A program made the translations under genes and the position numbers. 64,000 bases of DNA from Pseudomonas sp. R84 (GTDB lineage Bacteria; Pseudomonadota; Gammaproteobacteria; Pseudomonadales; Pseudomonadaceae), in NCBI RefSeq assembly GCF_009834515.1, contig NZ_CP019426.1, forward strand, positions 558,001-622,000, in the 5' to 3' direction. A model generated the notes under the pieces. The model did not search any database and was not told the origin of the DNA. It saw only the letters and a list, made by a program, of their open reading frames with translations. Each line of letters opens with the position of its first letter. Within the stretch, counting starts at the first letter, position 1. This document shows, in pieces, positions 1 to 64,000 of this stretch.

Positions 1-455
1 TCCTGCAGCAGACCCTGAACAATGCCTGCACGACCGCCGGCACTTTTCTGGTTGCGCAGTTTTTCCGCGATGGCTGCGGCGAGTTTGTTGGTGGCTTCAG
101 CCATTGGCGCTGGCAGGCGAGCCTGCTCGATCAGCATCGGCACGACTTCCGGCTCTGGGCGACGGTAAGCGGCAGTGATCGAAGCGCGCAGAACGGATTG
201 CGGCAGGATGCTTTCGGCGAATTCGAGGAAGCATTGGTGGGCGTGATCGGTGTGGACTTCGCCCGCCTCATCGGCGTCCTTGGCGGTCAAACCGTTCAGC
301 TCGGTCAGGGTTGCACCACCCTCGAGTTTTTCCAGGTAATTGAAAATTGCCTGCTTGATCAGCCAGTGCGGCGTGCGATCAATCGAGGTTGCGGCGGCCT
401 TCAGGCGTTCGCGGGTCGGGTCATCGAGTTTGACCCCAAGGGTGGTGGTAGCCAT
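1..455 (-). CDS. putA: PutA proline dehydrogenase / P5C dehydrogenase, N-terminal part (cut by window edge)
   Basis: Only the first ~151 residues lie in the window, starting at the ATG whose complement is at 453-455. The N-terminus (MATTTLGVKLDDPTRERLKA) is the ribbon-helix-helix DNA-binding domain of the trifunctional PutA family. The family oxidises proline to glutamate at the membrane and represses the put genes when proline is absent. A second conserved stretch (HQCFLEFAESILPQSVLRA, about residues 70-90) leads into the proline dehydrogenase region. The gene is divergent from putP, and the 458-bp gap holds repeated GGTGCAAC sites that this protein probably binds. Identification is confident from the N-terminal sequence and the putP neighbour; the catalytic domains are outside the window. 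Confidence 0.93.
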   Translation of the reverse strand, partial: MATTTLGVKLDDPTRERLKAAATSIDRTPHWLIKQAIFNYLEKLEGGATLTELNGLTAKDADEAGEVHTDHAHQCFLEFAESILPQSVLRASITAAYRRPEPEVVPMLIEQARLPAPMAEATNKLAAAIAEKLRNQKSAGGRAGIVQGLLQ

Positions 456-913
456 ATTTTTATCCTCATGGTTGCCACAGTTGCGTGGCATCAGCTGGCG
501 GCAAGATTAGCCGTGCGCCGAAAGAGGTGCAACCGGGTGCAACCCTTTTTTTGTCGGAATAATAGGCAGCTCGTCAGGAATTATTTTCTGGTACGAAAGT
601 GCTGCTCACGCTTGGTGCTTTTGCTTCTAGCAAAGGGCCATGACTGCGACAAAAGGGAGCAAAAACGGGGTGATTGTCGATAATTCCGACTAGGTGCAAC
701 TAATTCTCACGAAACTGGTTGCACCTTATTTGATTTGTTGCATAGCATTCGCGCCCTAGGTGCAACCGGGAATAACCCGGTGTACCGGCTGATGGCTTTC
801 CTGGGGAAACATCAGTCCTAAATGCGCGGGATCCCGGATCGTCTGCCAAACGTCGTCGTTTGCGTGCGGTTCACCACCGCCGCTACATAAAAACAAAGCC
901 AGGGCGTAACTCA
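456..913. promoter_or_regulatory. putA-putP divergent regulatory region with GGTGCAAC operator array
   Basis: The gap between the divergent genes carries five copies of the octamer GGTGCAAC or its complement: 526-533, 536-543, 693-700, 718-725 (as GTTGCACC) and 759-766. A further GTTGCA lies at 737-742. The 693-700 and 718-725 copies face each other as an inverted pair. The RHH domain of E. coli PutA is known to recognise GTTGCA cores, so these are probable PutA operators. No convincing sigma-70 hexamers were assigned. Confidence 0.75.
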
Positions 914-2398
914 ATGAGCGTAAGCAATCCAACCCTGATCACGTTCGTGATCTACATCGCAGCAATGGTGCTGATCGGCTTGATGGCCTATCGCTCCACC
1001 AACAACCTTTCTGACTATATTCTTGGCGGTCGCAGCCTCGGCAGCGTCGTCACCGCGCTGTCTGCCGGTGCCTCCGACATGAGCGGCTGGTTGCTGATGG
1101 GCCTGCCAGGCGCCATCTACATGTCCGGTCTGTCCGAAAGCTGGATCGCCATCGGTCTGATCATCGGTGCCTACCTGAACTGGCTGTTCGTTGCCGGCCG
1201 TCTGCGCGTGCAGACCGAGCACAACGGCGACGCCCTGACCCTGCCGGACTACTTCGCCAGCCGATTTGAAGACAAAAGCGGCCTGCTGCGGATCATCTCG
1301 GCGATCGTGATTCTGGTGTTCTTCACCATCTACTGCGCTTCCGGCATTGTGGCCGGTGCCCGTCTGTTCGAAAGCACCTTCGGCATGTCCTACGAGACGG
1401 CGCTGTGGGCCGGTGCTGCGGCGACGATTGCCTACACCTTTATCGGTGGTTTCCTGGCCGTGAGCTGGACCGACACCGTACAAGCCACGCTGATGATTTT
1501 TGCGCTGATCCTTACGCCGATCATTGTTCTGCTGGCCACCGGCGGCGTCGACACCACGTTCCTGGCCATCGAAGCGCAAGATCCAAGCAACTTCAACATG
1601 CTTAAAGGCACCACTTTTATCGGCATTATCTCGCTGATGGGCTGGGGTCTGGGCTACTTCGGTCAGCCGCACATCCTCGCGCGTTTCATGGCCGCGGATT
1701 CGGTGAAATCGATCGCCAAGGCGCGTCGCATTTCCATGACCTGGATGATCCTGTGCCTGGGCGGCACCGTGGCCGTGGGCTTCTTCGGCATCGCCTACTT
1801 CTCGGCACACCCGGAAGTGGCCGGTCCCGTGACCGAGAACCACGAGCGTGTGTTCATCGAACTGGCCAAGATCCTCTTCAACCCTTGGATTGCCGGTGTT
1901 TTGCTGTCGGCCATTCTGGCTGCGGTGATGAGCACCCTGAGCTGCCAGTTGCTGGTGTGCTCAAGCGCCCTGACCGAAGACTTCTACAAAACCTTCCTGC
2001 GTAAATCCGCCTCCCAGGTTGAACTGGTCTGGGTCGGCCGCGCCATGGTGCTGTTGGTTGCACTGATCGCGATCGCCTTGGCCGCCAACCCGGAAAACCG
2101 CGTACTGGGCCTGGTGTCCTACGCTTGGGCCGGCTTTGGTGCTGCGTTCGGTCCGGTTGTACTGATCTCGGTGATCTGGAAAGGTATGACCCGCGACGGC
2201 GCACTGGCCGGTATTCTGGTCGGCGCGATCACCGTGGTGGTCTGGAAGCATTTCGAACTGCTGGGTCTTTACGAAATCATCCCGGGCTTCATCTTCGCCA
2301 GCCTGGCCATCTACATCGTCAGCAAGATGGGCGAGCCGACCAGAGGCATGGTGCAGCGCTTCGAAGCGGCGGAAAAAGATTTCCACCTGAACAAGTGA
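914..2398 (+). CDS. putP: Sodium/proline symporter PutP
   Basis: A 494-residue sodium:solute symporter (SSS family) that imports proline for PutA. The ATG at 914 (MSVSNPTLITFVIYI) is chosen over an in-frame upstream extension because it matches the usual family N-terminus and begins directly with the first membrane segment. About 12-13 hydrophobic segments are visible. The early loop LSDYILGGRSLG and the ASDMSGWLLMGLPGA stretch are conserved in PutP and lie near the Na+/proline site. Length is normal for the family. It is transcribed divergently from putA and is followed by a strong hairpin terminator. Confidence 0.96.
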   Translation: MSVSNPTLITFVIYIAAMVLIGLMAYRSTNNLSDYILGGRSLGSVVTALSAGASDMSGWLLMGLPGAIYMSGLSESWIAIGLIIGAYLNWLFVAGRLRVQTEHNGDALTLPDYFASRFEDKSGLLRIISAIVILVFFTIYCASGIVAGARLFESTFGMSYETALWAGAAATIAYTFIGGFLAVSWTDTVQATLMIFALILTPIIVLLATGGVDTTFLAIEAQDPSNFNMLKGTTFIGIISLMGWGLGYFGQPHILARFMAADSVKSIAKARRISMTWMILCLGGTVAVGFFGIAYFSAHPEVAGPVTENHERVFIELAKILFNPWIAGVLLSAILAAVMSTLSCQLLVCSSALTEDFYKTFLRKSASQVELVWVGRAMVLLVALIAIALAANPENRVLGLVSYAWAGFGAAFGPVVLISVIWKGMTRDGALAGILVGAITVVVWKHFELLGLYEIIPGFIFASLAIYIVSKMGEPTRGMVQRFEAAEKDFHLNK

Positions 2399-2422
2399 TT
2401 GTTCTGAGCTGAGGCTCACCCG

Positions 2423-2461
2423 AAAACGGCCCGTTTCCTACAGGATACGGGCCGTTTTTTT
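2423..2461 (+). terminator. Rho-independent terminator of putP
   Basis: A 12-bp stem (2423-2434 with 2447-2458, core ACGGCCCGT/ACGGGCCGT) is followed by a run of T residues, 25 bp after the putP stop codon. Confidence 0.9.
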
Positions 2462-2493
2462 GTGCCTGTGATTTCTTGCCGACGCTGAAGAAA

Positions 2494-2587
2494 CCTGTGG
2501 GAGCTGGCTTGCCAGCGATGAGGGCGGCACATTCAGAACATTCAGTAACTGACACATCGCTATCGCTGGCAAGCCAGCTCCCACAGG
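2494..2587. repeat. REPIN (REP doublet, GGAGCTGGCTTGCCAGC type)
   Basis: Two 26-bp arms in inverted orientation (2494-2519 and 2562-2587) each contain GGAGCTGGCTTGCCAGC or its complement, separated by about 42 bp. This is the REPIN organisation known from P. fluorescens. It lies between putP and vgrG and is the only copy of this sequence type in the window. Confidence 0.85.
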
Positions 2588-2750
2588 GTTCTATGGATGA
2601 CTTGAGGGATTTGTCTGTAGTTGAAAGCGCCGCTTTTTGCAGGGTTTTTCGTCAATGAAGGTAGGGCAAATCTGATTTTCTCGTCACCCATTCATCCCCC
2701 GTTGCCCCTCATGCAGAATCGCCCGCCCTCACACTGCAGAGAGACATCGG

Positions 2751-4766
2751 ATGTTCGCGCCTGCCAATCAACCGCGTTTCACGTTGACCCTCGAAGGCGC
2801 CCAACATGACCTCAAAGTCCTTGAGTTCACGGGCAAGGAAGCCATCAGTCAACCCTTTCGTTTCGAGCTGGAACTGGTCAGTGAACGACCGGATCTGGAT
2901 CTCGAAAGCCTGCTGCATTGTCAGGCGTTTCTGAATCTGGATGCTCAGGGTTCCGGTATCCACGGTCAGATTTATCAGGTCGGGCAGGGCGATTCGGGGA
3001 AACGTCTGACGCGCTATCACTTAAGCCTCGTGCCACGTCTGACGTATCTGGGACACCGCATCAATCAGCGGATTTTCCAGCATCAGAGCGTGCCGCAAAT
3101 TGTTGCGCAGGTGCTTAAGGACCACGCGATCCTTCGTGATGCTTTCGATTTTCGGTTAGGCAGTGAATACCCGGTTCGTGAGTATTGCGTGCAGTACGCC
3201 GAGAGCGATCTGGCGTTTATTCAGCGCCTGTGTGCCGAGGTGGGCATTCATTACCACTTTCAGCACAGCCCGCAAGGTCACCTATTGGTGTTCGGCGATG
3301 ACCAGACCGTGTTCCCGCGTCTGGCCGAGCCGACGGTTTATCTGCCGGGCAGCGGCATGTCCGCTGGTGCGCCGGCGATTCAGCGTTTCAATGTTCGCGT
3401 GGAAACCCGCACCAGCGTGGTCACACGGCGTGATTACAATTTCATCAAGCCGCGACTGCAGTTGCAAAGTCGTGTCGACGCTGAGCAGCGCCCGGTGCTG
3501 GAGGACTATCACTTCCCTGGCCAATTCAATGATCGGGAGACCGGCAAGCATCTCGCCCAGCGCGCACTTGAGCGACATATCGCCGATTATCGTCAGGCCG
3601 AAGGCATCAGCGACGAATCCGCACTGGTTTGCGGACATTTCCTGCAACTGAGCGAGCATCCGCGCGACGGCTGGAATGACCTGTGGCTGTTGACCGCCGT
3701 TGAACACCACGGCCGTCAGCCGCAAGTACTGGAAGAATCGGTGACCAGCGATGGCGAGGGATTTCAGGGTTACCGTAATACCTTTCTCGCCACGCCGTGG
3801 GACGTGTTTTTCCGCCCGGCGCTGGGGCCGGAAAAACCACGCATGCCTGGTTATCAACCAGCGGTTGTGACCGGGCCGAAAGATACCGAAATCCACTGCG
3901 ACGAGTACGGCCGGGTCAAGGTGCAACTGGCTTGGGATCGCGACGGTGAATTGAATGAGCATTCCAGTTGCTGGCTGCGCGTTGCCACTAATTGGGCGCA
4001 CGACCGTTACGGCAGTGTGTTGATTCCGCGAGTCGGTATGGAAGTGCTGGTCGGTTTCATCGATGCCGACGCCGACAAACCTTTGGTCGTGGGCTGCCTG
4101 CCCAATGCCGCGACGCCGATTCCGCTGGATCTGCCGGCGGACAAGACTCGTAGCATTTTCCGCAGTCAGAGCAGCCCCGGCGGCGGTGGCTACAACGAAC
4201 TGCGCATAGAGGATAAGAAAGGCGCTGAGGAAATCTATCTGCGCGCCCAGCGTAACTGGACGCAGCATGTGTTGAACGATCAACAGGTGCAGGTTGATAA
4301 CCAGCGCAGCATCGTCGTCACCGGCACCGCGCGGCATGAGTTGAAGGCTGATGAACAGCGCATCACCCACGGTCAGCGCCAGACCGAAGTGAGGCAGGAC
4401 GATCATCTGAGCGTGACCGGCGACCGTCATGTTCGCGTGAGTAATCAAGCGATCAGCGCCAGTGGGCAATTCCACGTCAGCGCTGGTCAGCAAGTGGTCA
4501 TCGACGGCGGCGCGAGTGCGACGATTCAGGCTGGCGGGCAATGGATCAACATCGGCCCGGGTGGCATTTTCAGCAGCGTGCCGATTGTCGTGGGCGGCGC
4601 AGCGATGGCGGCGATGAGTGCCGCGCCGGTTGTACCGGGATTGCTGGAGAAACTCGCCGCCGCGCCGGCTGCCATGCTCACCGCTGCACAAATCATGAGT
4701 TTCAAGGGTGATGCGCCATTCTGCGAAGAGTGCGAGCGTTGCAAGGACGGTCTCTGTGCAGCCTGA
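2751..4766 (+). CDS. vgrG: Type VI secretion spike protein VgrG
   Basis: A 671-residue VgrG with the gp27-like N-terminal part (about 1-370), the gp5-like OB-fold (about 375-470, containing DEYGRVKVQLAWDRDGE) and the SSPGGGGYNELRIEDKKG segment that opens the beta-helix needle. VgrG trimers tip the type VI secretion tube and carry effectors into target cells. The C-terminus runs through a Gly/Ala-rich stretch into a short Cys cluster (C658, C661, C664, C669). No toxin domain is fused. No other T6SS structural gene is in the window, so this is an orphan vgrG island. Its stop overlaps the start of the adaptor gene. Confidence 0.95.
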   Translation: MFAPANQPRFTLTLEGAQHDLKVLEFTGKEAISQPFRFELELVSERPDLDLESLLHCQAFLNLDAQGSGIHGQIYQVGQGDSGKRLTRYHLSLVPRLTYLGHRINQRIFQHQSVPQIVAQVLKDHAILRDAFDFRLGSEYPVREYCVQYAESDLAFIQRLCAEVGIHYHFQHSPQGHLLVFGDDQTVFPRLAEPTVYLPGSGMSAGAPAIQRFNVRVETRTSVVTRRDYNFIKPRLQLQSRVDAEQRPVLEDYHFPGQFNDRETGKHLAQRALERHIADYRQAEGISDESALVCGHFLQLSEHPRDGWNDLWLLTAVEHHGRQPQVLEESVTSDGEGFQGYRNTFLATPWDVFFRPALGPEKPRMPGYQPAVVTGPKDTEIHCDEYGRVKVQLAWDRDGELNEHSSCWLRVATNWAHDRYGSVLIPRVGMEVLVGFIDADADKPLVVGCLPNAATPIPLDLPADKTRSIFRSQSSPGGGGYNELRIEDKKGAEEIYLRAQRNWTQHVLNDQQVQVDNQRSIVVTGTARHELKADEQRITHGQRQTEVRQDDHLSVTGDRHVRVSNQAISASGQFHVSAGQQVVIDGGASATIQAGGQWINIGPGGIFSSVPIVVGGAAMAAMSAAPVVPGLLEKLAAAPAAMLTAAQIMSFKGDAPFCEECERCKDGLCAA

Positions 4767-5469
4767 TTTTCTTTTGCCTGCCGATTGGTTGGCGCGCGAA
4801 CCTTTGCAAGCATCCGAGCAATTGTTCGCGGTGTTCAGCAATGCCAGCGAGGCGAAGCCGCTTGAGGGTTGGCCAGACACGGCGAGCCCGATCTGGGCCG
4901 AGACGATCTATGCCGAGTGGGATGCGGTGATGCCTTACGTGGGAATTGTCGCCACCGACAGTGAGTTTCTGCATTGGGTTGCAACCAACGAGTCGCAGGA
5001 TTGGGGGTGGCTGGCGGTGTCTGCGGCGAGTCTTGAAGAGGTGTTGGCGCACTTTCGCAGCCTCACCCAAGTGCTGTTGCCTGACGGCAAAACGGTGTTT
5101 TTTCGTTTCTGGGATGGGCGGTTTCTGTTGCCGATTCTTCAGGCCGATGAGGTGGATGCGGCGCAACTGTTTCCGCTGATCGGGCGTTGCTTGATCAATG
5201 GGCAGGCGCTGGATATCGGTGGCAGGGCGCAGGTTTCGGGGCGGATATTTCCTTGGTGGCAGGTGCCGGAATCGGTGCTGGCGCAGCAGGGCAATGACGT
5301 TCGAACAGCCAATGCGTTGCAGTGGTTGAGCGAAGAGTGTCCGGCAGTCTTCGAGGCCTTTCCCGAGGCGGTTTTGCGTTGCAAGGTCAGGCGGTTTTTT
5401 CAGGTTTCAATGTCGGAAGAATCGTCGCAATCGGTGTTGCTGGCGTTTTTGCTGGCAGAGTCGGAATGA
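4756..5469 (+). CDS. DUF4123 family T6SS adaptor/chaperone
   Basis: A 237-residue protein of the DUF4123 family (Tap/Tec-type adaptors that load effectors onto VgrG). The GTG at 4756 is preferred: an AGGACGG ribosome site lies just upstream, the start overlaps the vgrG stop by 11 bp (translational coupling), and it gives the expected N-terminus (QPDFLLPADWLA). Conserved features include the WGWLAVSAASLEEVLAHFRSL stretch, followed by VFFRFWDGRFLLPIL. In most vgrG islands the next gene is the cognate effector; here none follows. Family assignment is from pattern recognition, not a search. Confidence 0.85.
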   Translation: MQPDFLLPADWLAREPLQASEQLFAVFSNASEAKPLEGWPDTASPIWAETIYAEWDAVMPYVGIVATDSEFLHWVATNESQDWGWLAVSAASLEEVLAHFRSLTQVLLPDGKTVFFRFWDGRFLLPILQADEVDAAQLFPLIGRCLINGQALDIGGRAQVSGRIFPWWQVPESVLAQQGNDVRTANALQWLSEECPAVFEAFPEAVLRCKVRRFFQVSMSEESSQSVLLAFLLAESE

Positions 5470-5628
5470 GTTTTCGGGGCGAAGGTCTCGGACGATTCCT
5501 TCGAGTTGCGGCGGTTTTCATGAACTGGTGGGCGGTGGGTTGCAGGGATAGTCTTTTCGTTGTCACTGCGAGAGTGGTGACAGGGTGTAGGAGCCCTCTA
5601 CCTGTGGTGCATCAGCGCTGTTGTTTGA

Positions 5629-5798
5629 ATTGCGGCACGTAACTTGTGTGAGCAATGTCGTCAGCGGCGGCTGTGTGCGGGACACGCTTCGGCGTGGCCG
5701 AATTCCATGGGTCGGTTTCCTACTCCCGCGCACGGCTGCCACCCAATCCCGTAGGAAGGAATGCGGCAGTTCACTTTTACACTCTATGGAAGATAGAA
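5629..5798 (+). ncRNA. Predicted structured leader RNA (three-way junction plus two possible pseudoknots) ahead of the 5799 gene
   Basis: Seen directly in the sequence: a 5-bp outer stem at 5629-5633/5652-5656. Next, an uninterrupted 16-bp helix 5666-5681/5725-5740 (three G-U pairs) encloses two hairpins. One is 5683-5687/5692-5696 closed by a cUUCGg tetraloop. The other is 5698-5701/5712-5715 with a 10-nt loop. That loop (5703-5710, TTCCATGG) can pair over 8 bp with 5784-5791 (CTATGGAA), which includes the Shine-Dalgarno. The junction strand 5716-5723 can also pair with 5751-5758. The layout suggests a riboswitch-like or ribosomal-protein-leader-like translational control element. Transcription and ligand are unknown. 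Confidence 0.6.
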
Positions 5799-6116
5799 AT
5801 GACGACAATACGAACGGCTCCACCCTACGAAAAAATCATTCCCCATCCCGACAACCGCTTCATGGCCCTGACCGGCAATTGCAGCGACATGCCCACCCTG
5901 TTCATCGACACCCACGTGCCCCTCGACATCCTTATGGACGCCGCCAACCACCGCCTGCGCGCGGTGATCCAGGTCCTGGAAAACATGTGCATGCGCGGCT
6001 CGGTCGAATGCGACTCCGTCATCCTCAGCGATTTCGCCCAGCTCTGCGTGATTCCTCTGCGTGACGGCTGCGATGTGCTCGATGTCATCGGCAGGCGCCT
6101 GCGCGCCGCGCCATAA
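5799..6116 (+). CDS. Small uncharacterised protein (DUF3077/DUF6124-like)
   Basis: A 105-residue soluble protein, MTTIRTAPPYEKIIPHPDNR at its start, with no signal peptide or membrane segment. The ATG at 5799 is chosen because GGAAG lies 6 nt upstream; the frame stays open to 5655 but that part coincides with the structured leader RNA. The layout (short Pro-rich start, then a central stretch predicted helical with LDILMDAANHRLRAVIQVLEN, and a C-terminus ending in RRLRAAP) resembles the small DUF3077/DUF6124 proteins abundant in pseudomonads. The family assignment is tentative and no function is known. It is a single gene between the vgrG island and a MITE-like repeat. Confidence 0.7.
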   Translation: MTTIRTAPPYEKIIPHPDNRFMALTGNCSDMPTLFIDTHVPLDILMDAANHRLRAVIQVLENMCMRGSVECDSVILSDFAQLCVIPLRDGCDVLDVIGRRLRAAP

Positions 6117-6124
6117 AAGCAAAG

Positions 6125-6402
6125 CCCCTCACCCTAACCCTCTCCCAGAGGGAGAGGGGACTGACCGAGTTGTCTGGGTGATGTACGCCGACCTGCGACT
6201 TCAGTGGTGAATTTGGCTTGGCCAAGCCTGGATGGAGTTGTTGTTTCAGGGGGCGGACCGAGTTGTCTGGGCGATGTGCGCCGACTTCCGCGCTGATCTT
6301 CGCTTGGCCAAGCCTGAGATCCCGCTGATCTTTCAGGTCGATGTAACTCGCAAGATCACTCGGTCAGTCCCCTCTCCCTCCGGGAGAGGGCTAGGGTGAG
6401 GG
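6125..6402. repeat. MITE-like inverted-repeat element, copy 1 (with internal duplication)
   Basis: Ends are an inverted pair: 6125-6170 (CCCTCACCCTAACCCTCTCCC type, running into ACTGACCGAGT) and 6358-6402. Inside, a ~30-bp module (GACCGAGTTGTCTGGG and following, 6163-6192) recurs at 6255-6284, and CTTGGCCAAGCCTG occurs at 6217-6230 and 6303-6316. No ORF is carried. Related elements lie at 55886-56061 and 63460-63670. Confidence 0.75.
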
Positions 6403-6483
6403 CAGGCTTTTGTCCGCTCGGCTGCGAACCCCTGACTTGCCGCCCGGTAAAAGGTAAACTTTGCGCCCTTCGCAGGAGCAGCC

Positions 6484-7323
6484 ATGAATTATCGTCACGC
6501 CTTCCATGCCGGCAATCATGCCGATGTGTTCAAACACCTGACCTTGACCCGCCTCATCGCCCTGATGTCGCGCAAGGAGCAGCCGTTTGCCTATCTCGAC
6601 ACGCACGCCGGCATCGGCCTGTATGACTTGCAGGGCGATCAGGCCAACCGTACCGGTGAGTACCTGGAAGGCATCGCGCGCTTGTGGGATCAGCCGGATC
6701 TGCCGGCGCTGACCGCCGACTACATGAAGGTGTTGCACGAGATGAACCCGGATGGCCAGCTGCGCTACTACCCGGGTTCGCCGGAGCTGGCGCGGCGCCT
6801 GACCCGCCCGCAGGATCGGGTGATGCTCAACGAGAAGCACCCGGAAGACGGCGTGCTGCTCAAGGACAACATGGCCGGTGATCGTCGGGTCAAAGTTCAT
6901 CTCGGCGAGGGCTGGCACGTTGCACGAGCGATGCTGCCGGTGCAGGAGAAACGCGCAGTGATGTTGATTGATCCGCCGTTCGAGCAGCTCGACGAGATGC
7001 AGCGTTGCGCGGCGTCGTTGAAAGAGGCGATTGGCCGGATGCGTCAAACCGTGGCGGCGATCTGGTATCCGGTGAAGGACCAGCGTGCGCTGCGCCGTTT
7101 CTATCAGGATCTGGCTGGCACCGGTGCGCCGAAGTTGTTGCGCGTGGAATTGCTGGTGCACCCGCTGGATACGCCGAACAGCCTGAACGGCTCGGGCATG
7201 GCGATTGCCAATCCGCCGTGGGGGCTGGAGGAAGAATTGCGTGAGTTGTTGCCGTGGTTATCGAAGAAGCTTGGGCAGACTCAGGGCGGGTGGCAGATGG
7301 ATTGGTTGATTGCCGAGAGCTGA
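6484..7323 (+). CDS. rlmJ: 23S rRNA (adenine(2030)-N6)-methyltransferase RlmJ
   Basis: A 279-residue protein of the RlmJ (YhiR) family, which methylates A2030 of 23S rRNA with S-adenosylmethionine. The N-terminus MNYRHAFHAGNHADVFKHL is the family signature. YLDTHAGIGLYDL (about residues 37-49) is the SAM-binding loop, and the catalytic motif IDPPFEQ (about 162-168) is the D/N-PP-Y/F motif of N6-adenine methyltransferases. An AGGAG ribosome site sits just upstream. Length matches the family. It is convergent with msrA across an inverted repeat. Confidence 0.95.
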   Translation: MNYRHAFHAGNHADVFKHLTLTRLIALMSRKEQPFAYLDTHAGIGLYDLQGDQANRTGEYLEGIARLWDQPDLPALTADYMKVLHEMNPDGQLRYYPGSPELARRLTRPQDRVMLNEKHPEDGVLLKDNMAGDRRVKVHLGEGWHVARAMLPVQEKRAVMLIDPPFEQLDEMQRCAASLKEAIGRMRQTVAAIWYPVKDQRALRRFYQDLAGTGAPKLLRVELLVHPLDTPNSLNGSGMAIANPPWGLEEELRELLPWLSKKLGQTQGGWQMDWLIAES

Positions 7324-7337
7324 TCAACGGCAAGATC

Positions 7338-7441
7338 AAAAGATCGCAGCCTGCGGCAGCTCCTACACGGTTCGGCGGCGTCCACCAATGTGCGGACGAT
7401 CACTGGTCTCCTGTAGGAGCTGCCGAAGGCTGCGATCTTTT
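7338..7441. repeat. AAAGATCGCAGC inverted repeat, copy 1 (probable bidirectional terminator)
   Basis: Arms AAAAGATCGCAGC...GCAGCTCCTAC and their complement (ending at 7441) flank about 50 bp. The element sits exactly between the convergent rlmJ and msrA stops, so it probably ends both transcripts. Related copies are at 11199-11269 and 47686-47764. Confidence 0.75.
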
Positions 7442-7452
7442 GCTTTCAGGAT

Positions 7453-8118
7453 TTAATTGCCTGCCAGGCTCGCTGGCATGCACACGCCGGTGCCGCCAAT
7501 CCCGCAGTAACCCTCTGGATTCTTCGCCAGATACTGCTGGTGATACGCCTCGGCGAAGTACACGGTCGGCGCCTGTTCGATCTCAGTGCTGATTTCCCCC
7601 AGACCTGCCTTCGACAGCTCGGCCTGATAGGTCGCCTTGCTTTTCAGCGCCGCATCCAGATGCTCAGGCGAGGTCGCGTAGATCACCGAGCGGTACTGCG
7701 TACCGATGTCGTTGCCCTGACGCATGCCCTGTGTCGGGTTGTGCAGTTCCCAGAACATCGTCAGCAGCTCTTCGTAGCTGACTTTGGCCTTGTCATACAC
7801 CACCAGCACCACTTCAGCGTGGCCGGTCAGGCCCGAGCAGACTTCTTCGTAGGTCGGATTCGGCGTGAAACCGCCGGCGTAACCGACGACCGTGCTGACC
7901 ACGCCTTCACGCTGCCAGAAGCGCCGCTCGGCGCCCCAGAAGCAACCCAGACCGAAAATTGCAAAATCGACGTCCTGGAAAAACGGGCCAAGCAGCGGGG
8001 TTTCTTCGAAAACGAAGTGCTTTTCAGGCAGGGTCATCGCGGTTTCGCGGCCGGGCAGAGCTTGTTCTTTAGTCGGGAGCACGTTTTTGTTCACCAGAAT
8101 TTCCGAGCGCAGAACCAT
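7453..8118 (-). CDS. msrA: Peptide-methionine (S)-S-oxide reductase MsrA
   Basis: A 221-residue cytosolic enzyme that reduces methionine-S-sulfoxide in proteins. The catalytic motif [13 protein letters not shown] (about residues 56-68) contains the nucleophilic Cys. GYCGIGG plus GVCMP near the C-terminus supply the likely recycling cysteines. [20 protein letters not shown] is also family-typical. The N-terminal ~50-residue extension before the domain is common in proteobacterial MsrA. The start is the ATG at 8116-8118 (complement). Its position next to dipA matches P. aeruginosa synteny. Confidence 0.97.
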
Positions 8119-8221
8119 GATCGTTCCTCTCAGTCAGGTTGGATGTAAAAAGTCAGACCGCCAGTGTGCCCAATGATGCCCGGTTAATCACTACCCAAAA
8201 TGTGCTGGTACTCGCACAACA

Positions 8222-8312
8222 TTGTAGGAGTGAGCCTGCTCGCGATAGCGGTGGGTCAGTCAGAGGGTTTGTTGCTGACACACCGCTATCGCGAGCAGGC
8301 TCACTCCTACAA
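8222..8312. repeat. REPIN (GAGCCTGCTCGCGATAGC type), copy 1
   Basis: Near-perfect inverted arms of about 30 bp (8222-8253 and 8282-8312), each with GTAGGAGTGAGCCTGCTCGC or its complement. It lies between the minus-strand genes msrA and dipA. The same type recurs at 20934-21020 and 44951-45044. Confidence 0.85.
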
Positions 8313-8326
8313 GGGATTTGCGGTGT

Positions 8327-11023
8327 TTATAGGCACAACGGGCCGCGCGGGTAGCGCTTCAGCGCCTGGATCAGTTCGCCGCCCGGGATCGGCCGGTCGA
8401 ACAGGTAACCCTGGCCGACGTCGCAACGGTGGCGACGCAGGAACGCCAGTTGTTCGGCGGTCTCGATGCCTTCGGCCACGACCTTGAGTTTCAGGTTGTG
8501 CGCCATGGCGATCACCGCCGAGGTGATTTCCATGTCGTCCTGGTTGTCGGGGATTTCATGGATGAAGCTGCGATCGATCTTGATGATGTCGATCGGGAAT
8601 TTCTTCAAATAGCTCAGCGACGAGTAACCGGTGCCGAAGTCGTCCATGGCCAGCGTCAGCCCGAGGCGTTTGAGCTGGTCGAGTTGCAAGTGCGTGTCTT
8701 CGGTGGCTTCCAGCAGCAGGCCTTCGGTCAGCTCCAGTTCGAGCAGATAGGCCGGCAGCGCTTCTTCCTTGAGGATGTTGGCGATGGAGGCAACCAGATC
8801 CGGGTCGGAAAACTGTTTCGGCGACAGGTTGATCGCCACTTGCAGATTGCCCATCCCCGCAGCGGTCAGCGCTTTGCTCATACGGCAGGCCTGGCGGGCG
8901 ATCCACTTGCCGATCGGAATGATCAGCCCCGTCTCTTCGGCGACGCTGATGAACTGGTCCGGACGGATCATGCCGCGTTCCGGGTGGTTCCAGCGCAACA
9001 GCGCTTCCATGCCCAGCAGGCGCCCGCTGCGCAGGCACAGCTTGGGCTGGTAGAACACGTCCAGCTCGTTCTGAGTCAGAGCGCGGCGCAGGTTGTTTTC
9101 AACGAACAGTTTGTAACTGGCCTCGGCGTTCAGCGCCTCGGTAAAGACTTGCACCTGATGTTTGCCGTTGGCCTTGGCTTTGTGCAGCGCCAGACCGGCG
9201 TTACGCATCAGCGTTTGCGGGTCGCGACCGTGAAGTGGCGCGCACGCAAGGCCGACCGAGCCGGTAACGCTGATCAACTGGTTGTCAACGAACATCGGTT
9301 TATCCAGCGTCGCCAGCAACTGGTTGGCGATCTGCTGGCCGGTCGCCAGATCGGTATCGTCGAGCAACACGGCAAACTCGTTACTGGCGAACCGCGCGAG
9401 GCTGCCGCTCGGGCTGAGGCTGTTGCGCAGACGCCGGGCCAGACTGATCAGCAGTTTGTCGCCGGTCTGGTGACCGAGGCTGTCGTTGATCCGCTTGAAG
9501 TTGTCGATGTCCACCAGCAACAGGCTGATCGGCGTATCGCTGTCGCGGGCGAAGCGTTCGTCGAGATTGCGGATAAACGCCGGGCGATTGCCGAGGTTGG
9601 TCAGGTTGTCGGTGTACGCCAGACGCTCGATGCGCTGCTGCGCCAGTTTGGTCTGGGTGATGTCTTCGTAGATGCCGATGTAGTGCGTCAGCTCGCGGTT
9701 GTCGCCATAGACCTTGGAGATCGACAACTGGCCCCAGTACGGTTCGAGATTCTTGCGGCGGCTTTTGAATTCGCCCTGCCAGCTGTTGCTTTTGGCCAGC
9801 GCCGAGGGCGCGTCGAACAACAGTTCACTGAGGTTTTCCAGCGCCGGCAGCTCGGACAGACGCTGGCCGTGGACTTCCTCGGTGGTGTACTGGGTGATCG
9901 CGGTAAAACTTGGATTGACGTACTCGACCACGCCGTCGCAATTGACCAGCAAAAACGCGTTGGCGCTTTGCTCGACTGCACGCTGGAACAGGTGCAGGGC
10001 GCTGGTGGCGGTGCGGCGGTTGTGGTTGTTGATGACTTGCGCGAACTGATCGGCCAGCTCGCCGGCAAAAGCGATTTCGTCGGACTGCCAGGCGCGGGTG
10101 ACGCCGGTCTGCTCCAGGCACAGCACGCCGACCACTTGGCCATCGACGCGAATACTCGCATCGAGCATCGCGTTGACGTCGCGCGGGCGCAGGGCTTCGG
10201 CCATCTCCCGGGTGCGCGGGTCGCGCATCGCGTTGTGCGCATCAATGGCGCGACTGCCGTGCAGGGCCTCCATGTAATCGGGGAAGCTGCTGATGTCGAT
10301 CACGTCCGGGAGGATGTATTCCTGGGTCGCGCGGTGGTACGCGGAAATCGGCACCAGCTGCTGGCCTTCGAGGTTCCACAGGCTGGCGCAGTCGATTTCA
10401 TAGATATCGCAGGCGCAGCGGGTGATCAGTTCGGCGGCTTCCTGCAGCGAGTTGTGCGTGCTGTAACGCTGACGAGCGAGCAACAGAATCAAGTCCTGCT
10501 GGGCGCGTACGCGCTCCAGGTGCTGCAGTTGTTCCTGCTGGGCGCGCTGGTTGAGTTCCAGGGCGATCTGCAGGCGGGAATTCTGGGTTTCGAGGTCAAC
10601 GGAGGGCAGTGGCGGCGCTTCGTCGAAGACATGATCGACCGCCAGCAGATAGCCACGCAGCAGATGACGATTGTGTTGTTTGTAGGCTTCGCCCAGTTCC
10701 AGGATATTCAGCGCGCCGGCCGCGGTGTGCAGGGTGTATCGCACCAGATAATGCGGGCTGGCGGTCAGCTGTTGCTGGATCGCGTCGTGCAGTTGATAAC
10801 GCGCTTCGGGTTCCATCAGGCTGGCGTAGGGTGAGCCGACCAGCGCGCAAAGCTCGACGGCCGGCTGACCGAACTGGCGTTCGCAGTTGGGATCGAGAAA
10901 CAGCATGGCCCAACTGGCTTCATTCAAGCGCTCGAAACGCAGCATGCCGAGCCGCGAGGGCACAGGCAACTGCGTCACTACCTCGGCCGCCATACGGCTG
11001 GCGGCATCGGGTTGGCTCTTCAT
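8327..11023 (-). CDS. dipA: c-di-GMP phosphodiesterase DipA (PAS-GAF-PAS-degenerate GGDEF-EAL)
   Basis: An 898-residue sensor-type c-di-GMP enzyme. The start is taken at the complement of 11021-11023 (MKSQPDAASR). Domains in rough order: an N-terminal PAS-like region, a GAF domain, a PAS domain (VNPSFTAITQYTTEEVHG), GGDEF and EAL. The GGDEF signature reads ASNEF, so cyclase activity is unlikely. The EAL domain has MEALLRWNHPERG and DDFGTGYSSLSYLKKFPID, so it should hydrolyse c-di-GMP. P. aeruginosa DipA (PA5017), needed for biofilm dispersion, has the same ASNEF variant as I recall and sits between msrA and aceF, as here. No membrane segment is seen. Confidence 0.88.
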   Translation of the reverse strand: MKSQPDAASRMAAEVVTQLPVPSRLGMLRFERLNEASWAMLFLDPNCERQFGQPAVELCALVGSPYASLMEPEARYQLHDAIQQQLTASPHYLVRYTLHTAAGALNILELGEAYKQHNRHLLRGYLLAVDHVFDEAPPLPSVDLETQNSRLQIALELNQRAQQEQLQHLERVRAQQDLILLLARQRYSTHNSLQEAAELITRCACDIYEIDCASLWNLEGQQLVPISAYHRATQEYILPDVIDISSFPDYMEALHGSRAIDAHNAMRDPRTREMAEALRPRDVNAMLDASIRVDGQVVGVLCLEQTGVTRAWQSDEIAFAGELADQFAQVINNHNRRTATSALHLFQRAVEQSANAFLLVNCDGVVEYVNPSFTAITQYTTEEVHGQRLSELPALENLSELLFDAPSALAKSNSWQGEFKSRRKNLEPYWGQLSISKVYGDNRELTHYIGIYEDITQTKLAQQRIERLAYTDNLTNLGNRPAFIRNLDERFARDSDTPISLLLVDIDNFKRINDSLGHQTGDKLLISLARRLRNSLSPSGSLARFASNEFAVLLDDTDLATGQQIANQLLATLDKPMFVDNQLISVTGSVGLACAPLHGRDPQTLMRNAGLALHKAKANGKHQVQVFTEALNAEASYKLFVENNLRRALTQNELDVFYQPKLCLRSGRLLGMEALLRWNHPERGMIRPDQFISVAEETGLIIPIGKWIARQACRMSKALTAAGMGNLQVAINLSPKQFSDPDLVASIANILKEEALPAYLLELELTEGLLLEATEDTHLQLDQLKRLGLTLAMDDFGTGYSSLSYLKKFPIDIIKIDRSFIHEIPDNQDDMEITSAVIAMAHNLKLKVVAEGIETAEQLAFLRRHRCDVGQGYLFDRPIPGGELIQALKRYPRGPLCL

Positions 11024-11198
11024 GAAGGGAACTCGCTTGGAAATATGCTGAACGCGCCGGGCTCGCGCCCTCTTTACTGTTGCCTGCGGCAAGGTTGCAT
11101 CATTGCGGCACCGACTGACAAGAGAGATGAAGGCCAAGTGCTATAAGAATATGTCGGCTGCACTGAACATTTCTCCAGCCTATGGTTGAAAAGAGCCA

Positions 11199-11269
11199 AA
11201 GATCGCAGCCTGCGCCAGTGTCTACAGGGGAATGCGCCCTCTGCAGGAGCTGCCGAAGGCTGCGATCTT
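11199..11269. repeat. AAAGATCGCAGC inverted repeat, copy 2
   Basis: The AAGATCGCAGCCTGCG arm and its complement GCTGCGATCTT flank a ~45-bp centre. It follows the stop of the minus-strand PhoD-like gene at 11276 and may act as its terminator. Confidence 0.7.
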
Positions 11270-11275
11270 CAAGGC

Positions 11276-12673
11276 TTAGCGCAGTTTTATGGCGATCGAC
11301 TGCAGCTGTTTGCCATCGCGGTCGTGGTAATTGACCTGAATCTGCCCGGCCTCGACCACCATGTGGGCGAAATTGTCTTCGCTGACCACCGTGCTGGTCA
11401 GCTCATGTCGATAATCGCCGGCCGCCGTACGCACCAGCGGCTGATCGAGAATGAACGTGGACGCTTTGGCATATGGCAGCAGTTTGCTGTTGCACAGCGG
11501 TGAGGACACCACGGTGTGGACTTCGAAATCCGGGTCTTCACTGTGACTCAAGCGAGCCGTCAGCGAGCCATGCACGTCCCCCGAAATGAACACGACATTC
11601 TTGATTCGCCGGGTGCGGATGGTTTCCAGCAAGCGCAAGCGTTGTTCGGGGAAGGCTTTCCAGGCGTCATCGCCGTGAAGTTTTCGATCCGGATAGAACA
11701 TCACGCTGGTGACCACGAACTTGACCCGCGCCGTGCTGTTGCTCAGCCATTTGAGCAGCGCCTGTTCCTGTGCCTCGTCGAGGATGCGTCGATCATCGGC
11801 GGACAAGTTGCGGCGGGTGCGACTGTCAGTGACAAACCATTCGATATCGCCGTCGCTGAATTGATACCAGTAATGCTCAAGTGATGAGTGATCTATTTCA
11901 CCGTTAGTTGTCAGCGGATGTACCGGGCTGTGACTGGCCTGATACAGTTCATAAGCCGCCATTGCATTGCGGTATAAGTCGGCGTCGGACTTGCTCGCAT
12001 TGGCGGGCCAGTTGTCTTCGATTTCGTGATCATCGAGAATCATGTAAGTCGAAGTGCCGGACATCAAACGTTTGATATTCGGTTGGGAAAACGCAGCGCG
12101 GTATTTACTGAGGATGTCTTTGTATTCGCGGTCCGGTGCGATCAAGTTCAAGTCATCCACATAAATTTGATCGCCAGTCATCAATACCGCACTGATCGGT
12201 GGCTGAATGCCTTCGATGATCTGATTGATGGATGCAAAGATCCGGTCGCCCAATTGTGGCAGGGAGGCGATGCCGGCGGTCATGCGCAGGTATCGGCAGG
12301 AGCCGATGATATACGCTCTGGCCTGCAGGGGCTTGCTGGACCGAGTGCGCAGGCGATAGATCTCGCGCGGCCATTGCAGCGGCAGTTCGGCGACGCTGTC
12401 CGGCGTGTGCACCGGATTCATCGGACTGAACCAGCCGGCCTGATATTCATATTCGGTATCTTCGCTCAAGTTATTGAGGGCGAAAACTTTCGACATGTCA
12501 CGCAGCTCACTCAGCTGCGCGAAGTTGCCGGTAGACCATTGTTCTGTGCCGGATGGGCGGTAACGTATTCCGGCAAATACCAATGCATTGTTCTGTCGAT
12601 CGCCACGCATGAATATGCGTGCATGACGAGTTGTAACGTGGCCGACAATCGGGCCGATAGTTGGTTTTAACAT
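11276..12673 (-). CDS. PhoD-like alkaline phosphatase/phosphodiesterase family protein
   Basis: A 465-residue protein of the PhoD-like metallophosphatase family. An N-terminal fibronectin/Ig-like part (about 1-110) precedes the catalytic region. Visible metal-ligand motifs are MTGDQIYVDD, MILDDHEIEDNW and FISGDVHGS. No Tat or Sec signal peptide is visible at MLKPTIGPIVGHV, unlike secreted PhoD, so it is probably cytosolic; the substrate is unknown. It stands alone between dipA and the aceEF terminator. Base composition is slightly less GC-rich than its neighbours, compatible with accessory status but weak evidence. Confidence 0.85.
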   Translation of the reverse strand: MLKPTIGPIVGHVTTRHARIFMRGDRQNNALVFAGIRYRPSGTEQWSTGNFAQLSELRDMSKVFALNNLSEDTEYEYQAGWFSPMNPVHTPDSVAELPLQWPREIYRLRTRSSKPLQARAYIIGSCRYLRMTAGIASLPQLGDRIFASINQIIEGIQPPISAVLMTGDQIYVDDLNLIAPDREYKDILSKYRAAFSQPNIKRLMSGTSTYMILDDHEIEDNWPANASKSDADLYRNAMAAYELYQASHSPVHPLTTNGEIDHSSLEHYWYQFSDGDIEWFVTDSRTRRNLSADDRRILDEAQEQALLKWLSNSTARVKFVVTSVMFYPDRKLHGDDAWKAFPEQRLRLLETIRTRRIKNVVFISGDVHGSLTARLSHSEDPDFEVHTVVSSPLCNSKLLPYAKASTFILDQPLVRTAAGDYRHELTSTVVSEDNFAHMVVEAGQIQVNYHDRDGKQLQSIAIKLR

Positions 12674-12852
12674 GTCGAATCCATTCGAATGAATTTGAAT
12701 AAACAGGAAGGTTTTTTAAGTTTGCTTAGTTGTTTTTGCTGTGCCTAGGTTAGTTGTGTATCGAATAAAAAAGATCGGGGCCAAGTCGACCAGGGTTGTG
12801 GCCGAAATCAGCACGGCTTGTGGGAAAAAGACGAGAAGAGAGTTTTTTCAGG

Positions 12853-12883
12853 CAAAAAAAAGCCCCGCCAAACTGACGGGGTT
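12853..12883 (-). terminator. Rho-independent terminator on the minus strand (aceEF operon)
   Basis: Read on the minus strand, CCCCGTC and GGCGGGG form a stem with an ~5-nt loop, followed by an 8-T run (the A run at 12854-12861). It lies about 70 bp after the aceF stop. Confidence 0.85.
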
Positions 12884-12919
12884 GAGGTACGAGCGTGTGG
12901 CGCTCGAAAGGGTGCAGCA

Positions 12920-12947
12920 ATCGGCCCTCCGTTGCCGGAGGGCCGAT
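12920..12947. terminator. Perfect hairpin immediately after aceF
   Basis: An 11-bp perfect stem (12920-12930 with 12937-12947, ATCGGCCCTCC) and a 6-nt loop lie 4 bp after the aceF stop codon. It has no T run of its own, so it may protect the mRNA 3' end or back up the terminator at 12853-12883. Confidence 0.6.
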
Positions 12948-12951
12948 CGAG

Positions 12952-14919
12952 TTACAGCAGGATCGTGCGGATGTCCGCCAGCAGGCTGCCCAGACGCTGG
13001 GTGAAGCGTGCGGCAGCGGCGCCGTTGATCACACGGTGATCGTAGGACAGCGACAGCGGCAGCATCAGTTTCGGCTGGAAGGCTTTGCCGTCCCAGACTG
13101 GCTGGATGGTTGCCTTGGAAACACCGAGGATCGCCACTTCCGGCGCGTTGACGATCGGCGTGAAGCCGGTGCCGCCAATGTGGCCGAGGCTGGAAATGGT
13201 GAAGCAGGCGCCTTGCATGTCGTCAGCGGTAAGCTTCTTGTCGCGGGCCTTGGCGGCCAGCGCAGCGGCTTCGGCTGCCAGTTGCAGCAGGCTCTTCTGG
13301 TCGACGTTCTTGATGACCGGTACCAGCAGGCCATCCGGGGTGTCGACGGCGAAGCCGATGTTCACGTATTTCTTGCGGATGATCGCCTTGCCGCTTGGTG
13401 CCAGCGAACTGTTGAAGTCCGGCAGTTCCTTGAGCATGTGCGCGCAGGACTTGAGCAGCAGCGGCAGGATGGTCAGCTTGACGCCAGCCTTCTCTGCAAC
13501 GGCTTTCTGCGCGACGCGGAACGCTTCCAGCTCGGTGATATCGGCCGAATCGAACTGAGTCACGTGCGGGATGTTCAGCCAGCTGCGGTGCAGGCTCGAC
13601 GCGCCGATCTGCATCAGGCGAGTCATCGGCACTTCTTCGATTTCGCCGAAACGGCTGAAGTCGACGACCGGAATCGGCGGGATGCCCGCGCCACCGGTTG
13701 CGCCAGCAGCAGCGGCCGGTGCTTCCTTGGCCTTCTGCATCATCGCTTTGACGTAAACCTGCACGTCTTCTTTCAAGATACGACCGTGCGGGCCGCTGGC
13801 GCCGACAGCGTTGAGCTCGACGCCGAACTCGCGGGCCAGTTGACGCACGGCAGGGCCGGCGTGAACTTTCGCGCCCGGTTTCGCTGGCGTAGCAGCCGGT
13901 GCGGCGGCTGGAGCGGCAGCAGGTGCAGCGGCAGCCGGAGCAGCAGCGGCAGGTGCCGGAGCGCTCGGAGCAGCAGCTGGAGCCGGGGCAGCAGCAGGGG
14001 CTGCGCCTTTGACTTTCAGCTTCAGAATCAGGTCGCCGGTACCGACTTCGTCATCCAGCTTGATGGAAACGCTTTCCACCACGCCAGCGGCAGGCGATGG
14101 AATTTCCATGCTCGCCTTATCGGATTCCAGGGTGATCAGCGACTGGTCGGCTTCAACGCTGTCGCCAGCCTTGACCAACACTTCGATGATCTTGGCTTTG
14201 CCAGCCGAACCGATGTCCGGAACGTGGATGTCCTGAACGCTGTCGGCAACCGGAGCTGCTGGCGCGGCTGCCGGAGCAGGCGCAGCGGCAGCGGCCGGAG
14301 CAGCAGCCTGAGCCGGAGCGGCAGCCGCAGGGGCCGCAGCACCCGCCACTTCCAGATCCAGAATCAGGTCGCCAGTGCCGACTTCGTCGTTGAGCTTGAC
14401 GCTGATGGCCTTGACCACGCCAGCGGCAGGCGACGGGATTTCCATGCTCGCCTTGTCGGATTCCAGGGTGATCAGCGATTGATCAGCCTCGACTTTGTCG
14501 CCGACCTTGACCTGGATCTCGATGATCTGCGCCTTGCCCGACGAACCGATGTCCGGCACGTGCACTTGCTGAACCGAAGCGGCAGCAGGGGCAGCAGCTG
14601 GCGCGGCAGCAGCAGGAGCGGCAGCCGGTTTGGCCTCCGCTTTTGCAGCTGGCGCAGCAGCCGGAGCAGGGGCCGCTTCAGCGGCGCCCTCGACTTCCAG
14701 CTCAAGCAGTTCGTCGCCTTCTTTCAGACGGTCGCCCAGCTTTACTTTCAGGCTCTTGATGACGCCGGCTTTCGGGGCCGGCACTTCCATGCTGGCCTTG
14801 TCCGATTCCAGGGTCAGGATGCTCTGGTCGGCTTCGATACGGTCGCCGACCTTCACAAACAGTTCAATTACTTCACCTTCACCGCTGCCGATGTCAGGTA
14901 CGCGAATGAGTTCGCTCAC
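12952..14919 (-). CDS. aceF: Pyruvate dehydrogenase E2, dihydrolipoyl acetyltransferase
   Basis: A 655-residue E2 core of pyruvate dehydrogenase that transfers the acetyl group from lipoamide to CoA. Three lipoyl domains are visible, each with ESDKAS around the lipoylated Lys (K41, K156, K268), separated by long Ala/Pro-rich linkers. A peripheral-subunit binding domain (about 352-390, HAGPAVRQLAREFGV) and the acetyltransferase domain with SYDHRVINGAAAARF near the C-terminus follow. It starts at a GTG (complement 14917-14919) after a GAGGAG ribosome site. It begins 11 bp after aceE and is clearly co-transcribed with it. Confidence 0.97.
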   Translation of the reverse strand: MSELIRVPDIGSGEGEVIELFVKVGDRIEADQSILTLESDKASMEVPAPKAGVIKSLKVKLGDRLKEGDELLELEVEGAAEAAPAPAAAPAAKAEAKPAAAPAAAAPAAAPAAASVQQVHVPDIGSSGKAQIIEIQVKVGDKVEADQSLITLESDKASMEIPSPAAGVVKAISVKLNDEVGTGDLILDLEVAGAAAPAAAAPAQAAAPAAAAAPAPAAAPAAPVADSVQDIHVPDIGSAGKAKIIEVLVKAGDSVEADQSLITLESDKASMEIPSPAAGVVESVSIKLDDEVGTGDLILKLKVKGAAPAAAPAPAAAPSAPAPAAAAPAAAAPAAAPAAAPAATPAKPGAKVHAGPAVRQLAREFGVELNAVGASGPHGRILKEDVQVYVKAMMQKAKEAPAAAAGATGGAGIPPIPVVDFSRFGEIEEVPMTRLMQIGASSLHRSWLNIPHVTQFDSADITELEAFRVAQKAVAEKAGVKLTILPLLLKSCAHMLKELPDFNSSLAPSGKAIIRKKYVNIGFAVDTPDGLLVPVIKNVDQKSLLQLAAEAAALAAKARDKKLTADDMQGACFTISSLGHIGGTGFTPIVNAPEVAILGVSKATIQPVWDGKAFQPKLMLPLSLSYDHRVINGAAAARFTQRLGSLLADIRTILL

Positions 14920-14930
14920 AAAATGTCTCC

Positions 14931-17576
14931 TCAGCAGTCCAGTGGGTTGCGTTTTTCCGGGTCGATGCCGAACTTGACGATGGCCTCAGCCACGACTTTA
15001 GGTTCGATATCACCGCGGTCAGCCAGTGCTTCCAGGGCTGCCAACACCACGAAATGACGGTCAACTTCGAAGAAATGACGCAGTTTCTTGCGGCTGTCGC
15101 TGCGGCCGAAACCGTCGGTGCCGAGGACTTTGAATTCCTTGGACGGTACCCACTGACGGATCTGCTCGGCGAACAGCTTCATGTAGTCGGTAGAGGCGAT
15201 GACCGGACCCTTACGGCCGTTCAGGCACTCTTCGACGTAGCTCAGCTTAGGCTTTTGGCCCGGCTTCAGACGGTTGCTGCGCTCGACAGCGAGGCCGTCG
15301 CGACGCAGTTCGTTGAAGCTGGTAACGCTCCACACGTCAGCGCCGACGTTGAACTCTTCACGCAGAATCTTCGCCGCTTCACGGACTTCACGCAGGATGG
15401 TGCCGGAGCCCATCAGCTGGACGTGGTGCGCCGCATCGCGAGTGTCTTCTTCGAGCAGGTACATGCCTTTCTTGATGCCTTCTTCGGCACCGGCCGGCAT
15501 GGCTGGCTGCTGGTACGACTCGTTCATCACGGTGATGTAGTAGAAGATGTCCTGTTGCTCTTCGGTCATCTTCTTCATGCCGTCCTGAATGATCACCGCC
15601 AGCTCGTAGCCGTAGGTTGGATCGTAGGTGCGGCAGTTCGGGATGGTTGCAGCCAACAGGTGGCTGTGACCGTCTTCGTGTTGCAGGCCTTCACCGTTCA
15701 GGGTGGTCCGGCCGGCGGTGCCGCCGATCAGGAAGCCACGGGTACGGCTGTCGCCGGCAGCCCAGGCCAGGTCGCCAATACGCTGGAAGCCGAACATCGA
15801 GTAGAAGATGTAGAACGGCAGCATCGGCTGGTTGTGGCTGGAGTACGAAGTACCGGCGGCGATGAACGAGCTCATGGCGCCTGCTTCGTTGATGCCTTCT
15901 TCAAGGATCTGACCTTTCTGGTCTTCCTTGTAGAACATCACCTGGTCTTTATCGACTGGCTCGTAGAGCTGGCCGACGGACGAGTAGATACCGAGCTGAC
16001 GGAACATACCTTCCATACCGAAGGTACGGGCTTCGTCCGGGATGATCGGAACGATGCGCGGGCCGATTTCCTTGTCCTTGACCAGTTGCGCGAGGATCCG
16101 CACGAAAGCCATGGTGGTGGAAATTTCACGGTCGCCGGAACCGTCAAGGATGGCCTTGAGGGTGTCCAGGTCCGGCGTCGGCACGCTGAAGCTTTGTGCG
16201 CGGCGCTGAGGCACGAAACCGCCCAGTGCAGTGCGACGCTCGCTGAGGTAGCGGGCTTCGGCGCTGTTTGGCTCTGGCTTGAAGAACGGCAGGTTCTCCA
16301 GCTCTTCGTCCTTGACCGGGATGTCGAAACGATCGCGGAACAACTTCAGGCTGTCGACGTCGACTTTCTTGGTGTTGTGCGCAGTGTTTTTCGCTTCGCC
16401 GGCACCGGTGCCATAACCCTTGATGGTCTTGGCGAGGATGACGGTTGGTTGTTCTTTGTGGTTGACCGCTTCGTGGTAAGCCGCATAGACCTTGTACGGG
16501 TCGTGGCCGCCACGGTTGAGTTTCCAGATCTCGTCGTCGGACAGATCAGCAACCATCGCCTTGAGTTCTGGCGTGTTGAAGAAGTGTTCACGGACGAACG
16601 CGCCGTCTTTGGCTTTGTAGTTCTGGTACTCGCCGTCGATGACTTCGTCCATGCGACGTTGCAGGATACCGTCGACGTCTTTGGCCAGCAGTGGGTCCCA
16701 GAAACGGCCCCAGATGACTTTGGTCACGTTCCACTGAGCACCGCGGAACACGCCTTCGAGTTCCTGGATGATCTTGCCGTTGCCGCGAACCGGGCCGTCG
16801 AGGCGCTGCAGGTTGCAGTTGATGACGAAGATCAGGTTGTCCAGCTTCTCGCGGCCGGCCAGGGAGATTGCGCCCAGGGATTCCGGCTCGTCGCACTCGC
16901 CGTCGCCCAGGAAGCACCAGACTTTCTGTTTGCCCGGCTGGATGAAGCCGCGGTGTTCCAGGTACTTCATGAAACGTGCCTGGTAGATCGCTTGAATCGG
17001 ACCCAGACCCATCGATACGGTCGGGAACTGCCAGAAGTCAGGCATCAGCCAAGGGTGCGGATAGGACGACAGGCCCTGACCGTCGACTTCCTGGCGGAAG
17101 TTGTTCATCTGGTCTTCGGTGATGCGGCCTTCCATGAACGCACGGGCGTAAACGCCTGGCGAGGTGTGGCCCTGGAAGTAGATCAGGTCGCCGCCGTGTT
17201 CGTCGGTCGGGGCCTGGAAGAAGTAGTTGAAGCCGATGTCATACAGGGTCGCACTGGAAGCGAAGCTGGAGATGTGACCACCCAGGTCAGAATCTTTCAG
17301 GTTCGTACGCATTACCATGGCCATCGCGTTCCAGCGCACCAGCGAGCGAATGCGGCGTTCCATGAACAGGTCGCCAGGCATGCGTGCTTCGTGGGTTACC
17401 GGGATGGTGTTGCGGTAAGGCGTGGTGATGGCGTAAGGGAGCTGCGAGCCACTGCGGGTCGCGAGTTCGCCCATACGGGTCATCAGATAGTGAGCACGGT
17501 CTTCGCCTTCTTTGTCGAGAACCGATTCCAGGGCGTCCAGCCATTCCTGGGTTTCGACGGGATCGAGGTCTTGCAT
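14931..17576 (-). CDS. aceE: Pyruvate dehydrogenase E1 component (homodimeric type)
   Basis: An 881-residue thiamine-diphosphate enzyme that decarboxylates pyruvate and passes the acetyl unit to AceF. The start MQDLDPVETQEWLDALESV and the segment GDGECDEPESLGAISLAGRE (the GDG...N ThDP/Mg motif, about residues 230-260) are typical of the homodimeric AceE type. Length matches the family (about 880-890). It is the first gene of aceEF. The upstream gap with glnE holds two 13-15 bp dyads that resemble HexR operators. Confidence 0.98.
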   Translation of the reverse strand: MQDLDPVETQEWLDALESVLDKEGEDRAHYLMTRMGELATRSGSQLPYAITTPYRNTIPVTHEARMPGDLFMERRIRSLVRWNAMAMVMRTNLKDSDLGGHISSFASSATLYDIGFNYFFQAPTDEHGGDLIYFQGHTSPGVYARAFMEGRITEDQMNNFRQEVDGQGLSSYPHPWLMPDFWQFPTVSMGLGPIQAIYQARFMKYLEHRGFIQPGKQKVWCFLGDGECDEPESLGAISLAGREKLDNLIFVINCNLQRLDGPVRGNGKIIQELEGVFRGAQWNVTKVIWGRFWDPLLAKDVDGILQRRMDEVIDGEYQNYKAKDGAFVREHFFNTPELKAMVADLSDDEIWKLNRGGHDPYKVYAAYHEAVNHKEQPTVILAKTIKGYGTGAGEAKNTAHNTKKVDVDSLKLFRDRFDIPVKDEELENLPFFKPEPNSAEARYLSERRTALGGFVPQRRAQSFSVPTPDLDTLKAILDGSGDREISTTMAFVRILAQLVKDKEIGPRIVPIIPDEARTFGMEGMFRQLGIYSSVGQLYEPVDKDQVMFYKEDQKGQILEEGINEAGAMSSFIAAGTSYSSHNQPMLPFYIFYSMFGFQRIGDLAWAAGDSRTRGFLIGGTAGRTTLNGEGLQHEDGHSHLLAATIPNCRTYDPTYGYELAVIIQDGMKKMTEEQQDIFYYITVMNESYQQPAMPAGAEEGIKKGMYLLEEDTRDAAHHVQLMGSGTILREVREAAKILREEFNVGADVWSVTSFNELRRDGLAVERSNRLKPGQKPKLSYVEECLNGRKGPVIASTDYMKLFAEQIRQWVPSKEFKVLGTDGFGRSDSRKKLRHFFEVDRHFVVLAALEALADRGDIEPKVVAEAIVKFGIDPEKRNPLDC

Positions 17577-17960
17577 GGCTTGCTCCAGGGCGGAAAGGCT
17601 TCCAGAATCGGTTGCCTGAGTTTGCGACTGGCCTTGTGGGCAGACGATTTAAAATTCTTGGATTGCCGATAGGTTGTTCCGGCGGCGTGTAGTTTTACTA
17701 CAAATCATCCGGCATTTCAGCCTTTCGAATGTATAGACGAGTAGTAAAACTACAGAAGAATGGCTTGTGGCCTCCGGCTGCGTTGTGAGAATAATCGTTA
17801 AGGTTGGTCTTTTGCCATCCGAAAAAGGTGAAACTTTGATGTTCGCTGCCAAAGAGAAAGAAATTTCAGCTATTTCTAACTTTTGTTCGACAGTCCTCCG
17901 GGTAGCGGGTTTTCACCAATCACTACAAGCGGCCATTTACACGCCGATCAAGGATAGACC
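17577..17960. promoter_or_regulatory. aceE-glnE divergent promoter region with two TGTAGT-N3-ACTACA-type dyads
   Basis: A 15-bp palindrome TGTAGTTTTACTACA lies at 17688-17702, and GTAGTAAAACTAC lies at 17741-17753, reading as the complement of the first. The motif resembles the HexR operator (TGTARTNNNAYTACA form as I recall it). Both sites are 110-180 bp upstream of the aceE start, suggesting control of aceEF by the carbohydrate regulator HexR or a similar protein. The remainder of the gap, nearer glnE, shows no clear motif. Confidence 0.55.
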
Positions 17961-20900
17961 ATGACCCTGCCCGTGCTTGCCGAACTGCCCGCCATTCTCC
18001 TGCCGTTGGTCACTCGATCCGAGCAGTCGTTCCGTACGGCCGTCGCCACGCTGGAGGACGATCACGGCTTCGCGAGCTGGACGCCAGAGCGCTGGGCGCA
18101 GTTCGCCCGCGTCACCGCTGCCAGCGAATTCGTCATTGAACAGAGCGTTCGTGACCCTTTGATGTTGCTTGCGCTGGCGCAGTCTGGCGAACTCGACCGG
18201 GCTTTCGCGCCGGGTGAATTGTGTGCGCAGATTGCCGCCGCGGTGAACGCTGCCCAGACTGAAGATGAACTCGGTCGCGCCCTGCGTCGTCAGCGCGCTC
18301 GCCATCAAGTGCGGATCATCTGGCGCGATCTCACCCGTCAGGCAGATCTGGTGCAAACCTGCCGCGATCTCTCGGACATGGCCGACGCCACCATCGACCA
18401 GGCTTATCAATGGTTGTACAGCCGCCATTGCGAACAGTTCGGTACGCCGACCGGCCGCCGCAGCGGTGAGCCGCAGCAAATGGTCATCCTCGGCATGGGC
18501 AAGCTCGGCGCCGTCGAGTTGAACCTGTCTTCGGATATCGATCTGATCTTCGCCTACCCCGAGGGCGGTGAAACGGTGGGCGTGAAGCGCTCGCTGGATA
18601 ATCAGGAATTTTTCATTCGCCTCGGCCAGCGCCTGATCAAGGCGCTGGATCCGATGACCGTTGACGGCTTTGTATTTCGCGTCGACATGCGCCTGCGTCC
18701 GTACGGTTCGTCCGGCGCGCTGGTGCTGAGCTTCAACGCGCTGGAGCAGTATTACCAGGATCAGGGCCGTGACTGGGAACGCTACGCGATGATCAAGGCG
18801 CGGGTGGTCGCTGGCGATCAGGTCGCGGGCGCGCAGTTGCTCGACATGCTGCGGCCGTTCGTTTATCGGCGTTATCTGGACTTCTCGGCAATCGAAGCGC
18901 TGCGCACCATGAAGCAGCTGATCCAGCAGGAAGTGCGGCGCAAGGGCATGGCCGACAACATCAAGCTGGGCTCCGGCGGGATTCGTGAGGTCGAGTTTAT
19001 TGCTCAGGCCTTTCAGCTGATCCACGGTGGCCGCGACTTGAGCCTGCAGCAGCGTCCTCTATTAAAGGTATTGAGCACGCTGGAGGGGCAGGGCTATCTG
19101 CCGCCGGCAGTGATCAGCGAGTTGCGCGAGGGCTACGAGTTTCTGCGCTACACCGAACACGCGATTCAGGCGATTGCCGACCGCCAGACCCAGATGCTGC
19201 CGGATGGCGCACAGGATCAGGCGCGCATTGCCTTCATGCTCGGTTTCGCCGACTGGGACGCCTTCCACGAAAAACTGATGTTCTGGCGTGGCCGCGTCGC
19301 CTGGCACTTCGCCCAGGTGATTGCCGATCCCGACGAGGAAGAAGGCACCGAAAGCGAAGTGATGGTCGGCGGTGAATGGCTGCCGCTGTGGGAAGAGGCG
19401 CAGGACGAAGAGGCGGCGTGCCGGCAGTTGGAGGAGGGCGGTTTTGCCGATGCCAGCAAAGCTCTGAAGGCGCTGGCCGGATTGCGCAGCAGTCCGCAGT
19501 TGCGCGCGATGCAGCGGCTGGGGCGTGAGCGTCTTGATGCGTTTATTCCGCGCCTGTTGGCGCAGGCCGTCGAGCATGCCAATCCGGATCTGGTGCTTGA
19601 GCGGGTGTTGCCGCTGGTCGAAGCGGTCGCTCGGCGTTCGGCTTATCTGGTCTTGCTGACGGAAAACCCCGGTGCGCTGCGACGCTTGCTGACGCTGTGC
19701 GCGGCGAGCCCGTGGATCGCAGAGCAGATCACGCGCTTCCCGCTGCTGATGGATGAATTGCTTAACGAAGGGCGTTTGTTCAAACCGCCCTTGGCGCCGG
19801 AACTGGCGGCTGAATTGCGCGAGCGGCTGACGCGGATTCCCGAAGATGACCTCGAACAACAAATGGAAGCCTTGCGCCATTTCAAACTGGCGCACCGCTT
19901 GCGCGTCGCCGCCTCGGAAATTGCCGGCAGCCTGCCGCTGATGAAAGTCAGCGATTACCTGACCTGGCTGGCCGAGGCGATTCTCGAGCAAGTGCTGGCC
20001 CTGGCCTGGCGCCAGACTGTGGCCAAGTACGGCACGCCACTGCGTACCGACGGCACCTTGTGCGATCCCGGTTTCATCATTGTCGGTTATGGCAAAGTCG
20101 GCGGCCTGGAACTGGGGCATGGTTCGGATCTGGATCTGGTGTTTATCCATGACGGCGATCCGCAGGCGGAAACCGACGGACCGAAGTCGATCGATGGCGC
20201 GCAGTTCTTCACGCGGCTCGGGCAACGGATCATTCACCTGCTAACGGCGCAGACCAACTCCGGTCAGCTCTATGAAGTGGACATGCGTCTGCGGCCATCC
20301 GGGGCCTCGGGGCTGTTGGTCAGCTCGCTGGGTGCGTTTGCCCGCTATCAGGAAAATGAAGCCTGGACGTGGGAACATCAGGCCTTGGTGCGTGCGCGAG
20401 TGCTGGTCGGCAGTCAGGATGTCGGTCACGCGTTCGAGAAGGTTCGCGCCCAGGTGCTGGGCAAGGCACGTGATCTGGCGAAGTTGCAACAGGAAGTCAG
20501 CGAGATGCGCGCGAAGATGCGCGATAACCTCGGCACCAAGAGCACCGCAGCTGGTACGGCAGCAAATGCCTTCGATGCCACTGCGCCGTTCGACCTCAAG
20601 CAGGACGCCGGTGGTATCGTCGATATTGAATTTATGGTGCAATACGCGGCTCTGGCGTGGTCGCAAAGCCACCCGCCACTGCTGCGCTGGACCGATAACA
20701 TCCGCATTCTGGAAGAGCTGGAGCACGAAGGGCTGATGCCTGCCGAAGATGCCAGCCTGCTGCGCGAGGCCTATAAAGCCTACCGCTCCGCCGCCCACCG
20801 GCAGGCCTTGCAGAAGGACGCCGGGGTGATTGCAGGAGACCAGTTTGTTGAAGAGCGGCGACAGGTTTTGCGGATATGGAAAGAGATGGGGCTAAGCTGA
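17961..20900 (+). CDS. glnE: Bifunctional glutamine synthetase adenylyltransferase/deadenylylase GlnE
   Basis: A 979-residue enzyme that adenylylates glutamine synthetase when nitrogen is plentiful and removes AMP when it is scarce, under PII control. Two nucleotidyltransferase domains are visible: GKLGAVELNLSSDIDLIFAYP (about 175-195) and KVGGLELGHGSDLDLVFIHD (about 710-730), each with the G-S-D-x-D metal motif. Helical linker and C-terminal domains fit the family, and length is normal. The start has AAGGA at proper spacing (17951-17955). It is followed by a REPIN and then the LPS-core genes, matching Pseudomonas synteny. Confidence 0.97.
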   Translation: MTLPVLAELPAILLPLVTRSEQSFRTAVATLEDDHGFASWTPERWAQFARVTAASEFVIEQSVRDPLMLLALAQSGELDRAFAPGELCAQIAAAVNAAQTEDELGRALRRQRARHQVRIIWRDLTRQADLVQTCRDLSDMADATIDQAYQWLYSRHCEQFGTPTGRRSGEPQQMVILGMGKLGAVELNLSSDIDLIFAYPEGGETVGVKRSLDNQEFFIRLGQRLIKALDPMTVDGFVFRVDMRLRPYGSSGALVLSFNALEQYYQDQGRDWERYAMIKARVVAGDQVAGAQLLDMLRPFVYRRYLDFSAIEALRTMKQLIQQEVRRKGMADNIKLGSGGIREVEFIAQAFQLIHGGRDLSLQQRPLLKVLSTLEGQGYLPPAVISELREGYEFLRYTEHAIQAIADRQTQMLPDGAQDQARIAFMLGFADWDAFHEKLMFWRGRVAWHFAQVIADPDEEEGTESEVMVGGEWLPLWEEAQDEEAACRQLEEGGFADASKALKALAGLRSSPQLRAMQRLGRERLDAFIPRLLAQAVEHANPDLVLERVLPLVEAVARRSAYLVLLTENPGALRRLLTLCAASPWIAEQITRFPLLMDELLNEGRLFKPPLAPELAAELRERLTRIPEDDLEQQMEALRHFKLAHRLRVAASEIAGSLPLMKVSDYLTWLAEAILEQVLALAWRQTVAKYGTPLRTDGTLCDPGFIIVGYGKVGGLELGHGSDLDLVFIHDGDPQAETDGPKSIDGAQFFTRLGQRIIHLLTAQTNSGQLYEVDMRLRPSGASGLLVSSLGAFARYQENEAWTWEHQALVRARVLVGSQDVGHAFEKVRAQVLGKARDLAKLQQEVSEMRAKMRDNLGTKSTAAGTAANAFDATAPFDLKQDAGGIVDIEFMVQYAALAWSQSHPPLLRWTDNIRILEELEHEGLMPAEDASLLREAYKAYRSAAHRQALQKDAGVIAGDQFVEERRQVLRIWKEMGLS

Positions 20901-20933
20901 TAGCGCGCCGATGAAGGCAATGAGATTCAAAAG

Positions 20934-21020
20934 GTGGGAGCGAGCCTGCTCGCGATAGCGGAGTGACAGTCGACAGTCATGTTGAAGGTAATGACCCATC
21001 GCCAGCAATGCCGCTCCCAC
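20934..21020. repeat. REPIN (GAGCCTGCTCGCGATAGC type), copy 2, diverged
   Basis: A left arm with GGGAGCGAGCCTGCTCGCGA is paired with a shorter, diverged right arm ending CGCTCCCAC at 21012-21020. It lies between glnE and waaF. The arms are less complementary than in the other copies, so this looks like a decaying element. Confidence 0.65.
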
Positions 21021-21077
21021 AGTGATTATCGAGGCGGGGAGGCGTAAATGCCTCCCCGGTTCGTTTATGGAAACCAC

Positions 21078-22112
21078 ATGAATATTCTGATCGTTGGGCC
21101 CAGTTGGGTCGGTGACATGGTGATGGCGCAGACACTGTTTCAGTGTCTCAAGCAGCGCCACCCGCAATGCGAAATCGACGTGCTGGCCCCCGAGTGGAGC
21201 CGGCCGATCCTTGAACGCATGCCTGAAGTGCGCAAGGCCTTGAGCTTTCCGCTCGGTCACGGCGCGCTGGAATTGGCAACGCGTCGGCGCATCGGTAAGT
21301 CCCTGCGCGGCCAGTACGACCAGGCGATCCTACTGCCCAACTCATTGAAGTCGGCGCTGGTGCCGTTTTTCGCCGGCATCCCGAAGCGCACCGGCTGGCG
21401 TGGTGAGTTCCGCTACGGCTTGCTCAATGATGTGCGCGCCCTCGATAAACAACGCTATCCACTGATGATCGAGCGTTTCATGGCGTTGGCCTATGAAGCG
21501 AGTGCCGAGCTGCCGAAACCCTATCCACGTCCGAGTCTGCAAATCGACCCGGTGACCCGCGACGCCGCACTGGCCAAGTTTGGCCTGACGCTCGACCGCC
21601 CAGTGTTGGCCTTGTGCCCCGGCGCCGAGTTCGGCGAATCGAAGCGCTGGCCGTCCGAGCACTACGCGAAAGTCGCCGAAGCATGTATCCGCGAAGGCTG
21701 GCAGGTGTGGTTGTTCGGTTCGAAAAACGATCACTCGGTCGGTGAAGACATTCGCGCACGGCTGATCCCGGGCCTGCGAGAAGAATCGGTCAACCTCAGC
21801 GGCGGCACGTCGCTGGCTGAAGCCATCGACCTGATGTCCTGTGCCGACTCGGTGGTCTCCAACGATTCCGGTCTGATGCACGTCGCCGCTGCGCTGAACC
21901 GCCCATTGGTGGCAGTCTACGGCTCGACCTCGCCGGGCTTCACCCCGCCGTTGGCCGAACACGTCGAAGTGGTGCGTCTGGGCCTCGATTGCAGCCCGTG
22001 CTTCGACCGTACCTGCCGCTTCGGCCATTACAACTGCCTGCGCCAGCTGATGCCGGACGCGGTCAACGATGCCTTGCAGAAGTTGCAGGGCTCTGTGGTC
22101 GAGGTTCATTAA
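21078..22112 (+). CDS. waaF: ADP-heptose:LPS heptosyltransferase II WaaF
   Basis: A 344-residue GT9 glycosyltransferase that adds the second L-glycero-D-manno-heptose to the inner core. The ATG at 21078 gives MNILIVGPSWVGDMVMAQTLF, the family start; the upstream in-frame ATG at 21048 lies in intergenic sequence. Visible motifs are CPGAEFGESKRWP (about 188-200) and SNDSGLMHVAAAL with YGSTSPGFTPP, which form the ADP-heptose site. It starts a tight operon: the waaC start codon is 2 bp after its stop. Confidence 0.96.
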   Translation: MNILIVGPSWVGDMVMAQTLFQCLKQRHPQCEIDVLAPEWSRPILERMPEVRKALSFPLGHGALELATRRRIGKSLRGQYDQAILLPNSLKSALVPFFAGIPKRTGWRGEFRYGLLNDVRALDKQRYPLMIERFMALAYEASAELPKPYPRPSLQIDPVTRDAALAKFGLTLDRPVLALCPGAEFGESKRWPSEHYAKVAEACIREGWQVWLFGSKNDHSVGEDIRARLIPGLREESVNLSGGTSLAEAIDLMSCADSVVSNDSGLMHVAAALNRPLVAVYGSTSPGFTPPLAEHVEVVRLGLDCSPCFDRTCRFGHYNCLRQLMPDAVNDALQKLQGSVVEVH

Positions 22113-22113
22113 G

Positions 22114-23175
22114 TTGCGGGTACTGCTGATCAAGACTTCATCGCTGGGCGACGTGATTCATGCGTTGCCGGCGCTGACCGACGCCGCCCGGGCCATCCCC
22201 GGGATCAAATTCGACTGGGTCGTCGAGGAAGGCTTCGCCGAGATTCCGACCTGGCACCCGGCCGTTGGCAAAGTGATTCCGGTGGCGATCCGCCGCTGGC
22301 GCAAGAACATCTGGAAGACCATCACCAGCGGTGAGTGGAAACGCTTCAAGCAAAGCGTGCGCGCGAATAAATACGATTTGGTGATCGACGCCCAAGGCCT
22401 GCTGAAAAGTGCCTGGCTGACCCGTTACGTCAAAGCGCCGGTGGCGGGCCTCGATAAAGGTTCGGCCCGCGAACCGATGGCGTCGCGGTTCTACGATCGC
22501 AAGTTGGCCGTGGCCCGTGGTCAGCACGCTGTCGAGCGTGTGCGGCAGTTGTTCGCCATCGCCCTCGGTTACGACTTGCCCAAAGGTTTGGGCGACTACG
22601 GCCTCAACGTCGAACGTCTGGTCGAGTTACCGCGCAAAAATGCTTTTGTGGTGTTCCTGCACGGCACCACGTGGGACACCAAACACTGGCCGGAAAGCTA
22701 CTGGCGCGAACTGACCGAACGCGTCGGTTACCTCGGCGTCGGCGTCAAGTTGCCGTGGGGCAACCCGCAGGAAAAGGCTCGTGCCGAACGCATCGCTGCC
22801 GGTTTCAAGCACGCCGAAGTGCTGCCGAAGCTGAATCTGGCCGGCGTCGGCAAAGTCCTTGCCGGTGCGCAAGCGTGCGTCGCGGTGGACACCGGTCTCG
22901 GCCATTTGGCCGCTGCACTGGACGTGCCGACCATCTCGCTGTTCGGCCCGACCAACCCGGGCCTGACCGGCGCCTACGGCAAACTGCAGATTCACCTGGC
23001 CAGCGACTTCCCGTGCGCGCCGTGCCTGCAAAAGAAATGTACCTATCAACCGACCGCGCAAGATGCCCGTCAGTTTGACCTGAAGCGTGAACAGCCTCTG
23101 TGCTTCACGCGTCTGAACCCCGAGCGTGTCGCCAGCCGACTGAGCACGTTGTTAATGGCTGAGGAGCTGCGCTGA
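22114..23175 (+). CDS. waaC: LPS heptosyltransferase I WaaC
   Basis: A 353-residue GT9 enzyme that transfers the first heptose to Kdo. Translation most likely starts at the TTG at 22114, because LRVLLIKTSSLGDVIHALPAL matches the family start (normally MRVLLIKTSSLGD) and a GAGG lies upstream. Conserved features include the HGTTW (about 190), LPWGNPQEKARAE and DTGLGHLAAAL motifs for ADP-heptose binding. It sits 2 bp after waaF and overlaps waaG by one base, so the three are translationally linked. Confidence 0.95.
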   Translation: MRVLLIKTSSLGDVIHALPALTDAARAIPGIKFDWVVEEGFAEIPTWHPAVGKVIPVAIRRWRKNIWKTITSGEWKRFKQSVRANKYDLVIDAQGLLKSAWLTRYVKAPVAGLDKGSAREPMASRFYDRKLAVARGQHAVERVRQLFAIALGYDLPKGLGDYGLNVERLVELPRKNAFVVFLHGTTWDTKHWPESYWRELTERVGYLGVGVKLPWGNPQEKARAERIAAGFKHAEVLPKLNLAGVGKVLAGAQACVAVDTGLGHLAAALDVPTISLFGPTNPGLTGAYGKLQIHLASDFPCAPCLQKKCTYQPTAQDARQFDLKREQPLCFTRLNPERVASRLSTLLMAEELR

Positions 23176-24296
23176 TGCAATTGGCATTCGTCCTGTACAA
23201 ATATTTCCCGTTCGGTGGCTTGCAGCGCGACTTCATGCGCATCGCCCTCGAATGCCAGAAGCGCGGTCATCAGATTCGCGTTTATACGCTGATCTGGGAA
23301 GGCGACGTGCCGCCCGGCTTCGAAGTACTGGTGGCGCCGGTCAAGGCGTTCTTCAACCACCGTCGCAACGAAAAACTCAGCGCGTGGATGGCAGCGGACC
23401 TGGCCAAGCGCCCGGTCGATCGCCTGATCGGGTTCAACAAGATGCCGGGGCTGGACGTCTACTACGCCGCCGATGGCTGCTTCGAAGACAAGGCGCAGAA
23501 CTTGCGCAATTCGCTGTACCGCCGCTGGGGCCGTTATCGCCACTTTGCCGAGTACGAGCGCGCAGTGTTCGCCAAGGATGCGAAGACCGAAGTGCTGATG
23601 ATTTCCGAAGTGCAGCAGCCGCTGTTCATCAAACATTACGACACGCCGCTTGAGCGTTTCCATCTGCTGCCGCCAGGCATCGCCCAGGATCGTCGCCGCC
23701 CGGCGGATGCCGATGAGATTCGCGCCGGTTTCCGTGCTGAATTCAATCTGAAGGACGACGAGCTGCTGCTGGTGCAGATCGGCTCCGGGTTCAAGACCAA
23801 GGGCGTTGATCGCAGCCTGAAAGCGCTGGCGGCATTGCCCGCTGAGCTGAAGACGCGTACCCGGCTGTTTGTAATCGGCCAGGATGACCCCAAATTGTTC
23901 CAGATGCAGAGCGCGACTTTGGGTCTGGGCGATAACGTTACGTTCCTCAAGGGGCGCAGCGATATCCCGCGTTTCCTGCTCGGCGCCGACCTGTTGATCC
24001 ACCCGGCGTACAACGAGAACACCGGTACGGTGTTGCTGGAAGCGCTGGTCGCCGGTTTGCCGGTGCTGGTCAGCGCGGTCTGCGGTTACGCCCATTACAT
24101 TGCCGAGGCAGACGCCGGGCGAGTGCTGGACGAGCCATTCGATCAGGCACAGCTGACGCAATACCTGACCGACATGTTGAATGACGACGCTGCACGGGCG
24201 GCCTGGAGCCGCAATGGTCTGGCCTTCGCCGACACGGCCGACCTCTACAGCATGCCGCAGCACGCGGCGGATGTGATTCTGGCGGAGCACGCTTAA
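23175..24296 (+). CDS. waaG: LPS core glucosyltransferase I WaaG
   Basis: A 373-residue GT4 glycosyltransferase that adds the first hexose of the outer core to heptose II. MQLAFVLYKYFPFGGLQRDFMRIA is the family N-terminus. The UDP-sugar domain has VQIGSGFKTKGVDRSLKAL and the EX7E-type motif ENTGTVLLEALVAGLPVLVS (about 275-295). The ATG overlaps the waaC stop (TGATG). The following kinase gene overlaps its stop in the same way. Confidence 0.95.
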   Translation: MQLAFVLYKYFPFGGLQRDFMRIALECQKRGHQIRVYTLIWEGDVPPGFEVLVAPVKAFFNHRRNEKLSAWMAADLAKRPVDRLIGFNKMPGLDVYYAADGCFEDKAQNLRNSLYRRWGRYRHFAEYERAVFAKDAKTEVLMISEVQQPLFIKHYDTPLERFHLLPPGIAQDRRRPADADEIRAGFRAEFNLKDDELLLVQIGSGFKTKGVDRSLKALAALPAELKTRTRLFVIGQDDPKLFQMQSATLGLGDNVTFLKGRSDIPRFLLGADLLIHPAYNENTGTVLLEALVAGLPVLVSAVCGYAHYIAEADAGRVLDEPFDQAQLTQYLTDMLNDDAARAAWSRNGLAFADTADLYSMPQHAADVILAEHA

Positions 24297-25102
24297 TGAA
24301 GTTGATGCTGGCTGAACCGTTCAAAAGCCTTTGGGCCGGACGCGACCCGTTCGCCGAAGTCGAAGGCTTGCAGGGCGAGGTATACCGCGAGCTGGAAGCA
24401 CGCCGGACACTGCGCACGGAAGTCGACGGTAACGGATTCTTCGTGAAGATCCACCGTGGCATTGGTTGGGGCGAGATCTTCAAGAACCTGCTGACCGCCA
24501 AGCTGCCGGTACTCGGCGCAGGTCAGGAGTGGACAGCCATTCAGCGTCTGCAGGAAGTCGGCGTGCCGACCATGACCGCCGTCGCTTACGGCGAGAAGGG
24601 CAGCAATCCGGCGGATCAGCACTCGTTCATCGTCACCGAAGAGCTGGCGCCGACCATCAGCCTCGAAGACTTCAGCATCGACTGGGGCAAGCAGCCGCCC
24701 GAGCCGAAACTCAAGCGCGCGCTGATTGCCGAAGTCGCGCGCATGACTGGCATGATGCATCGCGCCGGCGTCAACCATCGCGACTGCTACATCTGCCATT
24801 TCCTGCTGCACACCGATAAACCGGTGACGCCGCAAGACTTCAAACTCTCGGTGATCGACCTGCACCGCGCCCAGACTCGCGCGAAGATTACTCAGCGCTG
24901 GCGCAACAAGGATCTGGCCGCACTGTACTTTTCCGCGCTGGACATCGGCCTGACCCGCCGCGACAAGCTGCGCTTTCTCAAGGGCTATTTCCAGCAGCCG
25001 CTGCGCCAGATCCTGGCGCAAGAAGCGCCGCTGCTGAACTGGCTGGAAGGCAAAGCCAATAAACTCTACGCACGCAAGCAGCGTTACGGGGATGCGCTCT
25101 GA
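24296..25102 (+). CDS. waaP: LPS core heptose(I) kinase WaaP (RfaP)
   Basis: A 268-residue kinase-fold enzyme that phosphorylates O4 of heptose I, required for outer-membrane integrity in Pseudomonas. FVKIHRGIGWGEIFKNL (about residues 48-64) holds the ATP-binding Lys. GVNHRDCYICHFLLH (about 158-172) holds the catalytic Asp, and SVIDLHRAQTR the metal-binding Asp. Length and motifs are typical. It starts at the waaG stop and is overlapped by wapP. Confidence 0.96.
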   Translation: MKLMLAEPFKSLWAGRDPFAEVEGLQGEVYRELEARRTLRTEVDGNGFFVKIHRGIGWGEIFKNLLTAKLPVLGAGQEWTAIQRLQEVGVPTMTAVAYGEKGSNPADQHSFIVTEELAPTISLEDFSIDWGKQPPEPKLKRALIAEVARMTGMMHRAGVNHRDCYICHFLLHTDKPVTPQDFKLSVIDLHRAQTRAKITQRWRNKDLAALYFSALDIGLTRRDKLRFLKGYFQQPLRQILAQEAPLLNWLEGKANKLYARKQRYGDAL

Positions 25103-25836
25103 TGGCGGGTTGGACTCTCGAGCCGCAATACGGCGAGCTCGCCGAAGACTTCGGCAGCCTCGAAGCGGTATTTGCGTTGCAGGGCGAACGCCTGACCCGT
25201 GACCCGCTGTCGGAAGTGATTCGCGTGCAGCGCAACGGCGTCAACTATTACGTCAAACGCTATGTCGGCGCCGGTAAAGGTCTACGCCGCTACCTCGGCA
25301 AGCCGCGGGTAAAGATGGAATGGCAGAACCTCAAGCGCTTCGCCAAGTGGGGCATTCCCACCGCTGAAGTGGTCGCTTGGGGGCTGGAACGACGTGGCGC
25401 GGCGTATGACCGTGGCGCGATGATCACCCGCGAACTGCCGCACACCGAAGACCTCTCGGCGCTCGCCGAGCGCAAGGATCCGAAGCTCAAGGATCGCGTC
25501 TGGGTCGACGCTGTCAGTCGGCAACTGGCCGGTTATACCCGGACGATGCATGATCACCGATTTACCCATAACGATCTGAAATGGCGCAACCTGTTGATCG
25601 ATGACCAGGCGCGTATATTTCTGATCGATTGCCCTAACGGCGAGTTCTGGCGCGGCTTCTGGCTCAAGTATCGGATCACCAAGGATCTGGCCTGTCTCGA
25701 TAAACTCGCCAAATACCACCTGTCCAATACCCAACGCCTGCGCTTCTATAAGCAATACCGCCAGTGCGATCGGCTTGATAGCGCCGACAAGAAACGGATT
25801 CGGCACGTGGTGAGATTTTTCGAGGGACGCGAATGA
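25102..25836 (+). CDS. wapP: LPS core kinase WapP-like
   Basis: A 244-residue kinase-fold protein of the lipopolysaccharide kinase family (PF06293-like). YYVKRYVGAGKGLRRYLG (about 51-68) has the ATP-site Lys. HDHRFTHNDLKWRNLLID (about 150-168) holds the catalytic Asp and Asn, and IFLIDCPNGEFW the DFG-like Asp. By synteny it corresponds to P. aeruginosa PA5008 (wapP), implicated in phosphorylation of core heptose II. It overlaps waaP and the next kinase gene by 1-4 bp. Confidence 0.88.
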   Translation: MAGWTLEPQYGELAEDFGSLEAVFALQGERLTRDPLSEVIRVQRNGVNYYVKRYVGAGKGLRRYLGKPRVKMEWQNLKRFAKWGIPTAEVVAWGLERRGAAYDRGAMITRELPHTEDLSALAERKDPKLKDRVWVDAVSRQLAGYTRTMHDHRFTHNDLKWRNLLIDDQARIFLIDCPNGEFWRGFWLKYRITKDLACLDKLAKYHLSNTQRLRFYKQYRQCDRLDSADKKRIRHVVRFFEGRE

Positions 25837-26585
25837 CTGATTTTCTCGCCGCTGAAGACCGCGCGCTGCTTGAGCGCCATGGTCTCGGCAGTTTCGACGC
25901 ATTGTGGGCCAAGCAGCTTGAAGCTGTGGATGAACCCAATACCGCCCGTGGTGGCTGGAGTAGCGTCTTCCGTCTGGACCTGGAAGGGCAGGGCTATTAC
26001 CTCAAGCGCCAGAGCAATTACCTGACGCGCACTTTGCACGCGCCTTTCGGTGAACCCAGTTTTGCCCGTGAGTTTCGCAATATCAGTCGCTATCGCAAGC
26101 TCGGCATACCCGCGCTGCAGGCGGCGTTCTTCGGTGAACGCAAGGTCAATGGCGAAGTTCGCGCGATCCTGCTGACCCGCGCTCTGGACGGCTGGAGCGA
26201 TCTGGAATCGCTGTTGCAGCGTTGGGCGCAGCTCAGTGCCGCGCAACAGTCGGCCATCCTCAAGGCTTGCGGATTGCTGGCTCGACATCTGCACGGTGTG
26301 CGTCAGGTGCACGGCTGCTTCTATCCCAAACATATTTTTCTGCGAGCCAGCGGTGACGGGTATCAGGCGCAATTGATCGACCTGGAAAAAACCCGTCCTT
26401 TATTGTTCGGCATGCGTGACCGGATCAAGGATCTGGAGCCGCTGCAACGCCGCGCGCCGGAATGGAACGAGGCGCAACTGCGTGAATTGCTCGCGGCTTA
26501 TCTCGATCAGCCCACCGATAGCTCGCTGCTCGACAGCTGGCTGGCCCGGCTGACCGCGCGCCGCAGTCACAAGGAGACGCGCTGA
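25833..26585 (+). CDS. wapQ: WapQ-like kinase-fold protein lacking the catalytic Asp
   Basis: A 250-residue member of the InaA/LPS kinase family, syntenic with P. aeruginosa PA5007 (wapQ). YYLKRQSNYL keeps the ATP-site Lys and LIDLEKTRPL keeps the metal-binding Asp. The catalytic loop reads VHGCFYPKHIFL where WaaP has NHRDCYICHFLL, so the Asp is replaced by Cys. It may be a pseudokinase, a scaffold, or an enzyme with a different general base. It overlaps wapP by 4 bp and the next gene by 1 bp. The symbol is by position only. Confidence 0.78.
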   Translation: MTDFLAAEDRALLERHGLGSFDALWAKQLEAVDEPNTARGGWSSVFRLDLEGQGYYLKRQSNYLTRTLHAPFGEPSFAREFRNISRYRKLGIPALQAAFFGERKVNGEVRAILLTRALDGWSDLESLLQRWAQLSAAQQSAILKACGLLARHLHGVRQVHGCFYPKHIFLRASGDGYQAQLIDLEKTRPLLFGMRDRIKDLEPLQRRAPEWNEAQLRELLAAYLDQPTDSSLLDSWLARLTARRSHKETR

Positions 26586-28036
26586 TGCAATTGTCCGAGC
26601 TGGCCGGTGTCGGGCGAACCCCGCAACTGCCGCTGACCGTGACCCTGGCCGATGCCGCCGGAAATGCGGATCTGCAATTGCTTAGTTTGCTGCGGGTTCT
26701 GCCAGGGCAACGCTACGTCGGCGCCGGTGTCTGGCGTGGCCGTCCGGTACTGGCCAAATTGCTGGTCGGCGGCAAGGCTGCCCGGCATTTTCAGCGTGAG
26801 CTGGAAGGCGTGCGCTTGTTGGCCGCGCAAGGCATGACGACACCGTTGTTGCTGGCCGACGGTTTGAACAGTGACGAAGGTGGCTGGCTGCTGTTCGATT
26901 TCCTTGAAGGCGCCGAAAGCCTTGGCGATGCCTGGGCAAAGGTCGAGTCGCTGCCGTTGCTCGCAGATGAACAGTCGGCGGTATTGGCCGAGGCGCTCGG
27001 CGCCATTGGCCAATTGCACGGCAAAGGCCTCTGGCAGGAGGATCTGCACCTGGATAATCTGCTGCGTCACGGCGGCCAGTTGTACTTGATTGACGGCGCC
27101 GGAGTATGCGCAGAGACCGCTGGTCAGCCGTTGTCGCGACAAAAAGTCCTGGAAAATCTCGGGGTATTTTTCGCCCAGTTACCCAAGGCGCTTGAGCCGT
27201 TCACTGAAGAATTGCTGGTGTATTACCTGTTGAGCAACAGCGAGCACGCGCTCCCGCTGGAAGCCTTGCAGAAACAGATCGACAAAGTACGCCGGTGGCG
27301 TCTGAAAGACTTTCTGCTCAAGGTCGGTCGCGAGTGCACGCTGTTCAGTGTGCAGCGTGGAGCGTTCGGTCTGCGCGCAATTCGTCGTGAAGAAGAGCCG
27401 GCCATGCTGCCGGTGCTTGCGCAGGCGGATGCGCTGCTTGATCAGGGCCATATGTACAAGACCGGTGGTGCGGCGAGCGTCGGCAAGGTTCAGGCCGGTG
27501 TGCGCACTCTGGTGATCAAACGCTACAACATCAAGGGCTTTGCGCATTGGCTCAAGCGTTTCTGGCGTCCGAGTCGCGCCTGGCATTCGTGGCGTGAAGG
27601 CAATCGCCTGGCGTTCCTCGGCATCGCTACGCCCAAGCCGCTGGCGGTGCTGGAGAAGCGCTTTTTTTGGCTGCGCAGCCGTGCGTATCTGGTGACCGAG
27701 TTCCTGCCGGGGCCGGATATCATCGAGCGCTTTGCGCCCTATGTTGAAAGTGGCGAAGCACCGGAGGCAGAATTGCAGGCGCTGGACCTGTTGTTCGCGC
27801 GATTGATTGACGAGCGCATCAGCCATGGCGACTTCAAGGGGCACAACCTGTTCTGGCAGCAGGATCGCTGGGCACTGATCGATCTGGATTCGATGTGTCA
27901 GCATGGAACTATCGGCAGTTTCGCGCCGGCCTATGCCCGTGACCGTGCGCGATTCATGCGTAACTGGCCTGAAAGCAGCGCGCTGTATCAGATTATTGAT
28001 CATCGTTTGCCCAAGGACATTTCCAGCGCGGCCTGA
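26585..28036 (+). CDS. Double kinase-fold LPS core protein (PA5006-like)
   Basis: A 483-residue protein with two tandem kinase-like domains. The first has VWRGRPVLAKLLVGGKAARHF (about 55-75) and WQEDLHLDNLLRHGGQLYLID (about 153-173). The second has LVIKRYNIKGFAHWLKRFWR (about 307-326) and ISHGDFKGHNLFWQ (about 417-430) with LIDLDSM. Both domains keep the catalytic Asp and Asn. It corresponds by position to the P. aeruginosa PA5006 gene of the core operon; its substrate is not known to me. It overlaps the WapQ-like gene by one base and ends the kinase run. Confidence 0.82.
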   Translation: MQLSELAGVGRTPQLPLTVTLADAAGNADLQLLSLLRVLPGQRYVGAGVWRGRPVLAKLLVGGKAARHFQRELEGVRLLAAQGMTTPLLLADGLNSDEGGWLLFDFLEGAESLGDAWAKVESLPLLADEQSAVLAEALGAIGQLHGKGLWQEDLHLDNLLRHGGQLYLIDGAGVCAETAGQPLSRQKVLENLGVFFAQLPKALEPFTEELLVYYLLSNSEHALPLEALQKQIDKVRRWRLKDFLLKVGRECTLFSVQRGAFGLRAIRREEEPAMLPVLAQADALLDQGHMYKTGGAASVGKVQAGVRTLVIKRYNIKGFAHWLKRFWRPSRAWHSWREGNRLAFLGIATPKPLAVLEKRFFWLRSRAYLVTEFLPGPDIIERFAPYVESGEAPEAELQALDLLFARLIDERISHGDFKGHNLFWQQDRWALIDLDSMCQHGTIGSFAPAYARDRARFMRNWPESSALYQIIDHRLPKDISSAA

Positions 28037-28163
28037 GTCAAACCACTACAGCAGTGGAGGACAAGATTCAGCGACTTGTCCTACAGCCTCTCCAGAAGCC
28101 ATGAACTGTGCCCCGTTCAGCCCCGATGCTAATTTGCCCAACGACCTTGGAGGGCGAATTTTA

Positions 28164-28496
28164 ATGATCAGACAGGCTGTAACAGTGAGTGCATTTTCAT
28201 GGGTTCTGGCCGGCTGTGGCAGCGTCATGACCGTATTGCAGGACGATGCCGACGTCGCCCGGGACATGCGCAAACAAAACACCTACTGCCAATCGATTCC
28301 GCGGATTTACAGCGGGCTGGCATTCGATTTCTGCGTGCTTAACGCGCCCCCTGATCCCAGCGGATTTCTGGTGCCGTTCGTGCTGCTGGATCTGCCATTG
28401 TCCGGTGTATTCGATACAGTAGCGTTGCCTTATACGGTTTTTCGTCAGGTCACCGACGGCAACCTCGGTATTTACTGGCGCAAGGGCGGTTATTGA
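28164..28496 (+). CDS. YceK/YidQ family small lipoprotein
   Basis: A 110-residue lipoprotein. The ATG at 28164 follows a GGAGGG ribosome site (about 28149-28154). The N-terminus MIRQAVTVSAFSWVLAGCGS has a short signal peptide and lipobox LAGC, with the lipidated Cys at 18. The mature part, with IYSGLAFDFC, LLDLPLSGVFDTVALPYTVF and a C-terminal tail, matches the YceK/YidQ (DUF1375) family of unknown function. It lies between the kinase genes and the carbamoyltransferase gene, about 130 bp from the former. Confidence 0.85.
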   Translation: MIRQAVTVSAFSWVLAGCGSVMTVLQDDADVARDMRKQNTYCQSIPRIYSGLAFDFCVLNAPPDPSGFLVPFVLLDLPLSGVFDTVALPYTVFRQVTDGNLGIYWRKGGY

Positions 28497-28537
28497 GGTA
28501 CAGGGCAAGGTTTCTCCAATCCATTCACCCTGGGGCA

Positions 28538-28667
28538 ATCGCGCAGGGTAATTCCCCTCTCGTTTACGCTATAATCCCGCCCTTTAGCTGTCACTCGCCC
28601 TGTGCGAGGGCACATCAATTTTCAAGGCGCATCGCGCCTGCACGCAGACTAAAGAGGCTAGACCCCT
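28538..28667 (+). promoter_or_regulatory. Probable promoter and leader of wapO
   Basis: A perfect -10 hexamer TATAAT lies at 28570-28575, about 90 bp before the wapO GTG; the -35 region is poor. The leader contains two small hairpins: CTCGC/GCGAG around 28594-28608 and AGGCGC/GCGCCT around 28625-28639. This suggests wapO and downstream genes have their own promoter. Confidence 0.5.
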
Positions 28668-30422
28668 GTGGCATTGACGATTCTTGGCCTGTCCGGCGCC
28701 CTTAGCCATGATCCTTCAGCGGCCTTGTACATCGACGGCAAGCTGGTGGCGGCGGCTGAAGAAGAGCGCTTCGTACGCGATAAACATGCAAAGAACCGCA
28801 TGCCCTACGAATCGGCGAAGTTCTGTCTGGAACAGGCCGGCATCAAGCCGTCCGATGTTGACGTGGTCGCGATTCCATTTGCCCCGATCAGCCTGTTCGG
28901 CAAGGCGCGCTGGCACTACGCCAAGCGTTATTGGTATGCGCCGGACCGCGCGCTTGATGCGATCCTGATGGGCAATCGCCGTTACAAGCGCTATCGCAAC
29001 AAGATTGTCTGGTGCCTGGAACAACTGGGTTTCGATCCGAAAAAAATCAAGATCGAGCCGGTCGAGCACCACCTGGCTCACGCCTCCAGCGCCTACCACT
29101 GCTCGGGTTTCAAAGAAAAAACCGCGATCCTCGGTATTGACGGCAAGGGCGAGTACGCCACAACCTTTTTCGGCTATGGCGAAAACGGCAAGATCCACAA
29201 GATCAAGGAATTCTTCGATCCTGACTCCCTCGGCGGCCTGTATGGCGCGATCACCGAGTTCCTCGGTTTCGAGATGCTTGATGGTGAGTTCAAGGTCATG
29301 GGCATGGCGCCGTACGGCGACGCCAGCAAATACGACTTCTCGCGTCTGGCCTCGTTCGAGAACGGCGAGTTGGTGATCAACACCGACTACGCCAACGTGA
29401 TCGGCCTGCGTCGCTACAAAGAGAAGGGCAAAGGTTTCTACTTCTCGCCGAAGCTGATCGAGTGGCTGGGTCCGAAACGCGAAGGCGACATCGCTGACGA
29501 GCCATACATCCACTACGCCGCGAGCATGCAAGCGCTGTTCGAGAAACTGGCGTTGCAGATGATCGACCACTACCTGGGCGATGTGCTCAAGGAAACCGGC
29601 AAGCTGGCATTCGCCGGTGGCTGTGCGTTGAACGTCAAACTGAACCAGAAAATCATCGCTCGCGACGACATCAAAGAGCTGTTCGTTCAGCCGGCGTCCG
29701 GCGATGCCGGCACTGCAGTCGGCGCCGCTGCCTACGTGTCGCACGCTCGTGGCGTACCGGTCGAGAAGATGGAGCACGTCTATCTCGGCCCGTCGTACAG
29801 CAACGAAGACGTGATTGCCGCCTGCGCGCGTCACGAGAACAAGCCGACCTGGCGCAAGCTCGACAACATGCCTGAGCAGATCGCCAAGATCATGGTCGAT
29901 GGCAACCCGGTGGCCTGGTTCCAGGGACGTATGGAGTTCGGTCCACGCGCACTCGGCGGCCGCTCGATCATCGGTTGCCCGAGCGTGGCTGGTGTGGCTG
30001 ACCGCATCAACCACCAGATCAAGTTCCGCGAGCGCTGGAGGCCTTTCTGCCCGTCGATGCTCGACACCGTTGCGCCACAGATGATCAAGATCGATCACCC
30101 GGCACCGTTCATGACCTTCACGTTCGAAGTGGCGGAAGAGTGGAAGACCCGCGTACCGGAAGTTGTCCACGAAGATGGCACCTCCCGTGCCCAGGTGCTC
30201 AAGCGTGAATACAACCCACGCTACTACGACATGATGAAGGCGCTGGAAAACCTGACCGGCAACGGCGTATCGCTGAACACCTCGCTCAACCGTCGTGGCG
30301 AACCGATGATCTGCTCGCCGACTGACGCACTGAACATGTTTTTCGGCTCTGATCTGGAATACCTGATCATGGAAGATATTCTGGTCGTAAAAGAGGGTGT
30401 AAAAGGATACGAACTTGACTGA
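28668..30422 (+). CDS. wapO: LPS core heptose carbamoyltransferase WapO
   Basis: A 584-residue NodU/CmcH-type carbamoyltransferase. The N-terminal TsaD-like domain begins ALTILGLSGALSHDPSAAL with the GTG start at 28668. EPVEHHLAHASSAYH (about 125-140) carries the metal-binding His pair, and ILGIDGKGEYAT follows. The C-terminal domain has FGPRALGGRSIIG (about 425-437) and NTSLNRRGEPMICSP. In P. aeruginosa the syntenic gene (PA5005, wapO) puts a 7-O-carbamoyl group on heptose II. The next gene overlaps its stop by 8 bp. Confidence 0.93.
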   Translation: MALTILGLSGALSHDPSAALYIDGKLVAAAEEERFVRDKHAKNRMPYESAKFCLEQAGIKPSDVDVVAIPFAPISLFGKARWHYAKRYWYAPDRALDAILMGNRRYKRYRNKIVWCLEQLGFDPKKIKIEPVEHHLAHASSAYHCSGFKEKTAILGIDGKGEYATTFFGYGENGKIHKIKEFFDPDSLGGLYGAITEFLGFEMLDGEFKVMGMAPYGDASKYDFSRLASFENGELVINTDYANVIGLRRYKEKGKGFYFSPKLIEWLGPKREGDIADEPYIHYAASMQALFEKLALQMIDHYLGDVLKETGKLAFAGGCALNVKLNQKIIARDDIKELFVQPASGDAGTAVGAAAYVSHARGVPVEKMEHVYLGPSYSNEDVIAACARHENKPTWRKLDNMPEQIAKIMVDGNPVAWFQGRMEFGPRALGGRSIIGCPSVAGVADRINHQIKFRERWRPFCPSMLDTVAPQMIKIDHPAPFMTFTFEVAEEWKTRVPEVVHEDGTSRAQVLKREYNPRYYDMMKALENLTGNGVSLNTSLNRRGEPMICSPTDALNMFFGSDLEYLIMEDILVVKEGVKGYELD

Positions 30423-31323
30423 AACACTGATCAGCGTCGTCATTCCGGTTTACAACTATGCGCGAACGCTTCCACGTGCAGTGGAATCGGTGTTGGCGCA
30501 GTTGGATGAGGCGACCGCGGATCTGCTGGTCATCGACGACGGGTCAACGGACGATACCCCCGAGGTAGTCGAAAACCTCCTGCTCAAGCATGGCGGGCGC
30601 TTCCGTGCGCTGCGCAAAGCCAATGGCGGCTTGTCGTCGGTGCGCAATCGTGGGCTTGAGGAGACGACCGGGCGGTATCTGGTATTCCTCGACTCCGATG
30701 ACGAAATGGCTCCCGGCGCACTGGCTGCGCTTTCTGAGCATATCGCCAGTCATCCGCACAGCCTGATGGTGATCGGTGCACATTGGTCGGTGTTCGCCGA
30801 CGGGCGACGCAGCTTGCAGGCGGCCAAGCCGTTGCCTGTGACGCCGCGGCAGCGCTTGCAGGGTTACCTGTTGAGCAAGACGGTATCGATTTCCAACGGT
30901 GCCTGCGCGATGCATCGCGATGTGTTCGTTATGGGTAATTACCCGGAACACTTGCGCAACGTCGAGGATTTGCCAGTGTTTGCCCAGGTGCTGGCGCGCT
31001 ATCCCTGCACCGTTCTGGACAAGCCTTTGGCGTTGATCTACAAGCATGCCGACAGCATGCGCCATGATTTGCGGCAAAGCCTTGCCGCCGGTACGGAGCA
31101 GGTCGTCAGCGAAGTCTTTTCCAGTCGACGAATGCCCGACGAAATGAGTGATTTACGCCAGGCCTTTCTTGCGCAGCGCTGCTTGTCGTTGTTTCGTGAC
31201 TGTTATTCCCATGGCGAGTACAAGCTGGCCAAGGCATTCTATTTTCAGGCCTTGCGTGCGGACTGGCGGACGTTTTCGCGCTGGTCCTACACGCGTAAGG
31301 CGTTGCGGTTGCTGTTTCGGTAA
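30415..31323 (+). CDS. GT2 family glycosyltransferase
   Basis: A 302-residue GT-A glycosyltransferase. The start is a TTG at 30415 after an AAAAGGA ribosome site, overlapping the wapO stop by 8 bp. VVIPVYNYARTLPRAVESV and LLVIDDGSTDDTPE (about 42-55) form the nucleotide-sugar site. FLDSDDEM (about 92-99) is the DXD motif. GACAMHRDVF and NVEDLPVF give the acceptor region. No membrane segment is seen. It probably adds an outer-core sugar; donor and acceptor cannot be told from sequence. Confidence 0.88.
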   Translation: MTETLISVVIPVYNYARTLPRAVESVLAQLDEATADLLVIDDGSTDDTPEVVENLLLKHGGRFRALRKANGGLSSVRNRGLEETTGRYLVFLDSDDEMAPGALAALSEHIASHPHSLMVIGAHWSVFADGRRSLQAAKPLPVTPRQRLQGYLLSKTVSISNGACAMHRDVFVMGNYPEHLRNVEDLPVFAQVLARYPCTVLDKPLALIYKHADSMRHDLRQSLAAGTEQVVSEVFSSRRMPDEMSDLRQAFLAQRCLSLFRDCYSHGEYKLAKAFYFQALRADWRTFSRWSYTRKALRLLFR

Positions 31324-31376
31324 ACGGGTCGCGGAGACTACGCGGGCCTTGTAACGGATGTCGGTGAGGTGGCTGG

Positions 31377-32837
31377 GTGAAAGGTACGGGCGGTAGCGTG
31401 GCAACTCGAGTCTCCAGAGTCATCGACGAATACCCGGTTTGGCTGGCGTTTCTGGGCAGTGCGCTGTTATCGCTGATTGCGGTTCTGGGCACCGCGACAG
31501 TGGGGCGTGATGCCGCGCTGTATATCGATATCGCGCAACAGGTCACCGAGCACGGGCCTAATGTGGCCTGGGTCACTTTCGACTGGCCATGGTTTTCCTT
31601 TCTTCTGGCCGGTACGCATACCGTCCTGCATTTGCCGCTCGAGCTGAGCGCCTATCTTTGGTGCGCGCTGTTTTTTGCCGGCACCAGCGCGCTGATGGTG
31701 GACTGCGTACGTCAACGGTCTGCGCAACTCGCCGGTTGGGCGTGTCTGGTGGTATTGGCAATGCCGGCGGTGAATGCCTTCCGAAACGACATCATCCGTG
31801 AATGCGGTTTCTGGTTCTTCTGCACCCTGACACTCTGGCTCGCGCTGCGCTGGCAAGCCCGTGGCGGTTGGCTGCGGGCTGCACTCATCCATCTCGCCAT
31901 TGTTGCGGCTGCCTTGTTTCGACTGGAAGCCCTGCTCCTGGTGCCGGCCTTGGCGCTGTGGCAGTTGCCTAATCTGTGGTCGTCGAGCCGACGGATGCAA
32001 TTCGCTCAGTTTTCGCTGCTACCGGTTTTGGGATTGGTGGCTGTTTCAGTTACCGGTGTGCTCATGTCGGCGCGCGTGATGCTGTATCTGGACATGATCG
32101 AGCCGCACGGTGTGTTTGCATCCTTTCAGATGCTGTGCGAGCAGTTTGCCAACTCGCTCATCAACAAGTATTCCCAGGATGAAGCCGGTCGGATCATTTT
32201 CTTTGGCATCCTGGCGACCATGGCGATCAGCTTCGTGAAGTTGATGGGGCCTTTCGCCGTCCCTTTCGTGCTGCGACGTAACTGGGGATTTCTGGGTGTT
32301 TACTGGCGCGAGTACCGTCCCTTCGCCTGGACGGCGTTGTTGTATCTGATCGTGCTGGTGCTGTTTTTCATCAAACAACAGTTCATGAACGCGCGCTACC
32401 TGAGCTTTCTGAATCTGTTGTTTGTGCCCGTGCTGGCGATGGGGCTGGCGGCGTTTGTTCGCGATTTCCCGCGCTGGGGCAAGTGGCTGGTGGTGCTGGG
32501 GTTGTTGGTTATGCTGTCGAACGTCATTTCCACCGGTGCGGGTAAAACGCATTACGTCGAGGCCGGTCGCTGGTTGTCCGCGCATGTCGAGCCGGGTGCG
32601 AAGACGTATTTCGAGGATGGGCGGATCAGCTATTACGCCGGTCGCGGCTACGTGATGCCGGTACTGACCGCTGAGGAAGCGATGTCGGCAGCTCACGCTG
32701 GCGACTATCAGTACTTCCTCATCGAGGCCAAAGGTGACGAGCCTTGGTTGAATGATTGGCTGGTGGCGCACAAGCTGCGCATCATCGAGCATTTCGCCAA
32801 TCGCAAAGGTGCCACCGTGGTGATTATAGGTCGCTAA
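31377..32837 (+). CDS. GT-C type polytopic membrane glycosyltransferase (PMT/ArnT-like)
   Basis: A 486-residue protein with about 9-11 membrane segments and a soluble C-terminal domain (about 400-486). GTATVGRDAALYIDIAQ after the first segment matches the first periplasmic loop of PMT/ArnT-type lipid-linked glycosyltransferases, where an acidic residue is catalytic. The GTG at 31377 is chosen for its upstream GAGG (31364-31367); an alternative GTG lies at 31398. It probably transfers a lipid-linked sugar to core or lipid A. It does not look like the O-antigen ligase WaaL. Confidence 0.75.
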   Translation: MKGTGGSVATRVSRVIDEYPVWLAFLGSALLSLIAVLGTATVGRDAALYIDIAQQVTEHGPNVAWVTFDWPWFSFLLAGTHTVLHLPLELSAYLWCALFFAGTSALMVDCVRQRSAQLAGWACLVVLAMPAVNAFRNDIIRECGFWFFCTLTLWLALRWQARGGWLRAALIHLAIVAAALFRLEALLLVPALALWQLPNLWSSSRRMQFAQFSLLPVLGLVAVSVTGVLMSARVMLYLDMIEPHGVFASFQMLCEQFANSLINKYSQDEAGRIIFFGILATMAISFVKLMGPFAVPFVLRRNWGFLGVYWREYRPFAWTALLYLIVLVLFFIKQQFMNARYLSFLNLLFVPVLAMGLAAFVRDFPRWGKWLVVLGLLVMLSNVISTGAGKTHYVEAGRWLSAHVEPGAKTYFEDGRISYYAGRGYVMPVLTAEEAMSAAHAGDYQYFLIEAKGDEPWLNDWLVAHKLRIIEHFANRKGATVVIIGR

Positions 32838-32840
32838 GGC

Positions 32841-33494
32841 TTAACCGAGCAGCGGACGCAGGCGTGAGATCAGCGGCGCTTGTCGGTGGCTCGGCAACGC
32901 CTGGCGATAGCCTTCGACAAAAGTTTCGCCGGCGTCCTGACCGAGCAACCATTGGCGGTCCTCCTTGTAGCGCAGCAAGTGAGCGAAGTTGCGCAGCCGT
33001 TTACTGTCACTGAGTGCGTGCTTCTGGCAGCGCAAGTCGGCGATATCGATCAGGCCCAAATGCTTGTCCGGGGTCTGCACGACGTTGCCGAAGTGCAGCG
33101 ACCGAAAGTACACACCTTTTTCGTGTAGCAGAGCGAAGTAGCCGCCCAGCTGGAATCGCAGTGAGTCAGCTTCTTCGCCAGTGCTTTGTAACTGACGCAC
33201 TGTATTGCCTTGCAGCGGGCTGTAATACACAGCGTCGCGTTCGATGCTCGGAATGCGGTACACCGCGATCACTTTCGGGCAGAGGATGCCACGCTGTTCG
33301 AGTGCCCGGGTGTTGTCGGCAAAGCGTTGTGCATAGGGGTAGAACAGCGCCGAACTGAGCAACCGCTTGCGGCGGAACAGCTTGAGCATGCGTCCATCGG
33401 CCAATCTGAGCACCTTGTCGCCGGAACCGTCGGCCTCCAGTACGTGTGCACCTTTGCGCAGTGCCTCGTAAGTGCTGTGATCAATCGATTGCAT
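32841..33494 (-). CDS. Kinase-fold protein (PA4998-like, often annotated toluene tolerance)
   Basis: A 217-residue LPS-kinase-like protein, convergent with the GT-C gene (3-bp gap) and divergent from msbA. VLRLADGRMLKLFRRKRLLSS (about 29-49) carries the ATP-site Lys. Where kinases have HGDLHPGN it reads FRSLHFGN (about 129-136), so the catalytic Asp is Ser, while LIDIADLR keeps a DFG-like Asp. By synteny it corresponds to P. aeruginosa PA4998. The old toluene-tolerance label is not supported by anything visible. Confidence 0.8.
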   Translation of the reverse strand: MQSIDHSTYEALRKGAHVLEADGSGDKVLRLADGRMLKLFRRKRLLSSALFYPYAQRFADNTRALEQRGILCPKVIAVYRIPSIERDAVYYSPLQGNTVRQLQSTGEEADSLRFQLGGYFALLHEKGVYFRSLHFGNVVQTPDKHLGLIDIADLRCQKHALSDSKRLRNFAHLLRYKEDRQWLLGQDAGETFVEGYRQALPSHRQAPLISRLRPLLG

Positions 33495-33619
33495 ATCGGG
33501 CTCCCCATCATTAGCGGGGTATCTTAACCGACTTGGTCGAAGGCTGGCTTGAAGTCATGTTTATCGGGGCAAAAACGCGTGTGATATCATCGGCACCTCA
33601 CTGAATTGCGCGGATCACC

Positions 33620-35446
33620 ATGAGCAGTCCTGAACCGAAAGCCCAGTCCACGCTGGCGATCTATTTCCGCCTTTTGGCTTACGTGCGGCCTTATGCCGGC
33701 CTTTTCCTTCTCAGCATCGTCGGGTTTCTGATCTTCGCATCGACTCAACCGATGCTCGCTTACATCCTCAAATACTTTGTCGACGGTCTGGCCAATCCTG
33801 AAGCCAGTCTGTTCCCGGGCAACCCATATCTGGGCAAGCTGCAGTTGCTCGAAACCGTGCCATTGATGATTGTCTTCATCGCGCTGTGGCAGGGCGTGGG
33901 GTCGTACCTGGGTAACTTCTTTCTGGCGCGGGTTTCGCTGGGGCTGGTGCATGACCTGCGGGTGGTGCTGTTCAACAAGTTGCTGGAGTTGCCCAATCGC
34001 TTCTTCGACAAGAACAATTCCGGCCATCTGATTTCCCGAATCACCTTCAACGTGACGATGGTCACCGGTGCAGCAACGGATGCGATCAAAGTCGTCATCC
34101 GTGAAGGTATGACCGTGATTTTCCTGTTCTGCACGCTGTTGTGGATGAACTGGAAGCTGACTCTGGTGATGGTCGCCATCCTGCCGTTGATCGGTTTGAT
34201 GGTGAACAGCACCAGCAAGAAATTCCGCAAGCAAAGCAAGAAGATTCAAGTCTCTATGGGCAACGTCACGCACGTCGCCTCCGAGACCATTCATGGCTAC
34301 CGCGTTGTGCGCAGCTTCGGTGGCGAGCAGTACGAAAAGGATCGCTTTCGCGATGCCAGCCAGAGCAACACCGACAAGCAGTTGACGATGACCAAGACCG
34401 GCGCGGTTTACACGCCGATGCTGCAACTGGTGACTTACAGCGCCATGGCCGTGGTCATGTTCCTCGTGCTGTATCTGCGCGGCGATGCTTCGCCGGGCGA
34501 TCTGGTGGCTTACATCACCATGGCCGGCCTGCTGCCGAAACCGATCCGTCAGTTGTCGGAAGTCAGCTCGACCATCCAGAAGGGTGTGGCCGGTGCCGAG
34601 AGTATTTTCGAGCAACTGGATGAGCCGGCGGAGGTGGATCGGGGCACGGTCGAGCAGGATCGTCTCGAAGGTCGTCTGGAAGTGCGCAATCTCAGCTTCC
34701 ACTACCCCGACACCGACAAAGCGGTGCTCAACGACATCAGTTTTGTTGTCGAACCGGGGCAAATGGTCGCGCTGGTTGGCCGCTCAGGCAGTGGCAAATC
34801 GACCCTGGCCAGTCTGATTCCGCGCTTTTATCAGCATGATCATGCGCAGGGCCAGATTCTGCTCGATGGCGTGCAGGTGCAGGACTTCACCCTGCGCAGC
34901 CTGCGTCGGCAGATTGCTCTGGTGACCCAGCAGGTGACCCTGTTCAACGATACGGTGACCAACAACATCGCTTACGGCGATCTGGCCGGCGCGCCGTTCG
35001 ATGAAGTAAAGCGCGCGGCTACAGAGGCCTATGCCGACGAGTTCATCATCAAGATGCCGCAAGGTTATGAAACCATGGTCGGCGAAAACGGCGTGCTGCT
35101 GTCCGGCGGCCAGCGTCAGCGCATCGCCATCGCCCGGGCGCTGCTCAAGGATGCGCCGCTGCTGATTCTCGACGAGGCCACTTCTGCTCTCGATACCGAG
35201 TCGGAGCGGCATATTCAGGCTGCACTGGATCATGTGGTGAAAAACCGCACGACCCTGGTGATCGCTCACCGCTTGAGCACGATTGAAAAGGCCGACCTGA
35301 TTCTGGTCATGGACGAAGGCCGTATCGTCGAGCGCGGCTCTCACGCGCAATTGCTCGAGCAGAACGGCTATTACGCCCGTCTGCATGCCAAAGAGTTTGA
35401 AGAGGGTGACGAGCCTCAGCCGGCACACGCGACCAACGTATGCTGA
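33620..35446 (+). CDS. msbA: Lipid A-core flippase MsbA (ABC exporter)
   Basis: A 608-residue half-transporter that flips lipid A-core across the inner membrane using ATP. Six membrane segments occupy about 1-330 and the ATPase domain about 350-600. Walker A is GRSGSGKST (about 390-398), the signature is LSGGQRQRIAIARAL, Walker B is LLILDEATSALD, and the H-loop His is in IAHRLST. A GATATCAT stretch at 33580-33587 may be its -10. The Mig-14-like gene overlaps its stop by 7 bp, tying the two together. Confidence 0.97.
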   Translation: MSSPEPKAQSTLAIYFRLLAYVRPYAGLFLLSIVGFLIFASTQPMLAYILKYFVDGLANPEASLFPGNPYLGKLQLLETVPLMIVFIALWQGVGSYLGNFFLARVSLGLVHDLRVVLFNKLLELPNRFFDKNNSGHLISRITFNVTMVTGAATDAIKVVIREGMTVIFLFCTLLWMNWKLTLVMVAILPLIGLMVNSTSKKFRKQSKKIQVSMGNVTHVASETIHGYRVVRSFGGEQYEKDRFRDASQSNTDKQLTMTKTGAVYTPMLQLVTYSAMAVVMFLVLYLRGDASPGDLVAYITMAGLLPKPIRQLSEVSSTIQKGVAGAESIFEQLDEPAEVDRGTVEQDRLEGRLEVRNLSFHYPDTDKAVLNDISFVVEPGQMVALVGRSGSGKSTLASLIPRFYQHDHAQGQILLDGVQVQDFTLRSLRRQIALVTQQVTLFNDTVTNNIAYGDLAGAPFDEVKRAATEAYADEFIIKMPQGYETMVGENGVLLSGGQRQRIAIARALLKDAPLLILDEATSALDTESERHIQAALDHVVKNRTTLVIAHRLSTIEKADLILVMDEGRIVERGSHAQLLEQNGYYARLHAKEFEEGDEPQPAHATNVC

Positions 35447-36336
35447 CGATGTTTCGCAGCTTTCGCGAGCGTGGCTGGAGCGAAATCGACCGCGACAGCT
35501 ACGCCCGGGCCTGGCAGCGTTTCGGTGGCAGCTTTGCCACGCACCCCGAAGTCGTCGAGCGTTTGTCGACATTCCTGGGCATCGAGTTGCGCTACCTGGG
35601 CTGGGTGATTGGCGGTGAAGTGCTTGCCGCCGTTCCCTGCTGGGGCCGGCATGTCGCCTTGTCCAAGGAAGTGCTCAAGCGCGAGGGCAAGCGTGGATTG
35701 CTGGACATGGGCAATGCGGAAATCATTCTGCCGATCGCGCCAGATGTCAGCGTACCGGTGCGCCAGCGTATGGCTTATGTCTCCCAGCTCAATGCCGATC
35801 AGATCAGCACATTGAAGCCACAGCCTGAGGGTTTGGCTCTGGCTCGGCTCCCGGAAGAGTATTCGAAGAAATTCCGCTACAACCAGCGTCGTGAGCAGCG
35901 CCTGCTGGAAGAGGCGGGCGGATCGCTGGTGCCGATGTCCGACTTTACCCCGCAGGAACAGGCTGCCGCTTACGGTGATTTGTTCCAGCGTCGCTGGGGC
36001 TTCGAGGTGCCGGGCAAGGCCGGGCTGGTTGACGTATTTACCTTGCTGCGCGAGTTCATGACCGGTTCGGTGGCGATGCTCGATTCGGCACCCGTGGCCA
36101 TTCAGGTGCTGTACCGCGTCGAGGCCCCGCAATGGGTTTCGCTGGAATACATCAACGGTGGCGTTGACCCGCAGAGCCGCGAGTTCAGTCCCGGCAGTGT
36201 GCTGAGCTTCGTCAACACCCAAGAGGCCTGGGCGCACGCGCAAGCTCTGGACAAGCCTTTGCGCTATTCATTCGGTCGTGCCGACCGTGAGTACAAGGAT
36301 CGCTGGTGCCACACGGTGCCGGTCTACAAGGTCTGA
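35440..36336 (+). CDS. Mig-14 family antimicrobial-peptide resistance protein
   Basis: A 298-residue protein of the Mig-14 family with a GNAT/FemX-like fold. Features are LTMFRSFRERGWSEIDRDSYARAW at the N-terminus, FRYNQRREQRLLEEAGGSL (about 145-163) and a C-terminal RYSFGRADREYKDRWCH. In Salmonella and P. aeruginosa (PA5003) members contribute to resistance to cationic peptides, probably by envelope modification. The ATG overlaps the msbA stop, unlike the P. aeruginosa arrangement as I recall it. The PIG-L gene starts 4 bp later. Confidence 0.85.
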   Translation: MLTMFRSFRERGWSEIDRDSYARAWQRFGGSFATHPEVVERLSTFLGIELRYLGWVIGGEVLAAVPCWGRHVALSKEVLKREGKRGLLDMGNAEIILPIAPDVSVPVRQRMAYVSQLNADQISTLKPQPEGLALARLPEEYSKKFRYNQRREQRLLEEAGGSLVPMSDFTPQEQAAAYGDLFQRRWGFEVPGKAGLVDVFTLLREFMTGSVAMLDSAPVAIQVLYRVEAPQWVSLEYINGGVDPQSREFSPGSVLSFVNTQEAWAHAQALDKPLRYSFGRADREYKDRWCHTVPVYKV

Positions 36337-36340
36337 ATTC

Positions 36341-37741
36341 ATGAGCGCTCGCAAGCAACAGCTTCTCAAGGCCCATCGGCGCAACAAGCGTCTGTTCCTG
36401 ATTGCCTTCCTGGTGGGGTTGTTGCTGATCGGATGGCTGGTTGCGTGGTGGCTGGTGCCAGTGTTGCTGGTGCTGGCCTGGGTCGCGCACGAGGCCTGGT
36501 TCGCCGATCATCTGTTCTATCGGCCTTCTGACGACTATCAATACGACTTTCCGTCACGCACGGCCCGGCAGGCCGTGAGCCTTGAGGGCGGCCTGGTGCG
36601 CCTGGGTGAGCCGCTGGCGCAAGGCGAGACATTGGTGCTCGAGCTTGAAGTGAAATCCACTTGGCTGGGGCGCTGGCTAGACCCCTATATTGAAGTGGGC
36701 GCGGATCGCCAGGACTTCGAGCGCGGGGTCAACGGCCGGCGTTTCCTCAATCTTTCCGGGCAGGCCGCTGCGCTGGCGCAAGGTTCGTTGACGTTGCGCG
36801 GCCGCTATTGTGCGCCGAGTGCCACGGGCACGCTGTGGGTCATGCTCAACGCTGACTATGCCCACCAGCGAGTGATGGTCATCGCTCCTCATGCCGATGA
36901 TGCCGAGCTTGCGGCATTCGGTCTTTACAGCCGCTGCGAAGACGTCAGCATCGTCACGCTGACCCAAGGCGAGATCGAAGCTGAAAACTTCCAGCGACTG
37001 GGTCTGGACCAAGCCGCAGCCGCGCGGTTAAAGGGGCGTTTGCGCAGTTGGGACAGCCTGACGATTCCGCTGTGGGGCGGAGTGCCCGCCGAGCGTTGCG
37101 TGCAACTGGGTTATTACTGCCTGCAACTGCCCTCGATGGCCGAAAAACCGACCCAGGCGTTCGGCTCCCGGGAATCGCAGGAAAACGACATCCGCAGTGT
37201 GCGCCGGCACAACCCGTTGACCTTGCCTGCAGACGTCGATGGGCAGCCCACCTGGCAAAATCTGCTGGGCGACCTGACTGCACTGCTTGAGCACTATCGT
37301 CCAGACGTGATTGTCACACCGCATCCTGAGCTTGATCCTCACAGCGATCATGTGGCCTCTACCCGGGCGTTGCTTGAGGCTATCGAGTTGAGTCACTGGA
37401 AACCGACAACCCTGCTGATGTACGCCAATCACCTGCACGACAACGATCGCTGGCCGATGGGGCCTGCCGGTGCCGGTATTGCGCTGCCGCCGGCCATCGA
37501 GCCATTGCCGGCTGACCGGCTGTGGAGTCCGCTGTTGTCAGCGGATGTGCAACTGGACAAAGCCATGGCACTGGCCATGGAACACGATCTGCAGGGCGGG
37601 CAAGTGTTCAAACGGCAATTGCGCCGCTGGATCCAGCAGGCTCTGGCCGGCCGTCGCTGGCCTGAAACGGGCAGTAACGAGTTTTTCCGCAAGGCGGTCC
37701 GGCGTCACGAGTTGTTCTGGGTGCGCGACCTTTCAGATTGA
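36341..37741 (+). CDS. dnpA: PIG-L family de-N-acetylase (DnpA-like)
   Basis: A 466-residue protein. The ATG at 36341 is chosen because the upstream frame overlaps the Mig-14 gene and this start leads directly into a hydrophobic hairpin (about 17-50, two membrane segments). A beta-rich region (about 60-175) precedes the PIG-L domain, with MVIAPHADDAELAAFGLYS (about 184-202) and TPHPELDPHSDHV (about 326-338) giving the zinc ligands. It is likely membrane-anchored. In P. aeruginosa, DnpA (PA5002) is a de-N-acetylase linked to LPS and antibiotic tolerance; orthology here is by domain and neighbourhood. Confidence 0.85.
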   Translation: MSARKQQLLKAHRRNKRLFLIAFLVGLLLIGWLVAWWLVPVLLVLAWVAHEAWFADHLFYRPSDDYQYDFPSRTARQAVSLEGGLVRLGEPLAQGETLVLELEVKSTWLGRWLDPYIEVGADRQDFERGVNGRRFLNLSGQAAALAQGSLTLRGRYCAPSATGTLWVMLNADYAHQRVMVIAPHADDAELAAFGLYSRCEDVSIVTLTQGEIEAENFQRLGLDQAAAARLKGRLRSWDSLTIPLWGGVPAERCVQLGYYCLQLPSMAEKPTQAFGSRESQENDIRSVRRHNPLTLPADVDGQPTWQNLLGDLTALLEHYRPDVIVTPHPELDPHSDHVASTRALLEAIELSHWKPTTLLMYANHLHDNDRWPMGPAGAGIALPPAIEPLPADRLWSPLLSADVQLDKAMALAMEHDLQGGQVFKRQLRRWIQQALAGRRWPETGSNEFFRKAVRRHELFWVRDLSD

Positions 37742-37805
37742 GGCGGACGGCGCTTTACCCTGTGTTAATATCGCGCCCCTGTTCATTTTGTATGTGGGTT
37801 GCTCC

Positions 37806-39227
37806 ATGAAGTTGTCCATGCCGCGTTTCGATCAAGCCCCGGTCTTGGTAGTCGGCGATGTCATGCTCGACCGTTACTGGCATGGCGGAACCTCACGGAT
37901 TTCCCCTGAGGCGCCGGTGCCGGTCGTTAAGGTCGAGCAGATCGAAGACCGTCCAGGTGGCGCCGCGAACGTTGCCTTGAACATTGCCGCGCTGGGTGCG
38001 CCGGCGTCGCTGGTCGGTGTGACCGGCGACGACGAAGCTGCCGACAGCCTGAGCAACAGTCTCAAAGGCGCGGGCGTTCGTGCCCTGTTCCAGCGCATCG
38101 CGCACCAGCCAACCATCGTCAAGCTGCGGGTCATGAGCCGGCACCAGCAACTGCTGCGTATCGACTTTGAAGAACCGTTCGCCACCGACGCCCTGGCCCT
38201 CGGTTCGCAGGTCGACGACCTGCTCGAAGGCATCAAGGTGCTGGTACTTTCCGACTACGGCAAAGGCGCTCTGAAAAACCATCAGGCGTTGATCCAGGCC
38301 GCCCGCGCGAAGAACATCCCGGTGCTGGCCGACCCGAAGGGCAAGGATTTCTCGATCTATCGTGGCGCCAGCCTGATTACCCCGAACCTCAGCGAATTCG
38401 AAGCCATCGTCGGCGGTTGCGTCGATGAGCATGAGCTGGTGAGCAAGGGCGCCGGCCTCATGCACGACCTCGAACTCGGCGCGCTGCTGGTGACACGCGG
38501 CGAACACGGCATGACCCTGCTGCGTCCCGACCAGCCGGCACTGCACCTGCCAGCCCGTGCCCGTGAAGTGTTCGACGTCACTGGTGCCGGTGACACGGTA
38601 ATTTCGACCCTGGCCGCAGCGATTGCCGCCGGTGAAGACCTGCCCCACGCTGTTGCGCTGGCCAATCTGGCCGCAGGCATCGTCGTCGGCAAGCTGGGTA
38701 CGGCGGCCATCAGCGCCCCGGAACTGCGTCGCGCCATTCAGCGTGAAGAGGGTTCCGAGCGTGGTGTGCTCGGTCTTGAGCAGTTGCTGCTCGCCGTGGC
38801 CGATGCCCGCGCGCACAACGAAAGGATCGTCTTCACCAACGGCTGCTTCGACATCCTGCATGCCGGGCATGTCACCTACCTGGAGCAGGCGCGAGCACAG
38901 GGCGATCGTCTGATTGTCGCGGTCAACGATGATGCTTCGGTCAGCCGCCTCAAAGGCCCGGGCCGTCCGATCAACAGCGTTGATCGACGCATGGCGGTTC
39001 TCGCCGGCCTCGGCGCTGTGGACTGGGTGATCAGCTTCCCTGAAGGCACCCCGGAAAACCTGTTGCGCGAGGTCAAGCCGGATGTGCTGGTCAAGGGCGG
39101 CGATTACGGCATCGATCAGGTGGTCGGCGCTGATATCGTTACCGCTTATGGCGGCACCGTGAAGGTCTTGGGGCTTGTGGAAAACAGCTCGACAACTGCG
39201 ATTGTCGAGAAGATTCGCAGTCGTTGA
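37806..39227 (+). CDS. hldE: Bifunctional heptose 7-phosphate kinase / heptose 1-phosphate adenylyltransferase HldE
   Basis: A 473-residue cytosolic enzyme making ADP-heptose for WaaC and WaaF. The N-terminal ribokinase domain (about 1-320) has VVGDVMLDRYWHG, PGGAANVALNIAALG and the catalytic VTGAGDTVIST. The C-terminal cytidylyltransferase-like domain starts at FTNGCFDILHAGHVTYLEQA (about 342-361). The ATG at 37806 matches the family start (MKLSMPRFDQAPVLVVGD). Length is typical (about 474). Confidence 0.97.
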   Translation: MKLSMPRFDQAPVLVVGDVMLDRYWHGGTSRISPEAPVPVVKVEQIEDRPGGAANVALNIAALGAPASLVGVTGDDEAADSLSNSLKGAGVRALFQRIAHQPTIVKLRVMSRHQQLLRIDFEEPFATDALALGSQVDDLLEGIKVLVLSDYGKGALKNHQALIQAARAKNIPVLADPKGKDFSIYRGASLITPNLSEFEAIVGGCVDEHELVSKGAGLMHDLELGALLVTRGEHGMTLLRPDQPALHLPARAREVFDVTGAGDTVISTLAAAIAAGEDLPHAVALANLAAGIVVGKLGTAAISAPELRRAIQREEGSERGVLGLEQLLLAVADARAHNERIVFTNGCFDILHAGHVTYLEQARAQGDRLIVAVNDDASVSRLKGPGRPINSVDRRMAVLAGLGAVDWVISFPEGTPENLLREVKPDVLVKGGDYGIDQVVGADIVTAYGGTVKVLGLVENSSTTAIVEKIRSR

Positions 39228-39357
39228 TCAGATGAATTTTTACCGTTGTGTACTGCGTGTGAACGGATTTTGCCTTGGGGATTTTGCCGTTTCCGTTGAT
39301 GTAGGCAGCTTTGAATCCGATGCGCTTGCCTGTCTACGTCGCGTGGTCAATTAACCT

Positions 39358-40332
39358 ATGAAAGTCATGCTCCTGGTGATGGACGAGCAGCGGGTCATTC
39401 TCGACCGGCTCTACGACATCGTGCAGCAGAACTGTGATGAATGTTTCATCTATCGTTTGAGCAAACAGCAGCAGTTGCATCTGGGGACGTTTCTGGCCTC
39501 GGTCGATTACCAGACCTTTGATCGCGTGGTGATTTTCTCCCGGGTCAAGCGTCTGGCGACGCAACTGCAAGTGCTCAAATGCATACCCGGGCTGGTTTTC
39601 CTTGAGCACGATGCCTATCAGAACTACATGCCGGCGAGTAAGTACCGTGGCGTGTATTCCCGTCTGTACAGCCGCCTGCCGAGCTGTCGGGCGTTGGTGT
39701 CCGGTGCCGTGGTCGCGCGCAAGATGTTGGCCGAAGGCATCGACACGGTGTTCGTCTCCAAAGGTTACGACGAGCAGATGCTGCACAACACCGGTGTTGA
39801 GCGGGACATTCCCGTCGGCTTTCTTGGCAGCCTGAAAAGCACCGAGTACGCCGAGCGCAAAGCCATGCTCGAGTCGCTTTCGCAACGTACCGGGATGCTG
39901 GTGACCCGCACCAAGTCGGGTGAGGAATACCTGCAGACACTCAATCGCATCAGGATTTTCGTCAGCGCCGACATCGGCATGAACGAGTTCATGATCAAGA
40001 ACTACGAAGCCATGGCTTGCGGCTGTGTGCTGCTGGCCTGGAGCCAGGGCGAAGAAGACCGCTTGCTCGGCTTTGAAGACATGCACAACACCGTGTTCTA
40101 CCGCAGCGAAGAAGAGGCGGTGGAGAAGATCAAACTGCTGCAAAGCGATCCGGAACTGGCAGAGCGTATTGCCCGCAACGGCCAGGAGTTTGCGCAAAGT
40201 CGTTATTCCTTTGCCCGTGTCGGTCAGGCGCTGGCCACGGAAATCCAGCGTGAGATGCGCCCATGGCAGCCGCCTTCAGCGTTTACACGGTTCTGGGTGA
40301 AGCTGCGTTACGGAATGAAGGTGCCGGTCTGA
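39358..40332 (+). CDS. GT4-like glycosyltransferase of outer-core cassette
   Basis: A 324-residue protein with a GT-B appearance. An N-terminal domain has FDRVVIFSRVKRLATQLQVL and LVFLEHDAYQNYMP. A C-terminal domain has IFVSADIGMNEFMIKNYEAMACGCVLLAWSQGEED, which is the E-x7-E region of GT4 enzymes. It is first in a three-gene run between hldE and the PA4993-like gene. Sugar specificity cannot be read. No clear ribosome site precedes the ATG at 39358; the 130-bp gap from hldE may hold a promoter. Confidence 0.78.
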   Translation: MKVMLLVMDEQRVILDRLYDIVQQNCDECFIYRLSKQQQLHLGTFLASVDYQTFDRVVIFSRVKRLATQLQVLKCIPGLVFLEHDAYQNYMPASKYRGVYSRLYSRLPSCRALVSGAVVARKMLAEGIDTVFVSKGYDEQMLHNTGVERDIPVGFLGSLKSTEYAERKAMLESLSQRTGMLVTRTKSGEEYLQTLNRIRIFVSADIGMNEFMIKNYEAMACGCVLLAWSQGEEDRLLGFEDMHNTVFYRSEEEAVEKIKLLQSDPELAERIARNGQEFAQSRYSFARVGQALATEIQREMRPWQPPSAFTRFWVKLRYGMKVPV

Positions 40333-41019
40333 ATGAAGGACGATTACATGGCGCTGGATGCGCTGCCCGGTGGTGATCAATCCGTTCTGGAGGCTTTGCC
40401 TGCTGAGCTTCTCGACTGTCTGGGCCGTACGCCCCGGGTCGTGTTGATTGCCAACAATCCGGCTATCACGGCGGCAGATTTTCAGGCACTGAACATTGGC
40501 GTTGATGACGTCGTCGTCAGCTTCAATACCTGCATCAAGGCGGGGCTGCTCAACGAGCACAGCGTCAATGTCTTCGTACATGGCTACAACGCGCCGGACG
40601 CGTATTTTTTTGGTCTGCCTTACGCGCCCCCGGTACAGCGGATGTTTGAACAGGCGAGTGAGCGCTGTTTCAGCATGCTGGTGGGCTGCGCCGCGCCGAT
40701 GTGTCCACTGCCACGTGTGGCCATGTATTGGGATCGCATTCCATTGCCGCCGCTGTGGAACTACCCGGTCGATCGCCCGGGTGGCAAGCGCTACGTTGGG
40801 CCTTCTACCGGTTTCAACACGCTGGTGTTGTTCGACTGGTTGCGCGCTCATGCCGGTTATAACTATCAGCTCATGACCCTGGGGTTTTCCAACGAAGCCG
40901 GAAAACTCTGGGGCGGCCATGCCTGGGACTATGAGCGTGACTGGCTGCAGAAGTCGGACATCATTGTGGTGCCTCTGCAACCCCTTCGCTGGTGGCAGAA
41001 GCTGTTTCGGCAGAAGTAA
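40333..41019 (+). CDS. Putative GT29 (sialyltransferase-like) glycosyltransferase
   Basis: A 228-residue soluble protein starting immediately after the previous stop. RVVLIANNPAITAADFQALNIG then DDVVVSFNTC (about 35-68) resembles the GT29 L-motif. YVGPSTGFNTLVLFDWL (about 156-172) followed by YQLMTLGFSNEAGKLWGGHAWDYERDW resembles the S and VS motifs, with a candidate catalytic His. WaaZ-type Kdo transferases may share this look. I infer an enzyme using a CMP-activated acidic sugar, but no CMP-sugar synthesis gene other than general Kdo use is evident here. Confidence 0.5.
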   Translation: MKDDYMALDALPGGDQSVLEALPAELLDCLGRTPRVVLIANNPAITAADFQALNIGVDDVVVSFNTCIKAGLLNEHSVNVFVHGYNAPDAYFFGLPYAPPVQRMFEQASERCFSMLVGCAAPMCPLPRVAMYWDRIPLPPLWNYPVDRPGGKRYVGPSTGFNTLVLFDWLRAHAGYNYQLMTLGFSNEAGKLWGGHAWDYERDWLQKSDIIVVPLQPLRWWQKLFRQK

Positions 41020-41077
41020 GCGATATCGTCTATCCGGTTGCCAGCAGGCCCGACCTACTTTCAAAAGGTGCTGTCGA

Positions 41078-41878
41078 GTGTTGAAAATTGCCGTGGCTTT
41101 TTTCGGGATCCCGAGAAATTCGCCGATCTGTTTCCCTTCCATCGAACAGAACGTGCTGGCGCAGCTGCCTGCGGGCAGCGACGTAAAATGCTTCTACCAT
41201 CTGTACAAGATCGATGAGGTGCAGAACACGCGTTCCGGCGAAAAAGGCGAATTGAAGGCTGACAATTATCAGCCCTTCGAGTCGATGATCGGCACGCTCA
41301 CCTCGACCGAAGGCGTGCTGGATCGCTGGGACTTCGAGCAGGTCAAGGCACAGGGCGACACTTGGGCCGATGACTATGCGTCATTGCGCAACCTGATCTA
41401 TCAGCTCAACTCACTGCACACCGTGACCAGCATGATCGAGCCGTTCAATCCGGATTTCGTCGTGTTCGTGCGCCCGGACAATTTCTTTCACAGCGCATTG
41501 CCTGCCTATGTCTTCGCTCACCCTGAGGCTCGCAAGCACAACGCTTATATTCCGGACTGGCAGTGGTGGGGCGGTTTGAACGACCGTTTTGCCGTGTGTG
41601 GGCGCGATACCTATGTCGCGTACGGCAAGCGCATCGAGCGCATTTTCGAATTCTGCAAGGTGACAGGTCGCAAGCTGCATTCAGAACGCTTGCTCAAATA
41701 TGCACTGCAGCAGGTGGATGCCAAAATCTGCACGCTGCCGACCCAGGCATCACGGGTGCGCATTACCGGTGTATTTGCCGATGAATCGTTCTCGCCCAAG
41801 CGCGGCATGGGCAAGCGCGAAAACCGCTACTTCCATTTCTTCGCCGGGTTGCGCACGTGGTGGGATCGCCGCCGCTAA
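41078..41878 (+). CDS. Uncharacterised putative glycosyltransferase (RPDN motif)
   Basis: A 266-residue protein of the same cassette. The GTG at 41078 is used because AAGG lies 9 nt upstream; the TTG at 41081 is an alternative. The N-terminus LKIAVAFFGIPRNSPICFPSI looks like the first beta strand of a nucleotide-sugar domain. FNPDFVVFVRPDNFFHSAL (about 123-141) matches the D-x-x-R-x-D style motif seen in several poorly studied GT families, and WGGLNDRFAVCGRDTYVAYG (about 166-185) resembles the acceptor-site region of such enzymes. No membrane segment is present. Function is inferred from context only. Confidence 0.6.
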   Translation: MLKIAVAFFGIPRNSPICFPSIEQNVLAQLPAGSDVKCFYHLYKIDEVQNTRSGEKGELKADNYQPFESMIGTLTSTEGVLDRWDFEQVKAQGDTWADDYASLRNLIYQLNSLHTVTSMIEPFNPDFVVFVRPDNFFHSALPAYVFAHPEARKHNAYIPDWQWWGGLNDRFAVCGRDTYVAYGKRIERIFEFCKVTGRKLHSERLLKYALQQVDAKICTLPTQASRVRITGVFADESFSPKRGMGKRENRYFHFFAGLRTWWDRRR

Positions 41879-41882
41879 ACCG

Positions 41883-42845
41883 CTATTTGGCGGTTTTTTT
41901 GCCTAGCCCGACTAATCGCAGCGCCTTGATACTCAACTGCTTGAGCCCCTGACGCGGGGCTTTTGCCGGTTGCAGGCCCTGTTGCACCAGCCAGTCCTTC
42001 CAGCGAATCCGCTCCTCGCGCACGACCCAGCCGGTTTGTGTCGCAAAGCTTTCGGCCAAATACAGACCTCGGGTGCTGGCGGCAACGAGTTTGTCGCGCT
42101 TGAGCGTGTACAACTCGGCCAGTGGTGCGCCGTCCTTGAGTGGCATCAAGTACAGGTCGGGGCGCTTGCGGTCGAGTCGGGCCACTAGTTGATCACCCTC
42201 CAGACGCTCGTCGACGTGGAACAGGCTCAGGGACTTGGCTTCCTTGGGCACATCCAGGCGCAAGTCGTAAATCAATTGCAGCGAGGCGGTTGGAAGGTGC
42301 ACATAGGCCCGGGGCCGTTCGAGCAATTGCAGATTGGCGCTGCGTATGGGGCGCGCGGAGCCGGACAATGGCGTCAGGCGAAACGGCAGGGCTTCGCGAT
42401 AATGCAGGGCCGCAGAGTAGGGTGCTGGCAGCCAGGTGTCGTTGAAACGCCCGCCGAGCCAGCCTTCCGGTGTCTCGAGCAAGCACTCTTCGGCAATTTC
42501 CTGAATCGCCGTGTGCAGCGGAATATTCAGCTCATGCGCCGGCACGTAACCGGAAATCAATTTGAGCACGACGTCGCCACGGTCCTGTCGGCGCTGGCGC
42601 ACCAGCACCCAATAATCGCGATTCTGCCAATGCAGGGTCAGACGTACCGAAACGCCGAGATTGGCCAACTCCAGCGAGAAACGCTCAGTGTCGGCCACGC
42701 TCACCGGTTTGCGTCGCTGCAAGGTCTGCGCAAAGTTCAGCGGCATGCCGACGCTCTGATAGGTCAGGCCTTCGGGGGTAGCTTCGACGAACAGCGGCAG
42801 GGTCTTGAAGTTGCTCGGGTTCTTTCTGATGAGCGTGCGCGGCAT
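41883..42845 (-). CDS. Conserved hypothetical protein with Nudix-like segment (PA4993-like)
   Basis: A 320-residue soluble protein, last in a three-gene minus-strand group with AKR and FAD enzymes. GYVPAHELNIPLHTAIQEI followed by AEECLLE (about 100-125) resembles a Nudix box (G-x5-E ... RE-x-x-EE), but the spacing is 2 residues too long and the Arg is Gln, so catalysis is doubtful. Some databases call relatives metal ABC transporter ATPase, but no Walker motifs are visible. It ends 4 bp from the convergent glycosyltransferase gene at 41878. Confidence 0.65.
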   Translation of the reverse strand: MPRTLIRKNPSNFKTLPLFVEATPEGLTYQSVGMPLNFAQTLQRRKPVSVADTERFSLELANLGVSVRLTLHWQNRDYWVLVRQRRQDRGDVVLKLISGYVPAHELNIPLHTAIQEIAEECLLETPEGWLGGRFNDTWLPAPYSAALHYREALPFRLTPLSGSARPIRSANLQLLERPRAYVHLPTASLQLIYDLRLDVPKEAKSLSLFHVDERLEGDQLVARLDRKRPDLYLMPLKDGAPLAELYTLKRDKLVAASTRGLYLAESFATQTGWVVREERIRWKDWLVQQGLQPAKAPRQGLKQLSIKALRLVGLGKKTAK

Positions 42846-42876
42846 ATCGGCTCCTGCTTAAGGCCGCGAAGCGGCG

Positions 42877-43689
42877 TCAGTGACCACGTAGGACCTGGGC
42901 AACGGTCGCAACGTTGTGGGCGAGGTGCAGCGGATTGATCGTGCCGACAATAGCACTGGCTACGCCAGGTTGCGCGAACAGCAATTCGAAGCTGGCGCGC
43001 ACCGGATCGACGCCCGGGCTCAGGCAAACATGACCGCTGGCCAAGGCTTTTTTCACCAGAATGGCTTTGCCGTGGGCAGCAGCATAGTCAATGACAGCTT
43101 TCTCGTTTTGTTCGTTCAGATTGTAGGTGACCATCGCGCAGTCGCCTTGCTCCAGTGCTTTCAAGCCACCTTCGACGGTTTTGCCGGAGAAGCCGAAGCC
43201 GCGAATCTTGCCTTCGGCCTTGAGCGCTGCGAGTGTCGCGTAAACATCTTCATGCTCGAGGATGGCCATGTCGTTGCCGTCGGAGTGCACCAGCACCAGG
43301 TCGATAAAATCGGTTTCAAGACGTTGCAGACTGCGTTCCACCGACATCCGTGTGTGTGCTGCACTGAAATCGTGGCGCGACAGGCCATCGGCAAACTCCT
43401 CGCCGACCTTGCTGACGATTACCCAGTCTTGCCGCTGGCCGCGTAGCAACGGGCCAAGGCGTTCTTCGCTGCGACCATAAGCCGGAGCGGTGTCGATCAG
43501 ATTGATGCCCAGATCGCGCGCCTGACGCAGCAGCATGCGCGCTTCGTCGTCGCCGGGAATCTGAAAACCGTTGGGGTATTTCACCCCTTGGTCACGGCCG
43601 AGTTTGACCGTGCCCAGGCCCAGTGGCGAAACCGTCAGACCGGTGCTGCCCAAAGGACGATGCAGGTCATGCAGGGTGGCAATGGTCAT
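42877..43689 (-). CDS. Aldo/keto reductase family oxidoreductase
   Basis: A 270-residue TIM-barrel protein of the AKR family. GLGTVKLGRDQGVKYPNGFQ starts the barrel. INLIDTAPAYGRSEERLG (about 58-75) has the catalytic Asp/Tyr pair, IVSKVGEEF the Lys, and LVLVHSDG the catalytic His region. VASAIVGTINPLHLAHN near the C-terminus binds NADPH. The start overlaps the stop of the FAD oxidoreductase gene by 4 bp, indicating coupled translation. The substrate is unknown. Confidence 0.9.
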   Translation of the reverse strand: MTIATLHDLHRPLGSTGLTVSPLGLGTVKLGRDQGVKYPNGFQIPGDDEARMLLRQARDLGINLIDTAPAYGRSEERLGPLLRGQRQDWVIVSKVGEEFADGLSRHDFSAAHTRMSVERSLQRLETDFIDLVLVHSDGNDMAILEHEDVYATLAALKAEGKIRGFGFSGKTVEGGLKALEQGDCAMVTYNLNEQNEKAVIDYAAAHGKAILVKKALASGHVCLSPGVDPVRASFELLFAQPGVASAIVGTINPLHLAHNVATVAQVLRGH

Positions 43690-44861
43690 GGCAGCAACTG
43701 CTCCCAGGCGGGAACGCCCATCGGTGGTTTTGGCAGCGCCGGCAAAGGTTCGGCGGCTTGCGGCTGGATGCCGTCGCGCTCAAGAGAGGCGATCACGCGA
43801 TCGGCGAAGTCCGGCGCCAGCGCCAGTTTGGTCGGCCAGCCGACCAGCAAACGGCCCTGTTCGGCGAGGAAGGCGTTGTCCGGACGCGTGAGGCCGGTTT
43901 GCAGCGGTTCGGCACGGTCGACACGCAAGGTCGCCCATTGCGTGGTGCTGAGGTCGATCCACGGTAACAACTGCGCAATCTCTTTCTGCGCGGTGGCGAT
44001 CTGCTCGGCTGGCTCGCGGTGCACGCCTTCGCTTTCGGCGATGTCGCCGCCCATGTACCAGACCCACTGGCCGTCAGCGGCCGGGTGCGTGGTCACGGTG
44101 ATGCGCGGTTTGGTGCCGCCACCCAGGCAGTGGGCGTATAGCGGTTTCAGCCCCGGCCCTTTGGCGATGATCATGTGCAGCGGGCGGCGTTGCATGGCCG
44201 GCTGAGTCAGGCCAAGGTCTTCGAGCAGTTGGGCCGTACCAGCGCCGGCGCTGAGGACAATACGCTGTGCGTGAATCTCGCGACCGTCGACTCTCAAGCC
44301 GACCAGTACACCCGCTTCCAGCAGTGGCTCGATGGTTTGCCCGGCGAGCAGGCCATCGCCGGCCAGATCGGCCAGACGCTGAATCAGGCTCGGCACGTCG
44401 ACCACCAGTTCGGCGAGGCGATAGACTTTGCCCTTGAAGCGTTTGTCTTGCAGGGCCGGCGGCAGTTGCTCGCCCTTGACCTGATCGACGCGGCCGCGCA
44501 CGGCTTTGCTGGCGAAGAAACTGGTGAGGTTGCCGGCCAGAGTGCCCGGCGACCACAAATAGTGAGCTTCGGACAGCAGGCGCACACCGGAAAGATCCAG
44601 TTCGCCATTGCCGGCCAGCGCTTCACGCCAGCGCCGCGGCATGTCGGCGATGGCTTCCGAAGCGCCGGTCAGGGCACCGTGCAGCGCGTACTTGGCGCCG
44701 CCGTGGATGATGCCCTGGGACTTCACGCTCTGCCCGCCGCCGAGACTGGCACTTTCCACCAGTACGGTCGAAAAACCCTGGCGGCGCAGACGCGCGTTCA
44801 ACCAGAGGCCGGCGACACCAGCGCCGACAATCAGAACGTCGGTGGAAATAACGGATGGCAT
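43686..44861 (-). CDS. FAD-dependent oxidoreductase (DAO family)
   Basis: A 391-residue flavoprotein with an N-terminal dinucleotide fold, VLIVGAGVAGLWLNARLRRQG (about 8-28), and the DAO/glycine oxidase layout. RIVLSAGAGTAQLLEDLGL (about 215-233) marks the second FAD segment. LLVGWPTKLALAPDFAD near the C-terminus closes the domain. It resembles GlpD/DadA-like dehydrogenases but the substrate cannot be assigned. It is the first gene of the minus-strand operon, with the AKR and the unknown protein downstream, as in P. aeruginosa PA4991-4993. Confidence 0.88.
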   Translation of the reverse strand: MPSVISTDVLIVGAGVAGLWLNARLRRQGFSTVLVESASLGGGQSVKSQGIIHGGAKYALHGALTGASEAIADMPRRWREALAGNGELDLSGVRLLSEAHYLWSPGTLAGNLTSFFASKAVRGRVDQVKGEQLPPALQDKRFKGKVYRLAELVVDVPSLIQRLADLAGDGLLAGQTIEPLLEAGVLVGLRVDGREIHAQRIVLSAGAGTAQLLEDLGLTQPAMQRRPLHMIIAKGPGLKPLYAHCLGGGTKPRITVTTHPAADGQWVWYMGGDIAESEGVHREPAEQIATAQKEIAQLLPWIDLSTTQWATLRVDRAEPLQTGLTRPDNAFLAEQGRLLVGWPTKLALAPDFADRVIASLERDGIQPQAAEPLPALPKPPMGVPAWEQLLP

Positions 44862-44950
44862 GCAGCGACCTCAGTGTTCAAGACGAGGGCGCAGTATACA
44901 GACTCGGGAAAGGGGCGGATTTGTCGATGATCAACACGTGGAATACAAAA

Positions 44951-45044
44951 CCTGTAGGAGTGAGCCTGCTCGCGATAACGGTCTTTCATTCAACAGTTAT
45001 GTTGTCTGATACATAGCTATCGCGAGCAGGCTCACTCCTACAGG
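44951..45044. repeat. REPIN (GAGCCTGCTCGCGATAGC type), copy 3
   Basis: Inverted arms CCTGTAGGAGTGAGCCTGCT.. (44951 onward) and its complement ending at 45044 are separated by about 35 bp. It lies between the FAD oxidoreductase promoter and the end of the SMR gene. Confidence 0.85.
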
Positions 45045-45058
45045 GGATGTGGTTGGAT

Positions 45059-45391
45059 TTAGTGGCCGGCGGTCTTGGAGAACAGCTGGATCACGACGAC
45101 GCCGAGCACGATCAACGCCATCCCCAGCATCGCCGGGATATCCAGTTTCTGCCCGTAGATGAACAGCGCCGCTACGCTGACCATGACAATGCCCATGCCC
45201 GCCCAGACCGCGTAGGCCACGCCGACCGGTACGGTACGCACCACCAGCGTCAGCATCCAGAACGCAATCGCGTAGCCGACGATGACCAGCACCAATGGCA
45301 GCGGCGTACTCAAGCCTTTGACCGCTTTCATCGAAACGGTGGCGATCACTTCGGCGCAGATGGCAATGGCCAGGTAGGCGTAGGCGTTCAT
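45059..45391 (-). CDS. Small multidrug resistance (SMR) family transporter
   Basis: A 110-residue protein with four membrane segments and the SMR signature: AICAEVIATVSMKAV (about 8-22, with the essential membrane Glu), VGVAYAVWAGMGIV (about 56-69) and IVLGVVVIQLFS at the end. The ATG at the complement of 45389-45391 has TTGAGGA upstream; the longer frame starting at 45433 lacks this. It exports quaternary ammonium or guanidinium-type cations by proton exchange. The divergent LysR gene 109 bp away may regulate it. Confidence 0.93.
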   Translation of the reverse strand: MNAYAYLAIAICAEVIATVSMKAVKGLSTPLPLVLVIVGYAIAFWMLTLVVRTVPVGVAYAVWAGMGIVMVSVAALFIYGQKLDIPAMLGMALIVLGVVVIQLFSKTAGH

Positions 45392-45500
45392 GTTCAAATC
45401 CTCAATGTGAAACGTTGCTTGCTGAGGCGGCATTCTAGTGATTCGCCAGATGGGGTAAAGTCATTACCTATCTGTTACAGAGATGGGTCGGTGAGTCAGC

Positions 45501-46397
45501 ATGCAGTGGAATCTGGATCAACTTCGGGTGTTTGTCGACGTCGCCGAGCACCGCTCGTTTTCCGCCGTGGCGCGCCAGCAGCGCAAAGCGCAGTCGGCGA
45601 TCAGCAGTGCGATTGCCATGCTCGAAGATGACTTGGGCGTCAGCCTGTTCGAGCGTAGCAGTGGCCGTCAGCCAACGCTCACCGAAGCGGGCGAAGCTTT
45701 GCTCGAAGAAGCGCGGGAAGTTCTGCGTCAATGTGAACGCCTTAATGGCCGGGCGATGGCAATGATGCGGGGACAGGAAGCACAGTTGCGCGTGGCGCAA
45801 GACGAGGCGATGCCCTATCAGGCGCTGGTGGAAAGTTTCGGTGAACTGGCCGAGCAGTTCCCCAGCCTGGAAGTGCAACTGACCAGCGCCGCTCAAGGTG
45901 AGGTTGCACGCAAACTGGTCGAGCGCCGCGCCGATCTTGGCCTGTTGTTCTATCACGATGAAATCCCCGAAGCGCTGGAGCGCCGCGTGCTCGGCAGCGT
46001 GGAGATGGTCACGGTCTGCGGGATCAATCATCCGTTGGCGGCACAGTCCTACGTGACCTGCCAGCAACTGGCGCAGCACCGGCAATTGCTGATGTCGACG
46101 CAAACCAGCGTTTATCCCGGCAACGAGCCGGCCAGCCCACAGGTGTGGCGCGCCGACAGTTTCTACGTCATGTCCGAATGGCTGGTGCGCGATCTCGGCT
46201 GGGCCTGGTTGCCGCGCCATGTGGTGCAGTACTCGGCGTATCAGGGCTTGATGGTCGAACTCGACAGCGAATGGACGCCACCGGCGCTGGTGGTGGAACT
46301 GGTCTGGCGCCGCGACGAACCCCTCGGCCCGGCCGCGCGCTGGCTGGCCGAACGTTTTGCCGTGCACTTGCGCGCGATCGGCGACAAAAGTCGATAA
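45501..46397 (+). CDS. LysR family transcriptional regulator
   Basis: A 298-residue regulator. The N-terminal winged helix-turn-helix is MQWNLDQLRVFVDVAEHRSFSAVARQQRKAQSAISSAI with LEDDLGVSLFERSSGRQPTLT (about 1-65). The remaining ~230 residues form the periplasmic-binding-like effector domain. It is divergent from the SMR transporter gene, the usual arrangement for a LysR target; that is inference. waaA begins 11 bp after its stop. Confidence 0.93.
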   Translation: MQWNLDQLRVFVDVAEHRSFSAVARQQRKAQSAISSAIAMLEDDLGVSLFERSSGRQPTLTEAGEALLEEAREVLRQCERLNGRAMAMMRGQEAQLRVAQDEAMPYQALVESFGELAEQFPSLEVQLTSAAQGEVARKLVERRADLGLLFYHDEIPEALERRVLGSVEMVTVCGINHPLAAQSYVTCQQLAQHRQLLMSTQTSVYPGNEPASPQVWRADSFYVMSEWLVRDLGWAWLPRHVVQYSAYQGLMVELDSEWTPPALVVELVWRRDEPLGPAARWLAERFAVHLRAIGDKSR

Positions 46398-46408
46398 ACT
46401 CCGCCGCC

Positions 46409-47683
46409 ATGAATAGAACTCTCTACACCGCGCTGTTTTACCTGGGGCTGCCATTGGTGGCGATTCGGCTGTGGCTGCGCGCACGCAAGGCGCCGGCGTA
46501 TGCCAAGCGGATCGGCGAACGCTTCTCCTACGGCATGCCGAAACTGCAACCCGGCGGCATCTGGGTGCACGCGGTGTCGGTGGGCGAAAGCATTGCTGCG
46601 GCACCGATGATCCGCGCCTTGCTGCAACGTTATCCGACGCTTCCGATCACCGTGACCTGCATGACCCCGACCGGATCGGAGCGGATTCAGGCGCTGTTCG
46701 CCAACGAGCCGCGCATCCAGCATTGCTATCTGCCCTACGATTTGCCGTGTGCGGCGGCGCGCTTTCTTGATCGCGCTCAGCCCAAGCTTGCGGTGATCAT
46801 GGAAACCGAACTGTGGCCCAATCACATTCACCAGTGCGCCAAGCGCGGGATTCCGGTGGCGCTGGCCAATGGACGTTTGTCCGAGCGTTCGGCACGCGGC
46901 TATGGCCGCTTCAGCAAACTGACCGAGCCGATGCTCGCCGAAATGAGTCTGTTCGCTGTACAGACCGAAACCGAAGCCCAGCGCTTCCGTGATCTGGGCG
47001 CGCGTGCGGAGACAGTCGAAGTCACCGGTTCGATCAAGTTCGACCTGACCATCGACCCGCAACTGTTGCAACGCGCCGTCGAACTGCGCGGGCAGTGGCA
47101 GGCGCTGGAGCGCCCAGTGTGGATCGCCGCCAGCACCCACGAAGGCGAGGACGAAGTGGTGCTCGATGCCCACCGCCGCTTGTTGGCCAATCACCCGGAT
47201 GCGCTGCTGATCCTGGTGCCGCGGCATCCGGAACGCTTCAACTCAGTGTTCGAGTTGTGCCAGCGCGAAGGCTTTGCCACGGTGCGGCGTTCGACTGCCG
47301 CCAATGTCGATGCGCAGACGTCGGTGCTGCTCGGCGACACCATGGGTGAATTGCTGTTTCTTTATGCACTGGCAGACAGCGCGTTTGTTGGCGGCAGTCT
47401 GGTGCCTAACGGCGGGCACAACCTGCTGGAGCCGGCAGCACTGGCCAAACCGGTGATCAGCGGCCCGCACCTGTTCAACTTCCTCGACATCGCCGCGCAA
47501 TTGCGCGAAGCCGGAGCGTTGGCCGAAGTCGATGATGCCGAAGGGCTGGCGGTGGAAGTACAGCGCCTGTTTGAACTGCCGCGTGATGCGCAGCGCATGG
47601 CGGAGGCCGGGCTGGCGGTGATGCGCCGCAATCAGGGCGCGTTGCAGCGTTTGCTCGATGGTTTGGGCAGATTGATCAAGTAA
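46409..47683 (+). CDS. waaA: Kdo transferase WaaA
   Basis: A 424-residue inner-membrane-anchored GT30 enzyme that adds Kdo residues to lipid IVA. The ATG at 46409 gives MNRTLYTALFYLGLPLVAIRL, the N-terminal membrane anchor. IWVHAVSVGESIAAAPMI (about 50-67, with the catalytic Glu) and TGSIKFDL, VWIAASTHEGEDE and LVPRHPERF are family motifs, as is the C-terminal GGHNLLEPAALAKPVI. Length equals E. coli WaaA. A bidirectional repeat follows. Confidence 0.97.
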   Translation: MNRTLYTALFYLGLPLVAIRLWLRARKAPAYAKRIGERFSYGMPKLQPGGIWVHAVSVGESIAAAPMIRALLQRYPTLPITVTCMTPTGSERIQALFANEPRIQHCYLPYDLPCAAARFLDRAQPKLAVIMETELWPNHIHQCAKRGIPVALANGRLSERSARGYGRFSKLTEPMLAEMSLFAVQTETEAQRFRDLGARAETVEVTGSIKFDLTIDPQLLQRAVELRGQWQALERPVWIAASTHEGEDEVVLDAHRRLLANHPDALLILVPRHPERFNSVFELCQREGFATVRRSTAANVDAQTSVLLGDTMGELLFLYALADSAFVGGSLVPNGGHNLLEPAALAKPVISGPHLFNFLDIAAQLREAGALAEVDDAEGLAVEVQRLFELPRDAQRMAEAGLAVMRRNQGALQRLLDGLGRLIK

Positions 47684-47685
47684 AG

Positions 47686-47764
47686 CAAAAAGATCGCAGC
47701 GTGCCGCAGCTCCTACAGGGAAACGTATTCCGATGTAGGAGCTGCCGAAGGCTGCGATCTTTTG
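47686..47764. repeat. AAAGATCGCAGC inverted repeat, copy 3 (probable bidirectional terminator)
   Basis: The AAAAAGATCGCAGC arm at 47686-47699 pairs with GCTGCGATCTTTT ending at 47764, and the inner CAGCTCCTAC/GTAGGAGCTG also pairs. It sits between the convergent waaA and tolC stops, like copy 1 between rlmJ and msrA. Confidence 0.78.
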
Positions 47765-47774
47765 TTTTTAAGGC

Positions 47775-49208
47775 TTAAGGCCGGGCCTTGAGCTGCGCCT
47801 CGGCCGCCTTGGCCAGATCCGGTGGCAGGAAGTCCTTGTCCGGGTTGTAGTCAGCCTTCAAATACCGCCGCAGATCTTCCAGATCCCCCGGGTTCAACGT
47901 CCCCGCCGCCTGCTTCAAGCGCAGGTTGTCGAGGATGTAGTCGTAGCGGGTGTTGTTGTAGTTGCGCACCGAGGTGTACAGCTGACGCTGCGCATCGAGC
48001 ACGTCAACGATGTTGCGCGTGCCGACCTGATAACCGATTTCCGTGGCTTCCACAGCGCTCTGGTTGGAGATGATCGACTGGCGGCGCGCCTGCACTTGCT
48101 CGACATCGGTGTTCACTGCGCGGTGCAGGTTGCGGGTGTTCTCGACGATTTGCCGACGCAGCGATTCGCGCTGTTGTTCGCTCTGATTCAGTTGCTCATA
48201 CGACTGGCGCACTTGCGAGCTGGTCAGTCCGCCGCTGTAGATCGGGATATTCAGTTGCAGGCCGACCGTGCTCTGTTCGACGTTGCCACCGTAGGGCGCA
48301 CCGAACGAGTTCGGGTTGGCGAAACCGAGGGCGTCGTTGTCGCCTTTCTCGTATTTCGCTACCGCGTCGAGGGTCGGCAAGTGGCCGGCCTTGCGTTGCT
48401 TGAGCGTTTGCTCGGCAGAGCTGACCGCGTAGTTGCTGGCGAGCAGATTGAGGTTCTGCCGCGCCGCCGTGTCGACCCAGGATTTCGCATCGTTCGGCGC
48501 CGGCGGCAGGATCGGCAACGTGTGGACGATGCCCTGAATCGAATTGTACTGACGGTTGGTCAGGGTGATCAGCGCTTCGAACGCATCATCGACCTGACGC
48601 TGCGCAACGATACGGTTAGCCCGGGCGGTGTCGTAACTGGCTTGCGATTGCAGCACGTCGGTCTTGTCCGAAAGGCCGACATCGAAACGTTCGTTGGACT
48701 GGTCGAGCTGGCGCTTGAACGCCGCTTCTTCCGCCTTGGTCGAGGCGAGGTTGTCCTGACTGCGCAGCACGTTGAAATAGCTTTCGGCCGATTGCAGGAT
48801 CAGGTTCTGTTCGGTCGCCGACAGTTGCAGCGCGGCTTGCTCGTTGACGTCTTTCGCGGCCTGGTACTGGAACCAGCGATCGGCGCGGAACAATGGTTGG
48901 GCCAGAGTCGCCTGATACGAGTGAGCGCTGCGATTGGCGGTGGCCGAAGGCTGATCGATCGACGTACGCACATTGGCCACTTCGGCGCCGCCCGACAGGT
49001 TTGGCAGCAGCCCGGCGCGGGCCTGCGGCACCACTTCTTTCTGTGCGCCGTACTGAGCGCGGGCGGCGGCCAGATCGGCGTTGTTGTCGACAGCTTCCTG
49101 GTAGACGCTGACCAGATCGGTTTTGGTCGACAAGGGCGCTTCTGCTGCCCAGGCCATTGCGTTGGACGCACAAGACACGGCAACAGCCAGTGAGAGTTTG
49201 CGCAGCAT
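47775..49208 (-). CDS. tolC: TolC family outer-membrane channel
   Basis: A 477-residue outer-membrane efflux protein. The signal peptide MLRKLSLAVAVSCASNAMAWA is cleaved after AMAWA. Two structural repeats follow: one has AVDNNADLAAARAQYGAQKE and YQATLAQPLFR, the other has NLNLLASNYAVSSAEQTLKQRKAG and VGLQLNIPIYSGGLTSSQV. YQVGTRNIVDVLDAQRQLY is strongly conserved. It works with inner-membrane pumps or type I secretion systems; no partner pump gene is adjacent. By position it matches P. aeruginosa PA4974. Confidence 0.94.
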   Translation of the reverse strand: MLRKLSLAVAVSCASNAMAWAAEAPLSTKTDLVSVYQEAVDNNADLAAARAQYGAQKEVVPQARAGLLPNLSGGAEVANVRTSIDQPSATANRSAHSYQATLAQPLFRADRWFQYQAAKDVNEQAALQLSATEQNLILQSAESYFNVLRSQDNLASTKAEEAAFKRQLDQSNERFDVGLSDKTDVLQSQASYDTARANRIVAQRQVDDAFEALITLTNRQYNSIQGIVHTLPILPPAPNDAKSWVDTAARQNLNLLASNYAVSSAEQTLKQRKAGHLPTLDAVAKYEKGDNDALGFANPNSFGAPYGGNVEQSTVGLQLNIPIYSGGLTSSQVRQSYEQLNQSEQQRESLRRQIVENTRNLHRAVNTDVEQVQARRQSIISNQSAVEATEIGYQVGTRNIVDVLDAQRQLYTSVRNYNNTRYDYILDNLRLKQAAGTLNPGDLEDLRRYLKADYNPDKDFLPPDLAKAAEAQLKARP

Positions 49209-49418
49209 GAGGCGATCCCTAGCATTAATATTATGGAAGTAATCCGGGCGCCAACGTTAAGGCGCAGGCCCCGCAGCGTCAAGGCGTGGCGGGGCAAAGC
49301 GAGTGTAGTTGTGCATTTGCCTCACAACAATCGGCCAAGCCCCTGTATTTATGCCATTCATCATGGTGTTTGCTGCGGTGTTGGCGTTCTTTGCCGGTTG
49401 TGTCTAGACTGGCCGGGT

Positions 49419-51556
<2,138 letters not shown>

Positions 51557-51560
51557 GCGG

Positions 51561-51631
51561 CAAGCTGCAAGCTGCAAGATATAAGCACATGCGAAACCTG
51601 CTTTTTCTTGCAGCTTGTGGCTTGCAACTTG
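51561..51631. repeat. Inverted repeat of CAAGCTGCAAG units after thiC
   Basis: CAAGCTGCAAGCTGCAAG at 51561-51578 pairs with CTTGCAGCTTG at 51607-51617 and more loosely with the following CTTGCAACTTG. It is located directly between thiC and cytX and may attenuate read-through. Confidence 0.6.
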
Positions 51632-51660
51632 TAGCTATCACTCCTGTGAGATCAGCACCC

Positions 51661-52953
51661 TTGAGCATTCAACCCAGCACCTATTCTCCCGACCTCGCCG
51701 TGCCCGCTGACAAGCGTGTGTTCGGCGGTCGCGATCTGTTTTCCCTGTGGTTCTCCCTCGGCATCGGCCTGATGGTTCTGCAGACCGGCGCATTGCTCGC
51801 GCCAGGTCTGGGCCTGTCCGGTTCGCTGCTGGCAATCTTCCTCGGCACGCTGGTGGGCGTGCTGCTCCTGGCCGCCGTTGGCGTGATCGGCAGTGACACC
51901 GGCCTGTCGTCGATGGCTGCGCTGAAGCTCAGCCTCGGCAGCAAAGGCGCGAGCCTGCCGGCGCTGCTTAATCTGCTGCAACTGATCGGTTGGGGCTCGT
52001 TCGAAATCATCGTCATGCGCGACGCCGCCAGCCAGCTCGGTACCCGCGCGTTCAGCGAAGGCTCGCTGTGGTCGAACCCGGTGTTGTGGACGCTGTTTTT
52101 CGGTGCGCTGGCCACCTTGCTCGCGGTGAGCGGGCCGCTGACCTTTGTGCGGCAGATTCTGCGCAAGTGGGGCATCTGGCTGCTGCTGGCGGCGTGCCTC
52201 TGGCTGACCTGGAACCTGTTCGCCAAAGCCGATCTGGCCGATCTCTGGTCGCGTGCCGGTGACGGTTCGCTGCCGTTCGCCGTGGGCTTCGACATTGCCA
52301 TCGCAATGCCGCTGTCGTGGCTGCCGCTGATCGCCGACTACTCGCGTTTCGGCAAACGCGCAAAGAATGTTTTCGGCGGTACTGCCGTCGGTTTCTTCAT
52401 CGGCAACTTCTGGCTGATGAGCCTCGGCGTCGCCTACACCCTGGCCTTCGCGCCAAGCGGTGAAGTCAATGCGCTGCTGCTGGCACTGGCCGGCGCCGGT
52501 TTGGGCATTCCGCTGTTGCTGATTCTGCTGGATGAGTCGGAAAACGCTTTCGCCGATATTCATTCGGCGGCGGTGTCCAGCGGGATTCTGTTGCGCCTGA
52601 AAGTCGAGCATCTGGCCTTGGCCATCGGCGTGATCTGCACGCTGATCGCCCTGCTGGCGCCGTTGGCGCAGTACCAGAATTTCCTGCTGTTGATCGGTTC
52701 GGTGTTTGCGCCGCTGTTCGGCGTGGTGCTGGTGGATCACTTCATCCTGCGCAAGCGCAGCGCTCAGGTCGCGTCAGCCGCATTGCGCTGGCCGGCGTTG
52801 TTGGCGTGGCTGGGTGGCGTGAGCACCTACCATTTGCTGGCGAATCTGTATCCGGATGTCGGCGCAACCCTGCCGGCGCTGGTGCTGGCAGGGCTGTTAC
52901 AGCTAGTGCTCGGTCGGGCCTTCAGTTACGGCCGGGAAACAGCTCAGGCTTGA
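51661..52953 (+). CDS. cytX: CytX-type hydroxymethylpyrimidine transporter (NCS1 family)
   Basis: A 430-residue permease with about 12 membrane segments, of the NCS1/CodB type. The visible core is ADKRVFGGRDLFSLWFSLGIGLMVLQTGALL (two parts, about 15-45) and SWLPLIADYSRFGKRAKNVFGGT (about 219-241). Its place after the TPP-regulated thiC fits CytX, a transporter of thiamine pyrimidine precursor. The start is uncertain: TTG 51661 (LSIQPSTYSPDLAVPADKR) is preferred, with GTG 51646 possible; upstream sequence belongs to the inverted repeat. Its 3' end overlaps the convergent lipoprotein gene by 32 bp. Confidence 0.88.
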   Translation: MSIQPSTYSPDLAVPADKRVFGGRDLFSLWFSLGIGLMVLQTGALLAPGLGLSGSLLAIFLGTLVGVLLLAAVGVIGSDTGLSSMAALKLSLGSKGASLPALLNLLQLIGWGSFEIIVMRDAASQLGTRAFSEGSLWSNPVLWTLFFGALATLLAVSGPLTFVRQILRKWGIWLLLAACLWLTWNLFAKADLADLWSRAGDGSLPFAVGFDIAIAMPLSWLPLIADYSRFGKRAKNVFGGTAVGFFIGNFWLMSLGVAYTLAFAPSGEVNALLLALAGAGLGIPLLLILLDESENAFADIHSAAVSSGILLRLKVEHLALAIGVICTLIALLAPLAQYQNFLLLIGSVFAPLFGVVLVDHFILRKRSAQVASAALRWPALLAWLGGVSTYHLLANLYPDVGATLPALVLAGLLQLVLGRAFSYGRETAQA

Positions 52954-53668
52954 GAATGCCGTTCAGACGCGGATAGGGAATCTTCAGTTCGACGTGGCCC
53001 AGCGCGTAAGGCGCAATAGTGGTCACGTCGTACTTGAGGATCACGCCGCCATAGGTCAGCGCCACGTTCGCGGTTTTCACGAACGGCCAGTTCGCCACGA
53101 ACTCCGGCTCCTGATCGAGCTTGGTGCTGATCAGCCAGCTATTGTGCGCGACCTGCGCCGCCTTCCAGAACGCCTCTTCCTGACCCGGCACAAGCATGTC
53201 GGACAGGTTCAGCACTTTGTGCTGCTGGCGCGAATAGTTGATGAAGCCGCGACCCGGGGTGCCATGCGCGCCGCCGGTGTCGAGGTAGCTCGACAACTCG
53301 ATGATCACCAAGCCGTCATGCTGCTCACGTACTTTCGCTTGCAGGTAGCTGCTGTTGCGCGGGCCGGCGCTGGCCAGAAACTGATCGCGGTAGGCCGCCA
53401 GGGTCGGCGCTACCGGGGCGTTTTTCTCGGTGCGGGTCATTTGCAGCAGACGTTTTTCGATGATGCCATCCAGTGCAGGTTCGGCCGGGAAGCGCAGGGT
53501 GTCGATGTTCACCAGTGGGCAGTCCGGGTTGGAACAGCCGGGTTTCAGGGTTTCCGATGCATCGCGGGTGGTTTCCAGCGGCGTGCGGTAGTTGGGCTGG
53601 AACAGGCTGGCGCACGCGCCCAGAGTCAGGGCAATGGCGGCCACGGAGGCAATTTTGAAAAGCGACAT
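52922..53668 (-). CDS. DUF3298/RsiV-like lipoprotein
   Basis: A 248-residue lipoprotein. The ATG at the complement of 53666-53668 follows AAGGACG and gives MSLFKIASVAAIALTLGACAS with lipobox LGAC. The mature protein has IIELSSYLDTGGAHGTPGRG (about 135-155) and NLSDMLVPGQEEAFW, typical of the DUF3298/RsiV domain, whose members are extracytoplasmic sensors or lysozyme-binding anti-sigma factors. No sigma factor is adjacent, so no regulatory role is inferred. Its end overlaps cytX. Confidence 0.85.
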   Translation of the reverse strand: MSLFKIASVAAIALTLGACASLFQPNYRTPLETTRDASETLKPGCSNPDCPLVNIDTLRFPAEPALDGIIEKRLLQMTRTEKNAPVAPTLAAYRDQFLASAGPRNSSYLQAKVREQHDGLVIIELSSYLDTGGAHGTPGRGFINYSRQQHKVLNLSDMLVPGQEEAFWKAAQVAHNSWLISTKLDQEPEFVANWPFVKTANVALTYGGVILKYDVTTIAPYALGHVELKIPYPRLNGILKPELFPGRN

Positions 53669-53896
53669 GGGCGTCCTTTCGAAAGCAGGGGAAGGCAAAA
53701 AGATATCCGCTTCGACTCTCGCAGAAGCAGTCAGTTCGCCACTAAGCTAATTAGAGTGGGTTTCGCCTCCACCGTCCATCCCGCTGACGGTAAAGGGGCT
53801 GCATCAAACCGTTCGGGCGCGTTAGGATGGCGCGAAGTCGAGGTTGCCAGTAACAACCAGCAATCTCGTAATGGATCTGCAGTAAAGAGGATGCTC

Positions 53897-54514
53897 ATGA
53901 CTGATTTTGCCAACGCCATTCCGACCGCTGTCGATATCGTGCGGCGCGAAAAATGCTACGAGGGCTTTTACAAGCTCGACCGTGTTCACCTGCGCCATGA
54001 ATTGTTCGCCGGTGGCATGAGCCGCGAAATCAACCGTGAAATCTTTGTCCGTCACGATGCCGTGTGCATGCTGCCGTACGACCCGCAGCGCGATGAAGTG
54101 GTGCTGATCGAGCAGTTCCGCATCGGCGCCATGGGCAAGACCGACAATCCATGGCTGGTCGAGCTGGTCGCTGGTCTGATCGACAAGGATGAACAACCGG
54201 AAGAAGTTGCTCACCGCGAGGCGCAGGAGGAAGCTGGGCTGGACATCAAGGCCTTGTGGCCGATGACCAAATATTTCCCGTCGCCGGGCGGCAGCAACGA
54301 GTTCGTGCATTTGTATCTGGGGCGTTGCAGCACTGACGGCGTTGGCGGCCTGCATGGCCTGGAAGAAGAGGCAGAAGATATCCGCGTCACGGTCTGGGCC
54401 TTTGAAGATGCCTTGCAGGCCGTCCGTGATGGACGCATTGCCAACGCGGCGAGCATCATCGCCTTGCAATGGCTGGCGCTGAACCGCGCCGAAGTGAGGG
54501 GGTTATGGTCGTAA
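53897..54514 (+). CDS. nudF: ADP-ribose pyrophosphatase NudF
   Basis: A 205-residue Nudix hydrolase cleaving ADP-ribose to AMP and ribose 5-phosphate. The Nudix box is perfect: G-LIDKD-E-QPEEVAH-REAQEEAGL (about 95-117). The ATG at 53897 is chosen over the ATG at 53891 because the AGAGG ends at 53890, giving proper spacing only to the later start. It is first in a run with the DUF1249 gene (overlap 10 bp) and cpdA, the same order as nudF-yqiB-cpdA-yqiA-parE in E. coli. Confidence 0.95.
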   Translation: MTDFANAIPTAVDIVRREKCYEGFYKLDRVHLRHELFAGGMSREINREIFVRHDAVCMLPYDPQRDEVVLIEQFRIGAMGKTDNPWLVELVAGLIDKDEQPEEVAHREAQEEAGLDIKALWPMTKYFPSPGGSNEFVHLYLGRCSTDGVGGLHGLEEEAEDIRVTVWAFEDALQAVRDGRIANAASIIALQWLALNRAEVRGLWS

Positions 54515-54957
54515 ACAAGCTGCGCGATCGTTATCGAGTCGACCTCGTGGGGCTACAAGCCGCCTGCGAGGCCAACTACGCGCGCCTGATGCGACTGCTG
54601 CCGGACATGCGCAGCGAGCCCGAGGCGCGGCGCATCGCCGTGACCCAGGGCGAGCAGATGCTTGGCGTGCTTGCCCTCGAAGTGCTGCAAACCTGTCCCT
54701 ACACCACCACGCTGCAGGTGCGCCAGGAACACAGCCTGCCATGGCTGCCGGTGCCGCAACTGGAAGTGCAGGTCTATCACGACGCACGCATGGCCGAAGT
54801 GGTCAGCGCCGAACATGCACGACGCTTTCGCGGCATCTATCCTTATCCGAATGCGGCGATGCATCAGCCGGATGAAAAGGCTCAGCTCAATCTGTTCCTG
54901 GGGGAATGGCTGAGTCATTGCCTGGCGTTGGGGCACGAGTATGAAGTCGTACGCTAG
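54505..54957 (+). CDS. DUF1249 family protein (YqiB-like)
   Basis: A 150-residue soluble protein of the YqiB/DUF1249 family, function unknown. The ATG at 54505 follows a GAGGGGG stretch and overlaps the nudF stop by 10 bp. Family features are DLVGLQAACEANYARLMRLLPDM, LPWLPVPQLEVQVYHDARMAEV and YPYPNAAMHQPDEKAQLNLFLGEWL. Membership rests on these segments and on the conserved position between nudF and cpdA. Confidence 0.9.
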   Translation: MVVNKLRDRYRVDLVGLQAACEANYARLMRLLPDMRSEPEARRIAVTQGEQMLGVLALEVLQTCPYTTTLQVRQEHSLPWLPVPQLEVQVYHDARMAEVVSAEHARRFRGIYPYPNAAMHQPDEKAQLNLFLGEWLSHCLALGHEYEVVR

Positions 54958-55056
54958 TTGTGAACTGTGTCCGGTTCGGCGGTTTCCTCTTTCTGTCATC
55001 CCCCAGCATAATTGCGGCACTTGATCGATTCCGTGCTTTTGCCTTGGGAGAGCGCC

Positions 55057-55872
55057 TTGCCGAGCGTATCCATGTTGACCTCCGCCGATCCGGCGTTGCT
55101 GGTGCAGTTGTCCGACAGCCATTTGTTTGCTGAAGCGGACGGCACGCTGTTGGGCATGAACACCCGCGAGAGCCTGCAAAAAGTCATTGAGTTGGTGCTG
55201 GCGCAGCAGCCGCAGATCGATCTGATCTTGGCCACCGGGGATATTTCCCAGGACGGCACGCTGGAGTCGTATCAGCAATTTCGCGAGATGAGCGCGCAGA
55301 TCGCTGCACCGGCGCGGTGGATTCCCGGTAATCACGACGAACCGATGATCATGGCCCAGGCCGCCGTGCAGAGCACCTTTCTGGAGCCAGTAGTCGATAT
55401 CGGCAACTGGCGCGTGACTCTTTTAGATTCGGCTGTACCCGGTTCGGTGCCGGGGTACTTGCAGGACGATCAACTGCAACTGCTGGCGCGTTCGCTGAGC
55501 GAAGCGCCGGAGCGGCATCATCTGGTGTGCTTCCACCATCACCCGGTGTCGATCGGTTGTGCGTGGATGGAGCCGATCGGTTTGCGCAATCCTGACGCGT
55601 TTTTCGAGGTGATGGATCGGTTTCCACAGGTTCGTGCGGTGCTGTGGGGGCATGTGCATCAGGAGATTGACCGTGAGCGCAATGGCGTGCGGTTGATGGC
55701 TTCGCCTTCGACGTGCATTCAGTTTGAGCCGGGGAGTGTGGACTTTAAGGTGGGTGAGCAGGCGCCGGGGTATCGCTGGTTGCGGTTGTTGCCGGATGGG
55801 CGGTTGGAGACTGGCGTGGAGCGCGTCACCGGTTTCGCCTTCACTGTCGATTACGGCTCCAACGGCTATTGA
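55057..55872 (+). CDS. cpdA: 3',5'-cyclic-AMP phosphodiesterase CpdA
   Basis: A 271-residue metallophosphoesterase that hydrolyses cAMP. The start is read as TTG 55057, with GGGAG 6 nt upstream; ATG 55072 is a shorter alternative. The metal motifs are VQLSDSHLF (about 14-22), ILATGDISQDG, IPGNHDEP, CFHHHPV and LWGHVHQEID. It probably tunes the Vfr/CRP-cAMP response. It is in the nudF-yqiB-cpdA-yqiA-parE cluster. Confidence 0.94.
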   Translation: MPSVSMLTSADPALLVQLSDSHLFAEADGTLLGMNTRESLQKVIELVLAQQPQIDLILATGDISQDGTLESYQQFREMSAQIAAPARWIPGNHDEPMIMAQAAVQSTFLEPVVDIGNWRVTLLDSAVPGSVPGYLQDDQLQLLARSLSEAPERHHLVCFHHHPVSIGCAWMEPIGLRNPDAFFEVMDRFPQVRAVLWGHVHQEIDRERNGVRLMASPSTCIQFEPGSVDFKVGEQAPGYRWLRLLPDGRLETGVERVTGFAFTVDYGSNGY

Positions 55873-55885
55873 GCGGCAAATCAAA

Positions 55886-56061
55886 ACCCTCACCCCAGCC
55901 CTCTCCCGGAGGGAGAGGGCTGGGGTGAGGTGTATTGCGTCATGCGCCGACCTGAAATACTGAGTTGATTATGGATTCGCCCAATCACTTTCAGGTCGGT
56001 GTATCTCTTTAATATCCCCCAATCAGTCCCCTCTCCCTTTGGGAGAGGGCTAGGGTGAGGG
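55886..56061. repeat. MITE-like inverted-repeat element, copy 2
   Basis: The left end ACCCTCACCCCAGCCCTCTC.. forms a hairpin with its own neighbouring complement (55886-55930). The right end at about 56026-56061 (CCCCTCTCCC..GGGAGAGGGCTAGGGTGAGG) matches copy 1. The middle carries CGACCTGAAA and TTTCAGGTCGG as an inner inverted pair. It lies between cpdA and yqiA, and the left hairpin may terminate cpdA. Confidence 0.75.
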
Positions 56062-56159
56062 CCGCCCTTGCTGAATGACCAATTTCTTGAAACCACCCCC
56101 AATCCAATCTTCTCTCCCTGTAAACTCCGCAAACCCAAACCGACACCCAGGGAGCTCAA

Positions 56160-56768
56160 ATGTCCGGTTCGATCCTCTATATCCACGGTTTCAACAGCGC
56201 CCCAGCCTCGAAAAAGGCCTGTCAGCTGGTAACGGTGATGGAGCAACTGGGTTTGAGCGACAAACTGCGTGTTCCGGCCCTGCATCACCATCCGCGCGAA
56301 GCCATCGGTCAGTTGGAGCAAGCAATCGCCGAGCTGGGCAGCCCGCTGCTGGTGGGAAGCTCCCTCGGCGGCTACTATGCGACTCACCTGGCCGAGCGCC
56401 ATGGCCTGAAAGCCCTGCTGGTCAACCCGGCGGTCAGCCCGCACCGAATGTTCGACGGCTATCTGGGCACGCAGAAAAACCTGTATACGGATGAAACCTG
56501 GGAATTGACCCACGACCACGTCACGGCCCTGGCCGAACTGGAAGTGCCGGCGCCTCAGGATGCCCAGCGCTATCAGGTCTGGTTGCAGACCGGCGATGAA
56601 ACACTGGATTATCGCCTCGCCCAGCAGTATTACCGCGCCTGCGCCTTGCGTATTCAGGCCGGCGGCGACCACAGTTTCCAAGGCTTTGCCGGGCAATTGC
56701 CGGCGTTGCTGAGTTTTGCCGGCATTGGCGCCGATGTGTATCAGGCAATCGATTTCACCGCACTGTGA
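56160..56768 (+). CDS. yqiA: YqiA family alpha/beta-hydrolase (esterase)
   Basis: A 202-residue small alpha/beta hydrolase. ILYIHGFNSAPASKKACQL (about 5-23) is the oxyanion region and LLVGSSLGGYYATHLA (about 63-78) contains the nucleophilic Ser. LQTGDETLDYR (about 142-152) supplies the Asp and GGDHSFQGF (about 167-175) the His. The E. coli relative has weak esterase activity and lies before parE as here. The ATG follows a GGGAG site. Confidence 0.93.
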   Translation: MSGSILYIHGFNSAPASKKACQLVTVMEQLGLSDKLRVPALHHHPREAIGQLEQAIAELGSPLLVGSSLGGYYATHLAERHGLKALLVNPAVSPHRMFDGYLGTQKNLYTDETWELTHDHVTALAELEVPAPQDAQRYQVWLQTGDETLDYRLAQQYYRACALRIQAGGDHSFQGFAGQLPALLSFAGIGADVYQAIDFTAL

Positions 56769-56809
56769 AGTCTTGCCCCTATTTCATGAATGACTGACGA
56801 CGAGACCCT

Positions 56810-58717
56810 ATGGCCACTCCCAGCGCTAGCTCTTATAACGCCGACGCCATCGAAGTCCTCTCGGGCCTCGACCCGGTGCGCAAACGCCCCGGCATGTACA
56901 CCGACACCAGTCGGCCGAACCACCTCGCCCAGGAAGTCATCGACAACAGTGTCGACGAAGCTCTGGCGGGGCATGCCAAGTCGGTGCAGGTCATCCTGCA
57001 CGCCGACCATTCGCTGGAAGTCAGCGACGACGGTCGCGGCATGCCGGTCGACATTCACCCGGAAGAGGGTGTTTCGGGCGTCGAGCTGATCCTCACCAAG
57101 CTCCATGCGGGCGGTAAGTTCTCGAACAAGAACTACCAGTTCTCCGGCGGTCTGCACGGCGTGGGTATTTCCGTGGTCAACGCCTTGTCGACCGAAGTCC
57201 GTGTGCGCGTCAAGCGTGACGGCAACGAATACCAGATGACGTTCAACGACGGTTTCAAAGCCTCGGAACTGGAAATCGTCGGCACCGTCGGCAAGCGCAA
57301 CACCGGCACCAGCGTGTACTTCGCGCCGGATCCGAAGTATTTCGATTCACCGAAATTCTCCATCAGCCGTCTCAAGCACGTGCTCAAGGCCAAGGCGGTG
57401 TTGTGCCCGGGTCTGCTGGTCAGCTTCGAAGACAAAGGCACCGGCGAGAAAGTCGAGTGGCATTACGAAGACGGCCTGCGCTCCTATCTGGTCGATGCCG
57501 TCAGCGAATTCGAACGCCTGCCGGACGAGCCCTTCTGCGGCGCGTTCGCCGGTAACAAAGAAGCGGTCGACTGGGCGTTGCTGTGGCTGCCGGAAGGTGG
57601 CGACGCGGTGCAGGAAAGCTACGTCAACCTGATCCCGACGGCGCAGGGCGGTACCCACGTCAACGGTTTGCGTCAGGGCCTGCTCGATGCGATGCGCGAG
57701 TTCTGCGAATTCCGCAGCCTGCTGCCGCGCGGCGTGAAGCTGGCGCCGGAAGACGTCTGGGAGCGCATCGCGTTCGTCCTGTCGATGAAAATGCAGGAGC
57801 CGCAATTCTCTGGCCAGACCAAAGAGCGTCTGTCATCGCGTGAAGCGGCAGCGTTCGTCTCCGGTGTGGTCAAGGACGCCTTCAGCCTGTGGCTCAACGC
57901 CAACCCGGAAACCGGTCTGGCGCTGGCCGAACTGGCGATCAACAACGCCGGTCGCCGCCTGAAAGCGAGCAAGAAAGTCGAGCGTAAACGTGTGACTCAG
58001 GGCCCGGCGCTGCCGGGCAAACTGGCCGACTGCGCCGGGCAAGACCCGATGCGTTCCGAACTGTTCCTGGTCGAAGGTGATTCCGCCGGCGGTTCCGCCA
58101 AGCAAGCGCGGGACAAGGAATTCCAGGCGATCCTGCCGTTGCGCGGCAAGATCCTCAACACCTGGGAAGTCGACGGCAGCGAAGTGCTGGCCAGCCAGGA
58201 AGTGCACAACATCGCCGTGGCTATCGGTGTCGACCCGGGCGCGGCGGACATGAGTCAACTGCGTTACGGCAAGATCTGCATCCTCGCCGACGCCGACTCC
58301 GACGGACTGCACATCGCAACCCTGTTGTGCGCGCTGTTCGTCCAGCATTTCCGCCCGCTGGTGGATGCCGGTCACGTCTACGTGGCCATGCCGCCGCTGT
58401 ACCGCATCGACCTGGGCAAAGAGATCTACTACGCCCTCGACGAAGCCGAGCGTGACGGCATTCTCGATCGTCTGGTCGCCGAGAAGAAGCGTGGCAAACC
58501 CCAGGTCACCCGATTCAAAGGTCTGGGTGAAATGAACCCGCCGCAGCTGCGTGAAACCACCATGGACCCGAACACTCGGCGTCTGGTGCAACTGACGCTG
58601 GGCGAAGATTTTGCGCAAACCTCGGAAATGATGGACATGCTGCTGGCGAAGAAACGCGCCGGTGACCGCAAAACCTGGCTGGAATCCAAAGGTAACCTCG
58701 CCGAGGTGCTGGCCTGA
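56810..58717 (+). CDS. parE: DNA topoisomerase IV subunit B ParE
   Basis: A 635-residue ATPase subunit of topoisomerase IV, which separates linked daughter chromosomes. The GHKL motifs are EVIDNSVDEAL (about 42-52), DDGRGMPVDIHPEEG and GGLHGVGISVVNALS. The Toprim part has LVEGDSAGGSAKQARD (about 420-435) and DADSDGLHIATLLCA. Length matches the family. The phytase-like gene overlaps its stop by one base (TGATG). Confidence 0.98.
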   Translation: MATPSASSYNADAIEVLSGLDPVRKRPGMYTDTSRPNHLAQEVIDNSVDEALAGHAKSVQVILHADHSLEVSDDGRGMPVDIHPEEGVSGVELILTKLHAGGKFSNKNYQFSGGLHGVGISVVNALSTEVRVRVKRDGNEYQMTFNDGFKASELEIVGTVGKRNTGTSVYFAPDPKYFDSPKFSISRLKHVLKAKAVLCPGLLVSFEDKGTGEKVEWHYEDGLRSYLVDAVSEFERLPDEPFCGAFAGNKEAVDWALLWLPEGGDAVQESYVNLIPTAQGGTHVNGLRQGLLDAMREFCEFRSLLPRGVKLAPEDVWERIAFVLSMKMQEPQFSGQTKERLSSREAAAFVSGVVKDAFSLWLNANPETGLALAELAINNAGRRLKASKKVERKRVTQGPALPGKLADCAGQDPMRSELFLVEGDSAGGSAKQARDKEFQAILPLRGKILNTWEVDGSEVLASQEVHNIAVAIGVDPGAADMSQLRYGKICILADADSDGLHIATLLCALFVQHFRPLVDAGHVYVAMPPLYRIDLGKEIYYALDEAERDGILDRLVAEKKRGKPQVTRFKGLGEMNPPQLRETTMDPNTRRLVQLTLGEDFAQTSEMMDMLLAKKRAGDRKTWLESKGNLAEVLA

Positions 58718-59706
58718 TGCGGTTTGGCTGGGCCTTGGCGGGTGTCTTGCTGCTGAGTGCAATGAATGTGTCGGCCGAGCCGTTGCAGGAGTTGCGCGTG
58801 CTCTCCGGGCACCCGGTCGACGGCATGCGCGGCGGTAACCTGTCGGGGCTGGCCATGTGTGGCGGCGAGTTGTGGACGGTGTCGGACCGCGATGACGATC
58901 AGATCTATCGGCTCAATACCGCCGATCAGGTCTGGCAGGCCGAAGCCTTGCACATCGACGTACCCCTGGTGCCCGAGACCGGTTTGCCGTGGGGGTTGCG
59001 TTCGCGCAATTGGGCCGCGTCGTTCGTGCGCGGTGGCGATCTGGATTTCGAGGGCATCAGCTGCGACAGCGCCGGTAATCGCTACATTGTCAGCGAGGGT
59101 CATGCGGCGGTCTTGCAGGTGCCTGTCAGCGGCGCGGTCAACTGGCTGAAGATCTCGCCGATGATGGTTCGCGAAGCGCGGGCCAGCGGCATGCTCCTGC
59201 ATTTCAATGCGATCTTCGAAGGCCTGGCGATCAGCCCGGCGGGTGATCAGATGTGGCTGGCCGCCGAGCGGCAAAGCCGTGGTTTGCTGCTGATCAAGCG
59301 CCAGCAGACGGTGTGGGATTGCGACGGTCGTTGCGTGCTGCTCAGCGAGGGCGGCAAGGAAATGCAGCCGCCGCAGTTCCCCAAGGCCAGAGCGGTCGAC
59401 CGAGACTTTTCCGACCTTTCGTTGTTTAACGGCAAATTGTTTACCCTTGAGCGCAACGCCTTCCAGATTTGTCGGCGCGATGCGCAGACCGCCAAGGTCG
59501 AGCGTTGCTGGTCGTACGCCGCTGAACTGTTGCAGGCCAACCGCCGTTACTCGCAGAACTTCGGGTTGGAAGAGGCGCTGATCGTTGACGCTGATGGTGC
59601 ATGGGTCGGCGTCGACAATAATTTCGGCCCGCGCGCGGACGGTGAGGTTCGGCCGATCGTCTGGCGCTTCGCCGCACCTGACGGTGGCTGGAGTGCCAAA
59701 CCATGA
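58717..59706 (+). CDS. Secreted esterase-like activity of phytase family protein
   Basis: A 329-residue protein with a Sec signal peptide (MRFGWALAGVLLLSAMNVSA, cleavage about residue 20). The remainder looks like a beta-propeller of the esterase-like-activity-of-phytase family (PF13449-like): NLSGLAMCGGELWTVSDRDDDQIYRL (two strands, about 43-68), DLDFEGISCDSAGNRYIVSEGHAA (about 108-131) and NAIFEGLAISPAGDQMWLA (about 164-182). It is probably periplasmic and its substrate is unknown. It is wedged between parE and the retropepsin gene, overlapping each by 1-4 bp. Confidence 0.85.
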   Translation: MRFGWALAGVLLLSAMNVSAEPLQELRVLSGHPVDGMRGGNLSGLAMCGGELWTVSDRDDDQIYRLNTADQVWQAEALHIDVPLVPETGLPWGLRSRNWAASFVRGGDLDFEGISCDSAGNRYIVSEGHAAVLQVPVSGAVNWLKISPMMVREARASGMLLHFNAIFEGLAISPAGDQMWLAAERQSRGLLLIKRQQTVWDCDGRCVLLSEGGKEMQPPQFPKARAVDRDFSDLSLFNGKLFTLERNAFQICRRDAQTAKVERCWSYAAELLQANRRYSQNFGLEEALIVDADGAWVGVDNNFGPRADGEVRPIVWRFAAPDGGWSAKP

Positions 59707-60227
59707 GCCAGCAACCGCCGGGCAAGCGCGCCGGTCGGGTGCTGATGATTCTGGCGTGGTGCGCGGCACTGTTTCTGGCCACGCGGTTTTTCGGCCAGTG
59801 GGAGCAGCGCCAGCAAAATCCGAACGTGGTGGTCACGTCGGAGCAGGGCCAAGGTTTTATCGAGGTGAAACTGGCCGGCAACGCCCAAGGGCATTTTGTC
59901 GCCAGCGGTCAGATCAACGGTGAGCCGGTGGAGTTCATGCTCGACACCGGCGCGACCGATGTGGCGATCCCGGCGGATCTGGCCAAACGTTTGAAGCTGG
60001 AAGAAGGTTTCGGAGTGACCCTGAGCACGGCTAACGGCCTGAGCCAGGGCTATCGGACCAAAATCAACCGCCTGCAACTGGGTGACATTGTGCTGCGGGA
60101 TGTCCGTGCACTGGTGGCGCCGGGGCTGCATGGCGATCAGGTGCAGCTCGGCATGAGCGCCCTGAACAAACTTGAATTTACTCAGCGCGGTGGCACCATG
60201 CTGCTGCGCCAGACAACGAACCGATGA
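59703..60227 (+). CDS. Retropepsin-like aspartic protease, membrane anchored (TIGR02281 type)
   Basis: A 174-residue protein. One membrane segment near the N-terminus ([20 protein letters not shown], about 11-30) is followed by a periplasmic domain. [15 protein letters not shown] (about 76-90) is the catalytic D-T-G motif of retropepsin-like proteases, and [20 protein letters not shown] (about 147-166) is the C-terminal core. The substrate is unknown. It overlaps the esterase-like gene by 4 bp and is followed after 7 bp by parC. Confidence 0.88.
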
Positions 60228-60234
60228 GGCCTGC

Positions 60235-62499
60235 ATGAGCAACCCCCTTGATCTCAGCCTGGACGGTGTAGAACGCCGCTCGCTGGCCGACTTCACCGAA
60301 AGTGCCTACCTCAACTACTCCATGTACGTGATCATGGACCGTGCCCTGCCGCATATCGGCGACGGCCTGAAACCGGTACAGCGTCGCATTATTTATGCGA
60401 TGAGCGAGTTGGGCCTGGACGCCGATTCCAAGCACAAGAAATCGGCGCGTACCGTCGGTGACGTGCTCGGTAAATTCCACCCGCACGGCGACTCGGCGTG
60501 CTACGAAGCGATGGTGCTGATGGCCCAGCCGTTCAGCTATCGCTACACGCTGGTCGACGGCCAGGGTAACTGGGGGGCGCCGGACGATCCGAAGTCCTTC
60601 GCCGCCATGCGTTACACCGAAGCGCGGTTGTCGCGTTATTCCGAAGTGCTGCTCAGCGAACTGGGCCAGGGCACTGCGGACTGGGGCCCGAACTTCGACG
60701 GCACCTTGCAGGAGCCGCTGGTGCTGCCGGCGCGCCTGCCGAACATTCTGCTCAATGGCACCACGGGTATTGCCGTGGGCATGGCCACCGACGTGCCGCC
60801 GCACAACCTGCGCGAAGTTGCCACCGCTTGCGTGCGTTTGCTCGATGAGCCGAAAGCCACGGTCGAGCAGCTCTGCGAACACATTCAGGGTCCGGACTAT
60901 CCGACCGAAGCGGAAATCATCACGCCGCGCGCCGACCTGCTGAAAATGTACGAAACCGGCAAGGGCTCGGTGCGCATGCGCGCCGTGTACCATGTCGAGG
61001 ACGGCGACATCATCGTCACCGCGCTGCCGCATCAGGTCTCCGGGGCCAAGGTATTGGAGCAGATCGCTGCGCTGATGCAGGCGAAACCGTCGAAAGCGCC
61101 GCAGATCGCTGACCTGCGTGACGAATCCGACCACGAGAACCCGTGCCGCATCGTGATCATTCCGGTCAACAGCCGCGTTGATCACGAAGCGCTGATGCAG
61201 CACCTGTTCGCCAGCACCGAGCTGGAGTCGACCTACCGGGTCAACGTCAACATCATCGGTCTGGACGGCAAACCTCAGCTGAAAAACCTGCGCACGCTGC
61301 TGGTCGAATGGCTGGAGTTCCGCGTGCAGACCGTGCGTCGCCGCCTGCAATTCCGCCTCGACAAGGTCGAGCGTCGTCTGCACCTGTTGGACGGTTTGTT
61401 GATTGCTTACCTCAACCTCGATGAAGTGATCCACATCATCCGTACTGAGGAACATCCGAAAGCCAAGCTGATCGAGCGTTTCGCCCTCAGCGAGATTCAG
61501 GCCGACTATATCCTCGATACCCGTCTGCGTCAGTTGGCGCGGCTGGAAGAGATGAAGCTGCGCGACGAGCAGGACGAACTGCTCAAGGAACAAGCCAAGC
61601 TGCAAGCCCTGCTGGGCAGCGAAGCCAAGTTGAAGAAGCTGGTGCGCACCGAGCTGATCAAGGACGCCGAAACCTATGGCGACGACCGCCGTTCGCCAAT
61701 CGTCGAGCGCACCGAAGCCAAAGCGTTGACCGAACACGATCTGCTGCCGAACGAGAAAGTCACCGTCGTCCTCTCGGAAAAAGGCTGGATCCGTTCGGCC
61801 AAAGGTCACGACATCGACGCCACTGGCCTGTCGTACAAGGCCGGCGACGGCTTCAAAACCTCGGCGGCGGGACGTTCCAACCAGTCTGCCGTGGTGATTG
61901 ACTCCACCGGCCGCAGCTATTCGGTTGCTGCGCATACGCTGCCGTCGGCGCGAGGCCAGGGCGAGCCGTTGACCGGTCGTCTAACGCCGCCGCCGGGCGC
62001 AACCTTCGAATGCGTGCTGATGCCGGAAGACGACGCGTTGTATGTGATCGCCTCGGACGCCGGTTACGGCTTCGTGGTGAAAGGCGAAGACCTGCAAGCC
62101 AAGAACAAGGCTGGTAAAGCCCTGTTGAGCCTGCCGAACAACGCCAAAGTGATCGCGCCGCGACCAGTGGCTGACCGCGAGCACAACTGGCTGGCCTCGG
62201 TGACGACCGAAGGTCGCCTGCTGATCTTCAAAATCAGCGATCTGCCACAATTAGGGAAGGGCAAAGGCAACAAGATCATCGGTATTTCCGGTGAACGTGT
62301 GGCCAGTCGCGAAGAATATGTCACGGACATCGCCGTCATTCCGGAAGGCGCCACCTTGGTGCTGCAGGCCGGAAAACGGACCCTCTCGCTGAAGGCCGAC
62401 GACCTCGAACACTACAAAGGTGAGCGTGGACGTCGTGGCAATAAGCTTCCAAGGGGCTTCCAGAGAGTGGATGCGCTGCTCGTCGAAAACCTCAATTAA
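60235..62499 (+). CDS. parC: DNA topoisomerase IV subunit A ParC
   Basis: A 754-residue breakage-reunion subunit. The ATG at 60235 has GATGAGG upstream; the longer frame overlaps the protease gene. [21 protein letters not shown] (two parts, about 32-52) and [26 protein letters not shown] (about 68-93) form the quinolone-resistance region (S and E positions present as Ser87-like and Glu91-like). [12 protein letters not shown] contains the catalytic Tyr. C-terminal blades follow. Length is normal. Confidence 0.98.
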
Positions 62500-62673
62500 G
62501 CGCGCTAGACGCGTCGATCCACGATTTAACGCGTAGATCGACGCTTTGGCGCTGGAGTCGGAACGCATATTCACGGATGATATGGCCTTTCCAAGCGCCG
62601 GCGTGGCCGAGCGTTCTTCATATTTATTGAGTATTTTCACTGTGGTCAGCCTTGTGGCGGCCACCTGGACGGG

Positions 62674-63387
62674 ATGATGACTGCTCTGCGCCCCCTTATT
62701 TTCCTGCTCGCCGGCGTTTTGGGCCTGGCGGGTTGCAGCGTTCACCAGCCGGTGTCGCTGTATCAACTGGACAGCGGAAGTCCGGTTCAGCCTGCGCAAA
62801 GCGCGGGCATGGCGGTTTTATTGGGTCCGGTAGTCGTAGCCGATTACCTGCAACGTGAGACCTTGCTGCAACGTCAACCGGACGGCAGTCTGCAAGCGGC
62901 GACCGACGGTCGTTGGGCGGGTAGCCTTTCGTCGGATATCGATCAGTTGTTGATGCGCCAGGTCGCGGGCCATCTGGACAGCCAGCGTGTGGTGCTGGCA
63001 CCGGCCACAACCGGATTTACTCCGGATGTGCAGGTGCTGCTAACCATTACGCGTCTGGACTCCGGTCAGAAACAACCGGCGATCCTCGATGCGCAATGGC
63101 GTCTGATCGACCGCCGTGGTCAAGTGCGCGATAACCGCATCGTGCATCTGCAAGAGCTGCATGCCGGCAGTACCGCTTCGCAGGTTCAGGCCCAGGGCAT
63201 TTTGCTGCAGCGTCTGGCCGAGCAATTGTCGGTAGCGCTCAAGCCATTGGCCAACCAGCCTCCGGTGGCTGAGGCGCCGCGTAAGTCGGCACCGAAACCG
63301 GCAGCACCGGCGGCGGAAGCCGAGAAGCAGCCGAAGATACCGATGGCTTCGCCAATTCGTACGGATATGGAAGTGTTCCGCTTCTAA
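62674..63387 (+). CDS. PqiC-like lipoprotein (ABC transport auxiliary)
   Basis: A 237-residue lipoprotein. The signal peptide ends with the lipobox LAGC (Cys at about 21); start ATG 62674, or 62677 just after it. The mature domain is LYQLDSGSP.., GMAVLLGPVVVADYLQRETLLQRQPDG and WAGSLSSDIDQLLMRQVAGHL, matching the PqiC/ABC-auxiliary (DUF330) family that supports lipid trafficking by MCE transporters. A Pro/Ala/Lys-rich tail (about 195-225) is present. No MCE gene is adjacent. A terminator follows. Confidence 0.88.
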   Translation: MMTALRPLIFLLAGVLGLAGCSVHQPVSLYQLDSGSPVQPAQSAGMAVLLGPVVVADYLQRETLLQRQPDGSLQAATDGRWAGSLSSDIDQLLMRQVAGHLDSQRVVLAPATTGFTPDVQVLLTITRLDSGQKQPAILDAQWRLIDRRGQVRDNRIVHLQELHAGSTASQVQAQGILLQRLAEQLSVALKPLANQPPVAEAPRKSAPKPAAPAAEAEKQPKIPMASPIRTDMEVFRF

Positions 63388-63408
63388 GCCTGAACCGAGT
63401 CAGAACAG

Positions 63409-63432
63409 AGCCCGCCTTGTGCGGGCTTTGTT
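63409..63432 (+). terminator. Terminator after the PqiC-like gene
   Basis: A 7-bp stem AGCCCGC/GCGGGCT (63409-63415 with 63421-63427) with a 5-nt loop, followed by a T-rich tail, lies 22 bp after the stop codon. Confidence 0.85.
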
Positions 63433-63459
63433 GTGTCTGGGGTTCTGCGTGAAAGATCA

Positions 63460-63670
63460 AAAGCCCCTCATCGGAACGCCGCCCGCCTAACCCTCTCCCG
63501 GAGGGAGAGGGGACCGACCGAGGTGTCTGGCGTCATACATCGACCTGAAAGAGCTTGGCGATTATGGACAGCAGGACGTGCAGGTCCGTGTATTTCGGCA
63601 ATATCCCCCGATCAGTCCCCTCTCCCTCTGGGAGAGGGGTAGGCGGGCGGCGTTCCGATGAGGGGCTTTT
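63460..63670. repeat. MITE-like inverted-repeat element, copy 3
   Basis: The outer arms, about 50 bp, run from AAAAGCCCCTCATCGGAACG (63460-63479) to its complement ending at 63670, nearly perfect. The inner part CCCTCTCCCGGAGGGAGAGG matches copies 1 and 2, and the centre CGACCTGAAA..GCAGGTC is also shared with copy 2. No ORF is carried. Confidence 0.78.
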
Positions 63671-63681
63671 CAGTCAGCCAC

Positions 63682-63717
63682 AAAAAAGCCCGCAGACAAT
63701 CACTCGTCGGCGGGCTT
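63682..63717 (-). terminator. Terminator of the minus-strand gene at the window end
   Basis: Read on the minus strand, AAGCCCG (complement of 63711-63717) pairs with CGGGCTT (complement of 63687-63693) and is followed by a T run (A run at 63682-63687), 28 bp after the gene's stop. Confidence 0.8.
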
Positions 63718-63744
63718 CTGTGTTTCAGGCCTAAGGTCTAAGGC

Positions 63745-64000
63745 TTACGCCCGACGCTCATGCATCCGCGCCAGCTGCCGCTCGAGCATCGACGGATAAG
63801 GCTCCATCAACCGCTCCACACAGCAAGCACCCTCAGGGCTGGCGATCGGACGGATCCGTGCACGCTGACGGATCAGCGCATCGTCACTGATCTTGCGCTC
63901 AACCAGCAGCAGGTTGCGGCTGTGCTGCGACAAGGCCAGGGCATCCTGCGCCGAGTCGGTCAGCAACAGATCAATCTGGCTCAGACCAAACAGCTCATCA
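63745..64000 (-). CDS. C-terminal part of an unidentified protein (cut by window edge)
   Basis: An 84-residue C-terminal fragment running off the window. The frame stays open to base 64000 with no need for the internal ATG at 63966, so it is the end of a longer gene. The visible sequence, including DELFGLSQIDLLLTDSAQD and CCVERLMEPYPSMLERQLA, is charged and soluble and ends in RMHERRA. I do not recognise the family. Confidence 0.7.
   Translation of the reverse strand, partial: DELFGLSQIDLLLTDSAQDALALSQHSRNLLLVERKISDDALIRQRARIRPIASPEGACCVERLMEPYPSMLERQLARMHERRA

Follow-up and report, generated by a model that had tools for sequence, protein, structure and literature searches.

A C4-type antisense RNA as the predicted control leader of a small-protein gene in Pseudomonas sp. 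R84

The window, a 64,000-nt stretch of the Pseudomonas sp. R84 chromosome, contains a gene for a 105-aa protein at 5799 that is preceded by a highly structured leader. A gene for VgrG, the tip of type VI secretion, and then a DUF4123 gene (2751-5469) lie directly upstream of this locus. On the other side, inverted repeats of the CCCTCTCCC/GGGAGAGGG type occupy 6117-6400, between the small gene and an RlmJ-like gene at 6484, and yield a sub-threshold match to Antizyme_FSE. Elsewhere in the window, at 49415-49520, there is a TPP riboswitch (RF00059, 84.9 bits). A search of 5450-5830 gave no sigma-70 consensus promoter. A consensus scan returned two terminator-like hairpins in the stretch scanned, with 0.5 expected, and the one at 5604-5621 overlaps b1 upstream of C4. 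The features of the leader and its gene are as follows.

5587..5593, + strand: possible a1 site, 7 bp with a', at the position seen in phage P1 (sought in the window sequence)
5600..5607, + strand: candidate b1 site, complementary over 8 bp (G-U at two of them) to the b' loop at 5705-5712
5660..5746, + strand: C4 antisense RNA, by its match to RF01695
5666..5740, + strand: stem P1, 16 bp (5666-5681 with 5725-5740), by fold and compensatory changes
5683..5696, + strand: hairpin P2 with a UUCG loop (5-bp stem, 5683-5687/5692-5696), by fold and compensatory changes
5698..5715, + strand: hairpin P3 with a 10-nt loop (stem 5698-5701/5712-5715); the loop contains b' (5703-5711)
5716..5723, + strand: antisense segment a', pairing with 5751-5758
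5751..5758, + strand: target site a2, 8 bp with a', just 3' of C4
5783..5791, + strand: target site b2 over the ribosome-binding region, 9 bp with b'
5799..6116, + strand: target gene, 105 aa, with 238 relatives

The 105-aa protein has no match in Pfam, NCBIfam, PADLOC or PHROGs. Of 244 candidates, 238 qualify as its relatives at E 0.001, the top 120 of them being listed. A tblastn search with the protein found no match in 50,697 phage and 72,556 plasmid records. The predicted structure (mean pLDDT 58.8) is too poor for a fold search. Homology of its family to DUF6124 or DUF3077, two families that recur below, was considered and is unsupported, with profile-comparison probabilities of 8.0 and 0.2.

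The identity of the leader follows from Rfam family RF01695, to which the C4 antisense RNAs of phages P1 and P7 belong and which covers 5660-5746 at 60.4 bits (gathering cut-off 45) over the entire model, 1-87 of 87. By sequence, this structured leader represents a chromosomal copy of phage P1's C4 antisense RNA. The preliminary description had been unable to place the leader in any RNA class, and this family match, which it had itself named as evidence against novelty, refutes novelty at the level of the class. In the same Rfam search, riboswitch families gave no match in 5400-6500 up to E 1. The architecture described earlier is nonetheless accurate. All 16 pairs of its unbroken helix are found at 5666-5681/5725-5740, and the cUUCGg hairpin and the second hairpin with its 10-nt loop are both present at their coordinates; these are, respectively, stems P1, P2 and P3 of C4. 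The loop-to-ribosome-site pairing is likewise borne out, with eight pairs (5703-5710/5784-5791) that become nine when 5711-5783 is added, as are the eight pairs of a second crossing helix (5716-5723/5751-5758). Both crossing helices are the antisense contacts of C4, b'-b2 and a'-a2. Family membership and fold are thus read directly from the locus; the single-sequence fold is more stable than those of shuffled sequences (z -2.45), two of 200 shuffles being equally stable.

Comparison between loci gives the stronger evidence. Conservation of this structure was examined in 79 Pseudomonas loci, taken from 267 stretches that encode a relative of the window protein. A covariance model built from 35 C4 sequences of the window's own genome (the window copy included, the weak locus L036 left out) places C4 directly upstream of the gene in 77 of the 79. 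The two exceptions are L057, with only 80 nt of contig upstream, and L101, which lacks the 5' arm. In L101 the 3' half of C4 is kept, as are the target sites, and the contig starts about 750 nt upstream. In an alignment of 74 leaders (the window and 73 relatives), the three stems keep their pairing in 99.5%, 97.5% and 95.9% of cells. Compensatory changes in the 16-bp stem are directly observed, 7 of its 16 pairs changing on both sides in these leaders. Over the whole structure, both-sided changes occur in 187 cells, compared with 69.5 in shuffles (0/500), and 21 pairs change on both sides, compared with 14.8 (1/500), whereas the count of further pair types, 57 against 54.1, is not clearly above the shuffles (43/500); the shuffle counts are not probabilities, because the leaders are related and the structure was derived from the window. 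A block resembling GTCCGTAAGATC, between b1 and C4, is common to many homologous leaders, and the window copy (5629-5659, A2 columns 9-41) differs from it.

Compensation in the two pseudoknots, which the preliminary description had put forward as a check, is seen in part. In the alignment the crossing helices fit less well (77.5% for a; 60.8, 80.3 and 71.8% for the pieces of b), because loop and target vary in length. The b pairing is out of register in the MAFFT alignment and was therefore tested per locus instead, where it is matched. Among 43 distinct homologous loop windows, b' and its own start region reach a run score of 20.07 against 13.82 +- 0.46 (0/2000 permutations). Complementary sites and their match at each locus can be seen directly in such combinations as CCTAACGT with ACGTTAGG, TCCATGATTG with CAATCATGGA and TTCCAAAGGC with GCCTTTGGAA; poor matches also occur, with 5 bp at L107 and 4 bp at L062. 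The a' pairing gives a run score of 17.84 against 16.74 in the homologs, equalled by 0 of 2000 permutations; by energy, 1641 of 2000 permutations are as good. Within the window's own genome, none of 2000 permutations is as good for a'. The a' pairing is thus less private than that of b'.

The leader also has a candidate upstream copy of the target sites. Both a1 and b1 fall outside the interval 5629-5801 covered by the preliminary description. Taken singly, the window's a1 and b1 are possible sites only, short matches of which b1 scores 18, little above the permuted mean of 15.4, and the case for b1 rests on sets of loci. In 38 distinct homologous leaders b1 scores 20.32 against 16.24 +- 0.41 (0/2000 permutations), and over 36 loci of the own genome 19.19 against 15.42 +- 0.40 (0/2000). 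A control stretch further upstream than b1 shows no match in 20 loci (1217/2000 permutations as good).

The window copy is one of 36 C4 matches on the single 6.6-Mb contig of its genome, 35 of them over the cut-off and the weakest (L036) at 39.6 bits. A start codon, picked by hand from the listed frames, follows each of the 36 about 45-60 nt past the end of C4. By coordinates, the genes behind them are 29 of DUF6124, two of DUF3077, two of Bro-N (L001 and L036) and three of the window family; the two besides the window's own, at L026 and L035, belong with it by profile comparison (probability 97.6). At L004 a 24-codon frame comes first, and the DUF3077 frame starts about 70 nt later. Of the genome's 33 DUF6124 genes, 29 directly follow a C4; among the remaining four, three have no C4 over threshold nearby and one stands second in a tandem. 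One DUF6124 protein has a single phage match, at the edge of a prophage record beside prtR, which probably represents flanking host DNA.

Proteins encoded behind C4 repeatedly carry an N-terminal P-[DN]-P-P motif, spelled by similar codons (CCCGATCCACC or CCCAACCCACC). By the pattern used, it is found in 29 of the 36 C4-led genes of the own genome, and these are the 29 DUF6124 genes; the window's gene (5799-5840) reads TAPPY and stands outside this count. A like N-terminal pattern is present in 85 of the best 120 relatives of the window protein. The motif also turns up where the gene matches no family, L174 being one case. The recurrence may reflect a shared leader-plus-start cassette or a constraint at the RNA level.

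Pairing between the loop and the gene that follows is largely a matter of each copy. Across the 36 loci, b' pairs with its own start region at a mean of -15.8 kcal/mol, compared with -8.9 for cross pairs, and none of 2000 permutations is as good as the native arrangement (34 of 36 loci, L014 and L029 having been dropped for want of an anchor). Ranked by energy, 16 of 36 loops have their own target in first place, and 23 of 36 targets their own loop. By run score, 28 of 36 loops have no better partner than their own target, and 24 of 36 targets none better than their own loop. Nine paralog pairs share 85% protein identity or more; both cross scores are below both self scores in six of them, one pair is tied and two do not follow the pattern. 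Ranks and paralog cross scores together indicate that C4 pairing is largely, not strictly, private. The window's b' loop is a comparatively weak one. Nine of the 35 foreign targets outdo its own in pairing energy (row rank 10), a point against a tight private switch. Seen from the target, no other antisense fits better by energy than its own C4 (column rank 1).

C4 leaders are common in the genus. C4 was found in 184 of 199 sampled Pseudomonas genomes (183 over the cut-off); in a sample of 145 genomes from across the order, the own genome included, 20 have it. Among 29 relatives, in which up to 103 candidates were scored per genome, there are at most 42 C4 copies and at most 33 DUF6124 genes per genome; the two counts are only loosely linked, genome G009 having 38 C4 and two DUF6124 matches. 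In 20 loci of five further Pseudomonas genomes (G003, G006, G007, G008 and G009), chosen from the listed matches, b2 pairing scores 22.5 against 14.1 +- 0.7 (0/2000 permutations) in 19 of the 20, L185 having been dropped for lack of a frame. The b1 signal is weaker there, at 18.3 against 16.9 +- 0.5 (4/2000 permutations as good). Of ten proteins scanned in this set, four are DUF6124 or DUF3077 over the cut-off, one is a weak DUF3077 and five have no match. A sample of 20 C4 loci from 11 genomes of other genera, again chosen from the listed matches (three loci from G319, in the same family, the rest from other families), also shows self-pairing, 21.9 against 16.8 +- 0.6 (0/5000 permutations). 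A run of at least 7 bp lies close before the start codon in 17 of the 20, the exceptions being L159, L160 and L164. Eight genes scanned behind these C4 comprise three of Bro-N (L158 just under the cut-off), one of KilA-N and four without a match.

We favour, with a probability of about 0.9, the reading that the leader is a C4-type antisense RNA repressing translation of the 105-aa gene at 5799, with processing and repression modelled on phage P1. Because the anatomy is shared, the window RNA should act on this gene as P1 C4 does on its targets. The leader would encode the C4 antisense together with its own target, as in the phage P1 immI operon. By analogy with the phage, which also guides the assignment of transcript start and trans action, a transcript starting upstream of a1 would carry a1-b1-C4-a2-b2-gene, and C4 would fold into its three-stem body and then be cut out (in phage P1 by RNase P). 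Pairing of b' with the ribosome-binding region b2, and of a' with a2 just 3' of C4, would then block synthesis of the 105-aa protein, whether in cis, in trans or by both routes, and repression would be expected to lift when C4 is titrated or left unprocessed. Weighing against this reading are the weakness of the window's b' loop, the less private a' pairing, the lack of a sigma-70 consensus in 5450-5830, the terminator-like hairpin over b1 and the four DUF6124 genes that stand apart from a C4.

The preliminary description had proposed instead a metabolite- or protein-sensing switch. In such a riboswitch, ligand binding to the stem-junction body would free a ribosome site that the P3 loop otherwise covers. 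A compact, stable fold and a loop-to-ribosome-site pairing within one leader would suit such a riboswitch, but the leader belongs to a known antisense family, and a single body stands before several gene families (DUF6124, DUF3077, Bro-N and the window family; outside the genus also KilA-N). An aptamer would be expected to conserve the P3 loop; here the loop is variable and co-varies with its target, as for an antisense RNA, which argues against ligand sensing, and the second, upstream set of target sites has no obvious place in a riboswitch. The RF01695 match and the co-variation of loop and target led us to reject this reading as very improbable. What persists of the earlier proposal is a leader for translational control, with a loop complementary to the ribosome-binding region of the 5799 gene and a second pairing compatible with the first; the ligand does not. 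Scarcely credible is the idea that the conserved region is an N-terminal protein extension. The frame is open from an ATG at 5655 in the window, but changes in the region follow base pairing, and 59 of 75 distinct homologous leaders contain an in-frame stop in the 144 nt that precede the gene's start. As these stops interrupt the frame, the upstream region is not conserved as protein and the coding reading of the 5655 frame is rejected.

Readings that accept C4 and differ on its action deserve more weight. C4 might never be released, with the leader pseudoknot setting a constant low level of translation by self-masking in cis alone. In its favour, antisense and targets stand some 30-80 nt apart in one stretch, and for 28 of 36 loops no foreign start region has a higher run score than the own one. 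However, P1 C4 is described as trans-acting in the relevant passage of one paper (PMC8546580) and named among RNase P substrates in that of another (PMC11143913), and an excerpted study of Acinetobacter C4-like RNAs reports that, with two transcripts excepted, read coverage is higher from a GGW motif onwards (PMC5320573); if Pseudomonas resembles these systems, the RNA would be released. Action in cis only is therefore a lesser possibility, to be kept in mind. Chromosomal C4 might also serve mainly in immunity, targeting the antirepressor mRNAs of incoming phages in trans, with pairing to the downstream gene a relic. Trans targeting of phage antirepressor mRNAs is one of two options proposed for Acinetobacter C4 in the same excerpts (PMC5320573), and the Bro-N genes behind C4 at L001 and L036 would be in line with it. 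However, at many homologous loci the loop and its start region go on changing together, as a relic would not, and we consider this explanation improbable.

The RNA class is thus already known, and the window copy is a new member of it with a new target gene; the part worth following is the genome-wide array. A phage immunity RNA appears in Pseudomonas as a common chromosomal leader, and at each copy the loop and the start region of the target evolve together, providing a natural library of RNA-RNA specificities. The leader is, moreover, a handle on small protein families on which the literature searched offered almost nothing. No description of a Pseudomonas C4 array was found among the best matches listed from that literature, which is weak evidence of absence because it comprised open-licence papers only. 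The same search found no mention of DUF6124 and one of DUF3077, in connection with a pseudogene mutation in a furfural-tolerant P. putida. A more speculative proposal, which we think rather unlikely, is that Pseudomonas has domesticated P1-type C4 into as many as about 42 largely private modules per genome, each silencing one small protein, so that loss of C4 would release the whole set as a sensor or defence response. The silenced families would then be DUF6124, DUF3077, the window family and others without a name, and the trigger would be a failure of C4 processing or of C4 supply, such as might follow phage interference with the host's RNA metabolism at the processing step.

Comparison with phage P1 places these leaders among known systems. 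The c4-icd-ant region of phages P1 and P7 has the same three-stem body, with b' in the P3 loop and a' before the 3' arm, and the order a1-b1-C4-a2-b2-gene is that of the P1 c4-icd locus; the annotated P1 record gives a1, b1, c4 (77 nt), a2, b2 and icd, with a1 and b1 marked putative. Spacings are close when measured from the mature 77-nt RNA in P1 and from the 87-nt Rfam match in the window: from the end of C4, 51 nt in P1 and 53 in the window to the start codon, and 4 and 5 nt to a2. The end of b2 lies 11 nt from the start codon in P1 and 8 nt in the window. Sites a1, b1, a2 and b2 pair with C4 over 7, 7, 7 and 8 bp in P1 and over 7, 8, 8 and 9 bp in the window, the P1 sites being taken as annotated (7-8 nt long) and those of the window as the best runs within the stretch searched. 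Unlike its phage counterpart, the window C4 is chromosomal, with VgrG, DUF4123 and RlmJ-like genes as neighbours; it is one of 36 in its genome, and it precedes, in place of icd or ant, the gene of a small protein outside any named family. The mRNAs of icd and ant are those on which P1 C4 is listed as acting in the portion of PMC10695390 that concerns it. A P1-type immI operon is recognised by an icd or antirepressor target, and the locus is not classed as one, its gene matching nothing in Pfam, NCBIfam or PHROGs.

The c4 antisense RNA and c4-a1b1 motifs appear in the list of Weinberg et al. 2010, the former in Proteobacteria and phages in the section at hand (PMC2864571), and the window copy falls within this known proteobacterial range, which according to excerpts of PMC5320573 includes Pseudomonadales. 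A parallel to the array is offered by the multi-copy Group 1 C4-like sRNAs of Acinetobacter baumannii, which, as far as those excerpts go (PMC5320573), likewise occur many to a genome with differing a' regions. Bacterial targets were left open there, whereas the Pseudomonas copies have complementary sites in their own leader and a gene start directly behind.
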